This document shows, piece by piece, positions 1-64,000 of a DNA stretch of 64,000 bases. How positions within the stretch are numbered: the first letter of the stretch is position 1; the number at the start of each line of letters is the position of its first letter. The notes beneath the pieces are model-generated. The model was not told where the DNA came from and made no database searches. It worked only from the letters and a program-made list of their open reading frames with translations. The translations under genes and the position numbers were made by a program. Origin of the DNA: Malaciobacter marinus (GTDB lineage: Bacteria; Campylobacterota; Campylobacteria; Campylobacterales; Arcobacteraceae); the NCBI RefSeq assembly GCF_003544855.1, contig NZ_CP032101.1:1984001-2048000 (forward strand). The letters run 5' to 3'.

Positions 1-56
1 GTTGCAAGATAAATTCCACTCTTAATTTTATTTTTCAATACTTCAAGTTTATGCAT
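1..56 (-). CDS. possible 5' end of a gene running off the window
   Basis: The minus strand reads ATG at 54-56 and stays open to the window edge (MHKLEVLKNKIKSGIYLA). It would be divergent from the response regulator at 110. No convincing ribosome binding site precedes it and only 18 codons are visible, so no function can be given. Confidence 0.3.
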   Translation of the reverse strand, partial: MHKLEVLKNKIKSGIYLA

Positions 57-109
57 TGATTAGGCTTTTTTTGATATGATACCATATCTTTTCTAATAAG
101 GATTTTACT

Positions 110-793
110 ATGAACCAAGACTTAATTAAGCAATTAAGTAGTTTTAATTTATTATATGTTGAAGACGAAGATGGAATTAGAAATAATATTTTTGAAATTT
201 TAAAACATATGTTTAAGAATTTATATTTAGCAAAAAATGCAAAAGATGCTTATAAATTATATCAAGATAAAAAGCCTGACTTAATTATTACTGATATTAG
301 AATGCCAAAAGAATCAGGAATTGATTTAATAAAAAAAATCAGAAAAACCGATTCAAAAGTTAGGGTTATAATTACATCTGCGCATACTGATTTGGAGTAT
401 ATGTTAGAAGCAACAGAATTACATCTTGTAAAATATATTATAAAACCAATTACAGAAGCTAAATTAACAGAAGCACTTGAGGCTTTTATAAAAAGTTATG
501 CAGCAGCACCTGTTTATAATCTTATTCCAAAATGGATTTATGATGAAAGCAAATCATGTGTAACAGGTCCAGATGTAGAACACATCTTAACAAAAAAAGA
601 GAATGCTTTTTTAAAGTTACTAATAAATAAAAATAGAATCATTACATACCAAGAGATGGAAACACAAATTTGGGATGATGCAAATGTCATGACTCCAAAT
701 GCAATGAGACTATTTATAAAAAACTTTAGAAAAAAATTACCAAATGGTATTTTAAAAAATATTCAAGGTACAGGGTATAGGCTAGTTACTTAA
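110..793 (+). CDS. OmpR-type two-component response regulator
   Basis: A 227-residue cytoplasmic transcription regulator, activated by phosphorylation from an unidentified histidine kinase. The N-terminal receiver domain (about 10-125) shows the acidic pair E18/D19, the phospho-acceptor D62 in TDIRMP, the switch T89/S90 and K112 in KPIT. The C-terminal part (about 145-227) looks like a winged helix of the OmpR/PhoB type ending in the typical GTGYRL. The start has a good ribosome binding site (AAGGA, seven bases before ATG). No kinase gene is adjacent in the visible sequence, so signal and targets are unknown. The 3' end overlaps the convergent membrane protein gene by 8 bp. Confidence 0.85.
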   Translation: MNQDLIKQLSSFNLLYVEDEDGIRNNIFEILKHMFKNLYLAKNAKDAYKLYQDKKPDLIITDIRMPKESGIDLIKKIRKTDSKVRVIITSAHTDLEYMLEATELHLVKYIIKPITEAKLTEALEAFIKSYAAAPVYNLIPKWIYDESKSCVTGPDVEHILTKKENAFLKLLINKNRIITYQEMETQIWDDANVMTPNAMRLFIKNFRKKLPNGILKNIQGTGYRLVT

Positions 794-1583
794 GTTCTAA
801 GAACTTATCAATAGCACTTGCTTCACCCTCTTTTAACTTTCTTAACTCTATAAAGTATCCATGACCTAAATATATTATAAAGAAAACCGCTGAAAATAGC
901 GTAATAAAAGGAATCATTGATAACATATAAAGTAAGAAAGTTCTTATTCTAAAACTATTTTTCCCTTTTTTATGTATTAAAAAATAATCTTCATCATTTA
1001 ATATTGTTGATGCAACATCATGATTTAATAGTTTATGAAAAAAATAATAAAATGGTATATTAAAAGCAATAACATTAACTAATGGTATGAAATACAAAGG
1101 AATAAATAAAATAAATAAAAATATCATCATAAAAGTACTTTTTGCTAAAACAAAAAGTGGCGTTAACATTGTTCCATGTCCATCCATTTTTAAATCACTA
1201 TAATGTCTTTTATGTAAAGCTTTTAAAATAAAAGGTGTTAAAAAACCAATAATTGCAAGAGTTAAAAATACAGAAAACATCATAACAAATATAATTCCAA
1301 TTGTATAAACTAAAAAAGCAACAATCCAAGCAGTAACTGAATATTGAAGTAAAAAAGTAGCCCAATCAAAATAAAATGGTGCATTTTCAGGTGCTGTTAT
1401 TTCTTGTCCATTTTGCGCTTGTGTTATAACTATTTGTAAAGAATCCATTCCATAACCAGCTGCACTAAAAAATAGTATATACATAATAAACAAAGTAAAT
1501 ATTAAAGGTAAAATTGCAAACTTTAACATCTTTTTTGTAAAAAAATCTCTAATACTTACTTTAACTAAATCCAATTCATTCAT
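786..1583 (-). CDS. EI24/CysZ-like integral membrane protein
   Basis: A 265-residue polytopic protein with about four or five hydrophobic segments: near residues 20-42, 82-118, 145-175 and 220-245. The early sequence (VKVSIRDFF followed by a long hydrophobic helix) and the pattern of helices resemble the EI24/CysZ family, whose characterised member CysZ is a sulfate permease. A transport role is inferred from the fold only; the substrate is unknown. Its start touches the stop of the upstream radical SAM gene at 1583, so the two are probably co-transcribed. Confidence 0.6.
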   Translation of the reverse strand: MNELDLVKVSIRDFFTKKMLKFAILPLIFTLFIMYILFFSAAGYGMDSLQIVITQAQNGQEITAPENAPFYFDWATFLLQYSVTAWIVAFLVYTIGIIFVMMFSVFLTLAIIGFLTPFILKALHKRHYSDLKMDGHGTMLTPLFVLAKSTFMMIFLFILFIPLYFIPLVNVIAFNIPFYYFFHKLLNHDVASTILNDEDYFLIHKKGKNSFRIRTFLLYMLSMIPFITLFSAVFFIIYLGHGYFIELRKLKEGEASAIDKFLELK

Positions 1584-2506
1584 TAATTTTCCTTATCAAA
1601 TCTTTTTCTATAATCACATTTTTGACATAATTCTTCAATTAAAATATTTTTTTTAAACCCTTTTTGTATATCTAAAACTCTTTTACTTTTCAATATATCA
1701 TCAAGTTTTGAGCTGTTTATATTTCCTAAATTTATCACTGCATTTTGGTCTAAACAACAAGGTACGACTTCACCACTACTTAATATTCCAAAGTGAGAAT
1801 CTAAACCATAGCAAAATCCTTTTGTTGAAATAACATTTTCATCCAAACTTGGCCACTTAAAATAATCATCAAAATTAAAAAATATTTTTCTTGCAATTCT
1901 TATATTTTTAGGTCTATTTTTATAAACATCATCAATATCAATATTAGATTCAAACTCACTATTTATTTTGTCAAAAACTTTTTTATTAAACTCTTTTGCA
2001 CTTTTTGTATCATCTAAATTCCAAATTCTTAAATTTATAAAGTATTCATGATTAATTGATTGTGCATATTTTATAAAATCAATAATAGCTTGTAAATATT
2101 CATTTAAACTTTTTTTATGAGAGTTTGCATTATAAGAGTTTATTGAAAAGTTTATTTGTTTTAAAATAGTATTACTCAAAGCTTCATAATGTTTTTTATT
2201 TATATTATTTGCAGTTGTTGTAATATTTACTTTTAATCCATGCTTTTTGCTTATATTTAAATAATCATTTAAATTTGACAAAACTAAAGGATCACCTACA
2301 ATGTGATATGCTAACTCTTTTGTATATGATTTCAACTCACAATTTAACTCATCAAATTTTTCTAAATTCATAGTAGCATTTGGTTTTATTTTTGGAGGAC
2401 AAAAAGAGCATTTTAAATTACAAATATTTGTTATTTCTATATGTACTTTTCTAAACTTTTTAATAATTGGCCTTTTATTTTTTTGTATTATAACAAATTT
2501 TTGCAA
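1583..2506 (-). CDS. radical SAM/SPASM-domain protein
   Basis: A radical S-adenosylmethionine enzyme of about 307 residues. The core shows the cluster motif CNLKCSFC (CxxxCxxC). The C-terminal third carries a Cys-rich SPASM-like module (GFCYG, VVPCCLD, ELCQKCDYRKRF) expected to hold auxiliary iron-sulfur clusters. SPASM proteins often modify peptides, but no substrate can be assigned from sequence alone. I place the start at TTG 2504-2506 because a GGAGG (2515-2519) lies 8 bases before it. An ATG at 2519-2521 would add five codons but lies inside a terminator hairpin and has no ribosome binding site. Upstream is a candidate 19-codon ORF and the intrinsic terminator. Confidence 0.8.
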   Translation of the reverse strand: MQKFVIIQKNKRPIIKKFRKVHIEITNICNLKCSFCPPKIKPNATMNLEKFDELNCELKSYTKELAYHIVGDPLVLSNLNDYLNISKKHGLKVNITTTANNINKKHYEALSNTILKQINFSINSYNANSHKKSLNEYLQAIIDFIKYAQSINHEYFINLRIWNLDDTKSAKEFNKKVFDKINSEFESNIDIDDVYKNRPKNIRIARKIFFNFDDYFKWPSLDENVISTKGFCYGLDSHFGILSSGEVVPCCLDQNAVINLGNINSSKLDDILKSKRVLDIQKGFKKNILIEELCQKCDYRKRFDKEN

Positions 2507-2536
2507 TAAAAAAACCTCCATAAAAACTATGGAGGT
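2507..2536 (-). terminator. intrinsic terminator that also contains the radical SAM gene ribosome binding site
   Basis: On the minus strand a perfect 9-bp stem (ACCTCCATA / TATGGAGGT, 5-base loop, 2514-2536) runs directly into a stretch of seven T (last stem base plus 2508-2513). This is a textbook intrinsic terminator. The GGAGG that serves the downstream TTG start is in its 3' arm, so folding would both end most transcripts and hide the ribosome binding site of the few that read through. Confidence 0.75.
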
Positions 2537-2688
2537 AAATAAGGTATATATATAGTGTCTAAACTGTAAGTTTGCTTACTTTAAGCACCTTAAGCTTTTA
2601 TAATAATCTATTTTATTTAAAAGATTATAATCTTTTACCATATAAATGGTAGGGTTATTTGTAATATTTTACAAAATTAACTAAAGTT

Positions 2689-2748
2689 TCAAATATCTTT
2701 TAAACCTTTAGCATTATCACAAAAAGCTTCTGTTATATTATCTGTCAA
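2689..2748 (-). CDS. candidate 19-residue micro-peptide ahead of the radical SAM gene
   Basis: A strong GGAGG (2754-2758) sits five bases before TTG (2746-2748). The frame then reads MTDNITEAFCDNAKGLKDI and stops at TGA (2689-2691). The peptide has one Cys and several Asn/Asp, Phe and Lys residues. It lies upstream of a strong terminator and a radical SAM/SPASM gene, a layout seen for some ribosomally made, enzyme-modified peptides. It matches no family I recognise. The short length and non-ATG start make it equally possible that this is a leader ORF or chance. Confidence 0.3.
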   Translation of the reverse strand: MTDNITEAFCDNAKGLKDI

Positions 2749-2863
2749 TATTACCTCCTTGCAATTAAATTACACTAATTGTAACCCCTAAAATATTAAA
2801 GTTTGAAAAAAAATTTAACTAATTTAAAAACTTAATGTTTAAACTTTTTTAGTTTTTTTTTGC

Positions 2864-2869
2864 TATAAC
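2864..2869 (+). promoter_or_regulatory. extended -10 promoter element of the deaminase gene
   Basis: TGCTATAAC (hexamer TATAAC at 2864-2869) follows a T-rich stretch and lies 24 bases before the ATG at 2894. This is the usual Campylobacterota arrangement, which lacks a clear -35 box. Confidence 0.45.
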
Positions 2870-2893
2870 TTCATTTAATAAAAAAGGATTTTA

Positions 2894-3904
2894 ATGATAG
2901 AGTTTATAAACAAAATACCTAAAGCTGAACTTCATTTACATATCGAGGGAACTTTAGAGCCAAAATTGATGTTTGAACTAGCAAAAAGAAATAATATAAA
3001 GCTTGAATATAAATCAATTAAAGAAATAAAAAATGCCTATAACTTCACCAATTTACAGTCATTTCTTGATATATATTATAGTGGTGCAAAAGTTTTAATT
3101 ACAGAGCAAGACTTTTATGATTTAACTTTTGAATACTTATTGAAATGCAAAGAAAATAGTATAATTCACACTGAAATCTTTTTTGACCCACAAACACATA
3201 CAAGTAGAAATATTGAATTTAAAACAATAATCAATGGAATTACTAATGCTTTAGAAGATGGAAAAAATGAGTTAGGAATAAGTTCAAAATTAATAATGTG
3301 CTTTTTAAGACACCTAAGTCAAGAAGATGCTTTTAAAACTTTAGAGCAAGCTAGTAAATTTAAAGAAAAAATCATTGGAATTGGACTAGATTCTTCTGAA
3401 ATTGGAAATCCACCTAGCAAATTTAAAGACGTGTATGAAGAGGCAAAAAAATTAGGTTTTATGCTTGTTGCTCATGCAGGGGAAGAAGGTTCATATAAAT
3501 TTATAAATGATGCACTTGATATTTTAAAGGTAAATAGAATAGATCATGGGGTACAAGCTGTATATAATAATAAATTAATGCAAAGATTAAAAGAAGAACA
3601 AATGGCACTTACAGTTTGTCCTTTATCAAATACAAAACTAAAAGTATTTGAAAACATGAAACAACATACAATTAAACAAATGCTTGATTTTGGACTAAAT
3701 GTCACAGTAAACTCAGATGATCCTGCATATTTTGGTGGATATTTAAATGATAATTTTCACGCAATATATAAAAACTTAGACTTATCAAAAGAAGATATTA
3801 TCACATTAGTTAAAAACTCTTTTAATTCTTCTTTTATCTCAAAAGAGTTAAAAAAAGAGTATTTAAAAAAAGTTGATGATTTTATAGCAAAGCATACAAG
3901 TTAA
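2894..3904 (+). CDS. adenosine/adenine deaminase family protein
   Basis: A 336-residue cytoplasmic zinc hydrolase of the adenosine deaminase superfamily, releasing ammonia from an adenine base for purine salvage. Zinc ligands are visible as H14/H16 in ELHLHIEG, the His of LVAHAGEEG, and the aspartate pair in VNSDDPAYF. RIDHGVQA is the usual active-site His segment. The stretch LDSSEIGNPPSKF matches the adenine deaminase-type branch (free adenine to hypoxanthine) better than classical adenosine deaminase, so adenine is the likelier substrate; this is an inference from motif memory. It stands alone, with its own promoter and a shared terminator with the convergent dGTPase gene. Confidence 0.85.
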   Translation: MIEFINKIPKAELHLHIEGTLEPKLMFELAKRNNIKLEYKSIKEIKNAYNFTNLQSFLDIYYSGAKVLITEQDFYDLTFEYLLKCKENSIIHTEIFFDPQTHTSRNIEFKTIINGITNALEDGKNELGISSKLIMCFLRHLSQEDAFKTLEQASKFKEKIIGIGLDSSEIGNPPSKFKDVYEEAKKLGFMLVAHAGEEGSYKFINDALDILKVNRIDHGVQAVYNNKLMQRLKEEQMALTVCPLSNTKLKVFENMKQHTIKQMLDFGLNVTVNSDDPAYFGGYLNDNFHAIYKNLDLSKEDIITLVKNSFNSSFISKELKKEYLKKVDDFIAKHTS

Positions 3905-3921
3905 GAAATATTCTTAACTTG
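3897..3921. terminator. bidirectional terminator between the deaminase and dGTPase genes
   Basis: CAAGTTAAGAA (3897-3907), a 3-base loop and TTCTTAACTTG (3911-3921) form a perfect 11-bp stem overlapping the ends of both convergent genes. Confidence 0.7.
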
Positions 3922-5383
3922 CAGTTAAAGTTTTATACTCATCTAAAGCAAAATCATCAGTCATTCCAGAAACATAATCAATTATTAATCTTGCTCTATA
4001 ATACCACTCTAAAAGATTATATCTTTGTTTATCTTCACTATTTAACTCTTCTATTGCTTTTGAATAAGCAACAATATGTTTTGAAGATAGTCTTCCAATA
4101 AGTCGTGATGATACAAAACAATCAATTTTTTGTTTTAATACAAGCTTTTTAAAATCACTACTGCTTAACTCTAAAAGAGGTTTATAACAATTTAATAAAC
4201 CATGCAAAATTGTATGCCCTTTTAGTTCTAAAGCCTGTTTTTCTCTATTATTATAGATATATTTTATAGATATATTCTGTAATACTTCAATTGCTAAAGA
4301 GTATTTATTTGCCTTATCAAAATCTAATAGTGCTTTATTAAATGAACCATCAAAAATTTCTTGATGATTTTGTAAATATACATCTGCAACATATTTTACT
4401 AAATAATTAATCAAATTTGCTCTTGTAAGTGTTAAAAAGAGATTAAACTGATAAGGTTCTTCTTCTTGTTCTTTTGCTTTTTTATAATACTTATTAATTA
4501 AATCAAGTAAAAAAGTTTCATCTTTTTTATATTTTTCATTTACTTTTTTGCACTCTTCATTTATATATCTATATAAATCATCAAGTGTAAACACACCTTT
4601 GTCAACTGCATCTTCAATATCTGCTGTTAAATAAGAGATATCATCAGCTGCTTCCATAATATATGTCAAAGGAAATCTACATCCTTGTTTTATTTCTAAA
4701 GCATCACAAACTTTTTTAACAAACTCTTTTTCAGAATAATAAAATCCTGGCTTTTTTTTCAAATAATTTAATTTGTCATTGCTTTCAGGTTTTTTTTCAA
4801 AGGCTCCTCTTGTATATTTTAAAACAGAAGCTGTTTGAGAGTATGAAAGATTTAATCTTTGAAGATATTTAATAATTCTAATTGCTTGTGCATTGCCATC
4901 AAAGTTTGTAATATCTTCTACTAACATCTGTTTTAAATTTAAATTTTTTTCACTAATATTTTCATAAAGTTTATCTAAGCACTTTACTCCAATATTTTTC
5001 ATCCAATCATTTATTGATAATTCTGCAAAATGTCCAAAAGGAGGGTTTCCTATATCATGTACCAAACTTGACATCTCAGCCGTTGAAATGAAAGCATTTT
5101 CCAAATTTTCAAGATGATAAGTTTTTATTTTATTCTCTTTTTTGATTTTTTCTAAAATTGTTCTTGCTATATATCTTGAGTTTTGTTGAACTTCAATTGA
5201 ATGAGTTAACCTACTTCTAACAGCTGCATTTAACTCTAAAGGAAAAACTTGTGTTCTTTTTTGAAGTCTTCTAAAAGCTGGTGTTGAAATAATTCTACCC
5301 CTATCACTTTCTACTGAAACTTCTATATCATCTATTGGATAAATTTCTCTGCTTGTATTTAACTTCTTTGTATAATTTATCAT
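3914..5383 (-). CDS. dgt: deoxyguanosinetriphosphate triphosphohydrolase (HD-domain dNTPase)
   Basis: A 489-residue HD-superfamily enzyme that cleaves dGTP (and often other dNTPs) to the deoxynucleoside and triphosphate, controlling nucleotide pools. The N-terminal RRLQKRTQVFPL and LTHSIEVQQNSRYIA segments, the metal-binding VHDIGNPPFGHFAE, and MEAADDISYLTADIEDA are the family hallmarks. The length fits the long type-1 dGTPases. It starts at ATG 5383 after an AAAAGAG ribosome binding site. It is monocistronic and convergent with the deaminase gene. Exact nucleotide preference cannot be read from sequence. Confidence 0.88.
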   Translation of the reverse strand: MINYTKKLNTSREIYPIDDIEVSVESDRGRIISTPAFRRLQKRTQVFPLELNAAVRSRLTHSIEVQQNSRYIARTILEKIKKENKIKTYHLENLENAFISTAEMSSLVHDIGNPPFGHFAELSINDWMKNIGVKCLDKLYENISEKNLNLKQMLVEDITNFDGNAQAIRIIKYLQRLNLSYSQTASVLKYTRGAFEKKPESNDKLNYLKKKPGFYYSEKEFVKKVCDALEIKQGCRFPLTYIMEAADDISYLTADIEDAVDKGVFTLDDLYRYINEECKKVNEKYKKDETFLLDLINKYYKKAKEQEEEPYQFNLFLTLTRANLINYLVKYVADVYLQNHQEIFDGSFNKALLDFDKANKYSLAIEVLQNISIKYIYNNREKQALELKGHTILHGLLNCYKPLLELSSSDFKKLVLKQKIDCFVSSRLIGRLSSKHIVAYSKAIEELNSEDKQRYNLLEWYYRARLIIDYVSGMTDDFALDEYKTLTAS

Positions 5384-5464
5384 AATTAAAACTCTTTTTA
5401 TTTTTTTTAAAACAAATTATAACTTATTTGCAGTTATAATTGCATTTTGGTTAAAGGAAAGATT

Positions 5465-5788
5465 ATGGAAATGCTCTTAAATGAATATGATATGGTTGTT
5501 GGTGCAAAATTTGAAGATGGCACAATACAAGATTATGTAGATGATAAAAATACATTTGGACTTGTTAGAATTGAAAATCATACTGCAAACTGGTTTTTAT
5601 ATAATGATTTAGATAGTGATGATGAAAGTAAAAAATTATATAATGAAGTTATTAAAAAAGAACACTTTATTCATGATGAACATGGTGAAAAAATAGTAAT
5701 ATTCAATAAAACTGGTAAAAAAACTTATGAAGATTTTTTAAAAAAAATAAATGCTTATATCGATGATGGCTTAGGACAAATTATATAA
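5465..5788 (+). CDS. hypothetical protein, 107 residues
   Basis: A small acidic, soluble protein without signal peptide, membrane segment or recognised motif. I chose ATG 5465 because AAAGGAAAG (5453-5461) is a good ribosome binding site just ahead of it; an upstream in-frame TTG at 5447 has none. It has its own terminator and faces the tautomerase gene. Function unknown. Confidence 0.7.
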   Translation: MEMLLNEYDMVVGAKFEDGTIQDYVDDKNTFGLVRIENHTANWFLYNDLDSDDESKKLYNEVIKKEHFIHDEHGEKIVIFNKTGKKTYEDFLKKINAYIDDGLGQII

Positions 5789-5811
5789 AAGCTTAGAAAA
5801 TCTAAGCTTTT
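5787..5811. terminator. bidirectional terminator
   Basis: AAAAGCTTAG (5787-5796), loop AAAAT, CTAAGCTTTT (5802-5811): a perfect 10-bp stem followed by ATTTTT on the plus strand. It closes the hypothetical gene and overlaps the last codons of the convergent tautomerase gene. Confidence 0.75.
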
Positions 5812-6011
5812 ATTTTTCGTATATTACTAACTGTCTCTCCACCAATTGCATAATTATCAGTACTAACTTCTTCAATTATTACAACTGCATTATTTGTTTT
5901 TCTATTAAAAACTTCTTGAAAACTTTGTGTTAACTTCTTTGATAACATCTCTTTTTGCTCTTTTGTAGCTCCACCATCTTCATGGGTCATTTTTACATTA
6001 ATTACTGGCAT
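5802..6011 (-). CDS. 4-oxalocrotonate tautomerase family protein
   Basis: A 69-residue protein that begins MPVINVKM, so Pro-1 becomes the catalytic N-terminal base after Met removal. Length and the C-terminal GGETVSNIRKIKA fit small homohexameric tautomerases (enol/keto isomerases). The true substrate is unknown. It overlaps the upstream MFS gene by 14 bp, so both are translated from one mRNA. A LysR regulator is divergent, suggesting a small inducible catabolic or detoxification unit. Confidence 0.8.
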   Translation of the reverse strand: MPVINVKMTHEDGGATKEQKEMLSKKLTQSFQEVFNRKTNNAVVIIEEVSTDNYAIGGETVSNIRKIKA

Positions 6012-7173
6012 ATTTTTTCTCCTTATTTTTATTTATATATAAAACGATAACGCCTAGAAGCATTATAAATGCAGTAAGATATAAAGTACTATCATAATTA
6101 TGATACTTTTTAATTAAAGCAATAGAATACAAAGGTGCAGTAATTTGCCCAATTCCATATGAACTAGTTAAAGCTCCCATTAAAAAAACTGGATTTGAGT
6201 TTGCTATTTTTCCACCTAAATTTAAAAACAAGCCTACTAGTGCAATAAATGTAGCTCCATATAAAAATGCACTTACTAAATTAAGCAACAAACTAGATGT
6301 AAAAGTAGGAATTAAAATGCTTACTATTAAAAGAACCATACAAACAAGTATTATATTTACACTTCCATAACAAGAGGCAAGTCTCATCCAAATTATGCAA
6401 GATGGAACTCCAGCAACTCCTACTAAAAGCCATGAGTTTGAACCAATACCCTCCAATCCTTCAATACTATTAATAATATCAGGTAAAAAAGTTCCTTGAA
6501 CAACAAAACCAATTCCAACAGTAAAATATGTAAAAATCAAAACTACAACAAAAGAGTCTATTTTAAAGGCTTTTCCTTTTATTTTTACAAAATTTTCATT
6601 TTTCTGTTCATCTAAAATATAAAATGAGTATGCACCTAAGATAATAGATAAAATACTTAATGCTATCCATGCATTTTCCCATGAAGAGTAGTTTAAAACA
6701 GTTCTACTTAAAATATCAGTTACAACTATTGAAAATCCTATTCCTGAAAAATGTATTCCCATAGCTTTTGTCTTATCTTCAAAATTCAAACGACTCATAA
6801 CTAAAGATGAACCAACTACCATAAGCATTGCAGAACCAAAACCTGCTACAAACCTTGATACTATCCAAACAAAATCATTTGTTTGCAAACCTAAAACAAT
6901 AGTAGAAAAAAAAGATATAAATAGCCCTATTCTAAAGAATTTAACTTTTAAAGAAACATCTTTTATAAAAATTGCAAAGATTGCCCCAAGTAAATATCCA
7001 AAATAATTAATAGAAGCAAGTAATCCAGCAAAACTAATATCAAGTTTGTTTTCTAACATTGATGGTAAAAGTGAGGTAAAAGCAAACCTTGCAATACCCA
7101 TACCAATAATAAGTGCAAATATACCCGCAACAATAATATTTGCATTGTTCTTTTTATTTAAAATACTTTTCAT
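5998..7173 (-). CDS. MFS transporter, YbfB/YjiJ-like
   Basis: A 391-residue inner-membrane protein with about 12 hydrophobic helices. The N-terminal GIFALIIGMGIARFAFTSLL followed by LLASINYFGYLLGA is typical of the YbfB/YjiJ branch of the major facilitator superfamily. Direction and substrate are unknown. It is the first gene of a two-gene unit with the tautomerase and is transcribed away from a LysR gene. A 12-bp inverted repeat in the shared promoter region is the likely control site. Confidence 0.8.
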   Translation of the reverse strand: MKSILNKKNNANIIVAGIFALIIGMGIARFAFTSLLPSMLENKLDISFAGLLASINYFGYLLGAIFAIFIKDVSLKVKFFRIGLFISFFSTIVLGLQTNDFVWIVSRFVAGFGSAMLMVVGSSLVMSRLNFEDKTKAMGIHFSGIGFSIVVTDILSRTVLNYSSWENAWIALSILSIILGAYSFYILDEQKNENFVKIKGKAFKIDSFVVVLIFTYFTVGIGFVVQGTFLPDIINSIEGLEGIGSNSWLLVGVAGVPSCIIWMRLASCYGSVNIILVCMVLLIVSILIPTFTSSLLLNLVSAFLYGATFIALVGLFLNLGGKIANSNPVFLMGALTSSYGIGQITAPLYSIALIKKYHNYDSTLYLTAFIMLLGVIVLYINKNKEKKYASN

Positions 7174-7199
7174 TGCCTAACCTAAGTTTTTGTGTTATA

Positions 7200-7250
7200 A
7201 TATCACTTATAATGATTCAAAGTCAAATAATTAATAACTATAAGTGATAT
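7200..7250. promoter_or_regulatory. inverted-repeat operator between MFS and LysR genes
   Basis: ATATCACTTATA (7200-7211) and TATAAGTGATAT (7239-7250) are perfect 12-bp inverted copies separated by 27 bp in the divergent promoter region. LysR-type regulators commonly bind such sites to control their neighbour and themselves. Confidence 0.6.
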
Positions 7251-7261
7251 AAGGATTAGTG

Positions 7262-8086
7262 ATGGATTCCAATTTATTAAAAATATTTTTAAGTGTAGCT
7301 AACAACCGTAGCTTTTCCAAAGCATCAATTGAATTAAATTGTGCTCAATCTAATGTAACAGCAAGAATAAAACAGCTTGAGAAGAGTATTGGATACACAT
7401 TATTTCATAGATTTTCAAAAGGTATTGTATTAACAGATGTGGGAGAGAAATTATATCCTTATGCAAAAGAAATTGTACAAAAAGTATATGAAACCCAACA
7501 GTTTATAATGCACTTAAAACATGAAGAAACACTAAAAATTGCTTCAACAGAATCAAATGCAGCAACAAGAATAGTAACTTTACTTTCTAAAATAGATAAA
7601 AAATACCCAAATATGAAACTAGAACTTTCAACAGGTCCAAGTCAAGAATTAATTGATATGTTACTTGATTATAAAGTTGATATTGCATTTGTTAGTGGAA
7701 AACCTACAAATAAAGAGTTTATGATAATAAAAGAGTTTAAAGAAGAGTTAGTTTTACTAAAACCTTTACATAAAAATGCTGCAAATAATATATTGACTTT
7801 TAAAAAAGGTTGTACTTATAAAAAGCATTTAGACGAGTATATGAAAAAACAGAATAAGCCTTATAAAAATATAGAGTTTGGAAGTTTAGAGACAATTATT
7901 GGATGTGTAAAAATGGGGATGGGAATAACAGTACTTCCTATTTTTGTAGTAGATCACTTAAACTTTAAAAATGAAGTAAAAATAGAGACTCTTCCAAATG
8001 AATTTAAAAATATTCATACTTACATGATTTGTAGAAAAGATAATCAACCTTTGATAACTTCTTATTTAAAAAAGTTAAAATTATAA
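7262..8086 (+). CDS. LysR-family transcriptional regulator
   Basis: A regulator of about 274 residues. The N-terminal winged helix-turn-helix (about 5-65) shows SNLLKIFLSVANNRSFSKA and LNCAQSNVTARIKQLE, typical of LysR. The remainder is a periplasmic-binding-protein-like effector domain (TESNAATRIVTLLS, VDIAFVSGK). ATG 7262 follows AAGGA (7251-7255) at a better distance than the GTG at 7259. Divergent from the MFS-tautomerase unit and likely its regulator. Effector unknown. Confidence 0.87.
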   Translation: MDSNLLKIFLSVANNRSFSKASIELNCAQSNVTARIKQLEKSIGYTLFHRFSKGIVLTDVGEKLYPYAKEIVQKVYETQQFIMHLKHEETLKIASTESNAATRIVTLLSKIDKKYPNMKLELSTGPSQELIDMLLDYKVDIAFVSGKPTNKEFMIIKEFKEELVLLKPLHKNAANNILTFKKGCTYKKHLDEYMKKQNKPYKNIEFGSLETIIGCVKMGMGITVLPIFVVDHLNFKNEVKIETLPNEFKNIHTYMICRKDNQPLITSYLKKLKL

Positions 8087-8097
8087 AAAAGTTATGC

Positions 8098-8103
8098 TAT
8101 AAT
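8098..8103 (+). promoter_or_regulatory. extended -10 promoter of the helicase gene
   Basis: TGCTATAAT with the hexamer TATAAT at 8098-8103, immediately after the LysR stop. Transcription would begin near 8110 and give a leader of only about 27 bases to the predicted start codon. Confidence 0.5.
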
Positions 8104-8136
8104 TTCTTCAAAAAATGACTATTCAAAGGAATTACT

Positions 8137-9408
8137 ATCGAAAAATTTGGCTCAATTCAATTATCAAAAGAGTTAATTAAAGCATTAAAAGAAGAAGGTT
8201 ATGAAAGTCCAACAGCTATTCAAAAACAAGCAATACCTGTTTTATTAAATAAAAAAGATTTAATTGCTGCTGCTAAAAGTGGTACAGGAAAAACTGCTGC
8301 TTTTTTACTACCTATGTTAGAACAATTAAAAGAAGAGATTGATTACAATAAAAAAAGAGTTCCAAGAGTTCTTATAATTGTACCAACAAGGGAACTTGTA
8401 AATCAAATTGCTAGAAATATATCAAACTATTCAAGACATTTAAATATAAAACATGCAGTTTCATATGGTGGTGTTAGCAATAAACTTCAAGCAGAAAAAA
8501 TCAAAAAAGGTGTTGATATTATAGTTGCAACACCAGGAAGATTACTAGATCATGTAGAAAATAAGATATTAAGTATTTCAAGTATAAATAGAGTTATATT
8601 AGATGAAGCAGATACAATCTTAGAAATGGGATTTATTGAGGAAGTAAAAAGAATACTTGCACAAGTTAGCCAATATAGACAAATTTCAATGTTTTCTGCA
8701 ACTATTTCACAAAATGTAAAAAAACTTGCTAAAGAGTTTTTAAATAAGCCAACAGTTGTTGAATTAACAAATGTAAGACAAAGAGTAGATTCAATAGAAC
8801 ACACTGCATACAAAATAGATAGTTTTAAGAAAATAGAGATGCTTTCATTTTTAATTGGTTCAAAAAACTATCATAAAGTTTTAGTTTTCGTAAATACAAA
8901 AAAAATAGCAGATGAAATCACACAACAGTTTAACCTAGATGGATTATCAACACTTTGTATTCATGGAGATATCAAACAACCTGCAAGAGCAAGAGCTTTA
9001 AGAGATTTCAAAAGTGATAAAATTAGAGTTTTAGTAGCAACTGATATTGCAGGAAGAGGTATTGATATAGAAGATTTACCTTATGTCGTAAATTTTGAGT
9101 TACCTTTAAGTACTGATGATTTTACACATAGAGTAGGAAGAACAGCAAGAGCTGGCAAAACTGGTCAAGCTATTACTTTAGTTTGTGCAAATGAGTATAA
9201 ACAACTTGAAAAGATTGAAAAAGATTTAATGATTACAATCAAAAGATTAGTTTTAGATGAATATGAATTAACAGAGAAACAACCAAGACTTTTCAAAAAG
9301 AAAAAAAAGAAATTAACAGAAAAGAAAAATATTACAAAACCAGTAAAAAAAGCAACTTCTAAAAAAACTACAAAAAGAGATTCAAATAGAAACTTTAGAG
9401 GAAAATAG
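8137..9408 (+). CDS. DEAD-box RNA helicase with apparent AUC start
   Basis: An ATP-dependent RNA helicase of about 423 residues. Motifs in order: Q motif region ending SPTAIQKQAIP, motif I AKSGTGKT, Ia PTRELVNQ, Ib TPGRLLDH, II DEAD, III SAT, V ATDIAGRGID, VI HRVGRTARAG, then a Lys-rich basic tail (from about 385). No ATG, GTG or TTG occurs in frame between the promoter and M60 (8314), which lies after motif I. A normal leader (AAAGGA at 8125-8130, then ATTACT) places ATC 8137 exactly where ATG is expected. The product is therefore either started at AUC, or the start codon is mutated or misread. RhlE-like by layout. Confidence 0.82.
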   Translation: MEKFGSIQLSKELIKALKEEGYESPTAIQKQAIPVLLNKKDLIAAAKSGTGKTAAFLLPMLEQLKEEIDYNKKRVPRVLIIVPTRELVNQIARNISNYSRHLNIKHAVSYGGVSNKLQAEKIKKGVDIIVATPGRLLDHVENKILSISSINRVILDEADTILEMGFIEEVKRILAQVSQYRQISMFSATISQNVKKLAKEFLNKPTVVELTNVRQRVDSIEHTAYKIDSFKKIEMLSFLIGSKNYHKVLVFVNTKKIADEITQQFNLDGLSTLCIHGDIKQPARARALRDFKSDKIRVLVATDIAGRGIDIEDLPYVVNFELPLSTDDFTHRVGRTARAGKTGQAITLVCANEYKQLEKIEKDLMITIKRLVLDEYELTEKQPRLFKKKKKKLTEKKNITKPVKKATSKKTTKRDSNRNFRGK

Positions 9409-9411
9409 TTA

Positions 9412-9885
9412 ATGAATACATTAAATATAGCGATTACTACTCCAGCATTATTATTTCCAGCTATATCTTTACTTTTATTAGCTTATACTAATAGATTTTT
9501 AACAACAGGACAACTAATTAGAGGCTTAAGTGCAAATGCACGAGATGGAAAAGTTCCAAAAGCCTCTAAACAAATTAGAAGTTTAAAAAAAAGAGTCTCA
9601 TTAATAAAACAGATGCAAATTTATGGAGTATTTTCTTTAATACTTTGTACAATTTCTATGTTTTTTCTTTTCTTAGAATTAAATTTTTTAGGTGAAGTAC
9701 TTTTTGGGCTTAGTTTAGTTTCGATGACTTTATCTTTATTTATTGCACTTGTTGAGATCTCAATATCTGTAAATGCAATAAATTATGAATTAGAAGGAAT
9801 AAAAAAATTCTCGCGTTCTCATAAGAAAGATGATAAAAAACAAACTCATGAGAACCATGAAGAAGATGAAGAAAAAAATTCTTAA
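9412..9885 (+). CDS. DUF2721-like membrane protein
   Basis: A 157-residue protein with three hydrophobic helices (about 8-27, 72-95, 98-120) and a highly charged Lys/Glu/His C-terminal tail. The first helix followed by NRFLTTGQLIRGLSANAR resembles the DUF2721 family. Function unknown. It starts three bases after the helicase stop, so it is co-transcribed with it. Confidence 0.65.
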   Translation: MNTLNIAITTPALLFPAISLLLLAYTNRFLTTGQLIRGLSANARDGKVPKASKQIRSLKKRVSLIKQMQIYGVFSLILCTISMFFLFLELNFLGEVLFGLSLVSMTLSLFIALVEISISVNAINYELEGIKKFSRSHKKDDKKQTHENHEEDEEKNS

Positions 9886-10409
9886 AAATTGATTTTATTA
9901 TATTCATGCATACACTTTAATATTTCATATGTTTTTGTAACATCATATGTTGCAGTGTGATGCTTGTTTTCATCAAACTCTATTCCATAAAAATGGCAAG
10001 TTTCATTTAGTCTTGGATTCTTGATATTGCCATTTTTATTTCTTGCATTTACAATATGTTTATTCTCTTTCATTGTACAAATTTGATTTTGAAAATATAC
10101 TTTTTTATTTAAATGCCTTAACTCAAAAGAGATATTATGAGCAATTAGGGTATCACTATTTTCACAAAACTCATAAAAGTCTTCATCTTCTGTAAAATAT
10201 GAAGAGTAATTTTTATCTTTTCTATACTCCATAATCATCTCAGGAGTTAATCTATGAACTGCAAAAGAGTAAGGATTTAAACTATATCTTGATAAATAAT
10301 ATCTATGGAATTTATCTAAAATATTAAGATTTGCATCAATTTTTACAGCTGCAACTTCTATTACATCTCCTACACTTTTACTATTTGTTTCAAAATCAAG
10401 TATTATCAT
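9882..10409 (-). CDS. DnaQ-like 3'-5' exonuclease (DEDDh)
   Basis: A 175-residue nuclease fold. Exo I is LDFETNS near the N terminus, Exo II is [16 protein letters not shown], and the third motif is [15 protein letters not shown] (His five residues before Asp), so this is the DEDDh class. It lacks polymerase or UvrC domains and is shorter than DnaQ, suggesting a stand-alone repair or RNA-trimming exonuclease. I prefer ATG 10409 over GTG 10415 because AAAAGAG is better spaced. It overlaps the sodium channel gene by 14 bp, so the two form one transcript. Substrate unknown. Confidence 0.8.
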
Positions 10410-11175
10410 TTTCACTCTTTTTTAATAAGATTTGTTTTAATTCTTGCACTTGTTCTTTTAAAAGCTCTATTTCTTGTAACTCTTTAGACTTTTCTTCCTT
10501 TTGCTCACCTTTAATTGTAAAAATAGCATCTACAATAAGTCCAATAAATAAATTTACCATTACAAAAGTTACAATTAATATATAAATTACAAAAAATACC
10601 CAAGCATAAGGATATAGTTCCATTATAGGCCTTGCTATTCCCATTGACCAACTCTCCAATGTCATTACTTGAAAAAGTGTATACATACTCTCACCTAAAG
10701 TTCCAAACCATTGGGGAAAACTAGCTCCATAAAGATTAGTTGCCATAATAGCAAATACATAAAAGAACAATAATAAGACCATTGAAACAGAAGCAATTCC
10801 AGGAATAACACCAAGTAGTGCTGCTATAATTGTTCTCATTTGAGGAATTACAGTTAATAATCTAAAAAGCCTTAATACTCTAAGTACTCTTAATATTGAT
10901 AAACCTTCATTTGCAGGAACTAAAGATATTGCAACTACAAAAAAATCAAATAAACTCCAAGGATCTTTAAAAAAACTCAATCTATGCACATATATACGAA
11001 GAATTATCTCAATTGTAAAAATAGCAATAATAGTATTATCTAAAAAAGTAAGAATACTTGAATACTCTTGAACAATTTGTTTTGAAGTAGCTAAACCTAA
11101 AATAATTCCATTGATTACAATCAATGTAGCAATAAAGTTTTGGAACTTTTTTGATGAAATAAATAACTTAATCAA
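10396..11175 (-). CDS. voltage-gated sodium channel, NavAb-like
   Basis: A 259-residue single-domain inner-membrane cation channel (homotetramer in the family). The voltage sensor S4 carries gating arginines R96, R99, R102 and R105 in [12 protein letters not shown]. The selectivity filter TLESWSM occupies 172-178, identical to the filter I recall for Arcobacter butzleri NavAb, and [20 protein letters not shown] nearly matches that protein as well. S6 is followed by a charged heptad-like tail (about 225-255) that would form the tetrameric coiled coil. The numbering runs about three residues shorter than NavAb. It precedes the exonuclease gene in a two-gene unit. Confidence 0.92.
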
Positions 11176-11256
11176 ACTTACCTCTTAATATAAAATTTTT
11201 AAGCAATTTTATATTATTTATGTTAATAATTTCATTAGTTTTAATCACTTATAAAT

Positions 11257-12345
11257 TTATTTTCTAAATAAATAGTTTTTTATTTTTTTATTTGATTGTA
11301 TAATCTTTTCATAAGCTATATTTCCTTTTTCTACTTCTTCATAAATAGTATTTATAATATCAGTTGTTTTATATTTTGCTAATTGATTGCCAAATAATAG
11401 TATATTTACACCTGAATTTATAGTAAGTCTTACAACTTCATTTAAACTATAGTGTTTTGATATTGCTTTCATTTGTAAATCATCACTTATAATAATTCCT
11501 TGAAATCCCAATTTTTTTCTTAATAATTTTGTATTGACTTTGTATGATAAAGTCGCAGGATAATTCTCATCAAGATTTTTATTAAAAACATGTGCTGTCA
11601 TTATCATATCTACACTATTTTGTTTAATTAATTTTTTGTATGGTTCTAACTCAATTTTATTCCAACTATTAGTAATATCAACGAACCCATTATGAGAATC
11701 CTCTAAAGAAGAACCATGCCCTGGAAAATGTTTAAGAACACTAGTTACTTTATTTTTTTCTTGTTCTTGTATTAATATTTTTGCATATTTTACTACTTCA
11801 TTTACATTAGTTGAATATGCTCTATTTAATTTTGTTATAACTTTATTATTTGGGTTAATTGCCAAATCAACTACTGGTGCAAAATTTAAATTAATTCCTA
11901 ATTCACTTAGTTGTAAAGCTAAACTTTTATACTCTTGTCTTACTTTATTTAATGATAATTTTGAAATATCATTTGCACTTAAAGTTTCTATAAAACCATA
12001 CTCTTTTTTTAATCTTTGAACTTTTCCACCCTCTTGATCAATACTAATAATAAGCTCATAATCTACTAAATTTTGTAAGCTTTGAGTTAATTTCTTTACT
12101 TGTTCAAAAGAGATAATATTTTTAGATTTACTCTTATCTTGTAAATTTTTATCAAATAGTATCACTCCACCAAGTTGATACTTTTTTATATCTTTAACTA
12201 TTTGAGAAGAATTATCTATTTTTGCCTTATCAAAACCAACAATTAACATCTTTGCAATTTGTTTTTTAACTAAGTTTTCATCCAAAGAGTTTGCAAAAAC
12301 ATTTAAATTAAAGAAAACAAAGAAAAATAGAAAAATATTTCTCAT
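11257..12345 (-). CDS. glycoside hydrolase family 3 protein, NagZ-like
   Basis: A 362-residue protein with an N-terminal signal peptide (charged start, hydrophobic 4-18, cleavage after VFA). The GH3 core contains DQEGGKVQRL and the diagnostic KHFPGHGSSLEDSH loop with the catalytic His/Asp region of bacterial beta-N-acetylhexosaminidases. The likely role is removing GlcNAc from peptidoglycan fragments. A signal peptide suggests periplasmic action, whereas E. coli NagZ is cytoplasmic. It follows the DUF4153-like gene by one base and should be co-transcribed. Confidence 0.82.
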   Translation of the reverse strand: MRNIFLFFFVFFNLNVFANSLDENLVKKQIAKMLIVGFDKAKIDNSSQIVKDIKKYQLGGVILFDKNLQDKSKSKNIISFEQVKKLTQSLQNLVDYELIISIDQEGGKVQRLKKEYGFIETLSANDISKLSLNKVRQEYKSLALQLSELGINLNFAPVVDLAINPNNKVITKLNRAYSTNVNEVVKYAKILIQEQEKNKVTSVLKHFPGHGSSLEDSHNGFVDITNSWNKIELEPYKKLIKQNSVDMIMTAHVFNKNLDENYPATLSYKVNTKLLRKKLGFQGIIISDDLQMKAISKHYSLNEVVRLTINSGVNILLFGNQLAKYKTTDIINTIYEEVEKGNIAYEKIIQSNKKIKNYLFRK

Positions 12346-12346
12346 T

Positions 12347-14065
12347 TTATCTTCTTATCATCAAAATAGAGTTTATATAATCAACTTTAATATTATCTTC
12401 TTTTTCATTGATACTTAAAGATTGAATATTCAATTTATACTCTATATTTTTATTTTTTCTTATAAAAATAGTTTCTTTGTAGTTTGAGTTATCTATTTTT
12501 TTAATATTTTTTTTAGCCCAGTTTTTTACTATTTCTTTTAAATCAAAGCTTATAGTATTATTATCAATCTTAAGATTTAAAATAGAATCTTTTAAGACTA
12601 TTTTCAATTTTGCATCATCTAGTTTATACTCTTTTTCATTATTATTACTACTAGCTAAATTTAAGACATAATCATATCCCTTTGAATCATATGCTAGATT
12701 ATATAAATTAAACTCCTGTACATACTTACTTTTTTCTCTTTTTAAATTATAAGAGTAAGCTTCTTTCATATTTATATATTTAAACACTTCAAATTTTGTT
12801 TTAAAGTTTTTATTAAAAAACTCATTTAAAAATTGCATTCCTTTTTTACTTCTTGATAAATAACTAATAATCGAAGTTAATTCAACTCGTTTTTTTAAAC
12901 TCAAATCTTTTAAGTTATATTTTGTTTTATCATTAAAAACTTCATATTTTTCAATAACTATTTTAAATCTATTAAATTGAGAATTTAAAGATATATTTGA
13001 TGAACTCAAAGGCGTAATAGAAGCAACTAATAAAAGTAAAAACATTGATACTAAACTACTTTTTATACAAAATTGCTTTTTTATAAACTCTAAAACAATT
13101 AAAAAACTAAACCAAATAGATAAAATAATTAAGCAATATCTTAATTGTGTAACTCCATATTCACTAACTCTTATATAAATTGCAATATCCAAAAATATTA
13201 TTGGAGCTATCATTAAATAAATAAAATATTTATCAATAAAATTTGTAAAAATAGATTGCTCTTTTATAGATTTCAAAAAAGCTTTTACTAAAATTGATAA
13301 ACTTAAAAATATACAAATCATCCAAGACAAATCACCTTTTGGCAACTCTTGAATTATGATAATTTTTATAAAATATGCATATAAAATAATAGTATATATT
13401 AAAATCAAAGGTGTTAAAATATTTTTTATTAAAAGTTCTACTGCTTTTTTTAATTTTAAACTATTTTTTAAAGGCTCAATATTTTTGGGAATATTTGCTA
13501 AAACTAAAGTAGGAAATATAATTATACTTATAAAAATCATCATTTCATCACTAATTAAATCAAAAAAAGTAAGTGAAAATAGATACTTTAATGTTAAAAG
13601 TATCACCTTTATTCCTATACCTAAAATAAAAGAGCTAAAAAAAGCAAAAACTACACTATTAGTAACTTGCATATTAAAAGATAATATTGAATAGTTTGAG
13701 TTTTTTATATTTGAAAAGTTTGAAAAAGTAATACTTAAATAAGCTGCAAAAATAAGATATAAAAGTGAATCTTCATATGTAAAAACGCCTAAATATACAA
13801 TAAGTAAAGATACTAAGAAAAATGAGATTTTCTTTATCTTATCTAAACTTTTCCTTTCTAAATATAAATAAGTTGCTAAAGTAAATCCAATAAGAATAAA
13901 ACTACTCAAAAATAATTTACCTTGAAGTTTTTGTTCTAATAAATAGATTTGATTATTCTCAAATACTGCAAGGAAAAAACATAAAATCATAAATATGAAA
14001 ACAAGAGGAAATCTAAAAAATAGCTCTTTAGATATAGAGTTAGTAAAGCTTTTTATATTAAACAT
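12347..14065 (-). CDS. DUF4153-like multi-pass membrane protein
   Basis: A 572-residue protein. About ten hydrophobic helices fill residues 15-350, followed by a soluble, Lys/Asn-rich C-terminal domain (about 355-572). The arrangement is like DUF4153 proteins. No catalytic motif is seen and no function can be offered. It is upstream of, and probably co-transcribed with, the NagZ-like gene. Confidence 0.6.
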   Translation of the reverse strand: MFNIKSFTNSISKELFFRFPLVFIFMILCFFLAVFENNQIYLLEQKLQGKLFLSSFILIGFTLATYLYLERKSLDKIKKISFFLVSLLIVYLGVFTYEDSLLYLIFAAYLSITFSNFSNIKNSNYSILSFNMQVTNSVVFAFFSSFILGIGIKVILLTLKYLFSLTFFDLISDEMMIFISIIIFPTLVLANIPKNIEPLKNSLKLKKAVELLIKNILTPLILIYTIILYAYFIKIIIIQELPKGDLSWMICIFLSLSILVKAFLKSIKEQSIFTNFIDKYFIYLMIAPIIFLDIAIYIRVSEYGVTQLRYCLIILSIWFSFLIVLEFIKKQFCIKSSLVSMFLLLLVASITPLSSSNISLNSQFNRFKIVIEKYEVFNDKTKYNLKDLSLKKRVELTSIISYLSRSKKGMQFLNEFFNKNFKTKFEVFKYINMKEAYSYNLKREKSKYVQEFNLYNLAYDSKGYDYVLNLASSNNNEKEYKLDDAKLKIVLKDSILNLKIDNNTISFDLKEIVKNWAKKNIKKIDNSNYKETIFIRKNKNIEYKLNIQSLSINEKEDNIKVDYINSILMIRR

Positions 14066-14114
14066 AATATACCTTTTTAAAAATATATAAAGTAAAAGTG
14101 AAAATTTTATGTGT

Positions 14115-14144
14115 AAAACCTAAGAAAAAAATTTCTTAGGTTTT
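14115..14144 (-). terminator. terminator after the YedF-like gene
   Basis: AAAACCTAAGAAA (14115-14127), loop AAAA, TTTCTTAGGTTTT (14132-14144): a perfect 13-bp stem just beyond the stop codon at 14159, ending in a T run on the minus strand. Confidence 0.7.
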
Positions 14145-14158
14145 AAAGTGAAAGATTA

Positions 14159-14509
14159 CTATAAAGTAACTGTATTAGTGTTTAGAAGTGTTGCTATTGT
14201 GTCCATTGCATTACCAGCAATTCCAACTTTTAATTCATCTCTTTTTTCATAAAAGTCAAGACAAGTTCCACAAGAGAAAATCTCTACACCTTTTGATTCT
14301 AAATCCTTTAAAGCAATTAGTGCATCATCATTTTCATCATTTGTAGTAGTTAATAAAACTGCACTATTTACGCATATAATTTTACTTGGTAATTTTTCTT
14401 GCTCAGCCATTGCTTTTAAAAAACCTCTTATTAGCATTGAGCCTAATTCACCCTCACCAATTTTATCTGATTTTAAAAATACTGTTTTATCTTTTGTTTC
14501 TTGTAGCAT
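14159..14509 (-). CDS. yedF: YedF-like selenium-metabolism protein, DsrE-type domain only
   Basis: A 116-residue DsrE/F-fold protein. VFLKSDKIGEGELGSMLIRGF near the start and VEIFSCGTCLDFYEKRDEL match the C-terminal part of YedF, a protein that co-occurs with selenoprotein synthesis. The usual N-terminal TusA-like domain is absent, and no such domain is encoded in the 143 bp upstream. C80 and C83 (CGTC) are possible persulfide or selenium-handling residues. It sits just after the FHL operon and its second selenocysteine FDH, supporting a link to selenium supply. It lies beyond a terminator, so it may be expressed separately or by read-through. Confidence 0.72.
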   Translation of the reverse strand: MLQETKDKTVFLKSDKIGEGELGSMLIRGFLKAMAEQEKLPSKIICVNSAVLLTTTNDENDDALIALKDLESKGVEIFSCGTCLDFYEKRDELKVGIAGNAMDTIATLLNTNTVTL

Positions 14510-14624
14510 AATAGTTTGCCTTTTTTCATAAGTTTTGTTTGAAAAAAGCTTTAAGTGTAGCTTTCTCTTCTATACTAGAAGCTTGAAGTTTATTATATGA
14601 TTTGTTTACTAAATTTTACTTTTT

Positions 14625-14652
14625 ACAAAAAAGAGGATATCCTCTTTTTTGT
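14625..14652 (-). terminator. terminator after the second fdhF-type gene
   Basis: A 28-bp perfect palindrome (ACAAAAAAGAGGAT / ATCCTCTTTTTTGT) directly after the stop codon at 14653, with a T run on the minus strand. It marks the end of the FHL operon. Confidence 0.75.
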
Positions 14653-16899
14653 TTAATGATGATAATCATCATAAATAATTTTTGATGTTTTAAATTTAAG
14701 TTTTTTAATCTCCATAATCTGGCTATACTCTTCTTGAGAAATTTTCTCCATTTTAACAGCTGCTTTATATGTTGGTGTTTTAGTTGTATAATCCCATCCA
14801 GAACTAGTTAATTCATTGCATAAACCTTCCCAATAGTGAAAAGTCATCTGCATTATATTATCTGGAATCGTTTCTGTAATTTCTACTAAAACTGCTATAT
14901 AACCATATCTACTTTCAACTTTGATAAAATCTCTATTTTTTAAATTATATCTTTTTGCAAGTGCTGGATTAATTTCAGCTGTTGGACCATGAGCATCTCC
15001 ACCCTCTTCAATAATTTTTGACTTTCTTGTCATTGTTCCAACTGTATATTGATATACCTTTCTTGTTGTTAAAAGTGAAATTGGAAACTTTTCATCTGTT
15101 TTTTCATCAACAGAACCTACCATACAAGGATATCCCTCAGGTAAATTTAACTTTTTACGAAGCTCTTCTTCTGCCTTAGCCGTATCATTTTTATCATCAA
15201 TAAAAACAACAGGTACTAAATTTGCTTTTTGATCTTTTGTAAAAAACTTTTTATCCATGTACAAACTTGGTGTTCCAGGATGATCTTCACTTGGACAAGG
15301 CCAAGCTATCCCACTAATTTCTCTTAATCTTTTATAAGTAATTCCTTTAAATCTTTTAGGATCAGCAACTCTTACTTCATTCCAAATTTGTTCAGGTGTT
15401 GTATAATCAAAACCTTTTGCATCAAATCTTTTTGCTAACTCACAAATGATTTCCCAATCTTGTTTTACATCTCCTTTTGGATCTAGTGTTTTTTCATTTA
15501 ATTGAACTCTTCTTTCTGCATTTAAATAACAACCTTGTTTTTCTGCAACACTAACAGCAGGTAAAACAACATCTGCTTTAAGTGCTGTTTCTGTTAAAAA
15601 GATATCTTGAACTACATAAAAATCAACTTTTGAAATACCCTTTAAAAAGTGATTTGTATTAGGTTCTGAAATAACTGGATTTTCACCAATAGTATAGAAA
15701 AACTTAACTTTACCATCTAAAATCGCATCAGGAACTTCTGTTTTATGAATACCAATTTTTGAACTTAAAGGTTGTTTACAATCCCAAAGTTCTTCAAAAT
15801 AATCTCTTGCTTGTTTACTTGTTACAAGTTTTAAATTAGGGAAAATATTTGGTAAAATTCCCATATCACAAGCACCTTGAACATTTTGTTGACCTCTAAG
15901 AGGTAAATCCCCTGCTCCTAATTTTCCAATATTTCCTGTTATTAACATCAAGTTTGAAATATCACAAACATTTCCTACCCCATGATTAAAATGTGTTACA
16001 CCCATACCATGAGTAATCACAGCAGGCTTTGATGTAGCATAAAGTTCTGCTGCTTTAATTAATAACTCTTCATCAACACCTGTCATTTCAGATACTTTTT
16101 TAGCAGTATAATCTTTAACAGCTTCTTTTAAATATTCAAAACCATGAGTATAATTCTCAACAAACTCTTTATCATATAATTCATTGTTTATAATATGCGA
16201 AATTAGCATATTTATAATCGGAATGTTGTACTCAGGTGGAAGCTGAATAAAAGCATCCGCTTTTTGTGCAAATTCAGTTTTTATAGGATCAATTACAATT
16301 AATTTGGCTCCTCTTGATATTGCTCTTTGAATATGCATTGCTGCAATTGGATGTCCATTTTCAGGATTTGAACCAATCATTAAAACACAATTTGAGTGTT
16401 CTCCAACTTCTGTAAAACTGTTTGTAGCTGTACCATTACCAATTGTTTTAGCCAGACCGGCTACTGTTGGTGCATGTCAAACTCTTGCGCAGTGATCTAT
16501 GTTGTTTGTACCTATAATTGCTCTCATAAATTTTTGAGCAACATAATTTTCTTCCAATGTACATCTAGCTGAAAAATTTCCAACTATTGCATCAGGACCA
16601 AATTTTTGTTTTACTTCTTTCATTTTTGAAACAACTAAACTAAGAGCTTCATCCCATGATGATTCAACAAAATCTCCATCTTTTGAGAAAACTCCATCTT
16701 TTTTTCTAATTAAAGGTTTTGTTAATCTCTCATTTGAACTAACATAATCCCACCCATAAATACCTTTTAGGCATAAATGTCCTTCATTTACAGGGTTTTC
16801 TTTTATACCTTTTACTTTTACTATTCGATTTTCATGCGAAGTCAAACGAACTCCGCAGCCTGTCCCACAATAGGGACAGATAACGTTTGTATTTTTCAT
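14653..16899 (-). CDS. fdhF: selenocysteine formate dehydrogenase (FDH-H type), last enzyme gene of the FHL operon
   Basis: A cytoplasmic molybdo/tungsto-bis-MGD formate dehydrogenase of 748 residues. The reading frame is interrupted only by TGA at 16477-16479, which encodes selenocysteine at residue 141 in CARV-Sec-HAPTVAG, matching Sec140 of E. coli FDH-H. A SECIS hairpin follows. The N terminus binds one [4Fe-4S] cluster through CPYCGTGC and HLCLKG. There is no Tat signal, so the protein stays in the cytoplasm. It lies 14 bp after the formate channel gene and ends the operon. It is paralogous to the selenoprotein at 27314-29554; why two are kept is unclear (possibly different metal or electron partner). 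Confidence 0.93.
16450..16462 (-). promoter_or_regulatory. bacterial SECIS apical hairpin
   Basis: Fourteen bases after the UGA the mRNA reads AGCC-GGUCU-GGCU: a 4-bp stem with the GGUCU loop known from E. coli fdhF, where SelB binds. Confidence 0.75.
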
Positions 16900-16913
16900 A
16901 CTATTTTTTCCTT

Positions 16914-17768
16914 TTATTTTTTCATATCAGTTTTATGAGACATAAAACCAACAACTCCTACAAAAAACAATCCTCCAACTATATTTCCAAGTGTTACAGG
17001 AAGAAGATTATTTGGAATGATATTTAAAAATGTAAACTCTTCTAATTTAGCTGCTGCTATATGTGAATGTTCTGCTAGTGCTTGAATAGTACCTCCTGCT
17101 TCATTAAGATAATATGCTTTTGCTAATAACGCTTCTGTAAAAATGAACATATTTGCAACAACGTGTTCATAACCAGACCCAACAAATGCTGCAATAATTA
17201 AAACTATTGATAAAACTTTACCTGCTGCATCAGAAGCACCAGTTGCTGCCCAAACGGCCATACATACAAATACATTACAAAAAATTGCTCTAATAAATGC
17301 AGCTTCAAAAGAAAGATTATTCTTTGCTACACCCATTTCAAGAAAATGATGTAATATTTGACCATCATATTTTAAAGGCAATTGTGCTTTATAATACATA
17401 TAAGCTACTAAGGCTGCTCCAACAAAGTTAAAAATCCAAACAATAAACCAATAAAAAATTGTTTTTGAAAATGACAATTTATGATCAAGTGTTGAAACTC
17501 CTGACATTAATGAACTAGTAAATAGATGTCCTCCAAAGAAAACTACCATTATAAGCCCCACTGAAAAGGCAACTCCTCCTAAAAAGTTTGCGATACCAGG
17601 AGATGATGCTTCAGCAACTCCAACTGTAGAATGGGCCCAAAAAATATCCCCCATTGCTATTGATCCACCTGCCATAATTGATAAGAAAATAATACTTACT
17701 ATTGGCATTTTGACCTTATGTTCTAAACCTTTAACTAATGATTGCGCTGTATCTGCTGGTGATAACAT
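16914..17768 (-). CDS. formate/nitrite transporter family channel (FocA-like)
   Basis: A 284-residue inner-membrane pentameric channel of the FNT family with six hydrophobic helices. SIMAGGSIAMGDIFW and GGHLFTSSLMSG are the family re-entrant segments. Position in an FHL operon, between the hydrogenase protease and a formate dehydrogenase, points to formate (FocA/FocB-like) as substrate, bringing it to the cytoplasmic FHL complex or releasing excess. Substrate choice is inferred from context. Confidence 0.87.
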   Translation of the reverse strand: MLSPADTAQSLVKGLEHKVKMPIVSIIFLSIMAGGSIAMGDIFWAHSTVGVAEASSPGIANFLGGVAFSVGLIMVVFFGGHLFTSSLMSGVSTLDHKLSFSKTIFYWFIVWIFNFVGAALVAYMYYKAQLPLKYDGQILHHFLEMGVAKNNLSFEAAFIRAIFCNVFVCMAVWAATGASDAAGKVLSIVLIIAAFVGSGYEHVVANMFIFTEALLAKAYYLNEAGGTIQALAEHSHIAAAKLEEFTFLNIIPNNLLPVTLGNIVGGLFFVGVVGFMSHKTDMKK

Positions 17769-17783
17769 AATTTATCCTTCCCT

Positions 17784-18239
17784 TTAATTATTATCATCGA
17801 AAATTGAATCTATCTCTTTTACTCTTTCAAAAGCACTTTTTGCTGTTTGTTTAGCTTCTTTTGAAACTTCTTCATTTACCTCTAATACATTTTCAATATC
17901 AACTGTTAATCCTAAAAAAAGAACTCTTCGACAAAATCCTTTTAAATAACTTATTAATATTGGTGTTGGTAAGTTATGTGTTGAGTACATATAATCCCTA
18001 TCATCACTCAAATCCATAACTTCAACACTTCCTACTTTCATTCCCGTCATTGCATCTGCTACAATGATTAAATCAGGTGCATACTCTCTTATTTTGTGAA
18101 ATTCACTCTCAGGAGTATCTTCTCCATAAAATATCTGCCAATCTAAAGAGCTATCTTTTTCAATTAAACTTCCTAAATAAGCAGTTACTCCATCATCTCC
18201 TCTTAAAGTATTTCCTATTGTTAAAATTGCTTTTTTCAT
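17784..18239 (-). CDS. [NiFe]-hydrogenase maturation endopeptidase (HycI-like)
   Basis: A 151-residue protease of the HycI/HyaD family that removes the C-terminal tail of the hydrogenase large subunit after nickel insertion. The motif LTIGNTLRGDDGV at the N terminus provides the metal-sensing Asp, and VADAMTGM plus the His of STHNLP provide the other conserved sites. The start ATG 18237-18239 overlaps the HycH-like stop as ATGA; an upstream in-frame extension has no ribosome binding site. Its substrate is surely the large subunit at 19953-21692. Confidence 0.87.
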   Translation of the reverse strand: MKKAILTIGNTLRGDDGVTAYLGSLIEKDSSLDWQIFYGEDTPESEFHKIREYAPDLIIVADAMTGMKVGSVEVMDLSDDRDYMYSTHNLPTPILISYLKGFCRRVLFLGLTVDIENVLEVNEEVSKEAKQTAKSAFERVKEIDSIFDDNN

Positions 18240-18583
18240 ATGCTTTTCCTTATCACAATAAATCCTTCTTCCAAAGAAGAAAAAAGAGTTTTTAAGTAAC
18301 AATCAGGCATTTCTGGCACTAATAGTTGTGCATGTTCTGGAAAAACTTCTATTTCAAAATATTTAGTTAAGTTTCCTAGTTTAAATTGTGCATATTCTCC
18401 ACAATCTTCAACTACTTTTAAATACTCTTCTTCAGATATTTTCTTTATGCACTCCATAAAATCTACAGTTCCTACACCATGACCAACAGCCATTGAAAAA
18501 ATTTTTACTTGTTTATATTTTTCAGGTAAATCTGGTGATGTAGGATCTACTCTTCTTTTAGTTAATTTACATATTTCTATCAT
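18236..18583 (-). CDS. HycH/HyfJ-like formate hydrogenlyase maturation protein
   Basis: A 115-residue soluble protein. VKIFSMAVGHGVGTVDFMEC aligns by eye with the conserved segment YSLAIGHHLGVIDC of E. coli HycH, and EIEVFPEHAQLL with its second conserved block. It is somewhat shorter than HycH. HypA was considered but the zinc CxxC pairs are absent. HycH proteins are needed for assembly of the FHL hydrogenase; the mechanism is unclear. It lies between the small-subunit and protease genes. Confidence 0.72.
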   Translation of the reverse strand: MIEICKLTKRRVDPTSPDLPEKYKQVKIFSMAVGHGVGTVDFMECIKKISEEEYLKVVEDCGEYAQFKLGNLTKYFEIEVFPEHAQLLVPEMPDCYLKTLFSSLEEGFIVIRKSI

Positions 18584-18594
18584 TTTTAACTTCT

Positions 18595-19410
18595 TTAAAT
18601 TATAAATTTATCCTCATCGTTAATGATTACAAACTGTTTCATATACTTTAAGTAAACATTATTATGAAGTTTTTGCATACACTCTTCATACCTTGAATCT
18701 TCTTCTTCACTACTATATATCTCTATAACTTTTTTAGTTTTTTTGATATCTTTTATATCACTAGTATTTTTTAAAGCATTAATATATTTTTCATAAAGTT
18801 TTCTACCAAAGTAATAACTCATAAGCCTTTTAGCTTCAACTAAAACATCTCTTTCAAAAAGAATATTTCCTAATAAAGAATCTTCAAGTACTGGAGAATC
18901 ATTAGAACCATCTTTATGTTCTTTATATTCAAGTTTTTGTTCTAAAATTCCAAGTGCTGATGCTAATCCATGAACAATAGTAGCTGGATGAGGAGGACAT
19001 CCTGGAATATATACATCCACAGGAATAACCTTATCAATTCCACCCCACACACTATATGCATCATGAAAAATACCTCCACTTGAACCACAAGCACCAATTG
19101 CAACTACTACTTTTGGATCTGGAGTTGCTTCATACGCTCGTAATAAAGGATAATACATTTGTCTAGTAACTGGTCCTGAACATATTAATATATCTGCATG
19201 TCTTGGACTTGCAACAAGTTTAAAACCTAATCTCTCAGGATCCCACATTGGTGTAATAGCTGCAAAAATTTCAATTTCACAACCATTGCATGAACCACAA
19301 TCAACTCTAAAAACATTAAAACTTCTTTTAATATTTTTTAGATGTTCTAATTTTGCTTCAAGATTATTTGCATCTTTTATATCTTCTGGTACTACATATG
19401 TTTTACTCAT
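18595..19410 (-). CDS. hyfI: FHL hydrogenase small subunit (HyfI/HycG, NuoB-like)
   Basis: A 271-residue membrane-associated subunit holding the [4Fe-4S] cluster next to the NiFe site. FRVDCGSCNGCEIE, AIGACGSSGG and YIPGCPPHP supply the four cluster cysteines shared with NuoB. The last 100 residues are a charged extension (KDGSNDSPVLE onward) not needed for the core fold. It overlaps the ferredoxin gene by 4 bp. It takes electrons from the ferredoxin-like subunits to the large subunit. Confidence 0.9.
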   Translation of the reverse strand: MSKTYVVPEDIKDANNLEAKLEHLKNIKRSFNVFRVDCGSCNGCEIEIFAAITPMWDPERLGFKLVASPRHADILICSGPVTRQMYYPLLRAYEATPDPKVVVAIGACGSSGGIFHDAYSVWGGIDKVIPVDVYIPGCPPHPATIVHGLASALGILEQKLEYKEHKDGSNDSPVLEDSLLGNILFERDVLVEAKRLMSYYFGRKLYEKYINALKNTSDIKDIKKTKKVIEIYSSEEEDSRYEECMQKLHNNVYLKYMKQFVIINDEDKFII

Positions 19411-19943
19411 TTTGTACCCCTTTTAAAATTACTTGTTAAATTTTCAACTTCATGATTTCTTTTACAATCTGTACAAGTTCTTATATATTTAACTTTTGTA
19501 TCTAAACTATTTTTATCCCATCCAGCTTTTTGTAATCTATTTAAATTGTATGAAATAAGTTTTTTCGTTGTAAAAGGTTTATTGCAAACTTCACAATATT
19601 GAACATCAAGTTCACCTCTTTCTTTTAAACTATTTTTATCAAATTTTACTGCTAATTCAAACTCTTTTGAAAGTACAATAGCACTTGTTGGGCATACCTC
19701 ATCACATCTACCACAAAAAATACATCTTGCAGCATCAAACTCCCATACTAGTTTTGTATTCTCTTTATTTAATTTTACATTTATAGCATTTGATGGACAA
19801 GCAACCCCACAAGCAGTACACCCAATACAATTTTCATATGTATATGATGGTTTTCCTCTAAAACCATCAAATACTTCATATGGTTCTAAAGGATATTTAT
19901 GTGTTGCACTTCCATACTTTTTTGTCATATCAAGTAGTTTCAT
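19407..19943 (-). CDS. hyfH: FHL electron-transfer ferredoxin subunit (HyfH/HycF, NuoI-like)
   Basis: A 178-residue protein with two [4Fe-4S] motifs, CIGCTACGVACP and CIFCGRCDEVCP. These are followed by CEVCNKPF and CTDCKRN, CxxC pairs that may bind zinc or another metal. The match to HycF/HyfH is good in length and layout. It relays electrons between the HyfA-type ferredoxin and the small subunit HyfI. Confidence 0.9.
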   Translation of the reverse strand: MKLLDMTKKYGSATHKYPLEPYEVFDGFRGKPSYTYENCIGCTACGVACPSNAINVKLNKENTKLVWEFDAARCIFCGRCDEVCPTSAIVLSKEFELAVKFDKNSLKERGELDVQYCEVCNKPFTTKKLISYNLNRLQKAGWDKNSLDTKVKYIRTCTDCKRNHEVENLTSNFKRGTK

Positions 19944-19952
19944 ATCTTACTC

Positions 19953-21692
19953 CTACATATTTTTCAATGGATGACTTTTTAAAGATTGTGAATATCTTTT
20001 TAAGTCTTTTTGCGTTAATACTTTAGTTTTTTTGCTATTAACATCAACAATAGTAACTCTTTCTGTACACGAAAAGCATGGGTCTAAAGAACAAACTATC
20101 AATGCTGCATCTGCAATTGTATTTCCTCTAAATTGGAATCTTAAAGATGGCCAGTTATTATAAGTTGCTGCTCTACATCTCCATCTATATACTTTTTGTG
20201 CATTTCCATGCATAATCCAGTGAATATTTTCACCTCTTGGAGCTTCATCATTTCCTAAAGCATATGCTTCTGGTTTAATCATAGTCTGAGGAGTAATAAT
20301 AGTTTGTCCACCTGGCATCATTTCAAAACATTGTCTAATAATAGAAATAGATTCAACTAATTCTTTATATCTTACAGTTTCTCTTGCAAATACATCACAA
20401 CCATCTTCTGTTGGAATTTTAAAATCTAATTGATCTAAAAAGTCATAAGGATGGTCATATCTTGAATCTCTTTTAAAACCACTTCCTCTTACATTTGGAC
20501 CAACAGGAGAAAAGTCTCTTGCAACTTGTTTATCTAAAATACCAACGCCTTTCCATCTTGCAACTTGATTTTTATCATCCATAACAGCGTCCCAAACTTC
20601 ATCTAATTGAGTTTCAATAGTTTTTAGAAGTTCTAAACTTTTTTTAATCTCTTTACCTGTCATATCTCTTCTTAATCCACCCATTACAACATTTCCGTAG
20701 GTTTTTCTCCCACCTGTTACTAATTGGGCTAATTCCATAGAGAACTCTCTGATTCTAAAAATATGCATAAAGGCATTCATATTTCCAGTAACTTCACAAG
20801 CAAGACCTATATTTAAAAGATGTGAGTGAAGTCTTTCAATCTCTAGACAAATAACTCTCATAGCTTGAGCTCTTAAAGGTATTTCAAGTCCTATTGCTTT
20901 TTCTGCTGATTCTATACAAGCAATTGCATGGGCATAACCACAAATACCACAAACTCTTTCAGCTAAATATCCCATTTGGTCATAGTTCATTCTATTTTCA
21001 GCAAGCTTTTCCATACCTCTGTGTTGGTAAAAAAGTCTATAATCAGCATCAATAATTGTATCACCATCACAATATAATCTAAAATGTCCTGGCTCATCAC
21101 TTGTAATATGTAAAGGCCCTAAAGGCACATCTAAAACTCCTGCGCCTTTTGGTTTCATAAACTCATAATCAGGCTCATCTTTATGATCAACTGGATCTGG
21201 TCTATGTCTATAATCCATAGAATCTTTTCTTAATGGGAAAAGCCCCTCAGGCCAATCATCTGAAACCATAAGTCTTCTTGGATCTGGAAGTCCAACCGCT
21301 GTTAGTCCAAACATATCGTATGCTTCTCTTTCATACCAAACTGCTGCTGGAACTTTTAATGTAACTGATGGATAAGTTAAATCAGATGCTGGAAGATAAG
21401 TTTTTACAGTAATCCAACATTTTTGATCTTGTGGTAACTCATCTCCTTCAAACATTTTATTACCTTCCATAGAAAGTACATAATATAAAGCATAGTTACC
21501 ATTTAACTGTCGCTCATCATTTGGAATCATTGTTGATAACCAACCACCTAAATCATAATATAAAATTCTTACTGCTTCTGGAAGATCATTTCTATCAACT
21601 GTAATTGTTATTTGATCTTCTGGTTGTCTATAAACATCTCTTATTGCTATTGTTTCTTTTACTTTATCAATAAAGTTTTGACCTACTTTCAT
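19953..21692 (-). CDS. hyfG: FHL [NiFe]-hydrogenase large subunit (HyfG/HycE)
   Basis: A 579-residue fusion of a NuoC-like domain (about 1-170) and a NuoD/hydrogenase large-subunit domain. Nickel ligands are visible in RVCGICGYAH and DPCFSC. After DPCFSCTER a tail of about 34 residues begins VTIVDV, corresponding to the peptide that HycI removes from E. coli HycE; the matching protease is encoded downstream. It catalyses proton reduction to H2 on the cytoplasmic side and is the group 4 signature gene of this operon. Confidence 0.94.
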   Translation of the reverse strand: MKVGQNFIDKVKETIAIRDVYRQPEDQITITVDRNDLPEAVRILYYDLGGWLSTMIPNDERQLNGNYALYYVLSMEGNKMFEGDELPQDQKCWITVKTYLPASDLTYPSVTLKVPAAVWYEREAYDMFGLTAVGLPDPRRLMVSDDWPEGLFPLRKDSMDYRHRPDPVDHKDEPDYEFMKPKGAGVLDVPLGPLHITSDEPGHFRLYCDGDTIIDADYRLFYQHRGMEKLAENRMNYDQMGYLAERVCGICGYAHAIACIESAEKAIGLEIPLRAQAMRVICLEIERLHSHLLNIGLACEVTGNMNAFMHIFRIREFSMELAQLVTGGRKTYGNVVMGGLRRDMTGKEIKKSLELLKTIETQLDEVWDAVMDDKNQVARWKGVGILDKQVARDFSPVGPNVRGSGFKRDSRYDHPYDFLDQLDFKIPTEDGCDVFARETVRYKELVESISIIRQCFEMMPGGQTIITPQTMIKPEAYALGNDEAPRGENIHWIMHGNAQKVYRWRCRAATYNNWPSLRFQFRGNTIADAALIVCSLDPCFSCTERVTIVDVNSKKTKVLTQKDLKRYSQSLKSHPLKNM

Positions 21693-21703
21693 AACCTATC
21701 TCC

Positions 21704-23188
21704 TTATATACCCATAATAATATTTACTGCATTTTGTAATAGTGCGAACCAAGGCTTAATAGTAAATACCCCAAAAATTATAATCAATGAAGCAAGACCA
21801 ATTAATGGTAAGTTTGCACTTAAAGGTAACTCATTTCTTAAAACTTTTGAATTACTTTTCCCAAATGTTGCAAGATTAAAGTGTGAAAAGTCAGCAATAA
21901 AGATTATAATCAGACCAATAATAAATAATATAACTTCTAAATTTAGTCCATTTACGATTGATTGTTTTATCATTAAAAATTCACTTACAAAAATTGCAAA
22001 TCCTGGAACACCAACTAAAGAACAAACAGCAATACCAAATAAAATTGCTGTAATTGGAGCTATTTTTATTAGCCCACCCATTTTAGTCATATCTCTTGTT
22101 CCATAAATTTGAATCATATTTCCTGTAACACAAAAAGCTAAAGCTTTTGTAACTGAGTGAGCTAAAACATGGAATAGTGCTGCAAATAATCCAACTGCTC
22201 CTCCAATACCTAAACCAAATGCAATTACACCCATATGTGCAATTGAGTGATAAGCAAACATTCTTTTAACATCATGTTGCATAAGTAAGAAAAATGATGC
22301 AATAAAAATTGTAACTAAACCACTTATTATCATTAGTGATTGAACATACTCAAACCCTGCAAGTGAATTACCCACAACAGCGTAGTATCTAATTAAAGCT
22401 AAAATTGCACATTTTAAAAGTATTCCTGATAACATAGCTGATGATGGAGCTGGACCTTCTGAGTGTACATCTGGTAACCAAGTATGAGTTGGTGCAAGCC
22501 CTGCTTTTGTTCCAAAACCAATCAATGCAAATACAAAAATAAGTTTTAATGCATCTGGATCAATCTCTTTTGAGTGTGCCATTAATGTAGTCCAAAGCAT
22601 TGCACTGTGACTATCATTTATGATATTAAAACCTGCACTATAAAGTAATACTGTTGCATATAAAGCAAAAGCTAAACCAATACTACAAATAATAATATAT
22701 TTCCAACCTGTTTCTGTTGATTTTTTACTCTTATGAATAGCAACCATAAATACAGAAGATAATGTAGTAGCTTCAATACCAACCCACATTAAAGCAATAT
22801 TATTTGCAAGAACTGAAAAAGTCATTGTAAAAACAAATAGATGAAAAAGAGTAAAAAATAGTTTAGTATCTTTTACAGTTAATTCACCTTTTTCAACTTC
22901 CCATTGCATATATTTAACTGAATAAAGATTAACTAAAAGTCCAGTTACTGCAATTAGTGAAATAAAAACTGCTCCTAATGAATCTAGAAAAAACATCTCA
23001 TCAAAGATAAAATATGTTTGTCCATCAATTACTTTTGATACAGCTAATAAGCCTATAATACTAGTTGCCATAGAACCAAGTATGTGAAAAGTACTAAGTA
23101 CTTTATAATTTTTTGGTAAAAACCATATTACTACTGATGCAATAACAGGTAAAACCATTAATAAGTATAATAATTGTTGAATATCCAT
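21704..23188 (-). CDS. hyfF: hydrogenase-4 antiporter-like subunit HyfF
   Basis: A 494-residue membrane subunit related to Mrp antiporters and NuoL/M/N, with about 14 helices. It contains IALMWVGIEATTLSSV, the Lys-bearing GFGTKAGLAPTHTWLPDVHSEGPAPSSAMLSG and MFAYHSIAHMG, which are typical of proton/sodium channel subunits. It is expected to couple H2 evolution to ion translocation. Together with HyfB it makes two antiporter-like subunits. Confidence 0.9.
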   Translation of the reverse strand: MDIQQLLYLLMVLPVIASVVIWFLPKNYKVLSTFHILGSMATSIIGLLAVSKVIDGQTYFIFDEMFFLDSLGAVFISLIAVTGLLVNLYSVKYMQWEVEKGELTVKDTKLFFTLFHLFVFTMTFSVLANNIALMWVGIEATTLSSVFMVAIHKSKKSTETGWKYIIICSIGLAFALYATVLLYSAGFNIINDSHSAMLWTTLMAHSKEIDPDALKLIFVFALIGFGTKAGLAPTHTWLPDVHSEGPAPSSAMLSGILLKCAILALIRYYAVVGNSLAGFEYVQSLMIISGLVTIFIASFFLLMQHDVKRMFAYHSIAHMGVIAFGLGIGGAVGLFAALFHVLAHSVTKALAFCVTGNMIQIYGTRDMTKMGGLIKIAPITAILFGIAVCSLVGVPGFAIFVSEFLMIKQSIVNGLNLEVILFIIGLIIIFIADFSHFNLATFGKSNSKVLRNELPLSANLPLIGLASLIIIFGVFTIKPWFALLQNAVNIIMGI

Positions 23189-23191
23189 ACC

Positions 23192-23839
23192 TTATCCTTT
23201 CAACTCAGTTGCTTTTGAAACATCTAAAGAACCAAAATATTTAAAGAATCTAGATGCAAAAATAGATGTAATAATTACTGCAAATAAAGCATCAGTTAAA
23301 ATTCCTAACTCTACAATTTCTGGTGAGTTATATGCCATTAATGCTAAAGATAAATGTATTCCATTTTCAAAAGTACAATAAGCAAGAATTTGTTTAATTG
23401 CTGAATTTCTTAATACAAATCCAAAAATTCCAATCATAAAAATTGTAATTGATGCAATTAAAGGTATATGCTCTTTTATTAATGAAAATTTCAAATATAT
23501 TGGATATAAAGCCATTGCAATAGCTAATGAAAATGCAATAGCAACAATTGGACTTACATAAAATCCAAGTACGGGTTCATCCTCATGTTCAACTTTTAAC
23601 TTTTTAATAAGTCTTAGTAAAATAACTGGCACAAAAATTACTTTTGTAAAAAACGCAATTATCGCCCAACTACCTAACTCATCTGCTGAATATGTTTTAT
23701 AAAGATAAATAAAAATCATCACTAATATAAACGTTTGAAAAGAGTACGCATATGTAGCAAGTTTATAATTTCTTATTCCAAAAACACAAAGTGAACTAAT
23801 AATTAAAATTATTGATAATATACTTAATAAATCAATCAT
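23192..23839 (-). CDS. hyfE: hydrogenase-4 membrane subunit HyfE (NuoK-like fusion)
   Basis: A 215-residue protein with six or seven hydrophobic helices. The C-terminal part (LAYCTFENGIHLSLALMAYNSPEIVELGILTDAL) resembles NuoK/MrpC-like sequence with buried glutamates. Length and place between HyfC and HyfF match E. coli HyfE. It is a structural and ion-path subunit of the membrane arm. Confidence 0.85.
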   Translation of the reverse strand: MIDLLSILSIILIISSLCVFGIRNYKLATYAYSFQTFILVMIFIYLYKTYSADELGSWAIIAFFTKVIFVPVILLRLIKKLKVEHEDEPVLGFYVSPIVAIAFSLAIAMALYPIYLKFSLIKEHIPLIASITIFMIGIFGFVLRNSAIKQILAYCTFENGIHLSLALMAYNSPEIVELGILTDALFAVIITSIFASRFFKYFGSLDVSKATELKG

Positions 23840-23840
23840 C

Positions 23841-24764
23841 TTACACTCCTACCACATATAAAATTAGTGCTATTATAGATATAATTAGTGGTGGAATTGC
23901 ACTATTTTTTAAACTTGTTAAGACTTTAAATCTAGGTCCAAAGTTATCTATAAATACAGCAGCTACATAAAAAATTCCAACTTTTAAAATAAATACAATC
24001 AATGCTAAAAATGGATTTTCAAAATTCCATGGTTCAAAAATAGTTAAAAAAAGTCCAATTATTGCAACTTGTTTTAATATTAATGCAGCATGTGCTATTG
24101 AAAAATCTGAGCCTGAATACTCACCTAAAACACCTTCTTGTAACTCTTGTTCTGCTTCTGCTAAGTCATAAGGTTTTCTACCAGTTTCAACATAAACTGC
24201 CCATAAAAAAGATATAGAAGCAATTGCAAATGCTGGTGTGTGATATCCAATTTCTCCACTTCTTACTAAGTGTTGAATTTCAACTAAGTTTGTAGTTCCT
24301 GCTAATAAAATAACTACTAATAAACTTATCATCATTACAGGTTCAACAAAAATTCCTAAAATTTGTTCTCTTCCTCCACCAACACCTGCAAATGGATTTC
24401 CAGAATCAATTGATGTTGCACCAAATGCAAATCTTAATAATGCTCCTAAGTAAATAAATACTAATACATCAGCATAAGCTCCCGCAAAACTATTTGAACT
24501 ATATGTAATAGGTATAGTTGCAAGTAATGCTGCCCCTGCTGCAAAAAGAGCAAAAGGTCCTGTTTTAAACACCCAATGGGCACACGAAGGTGCTGTTCTA
24601 CTTCTTTTTAAAAGTTTACTAATATCTCTATATGTTTGAAAAAAGTCTGGTGCACCTTCTCTTGATTGCAATTTAGCTCTTAATTTTCTTGCCATTCCGT
24701 CAAACAAAGGTGCTATAAGAACAATTGAGATAACTTGTAAAATCATAAATAATATACTGTCCAT
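23841..24764 (-). CDS. hyfC: hydrogenase membrane anchor subunit (HyfC/HycD, NuoH-like)
   Basis: A 307-residue polytopic protein. APLFDGMARKLRAKLQSREG and FFQTYRDISKLLKR are the NuoH/HycD segments that contact the hydrogenase module, and ETGRKPYDLAEAEQELQEG is the conserved acidic loop. It anchors the soluble arm and passes the conformational or proton signal to the antiporter-like subunits. Confidence 0.92.
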   Translation of the reverse strand: MDSILFMILQVISIVLIAPLFDGMARKLRAKLQSREGAPDFFQTYRDISKLLKRSRTAPSCAHWVFKTGPFALFAAGAALLATIPITYSSNSFAGAYADVLVFIYLGALLRFAFGATSIDSGNPFAGVGGGREQILGIFVEPVMMISLLVVILLAGTTNLVEIQHLVRSGEIGYHTPAFAIASISFLWAVYVETGRKPYDLAEAEQELQEGVLGEYSGSDFSIAHAALILKQVAIIGLFLTIFEPWNFENPFLALIVFILKVGIFYVAAVFIDNFGPRFKVLTSLKNSAIPPLIISIIALILYVVGV

Positions 24765-24775
24765 AATGCACTCCT

Positions 24776-26737
24776 TTAAAGTAAATAACTAATTCCGACA
24801 AAAAGGCATAATGCGATTAATATATATAAAGAGTACATATTTACATTTCCATTTTGCATTTTTGATACTACTTTTGCAGTATTAACTGTAAGCTTGATAA
24901 CTGGTTCGTATAATAAATTCCACCAAATATCTTTTGCATGTGTTTCATAAACTACAGGGGCAAAATAACCTTGGTCTTTTACTTTTGTTTCACTTCTATA
25001 TAACCAATTAAGCAATCTTCTTAAATCACCTGTAAAAGGTGAAGCTGTCATTTGCATTCTACTATCATATTTAAAACCGCAAGCCCATGGATCAGTCTGT
25101 CTTGGTTTTGTTCTATTAGCTTTTGCTAATTTTAAAATTACAACTGGAATTAACACAGTTATAACTAAAACAGCTGCTATTAATAGTGGAGATACTGTTG
25201 ATCCCATAGGTGAATTAATAACTGTTCCATTTACAGCTTCATAATTTCCAGAGAATGAAGAAACAACAAGCATAATATCTTTAACAACAATATTTGCACC
25301 AAGACCAAAAGCAATACATCCAGCTACAAGAACAAACATTCCAATTACCATAGTTACAGGAACTTCTCTTGCATTTTCAAATATTTTTTTATCTCTTGGA
25401 GTTCCACCAAAAATAACACTATATGCTTTTACAAAACACATAACTGCTAATGCTCCTGTTAATGCTAAAGCAACAATTGCTATACAAAAGACAACTCTAC
25501 TACTTGCATATTCTGAAAGTGCTCCTTGAAACATACCTTGATATGTAACCCATTCACTAACAAAACCATTAAGTGGTGGAATTGCAGTAATTGCTAAAGA
25601 ACCAATTAAAAATGCAAATGCTGTTAAAGGCATTTTTCTTGCTAAACCACCTAGGTTATCCATCTCTTTAGTATGAGTTGTATATAAAACACTTCCCGCA
25701 CCTAAGAATAGTAATCCTTTAAAAGTTGCATGATTTAAGATATGATATAAACCTGCAAGAAAACCTATAGCTGCTAATGTTGGCATATTTGCTGCAATTC
25801 CATAAACACCAGTTCCTAAACCTAAAAGAATTATTCCAATATTTTCAACTGAGTGATATGCTAATAATGCTTTATAGTCATGTTGTACAAGTGCATAAAG
25901 TACTCCAAGTAATGCAGATAAGGCACCAACAATAATAATTAAAAGTCCCCACCACTCCATTACTGGAAGCCATAAACAAAATTTAATTATCCCAAAAAGT
26001 GCAACTTTAATCATAACTCCACTCATAAGAGCAGATACATTTGTTGGAGCTGCTGGGTGAGCTTTTGGTAACCAAACATGCATAGGAAACATCCCTGCTT
26101 TTGAACCAAATCCAATAAACGCTAATAAAAAAACAATACTTGCCATTACAGGTGATAATTGGATATTTTCATAAGAACTAAACTCTAATGAACCAGTTTG
26201 TGCAGACATAATTAAAAATGCTGCTGTAATACACATTGCTCCTAAGTGAGCAATTCCTAAATAAATCATTATTGCTTTTAATGAACTTTTAGAATCATTA
26301 AAACAAATTAAGTATGCAGAAATTACTGTCATACATTCCCAAAATATGATAAACCAAAATACATCTGATGAAGCAATTAATAAAAGCATTGATAAAATAA
26401 ATGCATTAAATAATCCTGCCATCACAGCTAAACTTCCTTTTTTCTCATACTCACCAGAATACTGAATTGCATAAATTGATGAAGCTAGTGAAACTAAACT
26501 CACAACAAATGAAAAAAAGTTTCCCAAAGGGTTTAGAACAAGTTTAGGGCTATATAGTAAGCTTTCAAACATATTAATACTAACTGTTTGCTCTAAATTT
26601 ACTAAAAAATAAAACACTGCATAAGCTGAAGCAATAGCAGAAATTGAAAATCCTACTTTTGCTGCAATTTTGTTTTGTTTATATAATAGTAAAGATATAA
26701 TACAACCTATAACATACAAAAAATATACTTGTGTCAT
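24776..26737 (-). CDS. hyfB: hydrogenase-4 antiporter-like subunit HyfB
   Basis: A 653-residue NuoL/MrpA-like membrane protein with about 15-16 helices. IIFWECMTVISAYLICF, GFGSKAGMFPMHVWLPKAHPAAPTNVSALMSG and LLAYHSVENIG carry the conserved Glu and Lys residues of ion-translocating subunits. The long C-terminal loop (DPWACGFKYDSRMQMTASPF) is typical of HyfB/HycC. No HyfD gene lies in the operon, so this and HyfF are the only pump-like subunits. Confidence 0.9.
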   Translation of the reverse strand: MTQVYFLYVIGCIISLLLYKQNKIAAKVGFSISAIASAYAVFYFLVNLEQTVSINMFESLLYSPKLVLNPLGNFFSFVVSLVSLASSIYAIQYSGEYEKKGSLAVMAGLFNAFILSMLLLIASSDVFWFIIFWECMTVISAYLICFNDSKSSLKAIMIYLGIAHLGAMCITAAFLIMSAQTGSLEFSSYENIQLSPVMASIVFLLAFIGFGSKAGMFPMHVWLPKAHPAAPTNVSALMSGVMIKVALFGIIKFCLWLPVMEWWGLLIIIVGALSALLGVLYALVQHDYKALLAYHSVENIGIILLGLGTGVYGIAANMPTLAAIGFLAGLYHILNHATFKGLLFLGAGSVLYTTHTKEMDNLGGLARKMPLTAFAFLIGSLAITAIPPLNGFVSEWVTYQGMFQGALSEYASSRVVFCIAIVALALTGALAVMCFVKAYSVIFGGTPRDKKIFENAREVPVTMVIGMFVLVAGCIAFGLGANIVVKDIMLVVSSFSGNYEAVNGTVINSPMGSTVSPLLIAAVLVITVLIPVVILKLAKANRTKPRQTDPWACGFKYDSRMQMTASPFTGDLRRLLNWLYRSETKVKDQGYFAPVVYETHAKDIWWNLLYEPVIKLTVNTAKVVSKMQNGNVNMYSLYILIALCLFVGISYLL

Positions 26738-26747
26738 TAGGTATCCT

Positions 26748-27314
26748 TTATTTATATTTCATTTTTTCTTTAGTAAAAGACTCAACAGTTTTTTGTGCTT
26801 TCTCTTCTATAAAGTTATTATTTAAATTGTCTCGAAAAGATAAGGCATTTGTAGGACAAACCTCCACACATGAAGGTCCGTCTTCTCTTCCTACACATAA
26901 ATCACATTTAACCGCTATAGATTTTACACCTACTTCAGATTGTATTGTTAAGTTATATTTAGGCTCCATTGTATAATCAATAGATGGCATTAATTCAGCT
27001 TCTGGTCTAATTGCTCCAAAAGGACATGCAACTGTACACATTTTACAACCTATACAAATTTCTTCATGTAAAGCAATACAATCTTTTTCAAACTCTAAAG
27101 CACCAACAGGGCAAACATTTGCACAAGGAGCATCATCACACTGTCTACATTGATTTGGCATTGTTCCACTGTTTGTTCTAGTTACTATAAGTCTAGGAAC
27201 TGCCAATTTCCCTCTTTCATAAGCAGACTCATAACAAGCCGCCATACAAGTTGCACAACCAATACATACATTTGGATCTGCTATTACATATTTATTTTTT
27301 AATGGTAAGCTCAT
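26748..27314 (-). CDS. hyfA: FHL ferredoxin subunit (HyfA/HycB)
   Basis: A 188-residue polyferredoxin with four clusters of cysteines: CIGCATCMAACYE, CRQCDDAPCANVCP, CIGCKMCTVACP and CDLCVGREDGPSCVEVCP. This is the HycB/HyfA/HydN type that takes electrons directly from the formate dehydrogenase. Its start shares a base with the stop of the selenoprotein gene just upstream, so the two are translationally coupled partners. Confidence 0.9.
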   Translation of the reverse strand: MSLPLKNKYVIADPNVCIGCATCMAACYESAYERGKLAVPRLIVTRTNSGTMPNQCRQCDDAPCANVCPVGALEFEKDCIALHEEICIGCKMCTVACPFGAIRPEAELMPSIDYTMEPKYNLTIQSEVGVKSIAVKCDLCVGREDGPSCVEVCPTNALSFRDNLNNNFIEEKAQKTVESFTKEKMKYK

Positions 27315-29554
27315 TATTGTCTCCTTACAGCACGATATAACTCAGATGGGTGCATTTGAATATCTGTTTGATTACGAACACTTAAAAACTCTTCTTCTGA
27401 TATTTTCTTAATTTTCGCAATTGTCATTTTTAAAGGATTCATTCCAGATAAAGGATCTTTCTCTTCTGCATTTGCAAGGACATTTCCATCTGCTTCTGCA
27501 TAGTGGAATGTTGTAAAAATTGTTCCATGACGTAAATCTCTATTTATATTTACTTTTGCAGCAATTTTTCCTCTTTTATTTTCAACTAAAGCATAACAAC
27601 CTTCATCTAATTTTCTTTCTCTTGCTATATCTTCACTTACTTCAATTGTTGCTCCCATAATGTCTGAACCTAATTCTAAAGGTTTGCACTCTCTTGTCAT
27701 TGTTCCTGTATGATAATGATATACTTTTCTTCCAGTTGTGAATAAACAAGGATATAATTCGTTTACTTTTTCACTTAATGCCCCTGAACCAATAGGGTAA
27801 TCTTTTGGCATATTTGTTTTTTCAATAAACTCTTGTTCTAATTTAACTCTTTGCTCTTTATCTTCTGAATAAATTACAGGAACTAATTTAAACTTCCCAT
27901 CAGGAAGCATAGATTTATTTCCTTCATATAAAACAGGTGTACCAGGATGATCTAAATCTGGACAAGGCCAACTAATTCCATCATTTTTATCTATTCTTTC
28001 ATAGCTAATTCCACCAAAGAATTTTGGATTAACTTTTCTTACTTCATTCCAAATATCTTCAGCACATGTATAATCAAAGCCTTTAATATCAAGCTCTTTT
28101 GCAATATTTGCAACTACTTTCCAATCTGGATCTAAGTTATTTGGTGCATCAACTGCTTTTCTAATTAACTGAACTCTTCTTGAAGTATTTAAGAATGTTC
28201 CATCTTTTTCACCCCATGAAGCAGCAGGTAAAACAACATCTGCTTTTTGTGCAGTTTCAGTTAAAAATATATCTTGAACAATAAAAGTTTCTAAATGTTC
28301 AACTGCATGAACAAAGTGTTCTGTCCAAGGATCACTCATTACTGGGTTTTCACCAAATACATAAAGCAGTTTAAGTTTTTCTTCTTCTATTTTGTCAGGA
28401 GCTACAGTTAAGGCATAACCAATTTTTTCGCTAATTTCATATCCCCAAATATCTTTAATATGATCTCTAACTTCTTTACTTGTTACAGGTCCATTTGGTA
28501 CAACATTTGGTAAAGCACCCATGTCACATGAGCCTTGAACATTATTTTGTCCTCTTAAAGGATTAACTCCCGCGCCTTTTTTACCAAGATTTCCAGTTAA
28601 AATTGCAAGATTTGAAAGTGAGAAAATATTTGATGTTCCATCAATAAATTGAGTCATTCCCATTGTGTAGCAAATTGCTGCTGCATTAGCTTTAGCATAA
28701 GTTCTAGCTGCTTGTTTTACAAGCTCTTGTGAAATTCCAGTTTCATCTTCAACTCTTTTTGGAGTAAACTCTTTAACTGCTTCTTTCACATACTCAAAAC
28801 CATGTGAAAAGTTTTCCACAAAATTTTTGTCATATAAGTTTTCTTGAATTATATAGTTAATCATTGCATTTAAAAAAGGAATATTATAACCCACTGGTGT
28901 TTGGATATATATATCAGCTTTTTTTGCCATGTCAGTTTTTTTAGGATCTATCACAATCATTTTTGCGCCTCTCTCAATCCCTCTTAACATTTGCATTGCA
29001 ATAATTGGGTGGCACTCACTCGTATTTGTTCCTATTAAAACTAATACATCACTGTGTGTAGCAAATTCTACTAGATCATTTGTCATTGTTCCATTTCCAA
29101 GTGTTTTAGTCAGACCGACTACTGTTGGACCATGTCAAAGTCTAGCACAATGATCTATGTTATTTGTTCCTAAGATTCTAAATAATTTTTGAAAAGAATA
29201 GTTGTCTTCATTTGAGCATCTAGCAGATGAAAATCCCATAATACTATCAGGACCATATTTTTCAACTGTTGATTTCATTCTAGAAGCCACAAATTTATAT
29301 GCTTCATCAAAACTCACTTCTTCTAATTTACCTTCTTTTGAAAACACTCCATCTTTTTTTCTAATAAGAGGTTTAGTAAGTCTTCTTGGTGAGTGAACAT
29401 ACTCCCAACCATAAAGACCTTTCAAGCAAAGTTCCCCATCATTTACATGATGTCCTTTTGTGGGTGTTGCTTTTTTGATTTTATTGCCTTTTACATGCAA
29501 ATCAATATTACAACCCGTTCCACAATAAGGACAAGTATTTTGTACTTTTTTCAT
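27314..29554 (-). CDS. fdhF: selenocysteine formate dehydrogenase (FDH-H type), first gene of the FHL operon
   Basis: A 746-residue cytoplasmic formate dehydrogenase. In-frame TGA at 29135-29137 encodes selenocysteine at residue 140 (CARL-Sec-HGPTVVG), followed by a SECIS hairpin. CPYCGTGC and ELCLKG bind the [4Fe-4S] cluster; there is no Tat signal. It leads the operon and is coupled to the HyfA-type ferredoxin, so it is the more likely electron donor to the hydrogenase. The 5' flank holds two palindromes shared with a divergent Crp/Fnr-type regulator gene. Confidence 0.93.
29108..29120 (-). promoter_or_regulatory. bacterial SECIS apical hairpin
   Basis: Fourteen bases after the UGA the mRNA reads AGUC-GGUCU-GACU, a 4-bp stem with GGUCU loop, the same design as in the other fdhF-type gene with compensating stem changes (GCC/GGC to GUC/GAC). 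Confidence 0.75.
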
Positions 29555-29651
29555 TACTTTTTCCTTATAATACTTAAATTATCAACTAATTAATTTTATT
29601 AATAAAAAATTAATAAACATGAGAATCATAATAAAAAAATAATATTTTGAC

Positions 29652-29667
29652 TGTCATAGATATGACA
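29652..29667. promoter_or_regulatory. palindromic operator TGTCA-N6-TGACA, copy 1
   Basis: TGTCATAGATATGACA, a perfect palindrome of 7-bp arms around GA. Half-site spacing of six matches Crp/Fnr-family dimer sites. It lies between the FHL operon and the divergent regulator. Confidence 0.6.
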
Positions 29668-29755
29668 AAAAATATTTTAAGAAAAAAAGAAGCAAATTAT
29701 TTTATTCCGATTATGTCTGCATATGAATAATATTCAAATTTTACATATTATTATA

Positions 29756-29771
29756 TGTCATATTGGTGACA
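29756..29771. promoter_or_regulatory. palindromic operator TGTCA-N6-TGACA, copy 2
   Basis: TGTCATATTGGTGACA repeats the same half-sites and spacing 104 bp from copy 1. Two such sites in one 400-bp gap are unlikely by chance and suggest control by the adjacent Crp/Fnr-type protein. Confidence 0.6.
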
Positions 29772-29956
29772 CATTTTTTCATTTTTTTAAAAATTTTATA
29801 ATTAAATTATTTTTTAAATTATTTTAAAATAATTATTTTATTTTAGGATTTTTTTAGGATTTTTTTCTATTTAGTATATTAAAAGTATAAAATAGTTAAT
29901 ATTTTGCTATTAGAGCTTAAATTTAGTTTTTTAATTTTATAAAGGGAAGGATAAAA

Positions 29957-30595
29957 GTGGAATCTAATAGATTAAGAATTGACTCAATAAACTTATCAAA
30001 GATATTATCAGAAGAAGATTTTTCATCATTGAAAATAAAAAAATTCAAAAAAGGTAATTTAGAATATGAAGATGGCTCATTAACTCTTTATGTTTTTAAA
30101 AGTGGAAAAGCAAAAGCTATGATTTTTGAAGATGGGGAAGAGTTTGTATTATACTTTTTAAAAGCAAACAATATTATCATACCTGAAACATCTTGTGCAA
30201 TTGAATTTTTAGAAGATAGTGAAGTATACTTAATTGATGCAGAAAAATTTGCAAACCTTTTTACAAATAAAGAGTTTTCAACTTCTGTAATAAGATCTTT
30301 AAAGCATAGAGCTGAGCTTGAAAGAAATATTATTAAAAATCTTGTTTTTAAAAGTTGTAAGAAAAAAATATCTTCATTCTTAATAGAAATTGCTACTACT
30401 CAAGACCAAAAAAAAGATGGAAAATATCTTTTAGATTTAAATTTATCTATAAAGACTCTTTCAAGTTTTATTGGTTCAAAAAGACAAACTGTATCTACAA
30501 TAATCAATAATTTAAAAAAGAAAAAAATTATTGAAAAAATCGATAAAAACAAATATATAATCCATAAATTTGATGAATTAGAAAACTTTGAATAG
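29957..30595 (+). CDS. Crp/Fnr-family transcriptional regulator of the FHL operon
   Basis: A 212-residue protein with an N-terminal cyclic-nucleotide-binding-like beta roll (about 15-115) and a C-terminal helix-turn-helix (about 145-200: LSIKTLSSFIGSKRQTVSTIINNLKKKK). It has only two cysteines, at residues 80 and 137, and lacks the N-terminal Cys set of oxygen-sensing FNR. Cofactor-binding residues are not obvious, so the signal is unknown. GTG start, with GGGAAGGA just before. It is divergent from the FHL operon, with two TGTCA-N6-TGACA sites between them, and is the prime candidate for its regulator. Confidence 0.82.
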   Translation: MESNRLRIDSINLSKILSEEDFSSLKIKKFKKGNLEYEDGSLTLYVFKSGKAKAMIFEDGEEFVLYFLKANNIIIPETSCAIEFLEDSEVYLIDAEKFANLFTNKEFSTSVIRSLKHRAELERNIIKNLVFKSCKKKISSFLIEIATTQDQKKDGKYLLDLNLSIKTLSSFIGSKRQTVSTIINNLKKKKIIEKIDKNKYIIHKFDELENFE

Positions 30596-30596
30596 C

Positions 30597-31277
30597 TTAA
30601 AAAGCTCTTCTTATTTCATCAACAATAAATACACTTTTGTCTAAAGTTATCATATGAGAAGTGCTATTTATTATATTAAGATTACAATTACTTTTATTTT
30701 TTAAGTTTTCAAACCACTCTTGATTTATTAAACTATCTTTATTACTATAACAAAAGTTAAAATTTAAATTAGAACAAATTATTTCTTCAGTTAAATCTTT
30801 TCTTTTTAAACTTGCATTCATATGAGTTAAAAAATAGGTTTCACCCATTTTTTGGTACATATCAAAAATTAGGTTTATTAACTTTAAATCATCTTTATTT
30901 TCAAGTAAACTTGATATTTTTTTTCTACTTAAAGGTTTAAACCCAAACTCTTTTACAAAAGAGATTGCTTTTTTTCTAAAGGCTATTTCATTTTTTGATA
31001 AAGCACAACATGAAGCTGAAAGAATAAGTAAATTATCTACTTTTTTAGGATATTTCAATGCAAAATAAGTAGCTAAATACCCTCCCATAGAAAATCCTAA
31101 AAGATTTACTTTTTCTTCTTTAAAGTTTAAATTTTCAATCATTTTATCAAAATTTTCTTCTAAAGGAATATCCATATATATTAATTCATATTCATTTTTT
31201 AAATAAAAATATATATATTTAAAGACTCTTTTATCACACATCAATCCAGGAAATAAATATATTTTTGTTTTTTTCAT
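30597..31277 (-). CDS. alpha/beta hydrolase
   Basis: A 226-residue alpha/beta-hydrolase fold protein. YLFPGLMCDKRVF is the oxyanion-hole region, GFSMGGY the nucleophile elbow (Ser), and SHMITLDKS carries the terminal His. The start is set at ATG 31275-31277; a 22-codon upstream extension lacks similarity and a ribosome binding site. Substrate unknown. It converges with the regulator gene, stopping one base past its end. Confidence 0.75.
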   Translation of the reverse strand: MKKTKIYLFPGLMCDKRVFKYIYFYLKNEYELIYMDIPLEENFDKMIENLNFKEEKVNLLGFSMGGYLATYFALKYPKKVDNLLILSASCCALSKNEIAFRKKAISFVKEFGFKPLSRKKISSLLENKDDLKLINLIFDMYQKMGETYFLTHMNASLKRKDLTEEIICSNLNFNFCYSNKDSLINQEWFENLKNKSNCNLNIINSTSHMITLDKSVFIVDEIRRAF

Positions 31278-31357
31278 AAATAATTGTATCAAAATTAGTT
31301 GTAAACTAAAATATAACTTAATTTTTAAACTATTAAGCACCATTAAAAAATTATAAA

Positions 31358-31375
31358 AGTAAAATCATTTTTACT
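31358..31375. promoter_or_regulatory. GTAAA-N6-TTTAC palindrome upstream of the TonB receptor
   Basis: AGTAAA-ATCATT-TTTACT. The same half-sites and spacing recur upstream of FDH module 1 (52470) and of the FDH module 2 polyferredoxin gene (60021). Here it is 112 bp before the receptor start codon. Confidence 0.5.
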
Positions 31376-31424
31376 CAAAATAAAATATTCTTAAAATTAA
31401 GTTCAATTTACTTATTTTTAGCAT

Positions 31425-31430
31425 TATAAT
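31425..31430 (+). promoter_or_regulatory. -10 promoter element of the TonB receptor
   Basis: TATAAT at 31425-31430, 57 bp before the ATG. It overlaps the left arm of the AATATGC palindrome, so a bound regulator would block transcription initiation. Confidence 0.5.
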
Positions 31431-31448
31431 ATGCAAATACCGCATATT
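31428..31448. promoter_or_regulatory. AATATGC-N7-GCATATT operator, copy 1 (TonB receptor)
   Basis: AATATGC-AAATACC-GCATATT. Three more copies with identical 7-bp arms and 7-bp spacer lie in the FDH region (52681, 57491, 57577). It overlaps the receptor -10 box, a repressor-like position. Confidence 0.65.
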
Positions 31449-31486
31449 TTGAGTCTATTTTATATTTGTAAAAACAAAGGAAAAAC

Positions 31487-33424
31487 ATGAAAAAATTATT
31501 TGTTTTATCATGTATTGCTTCAAGTGTATTACTCGCACAAAGTAGTTTTACGCTTGGTGAAATTTCAATACAAGATAATAATGGTGTTAAATATGATACA
31601 AATAAAATCACTTCACAAACCTTGGAAAATAGTGCATCTAAGGATATTAGTGAAGTATTAGATAAAACTACAGGTATTACTTTAGTAAACAGAGGTGGAA
31701 GAGTTGAAAAGTCTGTAAATATTAGAGGTTTTGATTCAAATAGAATAGGAATGTTTTTAGATGGTATTCCAATTTATGTTCCTTATGATGGACAGTTTGA
31801 TTACTCAAGAATCTTAACTACACAATTAGACTCAATCGATATTGCAAAAGGTTTTAGCTCATCTTTGTATGGTTCTAATACATTAGGTGGTGTAATTAAC
31901 TTAGTTTCAAAAAAACCAACAAAAGAGTTTGAGGGTAGCTTTACAACACAAATAAATGCAGATAGTGATTGGGAAAAGTCAAGTAATATGTACAATATCT
32001 ATCTTGGTTCAAAAAAAGAAAAATATTATTATCAAGTAAATGCTACACTAGAAGATAGAGAACATTTGACACTATCAAATGATGCTGATGTAAATGATTA
32101 TAAAAGAGAAAATAGTGACACAAAACAAAAAGCAGTAAGTGCAAAAGTTGGATTCACTCCTGATGATACAAGTGAATATGTATTTGGATACTCTTATATG
32201 GATTCACAAAAAGGACAACCACCTACAATTGATCCAACAATTAGTAATGAAAAGTATTGGAAATGGCCTGTTTGGGACACTAGAACAATATATTTTATTG
32301 CGAATAAAAACTATACTGATAGTTCTGTAAAGTTTAAACTTTATAGAAACGACTATGAATATAAAACAGATTATTATAAAGATGAGACATACTCTACATC
32401 AAAAGGTTTTTATGATTCTGATGATAATACAAAAGGAACAGCATTAGAGTATACAAACTTTGGACTTTTAGATAATCATATATTAAAAACTGCAATCTCA
32501 TATAAAAAAGATTCTCACATAGGAACAGAAACAAATATTAACAAAAAAGGAAAAATCTCAACAACAAAAGAGGATTTAGCAGATCATGTTTACTCTATTG
32601 CTTTTGAAGACATTTTCTTTGCTACAGAAAAATTGAAAGTTATTACTTCTGCTAGTTATGATTACACAAGAGCTTCAAGAGTTGATACAACTGCAACAGA
32701 AGTTGAAAAAAAATCAAATAACGCGTTTAATCCACAAATTGGCTTCTTTTATGATATTTCAAAGAATCAACAAGTAAGTTTAAAAGCCTCTAGAAAAAGT
32801 CATTTACCTACAATGAAAGAGAGATACTCTGACAAAAAAGGTAAGGCTATACCAAATCCTGAGCTAGATCCAGAAATTGCAACACACTATGAAGTAGCAC
32901 ATAAAATAAAAGTAAATAATTTTACATTTAATAATGCCCTATTTTATACAAAAGTTAAAGATGCAATTATAAATAAAACTTTAGATAATGGAAAAAGACA
33001 AGAACAAAATAGTGCAGATGAGAGATATAAAGGAATTGAAACATCTATAAACTATCAAACAAATTTATTTAGTACTGGATTAAACTATACATATACAAAT
33101 ATTAAAAAAGATTCTGAAGATGAAGTTGAAAAACTACCTAAACATCAATTTTATATTTATGCAAATTATAAACCAGTTAAAAATGTTATTCTTGAAGCAA
33201 ATTATACTTATAAAAAAGATTTCTATTTAGAAAATGAAGTAAGTAGAGATTATGTAAAAGCATCAAATATTTCATTAACAAATTTTAATGCAAAATATAT
33301 TTACTCTAAAACTTTAAGTTTTAAAATTGGAATTGAAAATCTATTTGACAAAAATTATGAATATGATTTAGGTTACCCAGAAAAAGGTAGAGAATTTTAT
33401 GCTTCTTTAAAGTATAACTTTTAA
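31487..33424 (+). CDS. TonB-dependent outer-membrane receptor
   Basis: A 645-residue outer-membrane transporter. It has a signal peptide (MKKLFVLSCIASSVLLAQS), a plug domain (about 25-150: VNIRGFDSNRIGMFLDGIPI, SSLYGSNTLGGVINLVSKKP) and a 22-strand-type barrel ending in Phe. Its ligand is unknown. It faces an operon that contains TonB, a Fec/Btu-type ABC importer and two tungstate importers, and its promoter carries operators shared with the FDH modules. A molybdate- or tungstate-loaded ligand is therefore a reasonable guess; iron siderophore, cobalamin or nickel complexes remain alternatives. Start supported by AAAGGAAAA. Confidence 0.88.
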   Translation: MKKLFVLSCIASSVLLAQSSFTLGEISIQDNNGVKYDTNKITSQTLENSASKDISEVLDKTTGITLVNRGGRVEKSVNIRGFDSNRIGMFLDGIPIYVPYDGQFDYSRILTTQLDSIDIAKGFSSSLYGSNTLGGVINLVSKKPTKEFEGSFTTQINADSDWEKSSNMYNIYLGSKKEKYYYQVNATLEDREHLTLSNDADVNDYKRENSDTKQKAVSAKVGFTPDDTSEYVFGYSYMDSQKGQPPTIDPTISNEKYWKWPVWDTRTIYFIANKNYTDSSVKFKLYRNDYEYKTDYYKDETYSTSKGFYDSDDNTKGTALEYTNFGLLDNHILKTAISYKKDSHIGTETNINKKGKISTTKEDLADHVYSIAFEDIFFATEKLKVITSASYDYTRASRVDTTATEVEKKSNNAFNPQIGFFYDISKNQQVSLKASRKSHLPTMKERYSDKKGKAIPNPELDPEIATHYEVAHKIKVNNFTFNNALFYTKVKDAIINKTLDNGKRQEQNSADERYKGIETSINYQTNLFSTGLNYTYTNIKKDSEDEVEKLPKHQFYIYANYKPVKNVILEANYTYKKDFYLENEVSRDYVKASNISLTNFNAKYIYSKTLSFKIGIENLFDKNYEYDLGYPEKGREFYASLKYNF

Positions 33425-33454
33425 AAATAAATAGGAGGTTTCTCCTATTTATTT
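33425..33454. terminator. bidirectional terminator after the TonB receptor
   Basis: A 13-bp perfect stem (33425-33437 with 33442-33454; loop GTTT) directly after the receptor stop codon and overlapping the last codons of the convergent 69-residue protein gene. Confidence 0.75.
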
Positions 33455-33654
33455 AGAGCCATGCACATGAAACTTTCTTGTGTCCATCTTCTATATAAAC
33501 AGTTATAACAAGAGTTTTGATCTATTGAAGTTATAAGTTCATCTTCATCTTTATCTAAAATAAAACTTTTACAATCAACAGCTTGTAAAATGGCCTTTTT
33601 ATAAGCATCTTTCCCATATTTAAATATCTGTTTATTATTTATATTTTCAAACAT
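33445..33654 (-). CDS. hypothetical 69-residue Cys-containing protein
   Basis: A small protein with one Cys at 28 and a C-terminal Cys-rich end (SCYNCLYRRW, then FMCMALNK) that could bind a metal or cluster. No family recognised. It is the last gene of the 17-gene metal-supply run. Its ribosome binding region is a run of eight G (33660-33667 on the complementary strand), so its translation could vary if the tract changes length. Confidence 0.65.
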   Translation of the reverse strand: MFENINNKQIFKYGKDAYKKAILQAVDCKSFILDKDEDELITSIDQNSCYNCLYRRWTQESFMCMALNK

Positions 33655-33659
33655 TTTTA

Positions 33660-33667
33660 CCCCCCCC
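33660..33667. repeat. homopolymer tract of 8 C (8 G on the coding strand)
   Basis: Eight consecutive C on the plus strand, rare in such AT-rich DNA. On the minus strand it reads AAGGGGGGGGTAAAAATG and supplies the ribosome binding site of the 69-residue gene. Poly-G tracts are classical phase-variation elements in Campylobacter. Confidence 0.6.
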
Positions 33668-34402
33668 TTAATAACTTTTCAAATCCTCTTTTTTAACAAC
33701 TTCATAGCCCTCTTCACACTTTTGAATTAAAAGAACTGACTTGTGTTCTAAAAAAACAGTTTTTAAAGCTTGAGTAGTTTTTACAATAATATCATTTGAA
33801 GCTAATTTCTCATTTTTAAACCTAACCTCATCAATAAAATCAAGTTTCAATAACTCTTCAACACTCATAAACTCTTTTTTTGTTTCAAACTTCCCTTTAA
33901 CTCTTCCATCAAAACCAGAAACTCTAAGCGCAACACCAGCTAAAGCCCCAACTACTCCTTGACCTTCATTTTTATGTTCACTTAAGTCTAAACCTTGTTT
34001 TAATGCCATCTCATATGCATGCTTTTTAGTCAATACTTTTTCTTTAGCATCTAAACCAAAATTAATAAGCTCTTCTTTATTTGCAATGTCTTTATCAAAT
34101 CCAATACAAAGACCAGGTTGAGAGGTAGGAGCACTATACTTATTTAAATATTGAATTATAAACTCTTTTATCTGCTCTTTTTGATTTTGTGTTAAACTAC
34201 AAGTAAAGCACATTGAACTATTATGAGAAGTATAAGGAATATCTTCATGTAAAAAAAGCTGATGTCTAGTTACTAATGAACAAGCAATATTAAACTCATC
34301 TTCAATATATTGTTTTATCTCCTCTGCAATTTCACCAGTTGACTTTTCATAAGCTATTTCATCTGTATCATCTATACAAATATATGTTTTAAAACTTTTC
34401 AT
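33668..34402 (-). CDS. TiaS N-terminal-like protein of unknown role
   Basis: A 244-residue soluble protein. CIDDTDEIAYEKSTGEIAEE at the start, SQPGLCIGFD in the middle and GQGVVGALAGVAL after it resemble the nucleotide-handling domains of archaeal TiaS (tRNA-Ile agmatidine synthetase) and related bacterial proteins. The RNA-binding C-terminal zinc and OB parts of TiaS are absent, so tRNA modification is unlikely. The gene sits 3 bp after a metal-chelate binding-protein gene and is evidently co-expressed with uptake genes. A role in processing the imported ligand is conceivable but unproven. Confidence 0.55.
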   Translation of the reverse strand: MKSFKTYICIDDTDEIAYEKSTGEIAEEIKQYIEDEFNIACSLVTRHQLFLHEDIPYTSHNSSMCFTCSLTQNQKEQIKEFIIQYLNKYSAPTSQPGLCIGFDKDIANKEELINFGLDAKEKVLTKKHAYEMALKQGLDLSEHKNEGQGVVGALAGVALRVSGFDGRVKGKFETKKEFMSVEELLKLDFIDEVRFKNEKLASNDIIVKTTQALKTVFLEHKSVLLIQKCEEGYEVVKKEDLKSY

Positions 34403-34405
34403 AAT

Positions 34406-35293
34406 TTATTCCTTATTTAATAATATTTTTTCAAACTCTTTTTTTTTCTTTTTAAAATCTATCTTTTCAAACTCTTTTTTATAAACTTTTTTTCCAAGCC
34501 AATAACTTCCTAAAATCTTAAAAAAGCTAGGAGGACTATCTATATAGTTTAATGGCTTTTTAGGGACAAGATAAACTTTTTTATTTTTTACTGCTTGCAA
34601 AAAACTATATTTTCTATTTATAAAAATGTCTTTATAAAACTTTTTATTATCTGTTACTATAACTTCTGGATTTAAAAGCAATAGATTTTCTAAACTCAAA
34701 GTTACTCTTTTTTTCTCTAAAGCACCACATTTGACTACATTTTTTGCTTTAATCAATTCAAATACTTCTGTGTGAGCTGATTTATCACAACTACTTACTA
34801 AACCTTTATCTCCCTTTGCATAATAAATAGTTTGCACATCTTTTATATTTTTTGTAATACGTTTTAAAATTTTTAACTCTTTTTGTATATATAAAGATAT
34901 CTCTTCTGCTCTTTTTTGCTTACTTATAATCTCTCCTACACTTTTATAAGCATCAATATAATTATAAATTGAATGAAGATTTAAGTAACAAGTATCAATA
35001 TTTACTTTTTCTAATTTTTGTGCCAAGTTTTCAAAATTTCCTTGAGAGTTATACAAAAGCACAAGTTCAATATTACGCTTAGCTAAAACTTCAACACTTG
35101 GAATTTTTGAAAATCTTTTATCTTTTTTAGATATTTTTTCAGGAAATTTTGTTTCATATAAAGAGTATAAAAATATATTAACAGATGGTGATTGACCTAT
35201 AATATTATTCACACTCTTTTTATATTCACTACAATTTATAATATTAGCAAAACCATAAAAACAAAAAATAACTAAAATTAAAACTATTCTCAT
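34406..35293 (-). CDS. periplasmic metal-chelate binding protein (FecB/BtuF-like)
   Basis: A 295-residue type III solute-binding protein. It has a signal peptide (MRIVLILVIFCFYGFANI) followed by the two-lobed fold with a long connecting helix (about 130-160). VEVLAKRNIELVLLYNSQ and LLLLNPEVIVTDN are typical of the FepB/BtuF family. ATG 35293 is preferred over an ATG five codons upstream that lies inside the ATPase gene. It delivers ligand to the permease at 36065-37072. Ligand unknown. Confidence 0.82.
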   Translation of the reverse strand: MRIVLILVIFCFYGFANIINCSEYKKSVNNIIGQSPSVNIFLYSLYETKFPEKISKKDKRFSKIPSVEVLAKRNIELVLLYNSQGNFENLAQKLEKVNIDTCYLNLHSIYNYIDAYKSVGEIISKQKRAEEISLYIQKELKILKRITKNIKDVQTIYYAKGDKGLVSSCDKSAHTEVFELIKAKNVVKCGALEKKRVTLSLENLLLLNPEVIVTDNKKFYKDIFINRKYSFLQAVKNKKVYLVPKKPLNYIDSPPSFFKILGSYWLGKKVYKKEFEKIDFKKKKKEFEKILLNKE

Positions 35294-35294
35294 A

Positions 35295-36068
35295 TTAATA
35301 CCTATCAAGTTTTGGGATACAAAACTTTATTTTTTCACTACTTTCTTGAAGTTCAACTTTTATGTTATATAAACTATTTATATTTTTTTGAGTTAAAACT
35401 TCATTACTGTGCCCAAAAGCAAAAACCTTTTTATCTTTTAGAAGTAAGGTTTTAGATGAAATTAAAAAAGCATGATTTGGGTTATGTGTTGTTTGAATAA
35501 TTGTAAAACCTTTTTTTGAGAGTTTTTTAATTTGACTTAAAAGCATTAACTCGTTTGAATAATCTAAACTAGAACTTGGTTCATCCATAATAAGAATTTC
35601 TGCTTTTTGTGCTAATGCCCTTGCTATTAAAACTAGTTGTTTTTGTCCTCCACTTAAATCACAAAAAAATCTATCTTTTAAAAATTCTATTTCTAAATGT
35701 CTTAAAGCTTCAATTGCTATATTTTTATCTTTACTTGAATATGTAGAGAAAATCGATTGATATGAAATTCTTGACATTAAAACAACTTCTAAAACTGTAT
35801 AAGAAAATGGTAAGTTACTACTTTGTGGTACGTATGCTATTTTTTTTGCTAAACTTTTTTTATTATATAAATGTACATTTTTATTATCAATTAAAACTTC
35901 TCCATCTAAAGGCTTAAAAAAAGACAATATAAGTTTTAAAAGAGTACTTTTCCCACTTCCATTTTCTCCTAAAATAGCAAGAATATCTCCTTTTTTTATA
36001 CTAAAACTAATATTACTTAAGATTAATTCATCTGTATATTTAAAACTTATATTTTTAACTTCAATCAC
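35295..36068 (-). CDS. ABC transporter ATPase (FecE/BtuD-like)
   Basis: A 257-residue ATPase with Walker A GENGSGKST, signature LSGGQ, Walker B ILIMDEPSSSLD and an H-loop QTTHNPNH. VPQSSNLPFSYTVLEVVLMSR is typical of siderophore/cobalamin/haem importers. It overlaps the permease gene by 4 bp. Confidence 0.88.
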   Translation of the reverse strand: MIEVKNISFKYTDELILSNISFSIKKGDILAILGENGSGKSTLLKLILSFFKPLDGEVLIDNKNVHLYNKKSLAKKIAYVPQSSNLPFSYTVLEVVLMSRISYQSIFSTYSSKDKNIAIEALRHLEIEFLKDRFFCDLSGGQKQLVLIARALAQKAEILIMDEPSSSLDYSNELMLLSQIKKLSKKGFTIIQTTHNPNHAFLISSKTLLLKDKKVFAFGHSNEVLTQKNINSLYNIKVELQESSEKIKFCIPKLDRY

Positions 36069-37072
36069 TGTAAAGCCTTCTTTGAACTTCTAAGAACAAA
36101 TATAAATATTGGTATTCCAATTACAGAAGTTAATATTCCAATTGGAACTTCAAATTCAAAAAGCATTCTAGAAAAATTATCTACAATAAGTAAAAAAGTT
36201 GCTCCTAAAAGTGCGCAAGTTGGTAATAAAACTTGATTATTAGCTCCTACTAAAAGTCTTGCAAAGTGAGGAATAATAAGTCCAATCCAACCTATCATAC
36301 CAGCTAAAGAAACACTTATTGCACTAATTAATGTTGCAACTATAATAACTATAGTTCTAATTAACTTTGTATTTACCCCCATGCTTTTAGCTTCTTCTTC
36401 TGAAAAACTTAAAATATTTAAGTATTTTGAAACTCCTACTAAAATTAAAATCCCAAGAAGCATAGGAATAGAAACAATAATAATTTGATTTAGTTCAATA
36501 AAAGAAAGACTTCCCATTAACCAATAGACAATAGAAGGAAGCTTTTCATAAGGATCAGCAGTAAATTTTACAATTGATAATAAAGTAGAAAAAGCAGAAC
36601 CACTGATTATTCCACCAAGTATTAAAATTAAACTACTATTTGCTCTATTTTGATAAAGCATTGTTACAAAAATTGCAAAAACAACAGCTAAAATACCAAA
36701 AGTAAAAGAGAAAAATTGAGTAAGAAACCAGTTGTCAAAAAATGCTATTGCTAAAGCTGCACCAAATGCAGAACCAGATAAAACACCTAATATACCAGGA
36801 GAAACTAAAGGATTAATAAACATAGCTTGAAATGAAGCCCCAGATACAGCATAGGCTGCACCAATTAACACAGCAGCAATAATTCTAGGAAGTCTTATCT
36901 CAATGATAATATTATCTATCATTTGTAAACTCTCATTTAAATTATTTGAAACTATTAAAGAGTACAAGTAATGAAACATCTGTTCAAAACTAATTGGATA
37001 TTTACCAAGACTTAAAGATAAGAATATACATAACAAAAGTATCAAAACTAGCTTTATATAAAATGCTTTCAA
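36065..37072 (-). CDS. FecCD-family ABC permease
   Basis: A 335-residue permease with about ten membrane helices. RLPRIIAAVLIGAAYAVSGASFQ, NPLVSPGILGVLSGSAFG and GLIIPHFARLLVG are the FecCD/BtuC signatures. With one permease gene it would act as a homodimer. The family imports iron-siderophores, haem, cobalamin and, in some cases, molybdate or tungstate (MolB-type), which would fit the neighbours. Confidence 0.88.
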   Translation of the reverse strand: MKAFYIKLVLILLLCIFLSLSLGKYPISFEQMFHYLYSLIVSNNLNESLQMIDNIIIEIRLPRIIAAVLIGAAYAVSGASFQAMFINPLVSPGILGVLSGSAFGAALAIAFFDNWFLTQFFSFTFGILAVVFAIFVTMLYQNRANSSLILILGGIISGSAFSTLLSIVKFTADPYEKLPSIVYWLMGSLSFIELNQIIIVSIPMLLGILILVGVSKYLNILSFSEEEAKSMGVNTKLIRTIVIIVATLISAISVSLAGMIGWIGLIIPHFARLLVGANNQVLLPTCALLGATFLLIVDNFSRMLFEFEVPIGILTSVIGIPIFIFVLRSSKKALQ

Positions 37073-37074
37073 AT

Positions 37075-37755
37075 CTATCCTTTTATTTTATAGCTTATAG
37101 GAAGTCTAAAAGTTAAATAGCTTTTTGAAATCTCTTTTGGAAAGGCTTTAAAGTTTTGAATATTTTTAAAAATTTTTAAAATAGAGTTATTTAAAACTTT
37201 ATAGTTTGTTTTTTTCTCAAACTCTATTTTTTCAATTTTTCCATTACTTAAAACTTTTAATTTCACTAAACAATCACCTTGAAGTTTCATAACTTTTGCA
37301 ATTCTTGGATAGAATTTATTTTTTTCTACAACACTTCTAATATAAGATATATAAAGATTAATATGTTTTTTTTCTATACTATTATCTTCTTGATTTTTAA
37401 CTAATCTTTTTTGCTCTATTTTATCTTTACTTTTATTTACTTGCTGTTTTGGCTGCTCTTTTCTATTATTTTCAACTACTTCTTCTTTATTGATTTTTAT
37501 CTTTTTTTCTATATTTTTTTTAGCTTTAACTACTTTTTTTAAAACTTTTTTTTGTTTTTTGTTTTTTTCTATTGATTCAACTTTAGGAGTAAATTCTTGT
37601 TTTTTTTCAAGCTTTACAAAATCTATATTTGTAATGTCTTTACTTATATTTCTCATTTTTACTTTAGTATCTTTATTAAACTCATAACTAATAATAAAAA
37701 CATGAGTAAGAAAAACACTTACAAAAATCAAGCAAAAATAAAAAACCTTAAACAT
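37075..37755 (-). CDS. tonB: TonB-like energy transducer
   Basis: A 226-residue protein with one N-terminal membrane helix (about 3-24), a long Lys/Glu-rich periplasmic spacer (about 55-135) and a C-terminal TonB domain (YPRIAKVMKLQGDCLVKLKVLSNGKIEKIEF). No ExbB/ExbD genes lie nearby, so it must use a pair encoded elsewhere. Its place between Wtp and Fec-type genes suggests it serves the TonB-dependent receptor at 31487. Confidence 0.82.
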   Translation of the reverse strand: MFKVFYFCLIFVSVFLTHVFIISYEFNKDTKVKMRNISKDITNIDFVKLEKKQEFTPKVESIEKNKKQKKVLKKVVKAKKNIEKKIKINKEEVVENNRKEQPKQQVNKSKDKIEQKRLVKNQEDNSIEKKHINLYISYIRSVVEKNKFYPRIAKVMKLQGDCLVKLKVLSNGKIEKIEFEKKTNYKVLNNSILKIFKNIQNFKAFPKEISKSYLTFRLPISYKIKG

Positions 37756-37761
37756 GAAAAT

Positions 37762-38532
37762 TTACTTTAATCTAGAAGTTGCAAATCTTACTGCTAGAAA
37801 AACTAAAACAGAAAAACCTATAATAACAGCAGCAACAGGTGCAGAAAAACTTAAACCATAACTATTAAATCTATCAAAAATTAAAACAGGCGTTGTCATA
37901 GGATGATAAACTAAAATAACAACTGCACCAAACTCTCCAAGCCCTCTACTCCACATCATCAATGCACCATTTATAATATCTTTTTTAGCATTTGGAATAG
38001 TGATTCTAAAAAATACAGAAATAGGACTAGCACCTAAAGTTCTAGCTACTTTTTCAAGTTTTACATCAACTTTTCTAAAACCATCTTTTGCACTATTTAT
38101 TAAAAAAGGAGCTGATAGAAACATCATTGCAATCATAATTCCATACTCAGTTCCAACAAACTCTATTCCAAAAAACTTAAAAAAATCTCCTAAAAAAGTA
38201 TCTCCAAAAGTCGTAAGAAGAGCAATACCAGCAGCAGTGTGAGGAATCATGACAGGTATATCAATAATTGATTCGATTAAACTTCTTCCAGGAAAATTAT
38301 ATCTTGCAATAATATATGCAAGTGGTAAGCCTGTTATTAAAACAAACATCATAGCCCAAGCTGATACTTTCATAGTAAGCCAAATAGAAGCTAAAACCTC
38401 TCCATCTTTTATTGTTTCTATTAGTTTATCACTTCCAACGCCAACAAACATCTTTAAAATAGGAACACTTAAGAAAAAAACTATTATAAATGCAAGGGTA
38501 ATAAGTAAAACTGTAAACGATTTTTTTTGCAT
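37762..38532 (-). CDS. wtpB: tungstate/molybdate ABC permease (WtpB-like)
   Basis: A 256-residue inner-membrane permease with about six helices. IIDIPVMIPHTAAGIALL and the EAA-type loop KVARTLGASPISVFFRITIPNAKKDIINGALMMWSRGLGEFGAVV are typical of ModB/WtpB. It shares a base with the ATPase gene and pairs with the WtpA-like binding protein, so it should import tungstate (and perhaps molybdate). Confidence 0.82.
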   Translation of the reverse strand: MQKKSFTVLLITLAFIIVFFLSVPILKMFVGVGSDKLIETIKDGEVLASIWLTMKVSAWAMMFVLITGLPLAYIIARYNFPGRSLIESIIDIPVMIPHTAAGIALLTTFGDTFLGDFFKFFGIEFVGTEYGIMIAMMFLSAPFLINSAKDGFRKVDVKLEKVARTLGASPISVFFRITIPNAKKDIINGALMMWSRGLGEFGAVVILVYHPMTTPVLIFDRFNSYGLSFSAPVAAVIIGFSVLVFLAVRFATSRLK

Positions 38533-39518
38533 TAGATAAATCCTATATCTTTTTTATCAAAGCCAATAAATACTTTATTGCCACCATTTGCATAACAACC
38601 CTCATACTCTCTTTTAAGTATTTTTATAAAAAATTGATGATTCTTTACATTTACAAAAAGTTTATAATGATCAACAACTCCCATACAATCTTCTAATATT
38701 GCTTCAAAAGTATAATCACACTCTGGTCTTTTTTTATTTGATACATGTATAACATTTGGATCAACAGAAAAAAACTTTGAAGATGAAGTAAAACCTAGTA
38801 AAGAAGAAGGGAAAATATTCTTAAAACCTAAAAAAGTTGCAACTTCAATATTTGCAGGATGATTCAATACTGTCTCACTATTTCCCACTTGTTGTATTTT
38901 ACCATTCATAATAATAGCAATTTTATTAGCTAAATAAGAAGCTTCCCTAAAATTATGAGTTACATGAATAGTAGTTAAATCATACCTTTTATGAATATCT
39001 TTTAAACTTTTCATAATAGAGTTTCTAAAAGTTGGATCAATTGCACTTAAAGGTTCATCTAAAAGTAAAATTTTTGGTCTTGAAAACAATGCTCTTGCTA
39101 TTGCAACTCTTTGTTTTTCTCCTCCACTTAAATTTTCAATCTCTCTTTTTAAAAGTTTTCCAAGTTTTAAAAAATCTACTAAATCATCAAATAACTCATT
39201 TGCATTATCTATTTTTTTATACTTTGATGCAAATTTAATATTTTGTTCCACATTTAAATTAGGAAATAATGCAAACTCTTGATATACAAAACCTATATCT
39301 CTATGTTCTGGATGAAGTTGTGAAATATCATTATTTTTATAAACTATCTTTCCAGTACTGTTATTTAAACCAGCAATTGTTTCTAAAAGTCTTGTTTTCC
39401 CACTTCCACTTTGCCCTAAAAGTACAAAATATTCATTTTTTTCAATCTCTAAATTTACATTATCAAGCACAAAACTATCTATTGTGCTTGATAAATTCTC
39501 TAGTTTTAAATAACTCAT
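38532..39518 (-). CDS. wtpC: tungstate/molybdate ABC ATPase (WtpC-like)
   Basis: A 328-residue ATPase with Walker A GQSGSGKT, signature NLSGGEKQRVAIARAL, Walker B ILLLDEPLSAID and H-loop HVTHNF. Residues about 255-328 form a TOBE-like domain (YTFEAILEDCMGVVDHYKLFVNV) that in related ATPases senses oxyanion and can inhibit transport. One-base overlaps with both neighbours show tight translational coupling. Confidence 0.83.
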   Translation of the reverse strand: MSYLKLENLSSTIDSFVLDNVNLEIEKNEYFVLLGQSGSGKTRLLETIAGLNNSTGKIVYKNNDISQLHPEHRDIGFVYQEFALFPNLNVEQNIKFASKYKKIDNANELFDDLVDFLKLGKLLKREIENLSGGEKQRVAIARALFSRPKILLLDEPLSAIDPTFRNSIMKSLKDIHKRYDLTTIHVTHNFREASYLANKIAIIMNGKIQQVGNSETVLNHPANIEVATFLGFKNIFPSSLLGFTSSSKFFSVDPNVIHVSNKKRPECDYTFEAILEDCMGVVDHYKLFVNVKNHQFFIKILKREYEGCYANGGNKVFIGFDKKDIGFI

Positions 39519-40477
39519 TATTTCCCTATAATAGAAGCATCACCAGTTATTTTTGCTGGACTAATAACTCCTTGACCATTTTTCTTCATAATATCTTGTC
39601 CTTTTTGTGATAAAACAAAATTTACAAATTTAATAGCACCTTCTTTATTTGCAGGTGATTTTTCATTTTCTGCAATTGTTATTCCATATACCATAGATGC
39701 ACCAGTTTTTGTTATGAATGTACCTGGTTTTTTACCATCAATGTTAATTGAAGCAGTTTTATAAAAATTTGCATTTTCATTATCTTTTAAAGAAACTTCT
39801 TTAGGTAAAGTAATATACTTTAAGCCATGTTGTTTGGCAACTGATTTATAAATATATAAATAATCATATGCATTTGCTTCAATAAGACCTAATAAATCAG
39901 TCTCTTTTGGTCTTACAATAACTTTTTTCTTATTTTCTTCACCAACTTTATAAGACTTCCCATATCCTAATAATTTATTATAAAAATCTGGAATTTTATA
40001 AAAATCTTCTGCTAGTTTTGTAACTATTATACTTCTGTATCCACAAGGGTCCATATTTGGATTAGAATGACCTACTTTTACACCATCTCTTAAAAAGATT
40101 TCTGGCCAATTTTTTGAATTAATTTCATCTGCATATTTAGAATTAGCAGTATATGCAATTGCCATCTCATTTGTTGCAAATTGTGCATTAAATTTTGCAT
40201 GATTTGGAATTAATAAATTATCAATTACTTTAAAATCTGCACTTGCCATAACATCTGCTGCTTTTTTAATTTCTGATATCTTTCTAGCTGCTGCTCTACT
40301 TCCACTAGCTTCTCTTTGAACATCATATTGTGGATATTTCGTTTCAAACGCTTTTTCAATTTGTGAAAAAGGAACTGATAAACTTCCTGCATGAAATACA
40401 ATAATTTTTTCTTTTGCCATTGCTGATGTTGCTGCCATTGCAGTAGCTAGTACTGCTGATAATAAAATTTTCTTCAT
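39518..40477 (-). CDS. wtpA: tungstate/molybdate periplasmic binding protein (WtpA-like)
   Basis: A 319-residue binding protein with a signal peptide (MKKILLSAVLATAMAATSAMA). IIVFHAGSLSVPFSQIEKAFE, VQREASGSRAAARKI, DVMASADFKVI, GHSNPNMDPCGYRS and LLGLIEANAYDYLYIYKSVA are the WtpA/ModA-III blocks. WtpA proteins bind tungstate very tightly with six oxygen ligands. It is the second tungstate system in this operon, after Tup. Confidence 0.87.
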   Translation of the reverse strand: MKKILLSAVLATAMAATSAMAKEKIIVFHAGSLSVPFSQIEKAFETKYPQYDVQREASGSRAAARKISEIKKAADVMASADFKVIDNLLIPNHAKFNAQFATNEMAIAYTANSKYADEINSKNWPEIFLRDGVKVGHSNPNMDPCGYRSIIVTKLAEDFYKIPDFYNKLLGYGKSYKVGEENKKKVIVRPKETDLLGLIEANAYDYLYIYKSVAKQHGLKYITLPKEVSLKDNENANFYKTASINIDGKKPGTFITKTGASMVYGITIAENEKSPANKEGAIKFVNFVLSQKGQDIMKKNGQGVISPAKITGDASIIGK

Positions 40478-40501
40478 ATTTTTTCCTTATATATAATAAA
40501 T

Positions 40502-41515
40502 TTAAATCCAACAAGCTTTGCTTGTATCTATTGTAACATCTACTTCACTTCCTGGAAGTAGTCTTTTTTCTTCTATAATATTTTTTGAAAGTTTAGCATT
40601 TAAAGTAATACCTCCAATAACAAACTCAACTAACATTTGATTAGCACAGTTCTCTTTAAATATAGAAGTTATTACAGCTTTTACACTATTAGAACTTTTT
40701 TTATTTAAATAAATATCATCTGAACCTATCATTACGATTGAGTCTCTTTTTTTAGAAGTACTATTTTCAAATATTAGTTTTTGTCCACATAAGAACTCTT
40801 TTATTAAATTTCCATTAGAAGCTTTTTTCCAAGGAGCAAAAATTAAATTTATACTTCCACTTTGAACTAATTTTCCTTGAAAAAGTGCAACTTTTTTATC
40901 ACAAGTATGATTTAACCAATTATGATCATGGCTAGAAATAAATAAAGTAGTATCCCACTTTTGTTTTGCTAAAAATATAGCTTCTTTTATTAATTGAGCT
41001 GAATTTGTATCTACTCCTGAGGTTGGTTCATCTAAGATTAAAACCTTAGGTTTTAAAATCAATCTTGCGGCTAAAGCGACTCTTTGAGCTTCTCCACCTG
41101 AGAGTTGACTCCATTTTCTATTTTGAAAAGAGTCTTCTAATCCTACTTGTTTAAGTGCTTGGCTAACTCTTTCATTTAAGTTTTTAATATCATTTCTTAA
41201 ACTTAAACCATAAGCAACATTATCAAAAACACTTCTTTTTAACAAATAAGGATTTTGTGGAAGAATTACAATATCTTGTTTTACTTTATGTTCAAGTTTT
41301 TTACTATCAACTCCATTAAATAAAACTGTTCCAAAAGTAGGTTTTGATACAAAAGACAATATAGAAAATAGTGTAGATTTTCCACTTCCATTTGGACCAA
41401 AAAAACCTGTAATTTTACTTTGTTCTAATATCAATTTATCTATATTTAAAACTCTTTTTTCATTATGGTAGTGTTCTATATTTTTTAATTCATATAAAGA
41501 CTTCACTGTGTCCAT
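40502..41515 (-). CDS. tupC: tungstate ABC ATPase (TupC)
   Basis: A 337-residue ATPase with Walker A GPNGSGKST, signature LSGGEAQRVALAARL, Walker B LILDEPTSGVD and H-loop SSHDHNW. The C-terminal portion (about 245-337) is a TOBE/molbindin-like domain (VKAVITSIFKENCANQMLVEF, LLPGSEVDVTID), which could sense the oxyanion inside the cell. It overlaps tupB by 13 bp. Confidence 0.86.
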   Translation of the reverse strand: MDTVKSLYELKNIEHYHNEKRVLNIDKLILEQSKITGFFGPNGSGKSTLFSILSFVSKPTFGTVLFNGVDSKKLEHKVKQDIVILPQNPYLLKRSVFDNVAYGLSLRNDIKNLNERVSQALKQVGLEDSFQNRKWSQLSGGEAQRVALAARLILKPKVLILDEPTSGVDTNSAQLIKEAIFLAKQKWDTTLFISSHDHNWLNHTCDKKVALFQGKLVQSGSINLIFAPWKKASNGNLIKEFLCGQKLIFENSTSKKRDSIVMIGSDDIYLNKKSSNSVKAVITSIFKENCANQMLVEFVIGGITLNAKLSKNIIEEKRLLPGSEVDVTIDTSKACWI

Positions 41516-42198
41516 TTCCTTTTTAACATAGATAAAGCAATATTAACCATTAAAGCAACACAAAATAGAACTAATCCAAGTGCAATACCTGTAATAAATT
41601 CACCTTTTCCTGTCTCAAGTGCAATTGCTGTTGTAACTGTTCTTGTATGATATTTAATATTTCCACCAACCATCATAGAAATTCCAATTTCTGTAACAAT
41701 TCTTCCATAAGCAGTCATTGCAGCTGTCATAAGTCCAAATCTAGCTTCAATAAGTGTTGATAATAGAATTTGTCTTGAATTAGCACCTAATCCTTTTAAA
41801 GATAAATAAAGTCTTTTATCTACAGCTTCTACTTGAGTTGCAGTTAAAGCAATAATAATAGGAAGCCCTAAAACAACTTGACCTATAATAATTGATTTTT
41901 GAGTAAATAATAAACCAAATTCTCCAAATACACCACTTCGCGAAAGCATTGTATAAGCTATTAAACCTATAACAACAGTAGGAAGTGCTAAAAGTGTATC
42001 TACGATAGTTCTTACAACGGTCTTGCCAGGGAAATTATAATACCCTAGCAAAAAACCTAAAGGAAGGCCTATAATTAAGCTTATAAATAAAGACCAAGAA
42101 GACACAGTGATTGTTACAGCAATTGCTGAATAAACACTATCATTTCCTGATACAAGTAATTGTATAGCTTCATTAAAGCCATCAGTAAAAAGATTCAT
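41503..42198 (-). CDS. tupB: tungstate ABC permease (TupB)
   Basis: A 231-residue permease with five or six helices. VRTIVDTLLALPTVVIGLIAYTML and GANSRQILLSTLIEARFGLMTAAMTAYGRIVTEIG correspond to TupB. It works with TupA and TupC to import tungstate selectively over molybdate in characterised Campylobacterota. Confidence 0.87.
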   Translation of the reverse strand: MNLFTDGFNEAIQLLVSGNDSVYSAIAVTITVSSWSLFISLIIGLPLGFLLGYYNFPGKTVVRTIVDTLLALPTVVIGLIAYTMLSRSGVFGEFGLLFTQKSIIIGQVVLGLPIIIALTATQVEAVDKRLYLSLKGLGANSRQILLSTLIEARFGLMTAAMTAYGRIVTEIGISMMVGGNIKYHTRTVTTAIALETGKGEFITGIALGLVLFCVALMVNIALSMLKRKWTQ

Positions 42199-42225
42199 CC
42201 TATACTCTTACCTTGTAAAAACTTA

Positions 42226-43047
42226 CTATTTATCTGCATTAGGAATAAATAAAGATTTTCCTAATAATCTAAAATCTGCAATAAATTTTTGTGTTTCATC
42301 TTTAATAATCCAGTTTGTAAACTGTTTTGCTAATTCAGGTTTTACATTAGAGCATTTTTGTTTATTAATTGTAATTACACTATATTGATTAAATAACGAT
42401 TTATCACCTTCAACAACAATTTTCATACTATTTTTATCAGCTTTTTGAGATTGGTATTTAATCCAAGTTCCTCTATCTGTCATTGTATATCCATCTTTTT
42501 CAGCAGCCATGTTAATAGTTCTTAACATACCTTGACCTGTTTGAACATACCATGATGCTTTTTCAGGAGCCTTTGATAAAGCTTTTTTCCATAAACTAAT
42601 CTCTTTTTTATTAGTTCCTGAATTATCCCCTCTACTAAAGAAGTTTGCATTCGCTTCTTTAATTTTTGCTAAAGCTTTACTTGGAGTCATACCATCAACA
42701 TGTGCAGGGTCAGATTTTGGACCAATAATTACAAAGTCATTATACATAACTTGTTTTCTATTAACTCCATATCCACTATTTACGAATTTTTTTTCACTTG
42801 CTGGTGCATGAACAAAAAGAATATCTACATCACAATTTTTCCCCATTTTTAAAGCTTTACCAGTTCCTGTTGCAACCCATTTTAAAGTAGTTCCAGTCTC
42901 TTTTTGAAATTTTGGTGCTAGATAGTCTAATAATCCAGTATTATCTGTACTTGTAGTTGTAGCCATCATTAAATCTTTTGCCATTAAGTTTGTTGATACT
43001 ACCATTGAAACTGATGCTAAAAGCATTGCTAATTTATTGAATTTCAT
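42226..43047 (-). CDS. tupA: tungstate-binding protein (TupA)
   Basis: A 273-residue periplasmic binding protein with a signal peptide (hydrophobic 6-22, cleavage after LMA). MATTTSTDNTGLLDYLAPKF, GTGKALKMGKNCDVDILFVHAP and FFSRGDNSGTNKKE are the TupA anion-binding segments (TTTS and RGDxSGT). This is the most specific tungstate marker in the window. It is followed by tupB and tupC. Confidence 0.9.
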   Translation of the reverse strand: MKFNKLAMLLASVSMVVSTNLMAKDLMMATTTSTDNTGLLDYLAPKFQKETGTTLKWVATGTGKALKMGKNCDVDILFVHAPASEKKFVNSGYGVNRKQVMYNDFVIIGPKSDPAHVDGMTPSKALAKIKEANANFFSRGDNSGTNKKEISLWKKALSKAPEKASWYVQTGQGMLRTINMAAEKDGYTMTDRGTWIKYQSQKADKNSMKIVVEGDKSLFNQYSVITINKQKCSNVKPELAKQFTNWIIKDETQKFIADFRLLGKSLFIPNADK

Positions 43048-43077
43048 TGTTTTCCCTTTTATAAAAAATTAAATTGT

Positions 43078-44325
43078 TTAATTAAAAATATCTATTTCTT
43101 TTTCTAATAGTTTGTTATTAAATTTAATAACACCAACCTCTTGATTACACTCTATGTTTTTAGTATCACTATTTGTTACCAATAAAGCATTACTTTCATA
43201 TAAAGCAGTAATCATCCCAGAACCATATTTATTATTTCTTGTTACCTTAAAACCTCCATTTTCACAAGTTCCAAGCACTACGTTTACTCTTCCTTGTTTT
43301 GTTTTAAAATTTTCTTGATTTGTTGCTTTTATCACATCATGATAAAAACAGTTACTTCCTTGAAGTTTTTTTAATACAGGAATTGCAAAAAGATGCATAT
43401 TAACCATCGCAGTCAATGGATTCCCAGGAAGTGACATTACAGTAGTTTTACCCATATTACCCATCATTATAGGTCTTCCAGGTTTTACATTTACTCCATG
43501 AAATGAAGTTTCTAAACCATTTTCTAAAAATGCTTGTGCAACAAAATCAGCATCTCCCATAGAAATACCTCCTGTTGTTATAACCACATCATAATTTTTC
43601 AAATTAGAAATAAACTTCTTTGAACTTTCTAAATTATCAGGAATAACTCCACTATATGTAGCATTAAAACCTTTTTCTTTCAAAAGTGCAACTAATGCAT
43701 AAGAGTTACAATTATATATTTCATCTTCATTAGAAGTTTGCCATGGTTCTTTTAATTCATCACCTGTTGATAAAACAGCAATTGAGATATCCTTAAAAAC
43801 TTCAAGCATTACGATACCTTGAGAAGCCAAAAGTGCAATATGAGAAGAATCAATTATTTCACCTTTTTTAAATAAAATATTTCCTCTTGTTTGTTCTTCA
43901 CCTTTTAATCTTAAATTACTTCCTTTTTTAATATCAATAGGTAAAGTTAGACTACTTTTTGTTACATCAATACAATTTTCAATTGGAACAATAGTATCAG
44001 CATCATTTGGGACTTGTGCTCCTGTCATAATCTTATAACATTCGCCCTCTTTTAAATCTGCTTGAACTTTTTCATCTTTATCTCCAGCATAAATTACTCT
44101 TTTAATATTTAATGTTTTACCAATATCATCATGATTAAAAGCAAATCCATCCATAGCTGAATTATTAAAAGATGGAAGATTTTTTTGGCATATTATATCT
44201 TGTGCAACAACTTTACCTAAAGAGTCTAATAAAGGAACAATTTGAGTAAGTGTTGTAGCATGTACAAGTTCCAAACTTCTTTTTACTGCCTCATCAAATT
44301 CTAAGTATGTTAGTTTATTGCTCAT
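43078..44325 (-). CDS. moeA: molybdopterin molybdenumtransferase MoeA
   Basis: A 415-residue enzyme that inserts molybdate or tungstate into adenylylated molybdopterin. Domain order is as usual, with NSAMDGFA, KIMTGAQVPNDADTIVPIE, VLSTGDEL, NCNSYALVALLK and TTGGISMGDADFV (active-site region), and VKPGRPIMMGN and SLPGNPLTAMV near the end. It overlaps the desulfurase-like gene by 11 bp. Its company with tungstate importers suggests it may handle tungsten for FDH. Confidence 0.92.
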   Translation of the reverse strand: MSNKLTYLEFDEAVKRSLELVHATTLTQIVPLLDSLGKVVAQDIICQKNLPSFNNSAMDGFAFNHDDIGKTLNIKRVIYAGDKDEKVQADLKEGECYKIMTGAQVPNDADTIVPIENCIDVTKSSLTLPIDIKKGSNLRLKGEEQTRGNILFKKGEIIDSSHIALLASQGIVMLEVFKDISIAVLSTGDELKEPWQTSNEDEIYNCNSYALVALLKEKGFNATYSGVIPDNLESSKKFISNLKNYDVVITTGGISMGDADFVAQAFLENGLETSFHGVNVKPGRPIMMGNMGKTTVMSLPGNPLTAMVNMHLFAIPVLKKLQGSNCFYHDVIKATNQENFKTKQGRVNVVLGTCENGGFKVTRNNKYGSGMITALYESNALLVTNSDTKNIECNQEVGVIKFNNKLLEKEIDIFN

Positions 44326-45295
44326 TTAAAACCCTTATTTGTCTATATTTTTTATAAAAATGTTTTGATATTTTTTGAATATCCTCTTTTGTATACTCTT
44401 CATTAAAAGATATCGAGATTGCATTTCTACTAGTTAATTCATCATATCCCATACTTTGAATAATTCTTGAAGGTTTAGATAGTCCTAAAGAACAACCCTC
44501 TCCATTTGTAATAAGTATATTTGATAAAGATAATGTTCTTATAAGTTCTCTTGCTTTAATTGCTTTTAATCCAAAGTGTAAAGAGTAATCTAATGTTGTT
44601 TTAGAATCTACAAAAAAGTATAAATCCTCTTTAAAAATAGCTTGTAATTCTTCTATAAAAATCTCTTTATTACTTGTATTAAATTTTTGTTCTTTTAAAG
44701 CTTCAAAAGTCAGTTTTACAGCAATTGAATCTAAATTTGCAATATTTTGTTCTTCAAATTCATCATTAAATAAAATTATTGCATTGCTTGTATATCCACA
44801 TATTTTATAAGAATCGAAAATTGCAATATCACAATTTTCATCAAAGTTAGCACTACAGTTTGAAATAATTTTTGCACTACTTAACTTTTTTATATCTTTT
44901 AATTGTGTTTTAACAAAAGTATCCATCACATATGAAGATATAAAAATAAAATCAAACTTACTTTTTTCTAAAATATCTAAATCAACACTTCCATCTTTTT
45001 TTAATTCAAGCCAAGTTATCTCTAAACCTAACTTTTCATACTCTTGTGCTGCTTGGATAATCGCTTCTGATTCTCCTTTGCTTACAGCAATTTTTCCTTT
45101 TAAATCTAATAATAGACCTAATACCCCTGCTTTTGAAAAATCAATTGTTTTTAAATCATTAAAATTATATTTTGCAATAAACTCTTTTTTCAATTCATAA
45201 AAGGTGTCGTTATTACTTAAAACATTAAGAGATTCTTCTTTTGTAATATGGTAATTTTGCACATTTGGGTACAATAAAAAATTTAACTTATACAC
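44315..45295 (-). CDS. degenerate cysteine desulfurase-like protein
   Basis: A 326-residue fold-type I PLP-like protein related to IscS/NifS. The C-terminal NGEGCSLGLSKPSRIIQSMG matches the catalytic Cys loop (C268), and FDSYKICGYTSNAIIL matches the Lys (K164) that binds PLP. Other cofactor residues appear replaced: SKGESEA (72-78) has Ser76 where IscS has the stacking His, the region of the conserved Asp/Gln is shortened (ISNCSAN), and the N-terminal Gly/Thr phosphate loop is missing. The GTG start shares a base with the modE stop (TAGTG). Lying in the fdhD-moeA operon, it may hand sulfur or selenium to FdhD or FDH. Confidence 0.7.
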   Translation of the reverse strand: MYKLNFLLYPNVQNYHITKEESLNVLSNNDTFYELKKEFIAKYNFNDLKTIDFSKAGVLGLLLDLKGKIAVSKGESEAIIQAAQEYEKLGLEITWLELKKDGSVDLDILEKSKFDFIFISSYVMDTFVKTQLKDIKKLSSAKIISNCSANFDENCDIAIFDSYKICGYTSNAIILFNDEFEEQNIANLDSIAVKLTFEALKEQKFNTSNKEIFIEELQAIFKEDLYFFVDSKTTLDYSLHFGLKAIKARELIRTLSLSNILITNGEGCSLGLSKPSRIIQSMGYDELTSRNAISISFNEEYTKEDIQKISKHFYKKYRQIRVLNEQ

Positions 45296-45666
45296 TATTT
45301 ATCCTCCTTTGGACTTAGTATCTCTTTCCCATTTTTATGGAATAGTTCTTTAAATCTTTGTTCTGAATATTTTTTTATATCATGTTCTAATATTTTATAT
45401 GTTTGAATAACTTCTCTTGCTTTTGGAGTAAGCGTTGTGCCACTATTTTCTCCTCTTCCTTTGAATCTTAGAACTAAATCTTCTTCAATATGTTTTTCTA
45501 AAATCTTAATATGTGTCCAAGCTTTTTTGTAGTTCATTCCCACTTTTTTTGCTGCTTCTGCAATAGAACCAGTATTATCTATATTTTCTAAAACTTCTGT
45601 TTTCCCACTTCCAAAAATTAGATTTTCTTCATCGTCTTCAATCCAAACTTTTATTTTTACTTTCAT
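45295..45666 (-). CDS. modE: ModE-like DNA-binding regulator (single domain)
   Basis: A 123-residue winged helix-turn-helix protein. FGSGKTEVLENIDNTGSIAEAAKKVGMNYKKAWTHI is the ModE/LysR-type DNA-binding region. GRGENSGTTLTPKAREVIQTYK follows, as in E. coli ModE. The molybdate-binding TOBE domains are absent, so it cannot sense oxyanion the way E. coli ModE does; another component might. It may bind one of the palindromes near the FDH and TonB receptor genes. Confidence 0.85.
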   Translation of the reverse strand: MKVKIKVWIEDDEENLIFGSGKTEVLENIDNTGSIAEAAKKVGMNYKKAWTHIKILEKHIEEDLVLRFKGRGENSGTTLTPKAREVIQTYKILEHDIKKYSEQRFKELFHKNGKEILSPKEDK

Positions 45667-46081
45667 TTTTCTTACCTTTTTTTTCTCTAAAACACCCTAA
45701 TTGACAATGTGTTACTTCAATATCAGAGTTTTTTACTGTTGAACCAACAGTTCTTAAAGTAGATTTTTGAGCTTCTTCCCATAAAACTTTGCATCCAAGT
45801 TCTTTGTGTCCCATATAATTTTGTTTTAATCTATTATAAACTTCTATATGAGGATCATGAAATTTTAATTTTCCAAAAACACCTAACTCACAATTTGTGA
45901 TCTTTATTCCTAAACTTTTTGTAATTGCAGACATCTCTTTTGGTTTTTTACCAATTAATCTTGCAACTTTAAAAGCTTTTAGACAAGATAGTTTACCATC
46001 TTCGTCTAAATTTGTTAAAATTAATTCTTTTTGTATATTATCAAGTTGTATGTCAATATTATCATCAATACTAGACATCAA
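45638..46081 (-). CDS. hypothetical protein with a duplicated CxLGxF motif
   Basis: A 147-residue soluble protein. Two similar segments, IKITNCELGVFGKLK and IEVTHCQLGCFREKKG, suggest an internal duplication with one Cys each (plus one extra), possibly binding a metal or sulfur. The first half (LSCLKAFKVARLIGKKPKEMSAITKSLG) looks like a helical, possibly DNA-binding segment. It overlaps fdhD and modE at either end, so it is co-translated with FDH sulfuration and regulation genes. I recall no named family. Confidence 0.65.
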   Translation of the reverse strand: MMSSIDDNIDIQLDNIQKELILTNLDEDGKLSCLKAFKVARLIGKKPKEMSAITKSLGIKITNCELGVFGKLKFHDPHIEVYNRLKQNYMGHKELGCKVLWEEAQKSTLRTVGSTVKNSDIEVTHCQLGCFREKKGKKNESKNKSLD

Positions 46082-46859
46082 TTCTTCCTTGATGTGTATA
46101 TAAATTCATTCTTTTACCTCTAGCAAAACCTATTAATGTAACTCCATGTTTATGTGCAGTTTGTACACCAAGATACGTTGGTGCTGTTCTTGAAACTATA
46201 ATAGGAACTTTATGCATAACTGCTTTTGTAACCATTTCAGAAGATAATCTTCCACTTACAAATAAAACTGATTTAGTTGTATCTAAACCTTTAAGTTTAC
46301 ACTTTCCTACAACTTTATCAATTGCATTGTGTCTTCCTATATCTTCAGAAGTCACTGTTGTTCCATCAAGTAAATAAATCATTGCTTTATGTACACACCC
46401 TGTTAACTTATAAAGTTCGCTCTCTTCATAAAACTTTTTTACTTCTGTTGATATTGTTTCAGGTTTAACTTGGAAAGAGACTTGATTAAAAGGTATTTCA
46501 ACATTACCTTCAACATTTCCAGTAACTCCTCCTCCACAACCACTTACAAGAGTTTTTTCTGTATATAAATTTTCCAATGAACCTTCATTGATTTTTGCTT
46601 TAATATCAACTCTTAATCCATCTTCACTTAAAGTCAACTCTTCTACATCATCAATATTTGATATAACATTTTCACTCATTAAAAAACCAATTGCATGTGC
46701 ATCTTGATCTATTGGAATACACATCATAGAGATAGCCTTTTCTCCATTTAAATATAGATTTAATCTTGATTCTTCAATTGTTACATCATCAAACTCAACG
46801 GCTTCATTTCCTGATACTTTATCTATTATTACTTTTTTTAAATATTTTTGATTATCCAC
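46071..46859 (-). CDS. fdhD: formate dehydrogenase sulfurtransferase FdhD
   Basis: A 262-residue cytoplasmic protein that passes sulfur from a cysteine desulfurase to the Mo/W cofactor of FDH. TGCVHKAMIYLLDG, SEDIGRHNAIDKVVGK and LFVSGRLSSEMVTKAVMHKVPIIVSRTAPT are the family blocks. The active loop reads LVSGCGGGVTGN with a single Cys (C108) instead of a CxxC pair. First gene of the metal-supply operon; upstream is the terminator of FDH module 1 and a TATAAT promoter. Confidence 0.92.
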   Translation of the reverse strand: MDNQKYLKKVIIDKVSGNEAVEFDDVTIEESRLNLYLNGEKAISMMCIPIDQDAHAIGFLMSENVISNIDDVEELTLSEDGLRVDIKAKINEGSLENLYTEKTLVSGCGGGVTGNVEGNVEIPFNQVSFQVKPETISTEVKKFYEESELYKLTGCVHKAMIYLLDGTTVTSEDIGRHNAIDKVVGKCKLKGLDTTKSVLFVSGRLSSEMVTKAVMHKVPIIVSRTAPTYLGVQTAHKHGVTLIGFARGKRMNLYTHQGRIDV

Positions 46860-46889
46860 ATTTTCACTTTAACTAATATTTTAAAATAT

Positions 46890-46895
46890 ATTATA
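46890..46895 (-). promoter_or_regulatory. -10 promoter element of the fdhD-led operon
   Basis: On the minus strand TATAAT lies about 30 bases before the fdhD start codon and just after the terminator of the fdhC gene. It would drive the long 17-gene run down to 33445. Confidence 0.4.
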
Positions 46896-46903
46896 ATAAA
46901 AAA

Positions 46904-46934
46904 AAACTGGGAAGAACTTAAATCTTCCCAGTTT
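46904..46934 (-). terminator. terminator after fdhC of FDH module 1
   Basis: AAACTGGGAAGA (46904-46915), 7-base loop, TCTTCCCAGTTT (46923-46934): a 12-bp perfect stem followed on the minus strand by nine T or more. It separates FDH module 1 from the fdhD-led operon. Confidence 0.8.
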
Positions 46935-46957
46935 CTATTCTATACTTTATTTTCAGT

Positions 46958-47851
46958 TTAAACTTTATTTTGTTCTTTTAATTGTTTATAATAAGTGCTG
47001 TGAAGGATTTCAACTTCCTCTTCTTCTTTATCCCCTATAATCATACTATGTATCGCACCTTTTATTGCAAACATTGACATATATACATGTGTGAAAAATA
47101 ATGCTGCTACTGCCATACCTAATATATTATGTACTATTGCACTTAATCTTAAAAAGTCGATTTGTGTTAATCCCATTGATTTTATTATTGCTAATTCGAA
47201 GTCTTGGAAAAACATTACTGCACCTGTTAGAATCATTATAATCCCTCCAAATGTACATACCCAAAACCACATCTTTTGTCCCGCATTAAACTTACCTGCT
47301 GGTATTGGTCTTTTTACTTTACTTAAGTATCCACCAAGTATCATCATCCATTTTACATCATCCATTGTTGGTAGCATCTCTTTAAACCACATTATTAACA
47401 TTGGTACTACTGATATACAAAACAGTATTGTTGATAAAGCATGTAAGTCTTTACATATTCTTACAAACTCTCCTCCTCCAAATGTTGTACCAAACACCAT
47501 GATAAAACCTGTTGGTACTAGTACTAAAAACGATACTCCTGCAATCCAGTGGATTACCCTATGAAATATTGTAAATACTGGTATCTTTTTTCTATCATGT
47601 GAAAATACTTTTGGTCCTATTATTAAATAATGTATTAAAAATACTGCTGGTATTCCAAGAGCTACTATTAAGAACCCTATTGAAAAATATTTCCCTTGAA
47701 GTACTGTGAACCATTGACCTAAATGTAATGAACCCTCTTTTCCATAACCTAATATATTTGTTATTAATTCTTCACCATAAATAGCACTATCAGCAGCAAA
47801 TGCTGCTGTAGTCAAAGCTAAAAAGATGATTATCATTTTTCGTTTCATCAT
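46958..47851 (-). CDS. fdhC: formate dehydrogenase cytochrome b556 subunit, module 1
   Basis: A 297-residue inner-membrane di-haem cytochrome (FdnI/FdoI type) that passes electrons from FDH to menaquinone. It has an N-terminal hydrophobic leader and then four core helices. Candidate haem His residues are in IFHRVIHWIAG, CKDLHALS and AIVHNILG. It is related to, but clearly diverged from, the two identical fdhC copies at 52833 and 60312. Confidence 0.9.
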   Translation of the reverse strand: MMKRKMIIIFLALTTAAFAADSAIYGEELITNILGYGKEGSLHLGQWFTVLQGKYFSIGFLIVALGIPAVFLIHYLIIGPKVFSHDRKKIPVFTIFHRVIHWIAGVSFLVLVPTGFIMVFGTTFGGGEFVRICKDLHALSTILFCISVVPMLIMWFKEMLPTMDDVKWMMILGGYLSKVKRPIPAGKFNAGQKMWFWVCTFGGIIMILTGAVMFFQDFELAIIKSMGLTQIDFLRLSAIVHNILGMAVAALFFTHVYMSMFAIKGAIHSMIIGDKEEEEVEILHSTYYKQLKEQNKV

Positions 47852-47856
47852 TAGCC

Positions 47857-48462
47857 TTATTTTGTTCCGTATGCTCTACTCCAAGTCATTGGTGATGTTT
47901 GTACCCCATGACCTCTTGCTAGAACTCTTTCTCTATATATTGCGCTTACTTCTTGTGCATCTCCTACTAATAATGCTTTTGTTGAACACATTGCCGCACA
48001 TACAGGTACTCTTCCTTCTGAGATTCTATTTTGTCCATAGATATGTCTCTCTTTCTCACTATTTGTTTCTAGTGGTCCTCCTGCACACATTGTACATTTA
48101 TCCATTGCACCTTTTGCTCCAAAGGCACCTTCTCTTGGAAATTGTGGAGCTCCAAATGGGCAAGCATATAAACAATAAGCACAACCTATACAAGTCTCTT
48201 TATCATGAAGTACTATTCCATCTTCTCTGATATAAAAACAATCAACTGGGCATACTTGCTCACAAGGTGCATCATTACAATGCATACAAGCTATTGATAA
48301 AGAGTATTCTAATCCCTCTTTTCCTTCATTTAATGTTATTACTTTTCTTCTATTAATACCAGCTGGTAATTCATGAGCTTCAGCACATGCAATTGAACAT
48401 CCATCACATTCAATACATCTACCTTCATCACAATAGAATTTTAATCTTGACATTTCACTCAT
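47857..48462 (-). CDS. fdhB: formate dehydrogenase iron-sulfur subunit, module 1
   Basis: A 201-residue periplasm-facing polyferredoxin with four [4Fe-4S] motifs: CIECDGCSIACAE, CMHCNDAPCEQVCP, CIGCAYCLYACP and CTMCAGG (completed by CAAMC). It carries electrons from FdhA to FdhC. It lacks the C-terminal membrane helix of E. coli FdnH. Export is probably by hitch-hiking with the Tat-targeted FdhA. Confidence 0.9.
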   Translation of the reverse strand: MSEMSRLKFYCDEGRCIECDGCSIACAEAHELPAGINRRKVITLNEGKEGLEYSLSIACMHCNDAPCEQVCPVDCFYIREDGIVLHDKETCIGCAYCLYACPFGAPQFPREGAFGAKGAMDKCTMCAGGPLETNSEKERHIYGQNRISEGRVPVCAAMCSTKALLVGDAQEVSAIYRERVLARGHGVQTSPMTWSRAYGTK

Positions 48463-48472
48463 AGCTAAACTC

Positions 48473-51301
48473 CTACGCTCTTTCTATTCGGCATAATCCG
48501 CCTTTTGTCTCTGGAATTTGTGTAATAATGTCATAACCATAGTTAGTAACAGTATTCGCACTTTCACCAATAGCATAAGGTTTTGTTCCTTTTGGATACT
48601 TATGACTAATATCTTCACCTTGGAAGTGTCCTGCAAAGTGGAAAGGTAAAAATACTCTATCTGGGCTAACAGAATATGAATATTTAGCTTTTACTTTAAT
48701 TTTTGTTCCCTCAGGAGAGTGAATCCAGATCATATCACCATCTCTTACACCTAGCTGACCTGCTAATTCTGGATTAATACCACAGAACATTTCAGGACTT
48801 AATGCTGCAAGATATTTAGATGCCCTATTTTCCATACCAGCACCATTCATATTTACAAGTCTTCCTGTAACTAAGTTAACAGGGAAATCTTTTGACCAGT
48901 TTTGTTCTGTTTGTTTAGAGATATATTGTGTATCAACTCTAAAATGATTATCCTTATCTACATAAGCAGGATATTTTTTAGCTAAATCTTGTCTTGGAGA
49001 GTGTAATGGCTCTCTGTGCATTGGAATTTCATCAGGGAATGTCCATACTCTAGCTCTAGCTCTTGCATTTCCATATGGTGCAATTCCTGCTTCCATACAT
49101 TTTTCTGCAATAATATTAGATCTATCAACTTTCCAATTTTTACCAATTTTTTTCTTCTCTTCTTCTGTCAATTTGATTTTTAGAACTTCTTCAATGTTAT
49201 CTCTTGTAATTTCTGGATATCCTCCATCAACTTTAGAGCCTTTTGGTGCACTACCTTTAGCAGCTAATTGTGAAACTCCATCATGTTCTAATCCAAATCT
49301 ATTTCTAAATCCCATACCTCCATCTTTTACACTTAAATTCGTGTTATAAAGTAATGGGCTTCCGCTATGATTTTCTGTCCAACAAGGCCATGGTAAACCA
49401 TAATACTCGCCTTTCATCTCTCCATAACCTCTAAGTGATACTTGGTCAAACATATGCCAATTATCAGTATGCTTTTTAAGTCTTTCAGGAGTCCATCCTG
49501 TTAAACCAATAGTTTTAATAACTCTTGCAACTTCTCTTGTTCCATCTTCAGGCCATGTAAATTTACCGCTACTATCTTTCATAGATGCAGTATATTGATC
49601 ATAAAAACCTAATCTTTTTGATAATTCAAATAAAATTTCTTGGTCAGGTTTTGATTCATATAATGGCTCAACAACTTTTCTTCTCCATTGAGCAGATCTA
49701 TTTGTAGCAGTTACAGAACCACTTGTTTCAAATTGAGTTGCTGCTGGTAATAAGAAAACATCATCTTGTTTATCAGTTAATACAGCTGCTTCATTTACAA
49801 AAGGATCAGCTAAAACTAATAGTTCTAAACTATCTAGACCTTCTTTGATTTTTGCTTGTTGTGCAACAGATGTAATACCATTACCCATAACAAAAAGAGC
49901 TTTCAGACCTGTTTTACCATTATGGATTTTATCATTTCCATTTTTACCATCAAGTACACCAGCCCACCATCTAGCAAGTGTAAATCCATTTTTATTCATC
50001 CATTCAGGAGATTGGAATTGTCCTTTTAACCATTCATAATCTACATTCCACTGTTTTGCGAAATATTTCCATGAACCATCACCTAAACCATAATAACCTG
50101 GAAGTGTGTTAGCTAAACATCCCATATCAGTAGCACCTTGAACGTTATCGTGCCCTCTTAAAATGTTTGTTCCACCACCAGCTCTACCCATGTTACCAAG
50201 AGCAAGTTGTAAGATTGGTGCTAATCTTGTATTAGAAGAACCAATTGTATGTTGAGTTAGACCCATAGCCCAGATTAATGTACCTGGAGAATTTTTAGCA
50301 TAAACATTAGTAATTTGAATTAATTTATCAGCAGGAACACCAGTTACATCAGCAACTTTTTCAGGAGTCCATTTTTTAGCTTCTTCTTTAATCAAATCCA
50401 TTCCATAAACTCTATCATTGATAAAGCTTTCATCTGCCCAGCCATTTTTAAATATAATATTCAACATTCCATACATAAATGGAATATCAGTACCTGGTCT
50501 AATTTGACAAAAATGATCAGCTTTTGCAGCTGTTTTAGTATACACTGGATCTATTACAATTATTTGTGCATTATTTCTTTCTTTTGCTTTAAGAAAATGT
50601 GCGAATCCTACTGGGTGATTAACCGCTGGATTAGCTCCAAAAATAATTATTGATCTAGCATTTTGTATATCACCTAAAGAATTTGTCATAGCGCCATAAC
50701 CCCATGTATTTGCCACACCGGCAACTGTTGCACTATGTCAGATTCTAGCTTGATGATCTATATTATTTGTTCCATACATTGCTGCAAACTTTCTAAAATA
50801 GTAAGCTTGCTCTGTATTCATTTTTGCTGATCCTAAAAACATTGTTGAATCAGGGCTTTCTTTTTCTCTTAATTCTTTCATTTTCTTAGAGATTCTTTCA
50901 TATGCTTCATCCCAAGAAAGTCTTTTCCATTGCCCTTTTTCTTTTACCATTGGATGTTTAAGTCTAACTTCTGACCTAACCATATCAATCATATCAGCAC
51001 CTTTACAACAATGACCTCCAAGTGAAACTGGATGATCTTGTGCAACTTCTTGTCTTACCCACACACCATTGTGTACTTCTGCAATAATACCACATCCTAC
51101 AGAACATGCAGTACAGATAGTTTTTACTTTTTTCGAACCTGGAAAAGGATTTTTTACCTCTTCAGCAGTTGCTTCTCTAGTAACACCATCATTACTTGCA
51201 AAAGCGCTTACAGCACCAGAAGCCGTAGCAACAGCAGCCATTTTAATAAATGATCTTCTACCTACTTTAGCTTTTAATGCATCATATGTACTATTTGACA
51301 T
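48473..51301 (-). CDS. fdhA: selenocysteine formate dehydrogenase catalytic subunit, module 1
   Basis: A 942-residue periplasmic formate dehydrogenase. It begins with a Tat signal (GRRSFIKM then a hydrophobic Ala-rich stretch), and the [4Fe-4S] site is CTACSVGC...HCCKG. The TGA at 50738-50740 encodes selenocysteine 188 in QARI-Sec-HSATVAG, with a SECIS hairpin after it. The length fits respiratory FdnG/FdhA-type enzymes with bis-MGD and Mo or W. It oxidises formate and feeds electrons through FdhB and FdhC to the quinone pool. Preceded by a Tat-target gene and a TorD-like chaperone gene. Confidence 0.94.
50710..50724 (-). promoter_or_regulatory. bacterial SECIS apical hairpin, module 1 fdhA
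   Basis: Thirteen bases after the UGA the mRNA reads UUGCC-GGUGU-GGCAA, a 5-bp stem with loop GGUGU, one base different from the GGUCU of the fdhF-type genes. Confidence 0.7.
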
Positions 51302-51317
51302 ACTAACACCTTTTTAT

Positions 51318-51521
51318 TTATTTTGCTTGTTTGTAATAATCTTCCCAAGCTTTTGTTTTTTTATAAAGAATCTCTTTTTTGTTAGAATTCCCTATAACAA
51401 CACCATTAGAATCGGCTTCATAACCTTTTCCGCTCGCAGCTAGTGTAGTAGCACCAACAGCTACACTTGCACCGACAACCATTGCACTTTTTTTGACAAA
51501 CTGTCTTCTTTCGTTTTGCAT
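51318..51521 (-). CDS. small Tat-target protein of the formate dehydrogenase region, module 1
   Basis: A 67-residue protein with a twin-arginine signal (NERRQFVKKSAMVVGASVAVGA) and a short hydrophilic remainder (ILYKKTKAWEDYYKQAK). This matches the conserved small Tat-target found just upstream of fdhA in Campylobacterota and related bacteria. Its role is unknown; it may aid assembly or form a small extra subunit. Confidence 0.8.
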   Translation of the reverse strand: MQNERRQFVKKSAMVVGASVAVGATTLAASGKGYEADSNGVVIGNSNKKEILYKKTKAWEDYYKQAK

Positions 51522-51547
51522 AGTTGATCCTTATTGTTTTTTCAGTC

Positions 51548-51596
51548 TCTAAGAGACAAAGAAAAAGTAAATCTTACTCTTTCTTTGTCTCTTAGA
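51548..51596. repeat. long inverted repeat (stem-loop) between torD-like and Tat-target genes
   Basis: A perfect 17-bp inverted repeat (51548-51564 with 51580-51596). Inside its loop a further 5-bp stem (AGTAA/TTACT, loop ATC) can form. It starts nine bases after the chaperone stop codon and is not followed by a T run on the minus strand, so it looks like an mRNA processing or stability element rather than a terminator. Confidence 0.65.
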
Positions 51597-51605
51597 AGTT
51601 ATTAG

Positions 51606-52367
51606 TTAAATATCACTCTCTACATCATAAGTGATAAAAACATCATCTTGTTTTTTTGCCCCTGCTGCTTTTGCAGCTTTATTTCGTGCTCTTCTTTCCA
51701 TCTCTTCTTTAGAAATAGTCTCTTTCTCATCGACTTGTTTTTTATACTCTTTTGGTTTTGCTCTTGAAACTTCTAAATACAATCTTTCAAACTCCATGAA
51801 AGATAATAATGCAACAATAACATCTTTAAAAATATCTGCTTTTTCATGTTCATATATAGTTCTTGAAATCTCATCAACAAACTCATTTAATACATCAGCA
51901 AATATACAGTGTTGAACTGTTTTATACTGTTCTTCTCCATCAGCTACTAAATTTGCCAATTCAGATAATACAGCAAAAATAAACCCTATACTATCTTCAT
52001 ATTCTGAATAATTTTTTTCATCTCTTCTTATTTTAGTTTTTGCTAAAAAATCAAGCATTTGGACTCTTTTTCTACCGCTTTCAACTTGCTCATCATAAAA
52101 TGATGCAGTTGTTCTAACTTGTGTAGTATGTGGATTATGAAAAATATCATCGTATTCTTGTAATAAAACCACATTTGAATCTTTTTGAAGTTTATTAGCA
52201 ATATTAGTAAAAGCTTCACCTGAAGCATTATCCAATGGATTTGTTTTCACAATATCAAGTAAACTTAATAATTCAAAATATTTACTTTGATCTGTTAGAT
52301 AAACAAAAAAACCACTAAAGATTTTATAATATACGGCTCTTGCTTTATTAACTTCTTGTTCTTTCAT
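51606..52367 (-). CDS. TorD-family chaperone, FDH module 1
   Basis: A 253-residue mostly helical cytoplasmic protein. It has the TorD/DmsD-like YYKIFSGFFVYL start and the YDDIFHNPHTTQVRTTASFYDE segment (the E-x-D...F-x-G/P-type chaperone site). The C-terminal tail is rich in Lys, Ala and Glu. It would bind the Tat signal of FdhA and help cofactor insertion before export. First gene of the module 1 operon; the region upstream holds several candidate operators. Confidence 0.8.
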   Translation of the reverse strand: MKEQEVNKARAVYYKIFSGFFVYLTDQSKYFELLSLLDIVKTNPLDNASGEAFTNIANKLQKDSNVVLLQEYDDIFHNPHTTQVRTTASFYDEQVESGRKRVQMLDFLAKTKIRRDEKNYSEYEDSIGFIFAVLSELANLVADGEEQYKTVQHCIFADVLNEFVDEISRTIYEHEKADIFKDVIVALLSFMEFERLYLEVSRAKPKEYKKQVDEKETISKEEMERRARNKAAKAAGAKKQDDVFITYDVESDI

Positions 52368-52469
52368 TTTTTTTCCTTGCCAAAATAAAAAGTAACATTT
52401 TCATGACTATTAAAACAGGACAATTATCGTCATATTTTTTACCAATCTAAATTGTCACTTTTTCGTTTT

Positions 52470-52487
52470 GGTAAATTTTTATTTACC
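52470..52487. promoter_or_regulatory. GTAAA-N6-TTTAC palindrome upstream of FDH module 1
   Basis: GGTAAA-TTTTTA-TTTACC, 103 bp before the chaperone start codon. It shares the flanks TTTT- and -TAATT with the copy at 60021-60038. A separate TTTTACCAA half-site lies at 52435-52443. Confidence 0.6.
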
Positions 52488-52680
52488 TAATTGTATGACT
52501 ATAAACTTTAAATATAACTTAGTTTATAGTGAATGGATGAAAGCTATAATGGGTAATTGAAGGATAAATGTAAAAAAAGGGAACACTTTTTTTTAAGTAA
52601 AAAAATTACTCTTTTTTGGTTACTTTTTATTTACTTTTATTTTTGATTTTTTACTAATACCATAGTATCATATTTCTAAA

Positions 52681-52701
52681 AATATGCAATCTTTGCATAT
52701 T
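52681..52701. promoter_or_regulatory. AATATGC-N7-GCATATT operator, copy 2
   Basis: AATATGC-AATCTTT-GCATATT, with arms extended to AATATGCAA/TTGCATATT. It lies about 310 bp upstream of the module 1 chaperone gene. Confidence 0.6.
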
Positions 52702-52744
52702 AAGAAATCAATCATGAAATTAAATAATTTTTCATTTTTTTTTA

Positions 52745-52758
52745 TTGATTTAAATCAA
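52745..52758. promoter_or_regulatory. FNR-like box TTGAT-N4-ATCAA
   Basis: TTGAT-TTAA-ATCAA is a perfect match to the classical FNR consensus, inside a 16-bp palindrome. It lies far (about 380 bp) from the nearest start codon, so its function is uncertain. Confidence 0.4.
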
Positions 52759-52794
52759 TTTTGAGAGAATTTTAAAAAGTTTTAAAATTTAATA

Positions 52795-52823
52795 AAAATT
52801 CTCTCAAAGATTGAGAGAATTTT
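52795..52823 (-). terminator. terminator after fdhC of FDH module 2
   Basis: AAAATTCTCTCAA (52795-52807), loop AGA, TTGAGAGAATTTT (52811-52823): a 13-bp stem beginning ten bases after the fdhC stop codon, with a T-rich 3' side on the minus strand. The same sequence follows module 3 (60274-60302). Confidence 0.75.
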
Positions 52824-52832
52824 CACTAATAT

Positions 52833-53726
52833 TTAGATTTTTTTATCTTTATTTAACTTTTTATAAAAAGAGCTATGTAGAATTTCCACTTCTTCTTCTT
52901 CTTTATAACCAGTTAAAATACTATGAATTGCACCTTTAATTGCAAATACTGACATATAAATATGTGTCATAAACAATGCTAAAACTGCAAACCCTAATAT
53001 ATTATGAACTATTGCACTTGCTCTTAGTAAATCAATTTGTGATAAACCAAGTGATGCAATAAAATCAAATTTAAAGTCTTGGAAAAACATTATTGCACCT
53101 GTTGCAATCATTATTATTCCACCAAAAGTACATACATAAAACCACATTTTTTGTCCTGCATTAAACTTTCCTGCTGGAATAGGATCTTTTCTTTTATTTA
53201 AGTATCCTCCTAAAATCATAAGCCACTTTATATCATCACTTGTAGGAAGCATCTCTTTAAACCACATCATTAACATAGGTATTACTGAAATAACAAAAAG
53301 CAATGTTGAAATTGCATGTATATCTTTATTTATTCTAACGAATTCACCACCACCAAAAAAATCACCAAATACCATAACTACTCCTGTTGGTATAAGTAGC
53401 ATAAATGATATTGCAGCTATTGTGTGAATTGCTCTATTAAATACTGAAAAAACATAAATCTTTTTTCTGTCATGAGAAAAAATCATTGGTCCTATAATTT
53501 TATAGTGTATAAAAAAGACTGCTGGTACTCCTAATAATACACCTAAGAATATAGGTTTAAAATATGTGCTTTGTAATAAAGTAAACCATTTACCTAAATG
53601 TAATGATCCTTCTTTATCATAAGCTAATATATTTGGAATTAAATCTTTTCCAAATATTGCACTTTCACTGGCAAATGCCAGTGAAGCTAATGATATAAGT
53701 ATTAAAATTATATATTTAAATCTCAT
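52833..53726 (-). CDS. fdhC: formate dehydrogenase cytochrome b556 subunit, module 2
   Basis: A 297-residue inner-membrane cytochrome b like the module 1 copy, with haem His candidates in VFNRAIHTIAA, NKDIHAIS and AIVHNILG. Its protein is identical to that at 60312-61205, showing a very recent duplication or gene conversion. It ends 13 bp after fdhB starts the unit and is closed by a terminator. Confidence 0.9.
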   Translation of the reverse strand: MRFKYIILILISLASLAFASESAIFGKDLIPNILAYDKEGSLHLGKWFTLLQSTYFKPIFLGVLLGVPAVFFIHYKIIGPMIFSHDRKKIYVFSVFNRAIHTIAAISFMLLIPTGVVMVFGDFFGGGEFVRINKDIHAISTLLFVISVIPMLMMWFKEMLPTSDDIKWLMILGGYLNKRKDPIPAGKFNAGQKMWFYVCTFGGIIMIATGAIMFFQDFKFDFIASLGLSQIDLLRASAIVHNILGFAVLALFMTHIYMSVFAIKGAIHSILTGYKEEEEVEILHSSFYKKLNKDKKI

Positions 53727-53738
53727 ATTAATACTTTC

Positions 53739-54341
53739 TTATGAACCATATGCAGACTTCCATGCTTTTGGAGTTGCAGTATGATTATGTCCTCTTGAAA
53801 GAACTCTTGTTCTATATACTTGGGAAACTCTTTGTGAGTCTCCTACTAAAAGTGCATTTGTTGAACATACAGCTGCACATAAAGGAACTTTCCCTTCTGC
53901 TATTCTATTTTGTCCATACATATGTCTTTCATGACTTGAATTAGTTTCTAATGGACCTCCTGCACACATTGTACATTTATCCATTGCTCCTTTTGCTCCA
54001 AATGCTCCATCTCTTGGAAACTGTGGAGCTCCAAATGGGCAAGCATATAAGCAATATCCACATCCAATACAAGTCTCTTTATCATGAAGTACTATTCCAT
54101 CTTCTCTGATATAAAAACAATCAACTGGACATACTTGCTCACAAGGTGCATCTGTACAATGCATACAAGCTATTGATAAAGAGTATTCTAAACTCTCTTT
54201 CCCTTCATTTAATGTTATTACTTTTCTTCTACTAATTCCTGTTGGTAACTCATGTGCTTCTGAGCAAGCAACCGAACAAGCAAAACACTCAATACATCTA
54301 TCTTCATCACAATAAAATTTCATTCTTGACATTTCACTCAT
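53739..54341 (-). CDS. fdhB: formate dehydrogenase iron-sulfur subunit, module 2
   Basis: A 200-residue protein with four [4Fe-4S] motifs: CIECFACSVACSE, CMHCTDAPCEQVCP, CIGCGYCLYACP and CTMCAGG (with CAAVC). Identical in protein sequence to the copy at 61218-61820 and close to the module 1 subunit. Electron relay between FdhA and FdhC. Confidence 0.9.
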   Translation of the reverse strand: MSEMSRMKFYCDEDRCIECFACSVACSEAHELPTGISRRKVITLNEGKESLEYSLSIACMHCTDAPCEQVCPVDCFYIREDGIVLHDKETCIGCGYCLYACPFGAPQFPRDGAFGAKGAMDKCTMCAGGPLETNSSHERHMYGQNRIAEGKVPLCAAVCSTNALLVGDSQRVSQVYRTRVLSRGHNHTATPKAWKSAYGS

Positions 54342-54350
54342 ACTTTACTC

Positions 54351-57191
54351 CTATGCTCTTTCTATTTTGCAAAGACCTGCATTGAATTCAGGTATTTGTG
54401 TAATAATGTCAAATCCATAATTTGTGATTGTATTTGAACTCTCACCTATTGCGTATGGTTTTGTTCCTTCTGGGTAATTTGCACTCATATCTACACCTTG
54501 CATCATTCCTGCAAAGTTATATGGTAAAGCAATTCTATCAGGAGTAACACTATGACTATAAATAGCTTTTACTTTAATTTTTGTATTTTGAGGTGAATGT
54601 AACCACATCATATCACCATCTCTTAATCCATGTTGTGCTGCTAATTCTGGATTTATATGTGCAAACATTTCAGGAGTAATATGTGAAAGATATTTACTTG
54701 TTCTTTCTAACATACCAGCACCACTTAAATTTACAACCCTCATAGTTACAAGCATTGTAGGAAAATCTTTTGACCAATCTTGTTGTTGTTGTTCTGATTT
54801 AAATCTTACATCAACTCTAAAATTATTTGTTTGATCCTCATAAGTTGGATATTTCATTACTAAATCATGTCTTGGAGAGTGAATTGGCTCCCTATGCTTT
54901 GGAATAGGATCAGGAAAAGTCCAAACTTTAACTCTCGCTTTTGCATTTCCATATACACAAACACCTTTTTCTCTACATTTTTCTTGAATAATTCCACTTA
55001 AATCAACTTTCCAGTTTGCACCAATTTTTTTCTTTTCATCTTCTGTCAATTTAATTTTTAGAACTTCTTCAATATTATCTTTTGTAATTTCTGGATATCC
55101 ACCTTTAATATTAGAGCCTTTTACACTAATACTCTCATCAGCAAGTTGTGAAACGCCATCATGTTCTAAACCGAATCTATTTCTAAATCCCATTCCACCT
55201 TTATTTACAGGTGTATCAACATCATATAAAACAGGACTTCCAGGATGATTATTATCCCAACTAGGCCAAGGTAATCCATAATATTGATTTTTCATTTTCC
55301 CATAACCTCTTAATGTTATTGGGTCAAACAAGTGCCAATTTTCTTGGTGTTCTCTTAATCTTTTTGCTGTCCATCCACCAAGTCCAATAGTTTTTACTGT
55401 TCTTGCAATTTCATTTGAAGCATCATCAGGCCAATTGTAATCTTTTTTTACAACTTTAATTTCTCCATCAACAATATCCATTTTCATAGCTTTTACATAT
55501 TCATCATAAAAACCAAATTTCTTAGCAAACTCAAACATTACTTCATGGTCAGTTTTACTTTCGTATAATGGATCAACAACTTTACTTCTCCATTGAGAAG
55601 ATCTATTTGTTGCAGTTACACTACCTTCTGTTTCAAATTGTGTTCCAACTGGTAAAATATAAATATCATCTTTTTTACTTGTAATTACTGCTGCTTCATT
55701 TACAAATGGTTCTGCAATTACCAATAAATCTAATTTATCTAAAGCCTCTTGTACTTTTGCAGTTTGTGCCATTGAAGTAATACCAGTACCTTGAACCCAT
55801 AAAGCTCTAATAGGACTTGAAGAATATGTTTTTTCTTCTTGTAATACACCTTGCCACCATTTTGCAAGTGAAAAACCTTTTTCATGCATCCATTTTGGAG
55901 AGTGAAATCTTCCTTGTAACCAATTAAAATCAATACCCCATGCTTTTGCATAATATTTCCATGACGCTTCACTTAAGCCATAATATCCAGGTAGACTATC
56001 AGCAAGACAACACATATCTGTAGAACCTTGTACATTATCATGTCCTCTAATAATGTTACATCCTCCACCTTTTTTACCCATATTTCCAAGTACTAATTGA
56101 AGTATTGGAAGAATTCTTGTATTTGATGTACCTGTACTATGTTGTGTGATACCTAATGCCCAAACAACTGTTGTAGGTTTTGTTTTTGCTAATAGTGTAG
56201 CAAGCTGAATAATTTGTTCAGCAGGAATACCTGTAACATCAGATGTCTCTTCTGGAGTCCATTTTTCAGCTTCTTGCCTTACTCCATCCATTCCATAAAC
56301 ACGACTATCAATAAACTCTTTATCTTCCCAACCATTTTTGAAAATAACATGTAATAACCCATAAATAAATGCAACATCCGTACCTGTTCTGATTCTTAAA
56401 TAATGATCAGCTTTTGCAGCAGATTTTGTATATACTGGATCAACAACTATTAGCTTAGCATTGTTTCTATCTTTTGCTTGAAGAAAGTGCTTAAATCCAA
56501 TTGGATTTGCTACAGCTGAATTTGCTCCTATCATTAAAATAGCTTTAGAATTTTCAACAACATCACCAAAGTGATTTGTCATAGCGCCATAACCCCATGT
56601 ATTTGCCACACCGGCAACTGTTGCACTATGTCAGATTCTAGCTACGTGATCGATATTGTTTGTACCCCATAAAGCAGCAAACTTTCTAAAATAAAAAGCT
56701 TGTTGTAAATTAAACTTTGCAGAGCCTAAAAACATTGCTGCATCAGGACCATTCTCTTTTCTAAATTTTAACATCTTTTCAGATATTTCATTTATAGCTT
56801 GTTCCCAAGAAATTCTTTGCCATTTACCAGCCACTTTTTTTAAAGGATGCTTAACTCTTTGTTTACTTTTTACTAAATCAATTTGGTCAATACCTTTACA
56901 ACAGTGACTTCCTTCACTAATTGGATGGTCTTGAGCTACATCTTGTCTTACCCAAACACCATTATGAACTTCTGCTACAATTCCACAACCTGCAGAACAA
57001 ATACTACAAATTGTTTTTACTTTCTTTGAACCTGGAAAAGGATTTTTTATCTCTTCTTTTGTTGCTTCTCTTACAGTATTACCAGAAGCAAACATTGATG
57101 TTGCCCCTACTCCTGCACCGATTGAAGCAAGTTTAAGAAAATTTCTTCTTCCTATTTTCAAAGATAAGTCATTGAGTATATTTTTACCCAT
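54351..57191 (-). CDS. fdhA: selenocysteine formate dehydrogenase catalytic subunit, module 2
   Basis: A 946-residue periplasmic enzyme with Tat signal (GRRNFLKL), [4Fe-4S] site CSICSAGC...HCCKG and in-frame TGA at 56631-56633. The TGA encodes selenocysteine 187 in VARI-Sec-HSATVAG, followed by a SECIS hairpin identical to that of module 1. It is colinear, without net indels, with the partial copy at 61830 (offset 7479 bp); patches of perfect identity alternate with diverged ones. Function as for module 1, perhaps tuned to a different metal or condition. Confidence 0.94.
56603..56617 (-). promoter_or_regulatory. bacterial SECIS apical hairpin, module 2 fdhA
   Basis: UUGCC-GGUGU-GGCAA thirteen bases after the UGA, the same as in module 1. 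The 41 bases from the UGA onward are the same in both genes although the sequence before it differs. Confidence 0.7.
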
Positions 57192-57204
57192 TATCTTTTA
57201 CTCC

Positions 57205-57411
57205 TTAATAACTAGCTTTATAAAAAGCTTCCCATTGGGCTGTTTCTTTATATAAAATCTCTTTTTTAGGAGATTTTCCAACAACGACACCATTTGAACT
57301 TGAAACACTGCTATTTGCACTGCTTGCCATTACAGGAATTGCACTTCCTGCAGCTACAAGAGCACTTGCACCTAGAGTTTTTTTTACAAAACTCCGTCTT
57401 TCTTCTTTCAT
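57205..57411 (-). CDS. small Tat-target protein of the formate dehydrogenase region, module 2
   Basis: A 68-residue protein with twin-arginine signal (EERRSFVKKTLGASALVAAGSA) and the conserved tail VVVGKSPKKEILYKETAQWE, paralogous to the protein at 51318. ATG 57411 is chosen because GGAGG lies six bases before it; an in-frame TTG at 57423 is upstream of that ribosome binding site. Confidence 0.8.
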   Translation of the reverse strand: MKEERRSFVKKTLGASALVAAGSAIPVMASSANSSVSSSNGVVVGKSPKKEILYKETAQWEAFYKASY

Positions 57412-57490
57412 ACTTTCCTCCAAGCAATTTTTCTCTCTTTTATCAAAAAGAGATAAGTCAATAAATCACATTTGCTCACTTATCTCTTTT

Positions 57491-57511
57491 AATATGCAAA
57501 AATTGCATATT
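57491..57511. promoter_or_regulatory. AATATGC-N7-GCATATT operator, copy 3
   Basis: AATATGC-AAAAATT-GCATATT. It lies 80 bp upstream of the module 2 Tat-target gene, in a 197-bp gap that separates it from the torD-like gene, and so probably marks a separate promoter for the Tat-target-fdhABC genes. Confidence 0.65.
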
Positions 57512-57576
57512 AAAAGCTTTTATTTTTTAAAATTTATAAATTTTATATACTACTTATTAAGTTTAAATATTTTATA

Positions 57577-57597
57577 AATATGCTTTTTTTGCATATT
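57577..57597. promoter_or_regulatory. AATATGC-N7-GCATATT operator, copy 4
   Basis: AATATGC-TTTTTTT-GCATATT, 86 bp from copy 3, a distance of about eight helical turns, compatible with two dimers on one face of DNA. Confidence 0.62.
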
Positions 57598-57620
57598 ATA
57601 AAAATTTAAAAAAAACTTTT

Positions 57621-58325
57621 TTATAAACTTGTAACTTCATCAAAGTTTCTTTTAGCTCTTTTTGTGAAACCTTTTTTCTTTTGATGAAATAATTCTTGTT
57701 GTTTTCTATGTTTAATTGAATCAGTTTTTGCTATATTTAAAAGTGCTCTTTCAAGTTCTATAAAAACTTTTAAAACCACAGCTACATCTTTATAAAATAT
57801 ACTTGATTCATGGTTATATATTTTTTCAATAAAACTATCTATAATTTCATTTAATACTTGTATATAAATTTCATAAATCAATTCATTTTTATCTTGAGAA
57901 AAATCCTCTTCAATTAATTTTTGAATAAAATTTAATATAAAACAGATATGATCTTCGGCTTCTTTAAAATTGCCATTATCTTTTCTAAACTTTGATTTTA
58001 GTACAAGATTTGTCATCTGTACTCTTTTTTCTCCATCATCTCTATCTTCACAATAATATGAAGCAGTAACAGGAATAAAAGTTGTACTTGGGCTAAAAAA
58101 CAAATCATTGCTCTCTTCTTTTAATCCCTCAATTCCTTTTGTTTTTAAAAACTCTTTCATATTAAAAAAAGATTTTTCGCTATACTCATCAATTGGATTT
58201 GAACTTAAAAATTCAATTGTATTTACAATATTTTCATACTCATTTTTTTCATTTATAAATGAAAATAGTGAGCAGAACAATCCATAATAGATTGCTCTTG
58301 CTTTATTTAATTCTTCATTTTTCAT
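57621..58325 (-). CDS. TorD-family chaperone, FDH module 2
   Basis: A 234-residue mostly helical protein, paralogous to 51606-52367. It has YYGLFCSLFSFI at the start, SNDLFFSPSTTFIPVTASYY as the chaperone site, and a basic tail. It is expected to guard the module 2 FdhA Tat signal. It overlaps the polyferredoxin gene by 4 bp, and a 197-bp gap separates it from the Tat-target gene. Confidence 0.75.
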   Translation of the reverse strand: MKNEELNKARAIYYGLFCSLFSFINEKNEYENIVNTIEFLSSNPIDEYSEKSFFNMKEFLKTKGIEGLKEESNDLFFSPSTTFIPVTASYYCEDRDDGEKRVQMTNLVLKSKFRKDNGNFKEAEDHICFILNFIQKLIEEDFSQDKNELIYEIYIQVLNEIIDSFIEKIYNHESSIFYKDVAVVLKVFIELERALLNIAKTDSIKHRKQQELFHQKKKGFTKRAKRNFDEVTSL

Positions 58326-60001
58326 ACTCTTTGGTTCCTTACAACATCATTTGCTAACATTACTTTTGGTTTACATGTTTCACAACAATATAATGTTTTT
58401 TGCTTAATAGGATCATTTGCAAAAATTGGTGCCATCATATTTGCAATTTTTTCAACTGCTTTTTTTGTAGCAAACTCTTTACCACACTCTACACATGCAA
58501 AAAGTTCATCTTTTGCTACTACTCTTTCAAGAAACCATGAAGAGTTTAACTCAATCACATCTTGTTCAATAGTAAGACAATCTTTTTCAGGGCATGTAAG
58601 TTCGCAATAACCACAGCCTGTACAAATTGATGGATTTAATCTTAATGTATTATCTTCAGGATATGCTTTAAGTGCATCCACATTACATGCGCCAACACAT
58701 GATAAGCATAAAGTACAATTGTCTTCGTTGATATTAACTTTTGCATAGTGAACATTTTCACCAGTTTTTACTACACCTAAATCATCTTGACCTACTAATG
58801 CTGAAAGTCGTACAGCAAAAATTTCTCTTTTTCTTTCATCTTCTTGATTATAAGAAAATTGTGAATTTTCAATAAAATCAACTTCTTCTAATGCTTGAGC
58901 TAACTCTTTTTCATTCATTGCTACATAAATAGCTTTTTTTCCATATTTTTTAGTATAAATATCATTTACTATTCTAATTGCATCTTTACTTCCTTTTGAT
59001 AAAAAGTCAGTATAAAATATAACTTGTGAGCCACTTTCTTGAAGTATTGTCAAAAATGAAGTTTCATGTAAAAATTTTTCACCCTCAATTTTAAAAGGTA
59101 AAATATTCTCTTTTAAATCAATATTAAGTTCTGAAATATTCATTTTGTCAGGAATTATTAAAGGTATATACCCTCTATACTCTTTTGCTATTTCATAAAT
59201 TGAATCTCTACTAATTGGTGCATAATCCAATGCTCCTGAGGGACAAATAGAGATACAACCACCACATCCATGACAATCAATTTGTGAAAATTCTAGATGC
59301 TTTTTTTCATCAATTTTAATAATTGCAGTAGTAGGACAAACATCTTCACATCTACCACAAATTTCTTCTCTTCTTTCATGATATTGGCAGATATTTGCAT
59401 CATAAGTAGTGAATTTTCTATATTCATATTCTTCAATATTTGCTCTTAAAGTATTTACAACTTCTTTTATAGAAGATTGTTTAGGATCAAAACTTCCACT
59501 TTGATTTAATCCCATTTGTTTTACATCAAACCATACAATCTGATCTACTTTTAAAACTACATCTTTACCTTCATCATCTACAATTACATTTAAATTTCCA
59601 ATATGTCCTGAAATTGATTTAATTATATCTTCACTTACATGGAACATATCAAATTCATTAGGAGTAATACTTGAAATAAACTCTTTTGCGTCATCACTAT
59701 TAGCAACTAGAAGAAGTCTATTTCCTACTTTTTGTGTATATGTAATATCTTGTGCACAATCAAATTTAATTGCTGCTATTTCATAAAGTTTATAAACATT
59801 CTCAATTTTTTTTGAAATAGGATCTTTGCTATTTTTTATATAAAAATCAATTTCATCAGCACTTACTTCACTATCAATTTCAGTACTATTTGAAACTAAG
59901 AAGTTAGCATCTTTTGTTTCCTCAATATTTGAAGCTATATAAATAGATTCATCTAATGGAAAATCTAACCCACCTGGGTTATAATATACAAATTCTTGCA
60001 T
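58322..60001 (-). CDS. large cytoplasmic polyferredoxin of the FDH region
   Basis: A 559-residue protein without signal peptide. The first 200 residues have no clear motif. Then come paired [4Fe-4S] motifs CGRCEDVCP and CHGCGGCISICP (about 210-255), a middle alpha/beta region, a second pair CTLCLSCVGAC and CTGCGYCELTCP (about 430-475), and a terminal set CVECG...CCETC that may bind zinc. Similar proteins accompany fdh clusters in Campylobacterota. It might supply electrons for FDH maturation or selenium/sulfur chemistry. It is first in its transcript, with an operator 20-37 bp before its start codon. Confidence 0.75.
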   Translation of the reverse strand: MQEFVYYNPGGLDFPLDESIYIASNIEETKDANFLVSNSTEIDSEVSADEIDFYIKNSKDPISKKIENVYKLYEIAAIKFDCAQDITYTQKVGNRLLLVANSDDAKEFISSITPNEFDMFHVSEDIIKSISGHIGNLNVIVDDEGKDVVLKVDQIVWFDVKQMGLNQSGSFDPKQSSIKEVVNTLRANIEEYEYRKFTTYDANICQYHERREEICGRCEDVCPTTAIIKIDEKKHLEFSQIDCHGCGGCISICPSGALDYAPISRDSIYEIAKEYRGYIPLIIPDKMNISELNIDLKENILPFKIEGEKFLHETSFLTILQESGSQVIFYTDFLSKGSKDAIRIVNDIYTKKYGKKAIYVAMNEKELAQALEEVDFIENSQFSYNQEDERKREIFAVRLSALVGQDDLGVVKTGENVHYAKVNINEDNCTLCLSCVGACNVDALKAYPEDNTLRLNPSICTGCGYCELTCPEKDCLTIEQDVIELNSSWFLERVVAKDELFACVECGKEFATKKAVEKIANMMAPIFANDPIKQKTLYCCETCKPKVMLANDVVRNQRV

Positions 60002-60020
60002 ATTCCGCCTTTCTTTTTTT

Positions 60021-60038
60021 GGTAAAATCTTATTTACC
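60021..60038. promoter_or_regulatory. GTAAA-N6-TTTAC palindrome upstream of the polyferredoxin gene
   Basis: GGTAAA-ATCTTA-TTTACC, 20 bp before the start codon, so it overlaps the presumed promoter or 5' leader. Same half-sites and spacing as 52470-52487 and, with one change per arm, 31358-31375. Confidence 0.6.
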
Positions 60039-60273
60039 TAATTTTATTCCTTAAACTCTTAACTTACACTTAATAATTAAAGATTTCTTTACCAAAGTTA
60101 CAATTATTTTTTAATAAGCCTTAAAAAATTATTATTATAATTATAGATTGACTTTTTTTAATGATTAAATGACCTTTTTAATTTTATATAATAGTTTTAA
60201 GAACTACTTATTATAAAAGCATATATTTTAAAAATATCAATATAAAAAAATTATATTTTCAATAAATTTAATA

Positions 60274-60302
60274 AAAATTCTCTCAAAGATTGAGAGAATT
60301 TT
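60274..60302 (-). terminator. terminator after fdhC of FDH module 3
   Basis: The same 13-bp stem as at 52795-52823, ten bases past the fdhC stop codon. Confidence 0.72.
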
Positions 60303-60311
60303 CACTAATAT

Positions 60312-61205
60312 TTAGATTTTTTTATCTTTATTTAACTTTTTATAAAAAGAGCTATGTAGAATTTCCACTTCTTCTTCTTCTTTATAACCAGTTAAAATAC
60401 TATGAATTGCACCTTTAATTGCAAATACTGACATATAAATATGTGTCATAAACAATGCTAAAACTGCAAACCCTAATATATTATGAACTATTGCACTTGC
60501 TCTTAGTAAATCAATTTGTGATAAACCAAGTGATGCAATAAAATCAAATTTAAAGTCTTGGAAAAACATTATTGCACCTGTTGCAATCATTATTATTCCA
60601 CCAAAAGTACATACATAAAACCACATTTTTTGTCCTGCATTAAACTTTCCTGCTGGAATAGGATCTTTTCTTTTATTTAAGTATCCTCCTAAAATCATAA
60701 GCCACTTTATATCATCACTTGTAGGAAGCATCTCTTTAAACCACATCATTAACATAGGTATTACTGAAATAACAAAAAGCAATGTTGAAATTGCATGTAT
60801 ATCTTTATTTATTCTAACGAATTCACCACCACCAAAAAAATCACCAAATACCATAACTACTCCTGTTGGTATAAGTAGCATAAATGATATTGCAGCTATT
60901 GTGTGAATTGCTCTATTAAATACTGAAAAAACATAAATCTTTTTTCTGTCATGAGAAAAAATCATTGGTCCTATAATTTTATAGTGTATAAAAAAGACTG
61001 CTGGTACTCCTAATAATACACCTAAGAATATAGGTTTAAAATATGTGCTTTGTAATAAAGTAAACCATTTACCTAAATGTAATGATCCTTCTTTATCATA
61101 AGCTAATATATTTGGAATTAAATCTTTTCCAAATATTGCACTTTCACTGGCAAATGCCAGTGAAGCTAATGATATAAGTATTAAAATTATATATTTAAAT
61201 CTCAT
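60312..61205 (-). CDS. fdhC: formate dehydrogenase cytochrome b556 subunit, module 3
   Basis: A 297-residue di-haem cytochrome b; its protein sequence is identical to the module 2 subunit at 52833-53726. The two modules would therefore share an exchangeable membrane anchor even though their catalytic subunits differ. Confidence 0.9.
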   Translation of the reverse strand: MRFKYIILILISLASLAFASESAIFGKDLIPNILAYDKEGSLHLGKWFTLLQSTYFKPIFLGVLLGVPAVFFIHYKIIGPMIFSHDRKKIYVFSVFNRAIHTIAAISFMLLIPTGVVMVFGDFFGGGEFVRINKDIHAISTLLFVISVIPMLMMWFKEMLPTSDDIKWLMILGGYLNKRKDPIPAGKFNAGQKMWFYVCTFGGIIMIATGAIMFFQDFKFDFIASLGLSQIDLLRASAIVHNILGFAVLALFMTHIYMSVFAIKGAIHSILTGYKEEEEVEILHSSFYKKLNKDKKI

Positions 61206-61217
61206 ATTAATACTTTC

Positions 61218-61820
61218 TTATGAACCATATGCAGACTTCCATGCTTTTGGAGTTGCAGTATGATTATGTCCTCTTGAAAGAACTCTTGTTCTATATACTT
61301 GGGAAACTCTTTGTGAGTCTCCTACTAAAAGTGCATTTGTTGAACATACAGCTGCACATAAAGGAACTTTCCCTTCTGCTATTCTATTTTGTCCATACAT
61401 ATGTCTTTCATGACTTGAATTAGTTTCTAATGGACCTCCTGCACACATTGTACATTTATCCATTGCTCCTTTTGCTCCAAATGCTCCATCTCTTGGAAAC
61501 TGTGGAGCTCCAAATGGGCAAGCATATAAGCAATATCCACATCCAATACAAGTCTCTTTATCATGAAGTACTATTCCATCTTCTCTGATATAAAAACAAT
61601 CAACTGGACATACTTGCTCACAAGGTGCATCTGTACAATGCATACAAGCTATTGATAAAGAGTATTCTAAACTCTCTTTCCCTTCATTTAATGTTATTAC
61701 TTTTCTTCTACTAATTCCTGTTGGTAACTCATGTGCTTCTGAGCAAGCAACCGAACAAGCAAAACACTCAATACATCTATCTTCATCACAATAAAATTTC
61801 ATTCTTGACATTTCACTCAT
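61218..61820 (-). CDS. fdhB: formate dehydrogenase iron-sulfur subunit, module 3
   Basis: A 200-residue four-cluster ferredoxin subunit, identical in protein sequence to 53739-54341. Electron relay of the third FDH. Confidence 0.9.
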   Translation of the reverse strand: MSEMSRMKFYCDEDRCIECFACSVACSEAHELPTGISRRKVITLNEGKESLEYSLSIACMHCTDAPCEQVCPVDCFYIREDGIVLHDKETCIGCGYCLYACPFGAPQFPRDGAFGAKGAMDKCTMCAGGPLETNSSHERHMYGQNRIAEGKVPLCAAVCSTNALLVGDSQRVSQVYRTRVLSRGHNHTATPKAWKSAYGS

Positions 61821-61829
61821 ACTTTACTC

Positions 61830-64000
61830 CTATGCTCTTTCTATTTTGCAAAGACCTGCATTGAATTCAGGTATTTGTGTAATAATGTCAAATCCATAAT
61901 TTGTGATTGTATTTGAACTCTCACCTATTGCGTATGGTTTTGTTCCTTCTGGATATCGGTGACTTAAATCCACTCCTTGCATCATTCCTGCAAAATTATA
62001 AGGCATAGCTATACGGTCAGGTGTCACACTGTAGTTATGATATGCTTTAATTTTAATTTTTGTTCCATGAGGTGAATGTAACCACATCATATCACCATCT
62101 CTTAATCCATGTTGTGCTGCTAATTCTGGATTTATATGTGCAAACATTTCAGGAGTAATATGTGAAAGATATTTACTTGTTCTTTCTAACATACCAGCAC
62201 CACTTAAATTCACAACCCTCATAGTTACAATCATTGTAGGGAACTCTTTTGACCAATCTTTTTCCATTTGTTCTGATTCAAATCTTACATCAACTCTAAA
62301 GTTATTTTTTTGATCAGCATATGTTGGATACTTTTTAACTAAATCAAATCTTGGAGAATGAATTGGCTCCCTATGTTTTGGTACAGGATCAGGGAATGTC
62401 CATACAATAGCTCTAGCTTTTGCATTTCCATATACACAAACACCTTTTTCTCTACATTTTTCTTGAATAATTCCACTTAAATCAACTTTCCAATTTGCAC
62501 CCATTTTTCTTTTTTCTTCTTCTGTTAATGTAATTCCTAAAACTTCTTCTATATTTGCTTTTGTAATTTCGGGATATCCACCTTTAACTAAAGATTTTTT
62601 TACATTTACATTATCATTTGCAAGTTGACTTTCTCCATCATGTTCTAAACCAAATCTATTCCTAAATCCCATTCCACCTTCATTTACAGGTGTATCTGGA
62701 TTATAAAGAATTGGTGAACCAGGATGTTTAGTATCCCAACATGGCCAAGGTAATCCATAATATTGGTTTTTCATTTTCCCATAACCTCTTAATGTTATTG
62801 GGTCAAACAAGTGCCAATTTTCTTGGTGTTCTCTTAATCTTTTTGCTGTCCATCCACCAAGTCCAATAGTTTTTACTGTTCTTGCTAATTCATCTGCTGC
62901 ATCATCTGGCCAAGTAAATGTATCTTTAACTTTTTTTATCTCACCATCTTTTATGTCAAGTTTCATACCTCTAGTAAACTCATCATAAAAACCAAATTTT
63001 TTAGCGAATTCAAACATGATTTCATGGTCTGGTTTAGATTCATATAAAGGATCAACGATTTTACTTCTCCATTGCGATGATCTATTACTTGCTGTTACAC
63101 TACCTTCTGTTTCAAACTGTGTAGCTGCTGGAATAATATATATACCATCTTTTCTATCTGTTAAAATTGCTGCTTCATTTACAAATGGTTCTGCAATAAC
63201 AATTAAATCAAGTTTATTAAGTGCTTTTTGGATTTTTTCTTGTTGAGACATTGAAGTAATACCAGTACCTTGAACCCATAAAGCTCTAATAGGACTTGAA
63301 GAATATGTTTTTTCTTCTTGTAATACACCTTGCCACCATTTTGCAAGTGAAAAACCTTTTTCATGCATCCATTTTGGAGAGTGAAATCTTCCTTGTAACC
63401 AATTAAAATCAATACCCCATGCTTTTGCATAATATTTCCACGCATCTTCACTTAAACCATAATAACCAGGAAGTGAATCTGCAAGATTACACATATCAGT
63501 AGAACCTTGTACATTATCATGTCCTCTAATAATGTTACATCCTCCACCTTCTTTACCAGCATTTCCTAATACCAATTGAAGTATTGGAATGATTCTTGTA
63601 TTTGATGTACCTGTACTATGTTGTGTAATACCTAATGCCCAAACAGCTGTAGCTGGTTTTGTTTTTGCAAAGATAGTAGTAATTTGGATAATTTTTTCAG
63701 CTGGAATACCTGTAACATCTGCTGTTATTTCTGGTGTCCATTTTTTAGCTTCTTCTCTTATTTTATCCATTCCATAAACACGGCTTTCAATAAAATTTTT
63801 ATCTTCCCAACCATTTTTAAATATTAAATGTAACATTCCATAAACAAATGCAACATCTGTACCTGTTCTGATTCTTAAATAATGGTCAGCTTTTGCAGCA
63901 GATTTTGTATATACTGGATCAACAACTATTAGCTTAGCATTGTTTCTATCTTTTGCTTTAAGGAAATGTTTAAATCCAATTGGACAAGCAGAAGCTGAAT
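61830..64000 (-). CDS. fdhA: formate dehydrogenase catalytic subunit, module 3 (5' end outside window)
   Basis: The C-terminal 723 codons of a third FdhA; the frame stays open to the window edge. By alignment with module 2 it begins shortly after the position of the selenocysteine, so Sec itself is not visible here. At the N-terminal edge CPIGFKHFLKAKDR replaces the NPIGFKHFLQAKDR of module 2. Large blocks are identical to module 2 (for example 62068-62210, 62767-62885, 63249-63440) while blocks between them differ at many sites. No frameshift or stop was seen, so it looks functional. Confidence 0.9.
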   Translation of the reverse strand, partial: SASACPIGFKHFLKAKDRNNAKLIVVDPVYTKSAAKADHYLRIRTGTDVAFVYGMLHLIFKNGWEDKNFIESRVYGMDKIREEAKKWTPEITADVTGIPAEKIIQITTIFAKTKPATAVWALGITQHSTGTSNTRIIPILQLVLGNAGKEGGGCNIIRGHDNVQGSTDMCNLADSLPGYYGLSEDAWKYYAKAWGIDFNWLQGRFHSPKWMHEKGFSLAKWWQGVLQEEKTYSSSPIRALWVQGTGITSMSQQEKIQKALNKLDLIVIAEPFVNEAAILTDRKDGIYIIPAATQFETEGSVTASNRSSQWRSKIVDPLYESKPDHEIMFEFAKKFGFYDEFTRGMKLDIKDGEIKKVKDTFTWPDDAADELARTVKTIGLGGWTAKRLREHQENWHLFDPITLRGYGKMKNQYYGLPWPCWDTKHPGSPILYNPDTPVNEGGMGFRNRFGLEHDGESQLANDNVNVKKSLVKGGYPEITKANIEEVLGITLTEEEKRKMGANWKVDLSGIIQEKCREKGVCVYGNAKARAIVWTFPDPVPKHREPIHSPRFDLVKKYPTYADQKNNFRVDVRFESEQMEKDWSKEFPTMIVTMRVVNLSGAGMLERTSKYLSHITPEMFAHINPELAAQHGLRDGDMMWLHSPHGTKIKIKAYHNYSVTPDRIAMPYNFAGMMQGVDLSHRYPEGTKPYAIGESSNTITNYGFDIITQIPEFNAGLCKIERA

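Follow-up and report, generated by a model that had tools for sequence, protein, structure and literature searches.

Why does a formate dehydrogenase (FDH) maturation operon carry a gene for a protein that resembles a cysteine desulfurase and lacks much of the desulfurase active site? The gene lies in a stretch of 64,000 nucleotides of the Malaciobacter marinus genome, the whole of which we call the window. Its product, a protein of 326 residues derived from the IscS/NifS family, is referred to here as X. An earlier note on this DNA described X as a degenerate cysteine desulfurase that may have become a sulfur or selenium relay or a scaffold for FdhD. According to excerpts of a 2018 paper, E. 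coli IscS binds FdhD and donates sulfur to it, FdhD sulfurates bis-MGD, and it was not yet known which desulfurase serves R. capsulatus FdsC (PMC6239281). Outside E. coli, it is only partly known how the molybdenum in formate dehydrogenases receives its sulfur, and X would bear on this question.

Location of the gene

X starts with a GTG codon at position 45295 and lies in a tightly packed gene run, sharing 1 nt with modE and 11 nt with moeA. We take this run to be fdhA(Sec)-fdhB-fdhC-fdhD-[four-Cys protein]-modE-X-moeA-tupA-tupB-tupC-modA-modC-modB. The genes fdhD and moeA and the modE domain were identified by profile search; the other names are our own assignments from sequence and gene order. 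The part of the run that surrounds X is arranged as follows.

43078..44325, minus strand: MoeA (open reading frame and profile match), overlapping the stop of X
44315..45295, minus strand: X, IscS/NifS-derived protein with decayed PLP site, 326 aa (open reading frame list, profile matches and orthologs)
45295..45666, minus strand: ModE-type regulator, DNA-binding domain only (TIGR00637, 71.4 bits, under the cut-off of 98.5)
45638..46081, minus strand: small protein with four invariant Cys
46071..46859, minus strand: FdhD (profile matches)
46958..47851, minus strand: presumably an FdhC-type cytochrome b subunit (open reading frame, named from sequence and position)
47857..48462, minus strand: presumably an FdhB-type iron-sulfur subunit (open reading frame)
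48473..51301, minus strand: FdhA catalytic subunit, with an in-frame TGA (Sec) at 50735-50737

A SECIS_3-like match in fdhA (50685-50743) scores 33 bits, under the gathering score of 63. The named record of Malaciobacter halophilus has an X that is 88% identical in the same gene order, and a search of a plasmid collection for X gave no match. Elsewhere in the M. marinus genome there is a separate NifS (L076, 399 aa) whose canonical motifs are complete by eye. Since this ordinary NifS has the canonical motifs, X is not the housekeeping desulfurase of the cell.

Homology to cysteine desulfurases

X matches the IscS model TIGR02006 with an E-value of 3.6e-12 and 46 bits, where the curated cut-off is 643.2, and the NifS model TIGR03402 with 1e-10 and 40.9 bits (cut-off 530.75). 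Pfam Aminotran_5 is matched at 26.9 bits with a cut-off of 21.5, and no Pfam or NCBIfam model among the matches is specific to the subfamily of X. E. coli IscS is found by phmmer at 2.4e-6 and by a profile of 38 homologs (A1) at 3.9e-15, the latter alignment (to 1p3w) spanning IscS residues 94-381. Judged by these matches, X is a remote, clear homolog of the type I cysteine desulfurases. It shares with them most of its length, the catalytic-Cys loop and, in the window's family, the PLP lysine; it differs in falling far under the family cut-offs, in being shorter (the IscS chain has 404 residues), in sitting in an FDH and selenocysteine operon, and in the residues described below.

Residues were compared in the A1 profile alignment, with IscS numbers counted by hand on the printed 1p3w sequence. 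As the earlier note had proposed, Lys164 and Cys268 are retained and align with IscS Lys206 and Cys328. The PLP-stacking His104 is replaced by Ser76, again as described before. The reported loss of the Asp/Gln pair holds in either register of the alignment: IscS Asp180 and Gln183 fall on Ser148 and Phe151 of X, or on Asn146 and Ala149 if shifted by two, and neither pair is Asp/Gln. Aligning X to IscS, which could have restored the missing residues, left them absent. The changes also go beyond those listed previously. Ser294 takes the place of the substrate-carboxylate Arg354 and Asp161 that of the phosphate-binding Ser203, while Met124 aligns with Asn155. The N-terminal phosphate loop, described as lost in the earlier note, may indeed be gone. 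A GATES-type motif is unrecognizable in X, and its placement depends on the sole, weak alignment that reaches the region, in which the GVTES motif of a SufS-type paralogue from the same genome aligns with Ala56-Gly57-Val58 plus a two-residue gap.

Excerpts of PMC9978102 report that IscS variants at His104, Asp180, Gln183, Lys206 and Cys328 lose activity, with a very low rate left in K206A, and that R354K is fully active. Structure prediction, which the earlier note had suggested as a check, was run with an alignment of X with L002 and L003 only and gave a poor model (mean pLDDT 50.5). Foldseek with this model matches IscS-like chains, A. fulgidus IscS entries of the PDB among the top ones; these matches agree with the sequence and add little to it, and the predicted model is unfit for residue geometry.

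Conservation and decay across the family

With X as a single query sequence, 107 of 397 phylum genomes gave matches at E <= 0.001, the weakest of which are probably generic desulfurase relatives. The A1 profile at 1e-10 matched in 99 of the 397 genomes. Of these, 36 belong to the window's family (f1), 56 to f2, five to f7 and one each to f6 (a partial match) and f10 (a weak match, probably a generic desulfurase). All of these, like f3 below, are family-level groups; f2, f3 and f7 are probably Helicobacteraceae, Campylobacteraceae and Sulfurimonadaceae, and g48 is a genus in f7. We gathered 101 distinct X sequences, among them those of the named loci L002 and L003 and the extra copy that genome G370 carries. 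The f6 sequence (L060, 268 aa), of which only the C-terminal part aligned, is outside the tree and the f1, f2 and f7 counts and inside the 101 sequences with Cys. One f2 protein (L064) matched in two pieces, giving 57 f2 rows for 56 proteins. G174 (E-value 4.3e-18) and L004 (29% identity over 94 residues) were set aside as generic desulfurase relatives, and weaker single-sequence matches outside f1, f2 and f7 were left out of the counts. The positions that matter most in X are these.

44468..44506, minus strand: catalytic-Cys loop, codons 264-276, NGEGCSLGLSKPS
44492-44494, minus strand: Cys268 codon, within the catalytic-Cys loop
44549..44551, minus strand: Arg249 codon, motif IKARELIR; Arg in 100/101 sequences covering the site
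44804..44806, minus strand: Lys164 codon, PLP-lysine equivalent; Lys in f1 38/38, f7 outside g48 4/4, g48 2/2 and f2 2/56
45068..45070, minus strand: Ser76 codon, position of PLP-stacking His104; Ser, Thr or Cys in 38/38 f1, His in 46/56 f2

Cys268 is present in all 101 sequences covering the site (f1 38/38, f7 outside g48 4/4, g48 2/2, f2 56/56, f6 1/1), and Gly271, Pro275 and Ser276 are equally invariant. The cofactor site has decayed differently in the different groups. In f1 and most of f7, His and Asp are gone and Lys is kept, whereas f2 mostly keeps His and Asp and has lost Lys. The lysine is thus found in 44/44 sequences of f1 and f7 together, and f2 has mainly Ser (20) or Asn (18) in its place. 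His at position 76 is absent from f1 and f7, g48 included (0/38, 0/4 and 0/2). Asp at position 146 is likewise missing from f1 (0/38) and from f7 outside g48 (0/4), and is present in g48 (2/2) and in 50 of 56 f2 sequences, the other six having Glu. Arg is absent at the IscS Arg354 position from all residues counted in every group, and the Ser203 position is Asp in 37/38 f1 sequences.

In a quick maximum-likelihood tree with long branches at its root (104 rows, four of which are outgroups), the X family falls on one side of a branch with support 100. All f2 sequences group in one clade (SH-aLRT 99), next to the g48 pair L049 and L050, which has the Lys (support 84), and the opposite side holds f1 together with the remaining f7 sequences (93). 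Because f2 is one clade with a Lys-bearing pair alongside, the PLP lysine was probably lost after the X family arose. The simplest reading of these patterns is that the ancestor of X had a full PLP site, which would have decayed separately in two branches with the Cys loop spared. X looks like the persulfide-handling part of IscS, retained after the persulfide-making part decayed.

The view that X is no longer an active desulfurase is well supported by these comparisons: Lys is lost in f2, Cys is constant throughout, and the corresponding IscS variants are inactive as described in the excerpts cited above. With its PLP site decayed, X would hardly or no longer take sulfur from cysteine.

Association with FdhD

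The gene neighbourhood of X points to FdhD in the window's family. The fdhD gene is located upstream of X, either next to it or separated from it by the four-Cys protein, ModE or both, in 42 of 44 f1 and f7 orthologs (f1 36/38, f7 6/6). The two f1 exceptions are a contig end (L022, in G203) and the second copy in G370 (L046). Directly downstream, moeA follows X in 28/38 f1 loci and 40/56 f2 loci.

Co-occurrence agrees, bearing in mind that the counts cover related genomes and not independent events. Among 43 f1 genomes, 35 have X and FdhD, one has X without FdhD (G203, with X at the contig end) and seven have neither. For SelA the numbers are 34 with both, two with X alone (G299 and G374) and seven with neither. 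Six of the seven X-less f1 genomes retain MoaA above cut-off, and NapA is whole in four of these six and split between contigs in two. In G346, the last of the seven, no MoaA reaches the cut-off and NapA is unmatched. General cofactor synthesis thus needs no X, and a general molybdenum-cofactor role is ruled out. The f2 table leaves genus g27 aside and takes in the 60 other genomes in which one or more of X, SelA and FdhD were counted (G226, with a weak FdhD match of 6.8e-5 alone, was left out). SelA is present in all 60, including all 56 X carriers, and X occurs with FdhD in 54. X and SelA are found without FdhD in G062 and G067, which also have no FdhA match at 1e-20; FdhD, FdhA and SelA are found without X in G135 and G233; and G049 and G178 have neither X nor FdhD, FdhA being absent as well. 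In f7, the five X genomes all have SelA and FdhD, and G343 has SelA without FdhD and X. Many f3 and f10 genomes have FdhD and SelA and no true X match, which makes X a lineage-specific helper. Taken together, X in f1 appears to follow FdhD and neither selenium nor the molybdenum cofactor as such, and in f2 mostly both FdhD and SelA, with exceptions in both directions.

Since the cofactor pocket is mostly lost, the Cys is kept and the gene travels with FDH and selenocysteine genes, X probably hands on sulfur (or selenium) and does not make it. The reading we tentatively prefer, and which falls just short of being probable, is that X is a PLP-decayed desulfurase paralogue that serves FDH maturation, either carrying persulfide to FdhD or acting as its docking partner. 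Cys268 would take a persulfide from the ordinary NifS/IscS of the cell, X would dock to FdhD in the stead of IscS, and the sulfur would pass to FdhD and bis-MGD, so that formate dehydrogenase receives its Mo=S ligand. The X-less f2 genomes G135 and G233, the FdhD-less G062 and G067, and the f3 and f10 genomes count against it, and the full conservation of Lys164 in f1 suggests that PLP binding may be retained. The FdhD link proposed earlier is supported in f1 by co-occurrence and operon position, with X as a possible relay or a possible scaffold. The E. coli FdhD-IscS pair does the job that we propose for X, except that E. coli uses its housekeeping IscS and here an operon-borne decayed paralogue exists beside a NifS encoded elsewhere. 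The excerpts of PMC6239281 describe the FdhD CXXC motif as neither essential nor well conserved; the FdhD of the window has SGCGGG at this position.

A carrier of selenium instead of sulfur is an unlikely alternative. Cys268 would then form a perselenide for delivery to SelD or SelA, and the link to FDH would arise because FDH is the main selenoprotein. This would fit the arrangement in f2, where X lies directly behind selB, itself preceded by selA, in 47/56 loci and where every X genome has SelA, G062 and G067 even in the absence of FdhA. One f2 locus, L055, is the only one of 56 with fdhD upstream of X; its order, selA-selB-fdhD-modE-X-moeA, bridges both arrangements, and the place of X in it argues for orthology with the window's X despite 25% identity. 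The f1 genomes G299 and G374, however, have no SelA match, and there X sits beside fdhD and an adjacent FdhA with Cys at the Sec place (L084 and L085). Four f2 genomes are SelA-positive and X-less, and SelA is found in 263/397 phylum genomes (251 over cut-off) compared with 99/397 for X, so that most SelA genomes lack it. The selenium version of the earlier proposal is weakened in f1 by G299 and G374; the sister group keeps X behind selA-selB.

A family-wide view that accommodates both settings is plausible without being probable. The X family would consist of former PLP desulfurases that now act as PLP-free or PLP-silent chalcogen carriers for FDH and selenocysteine assembly, dismantled at least twice by different routes with the persulfide loop kept.

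Possible other roles for X

Just as doubtful as the selenium carrier is a non-catalytic docking or stimulating subunit that binds FdhD, MoeA or NifS, for example in a mixed dimer, with Cys268 as a structural residue or a metal or cluster ligand. A precedent exists among archaeal IscS relatives. The passages of PMC7585200 on Archaeoglobus fulgidus IscS and Methanosarcina acetivorans IscS1 describe proteins without the essential Lys that keep the Cys, the former having no desulfurase activity and using its Cys as a cluster ligand on IscU. A Lys-less IscS can thus be useful without desulfurase chemistry. In X, residues outside the Cys loop are also conserved, namely Asp125, Arg249 and Arg290, the two Arg each in all but one of the 101 sequences; IscS reads VEGES at the Arg249 position in the profile alignment. 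Against a purely structural Cys, the best-kept part of X is the entire persulfide loop and not a single Cys alone, and no IscU-like scaffold was recognized by eye among the listed open reading frames of the window. The archaeal parallel is itself incomplete. It holds for f2, where 54/56 sequences lack Lys and keep Cys, whereas the window's X has Lys164; and A. fulgidus IscS serves Fe-S assembly on IscU, while the X family sits with fdhD, modE and moeA or with selA and selB. Loss of the lysine is also no proof of PLP loss, since a figure legend of PMC9769115 has PLP shown in the A. fulgidus IscS complex.

It is still less likely that X in f1 remains an active PLP-dependent desulfurase or lyase with a rebuilt pocket, in which Asn146 would face the pyridine and act with Lys164 and Cys268, perhaps on another substrate. 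The invariance of Lys164 in f1 and f7 would suit such an enzyme, as would Asn146, Asp161 and Tyr163, each found in 41/42 f1 and f7 sequences outside g48. The inactivity of the IscS variants at His104, Asp180 and Gln183, the absence of Arg at the IscS Arg354 position, the Ser203 to Asp change and the maintenance of the f2 branch without Lys all speak against it.

The idea of a decaying, functionless gene, which could draw on dN/dS values for X (about 0.18-0.35 in five pairwise f1 comparisons, dS exceeding 1 in one) above those of FdhD (0.04-0.10) and ModE (0.03-0.09; five comparisons for each), is very improbable given 36/36 stop-free f1 carriers, values of 0.09-0.21 in the Lys-less f2 proteins (four pairs, dS above 1 in one) and the invariant Cys loop. 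X thus changes more quickly than either FdhD or ModE and at about the pace of MoeA (0.16-0.23); the four-Cys protein gives 0.04-0.13 in f1. As no f1 carrier has a premature stop within the X match and dN/dS is low, X is an intact gene and no pseudogene, and purifying selection acts on it in f1 and in Lys-less f2. One f2 match (G253) has a stop inside.

X and related accessory systems

X represents a new subfamily with a known parallel in the archaeal Lys-less IscS. We did not find the family described in the open-licence literature, including word searches within PMC4607533, PMC5322559 and PMC5029168. If our preferred reading of X as a carrier for FdhD is true, X is a natural experiment that separates persulfide making from persulfide carrying: a desulfurase paralogue with its chemistry lost and its loop kept, placed in the fdhD operon in f1 and behind selA-selB in f2. 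Genes of this type are easily mislabelled as cysteine desulfurase, which calls for care in annotation.

Another lineage-specific FDH accessory of the same phylum is FdhTU of Campylobacter jejuni, whose proteins are YedE/TusA-like and unrelated to X. Seleno-YedE (TIGR04112) is above cut-off in 16/80 genomes tested and in 0/19 of the window's family. Mutual exclusion with FdhT/YedE is ruled out as the cause of the X distribution, as several f2 genomes carry both.

Two features of the neighbourhood were considered as marks of a dedicated partner and rejected. At f1, f2 and f7 loci the FdhD loop follows the pattern [EQ]KTL..[ST]GC[GC], and the loops of 18 FdhD from f3, f10 and f5 differ; the same KTL type occurs in the X-less f2 genome G233, which makes the loop a lineage marker and not a partner marker. 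The four-Cys protein is encoded upstream of X in 31/38 f1 loci and is duplicated together with X in G370. It also occurs in X-less families; there, in the three loci checked, a fused ModE has it as its N-terminal half.

In-frame TGA codons and the distribution of X

Four formate-dehydrogenase-type catalytic ORFs in the window carry an in-frame TGA within the motif H[CQV]AR[ILV]-U-H. One more such ORF, lying where the window ends (L092; 63780 on), has Cys in place of the TGA-coded residue. Two SECIS_3-like matches both scored below the gathering score of 63.

TGA codons and SECIS_3-like matches
16479 (first base), minus strand: in-frame TGA of catalytic ORF
29137 (first base), minus strand: in-frame TGA of catalytic ORF
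50737 (first base), minus strand: in-frame TGA of catalytic ORF
56633 (first base), minus strand: in-frame TGA of catalytic ORF
50685-50743: SECIS_3-like match, below gathering score
56578-56636: SECIS_3-like match, below gathering score

A selD-selA-selB cluster lies ~7-8 kb past the window end (G000:C1:2054582 on; L074, L092).

Two genomes of the sister group f2 retain SelA and X, the IscS/NifS-derived protein (L087 in G062, L073 in G067); searches of both for FdhA (at 1e-20) and FdhD gave no match for either. X is absent behind selB in the selA-selB loci L096 (G135) and L097 (G233), although both genomes encode FdhD and FdhA; in L096, selB is followed directly by moeA.

The four-Cys protein and ModE

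The following gene encodes a small protein with two pseudo-repeats (C..NCELGxFG..C..CQLGxF), for which a Pfam search gave nothing convincing.

45638-46081, minus strand: small protein with four invariant Cys

At three loci from other families (L171-L173), this protein is fused to ModE and makes up the N-terminal half of the fusion, which adjoins fdhD; ModE therefore appears to be split into two genes in the window's family. A further copy occurs at G000:C1:1075735-1076118. In G370 (L046) the pair of four-Cys protein and X occurs twice, the second pair 3' of tupABC.
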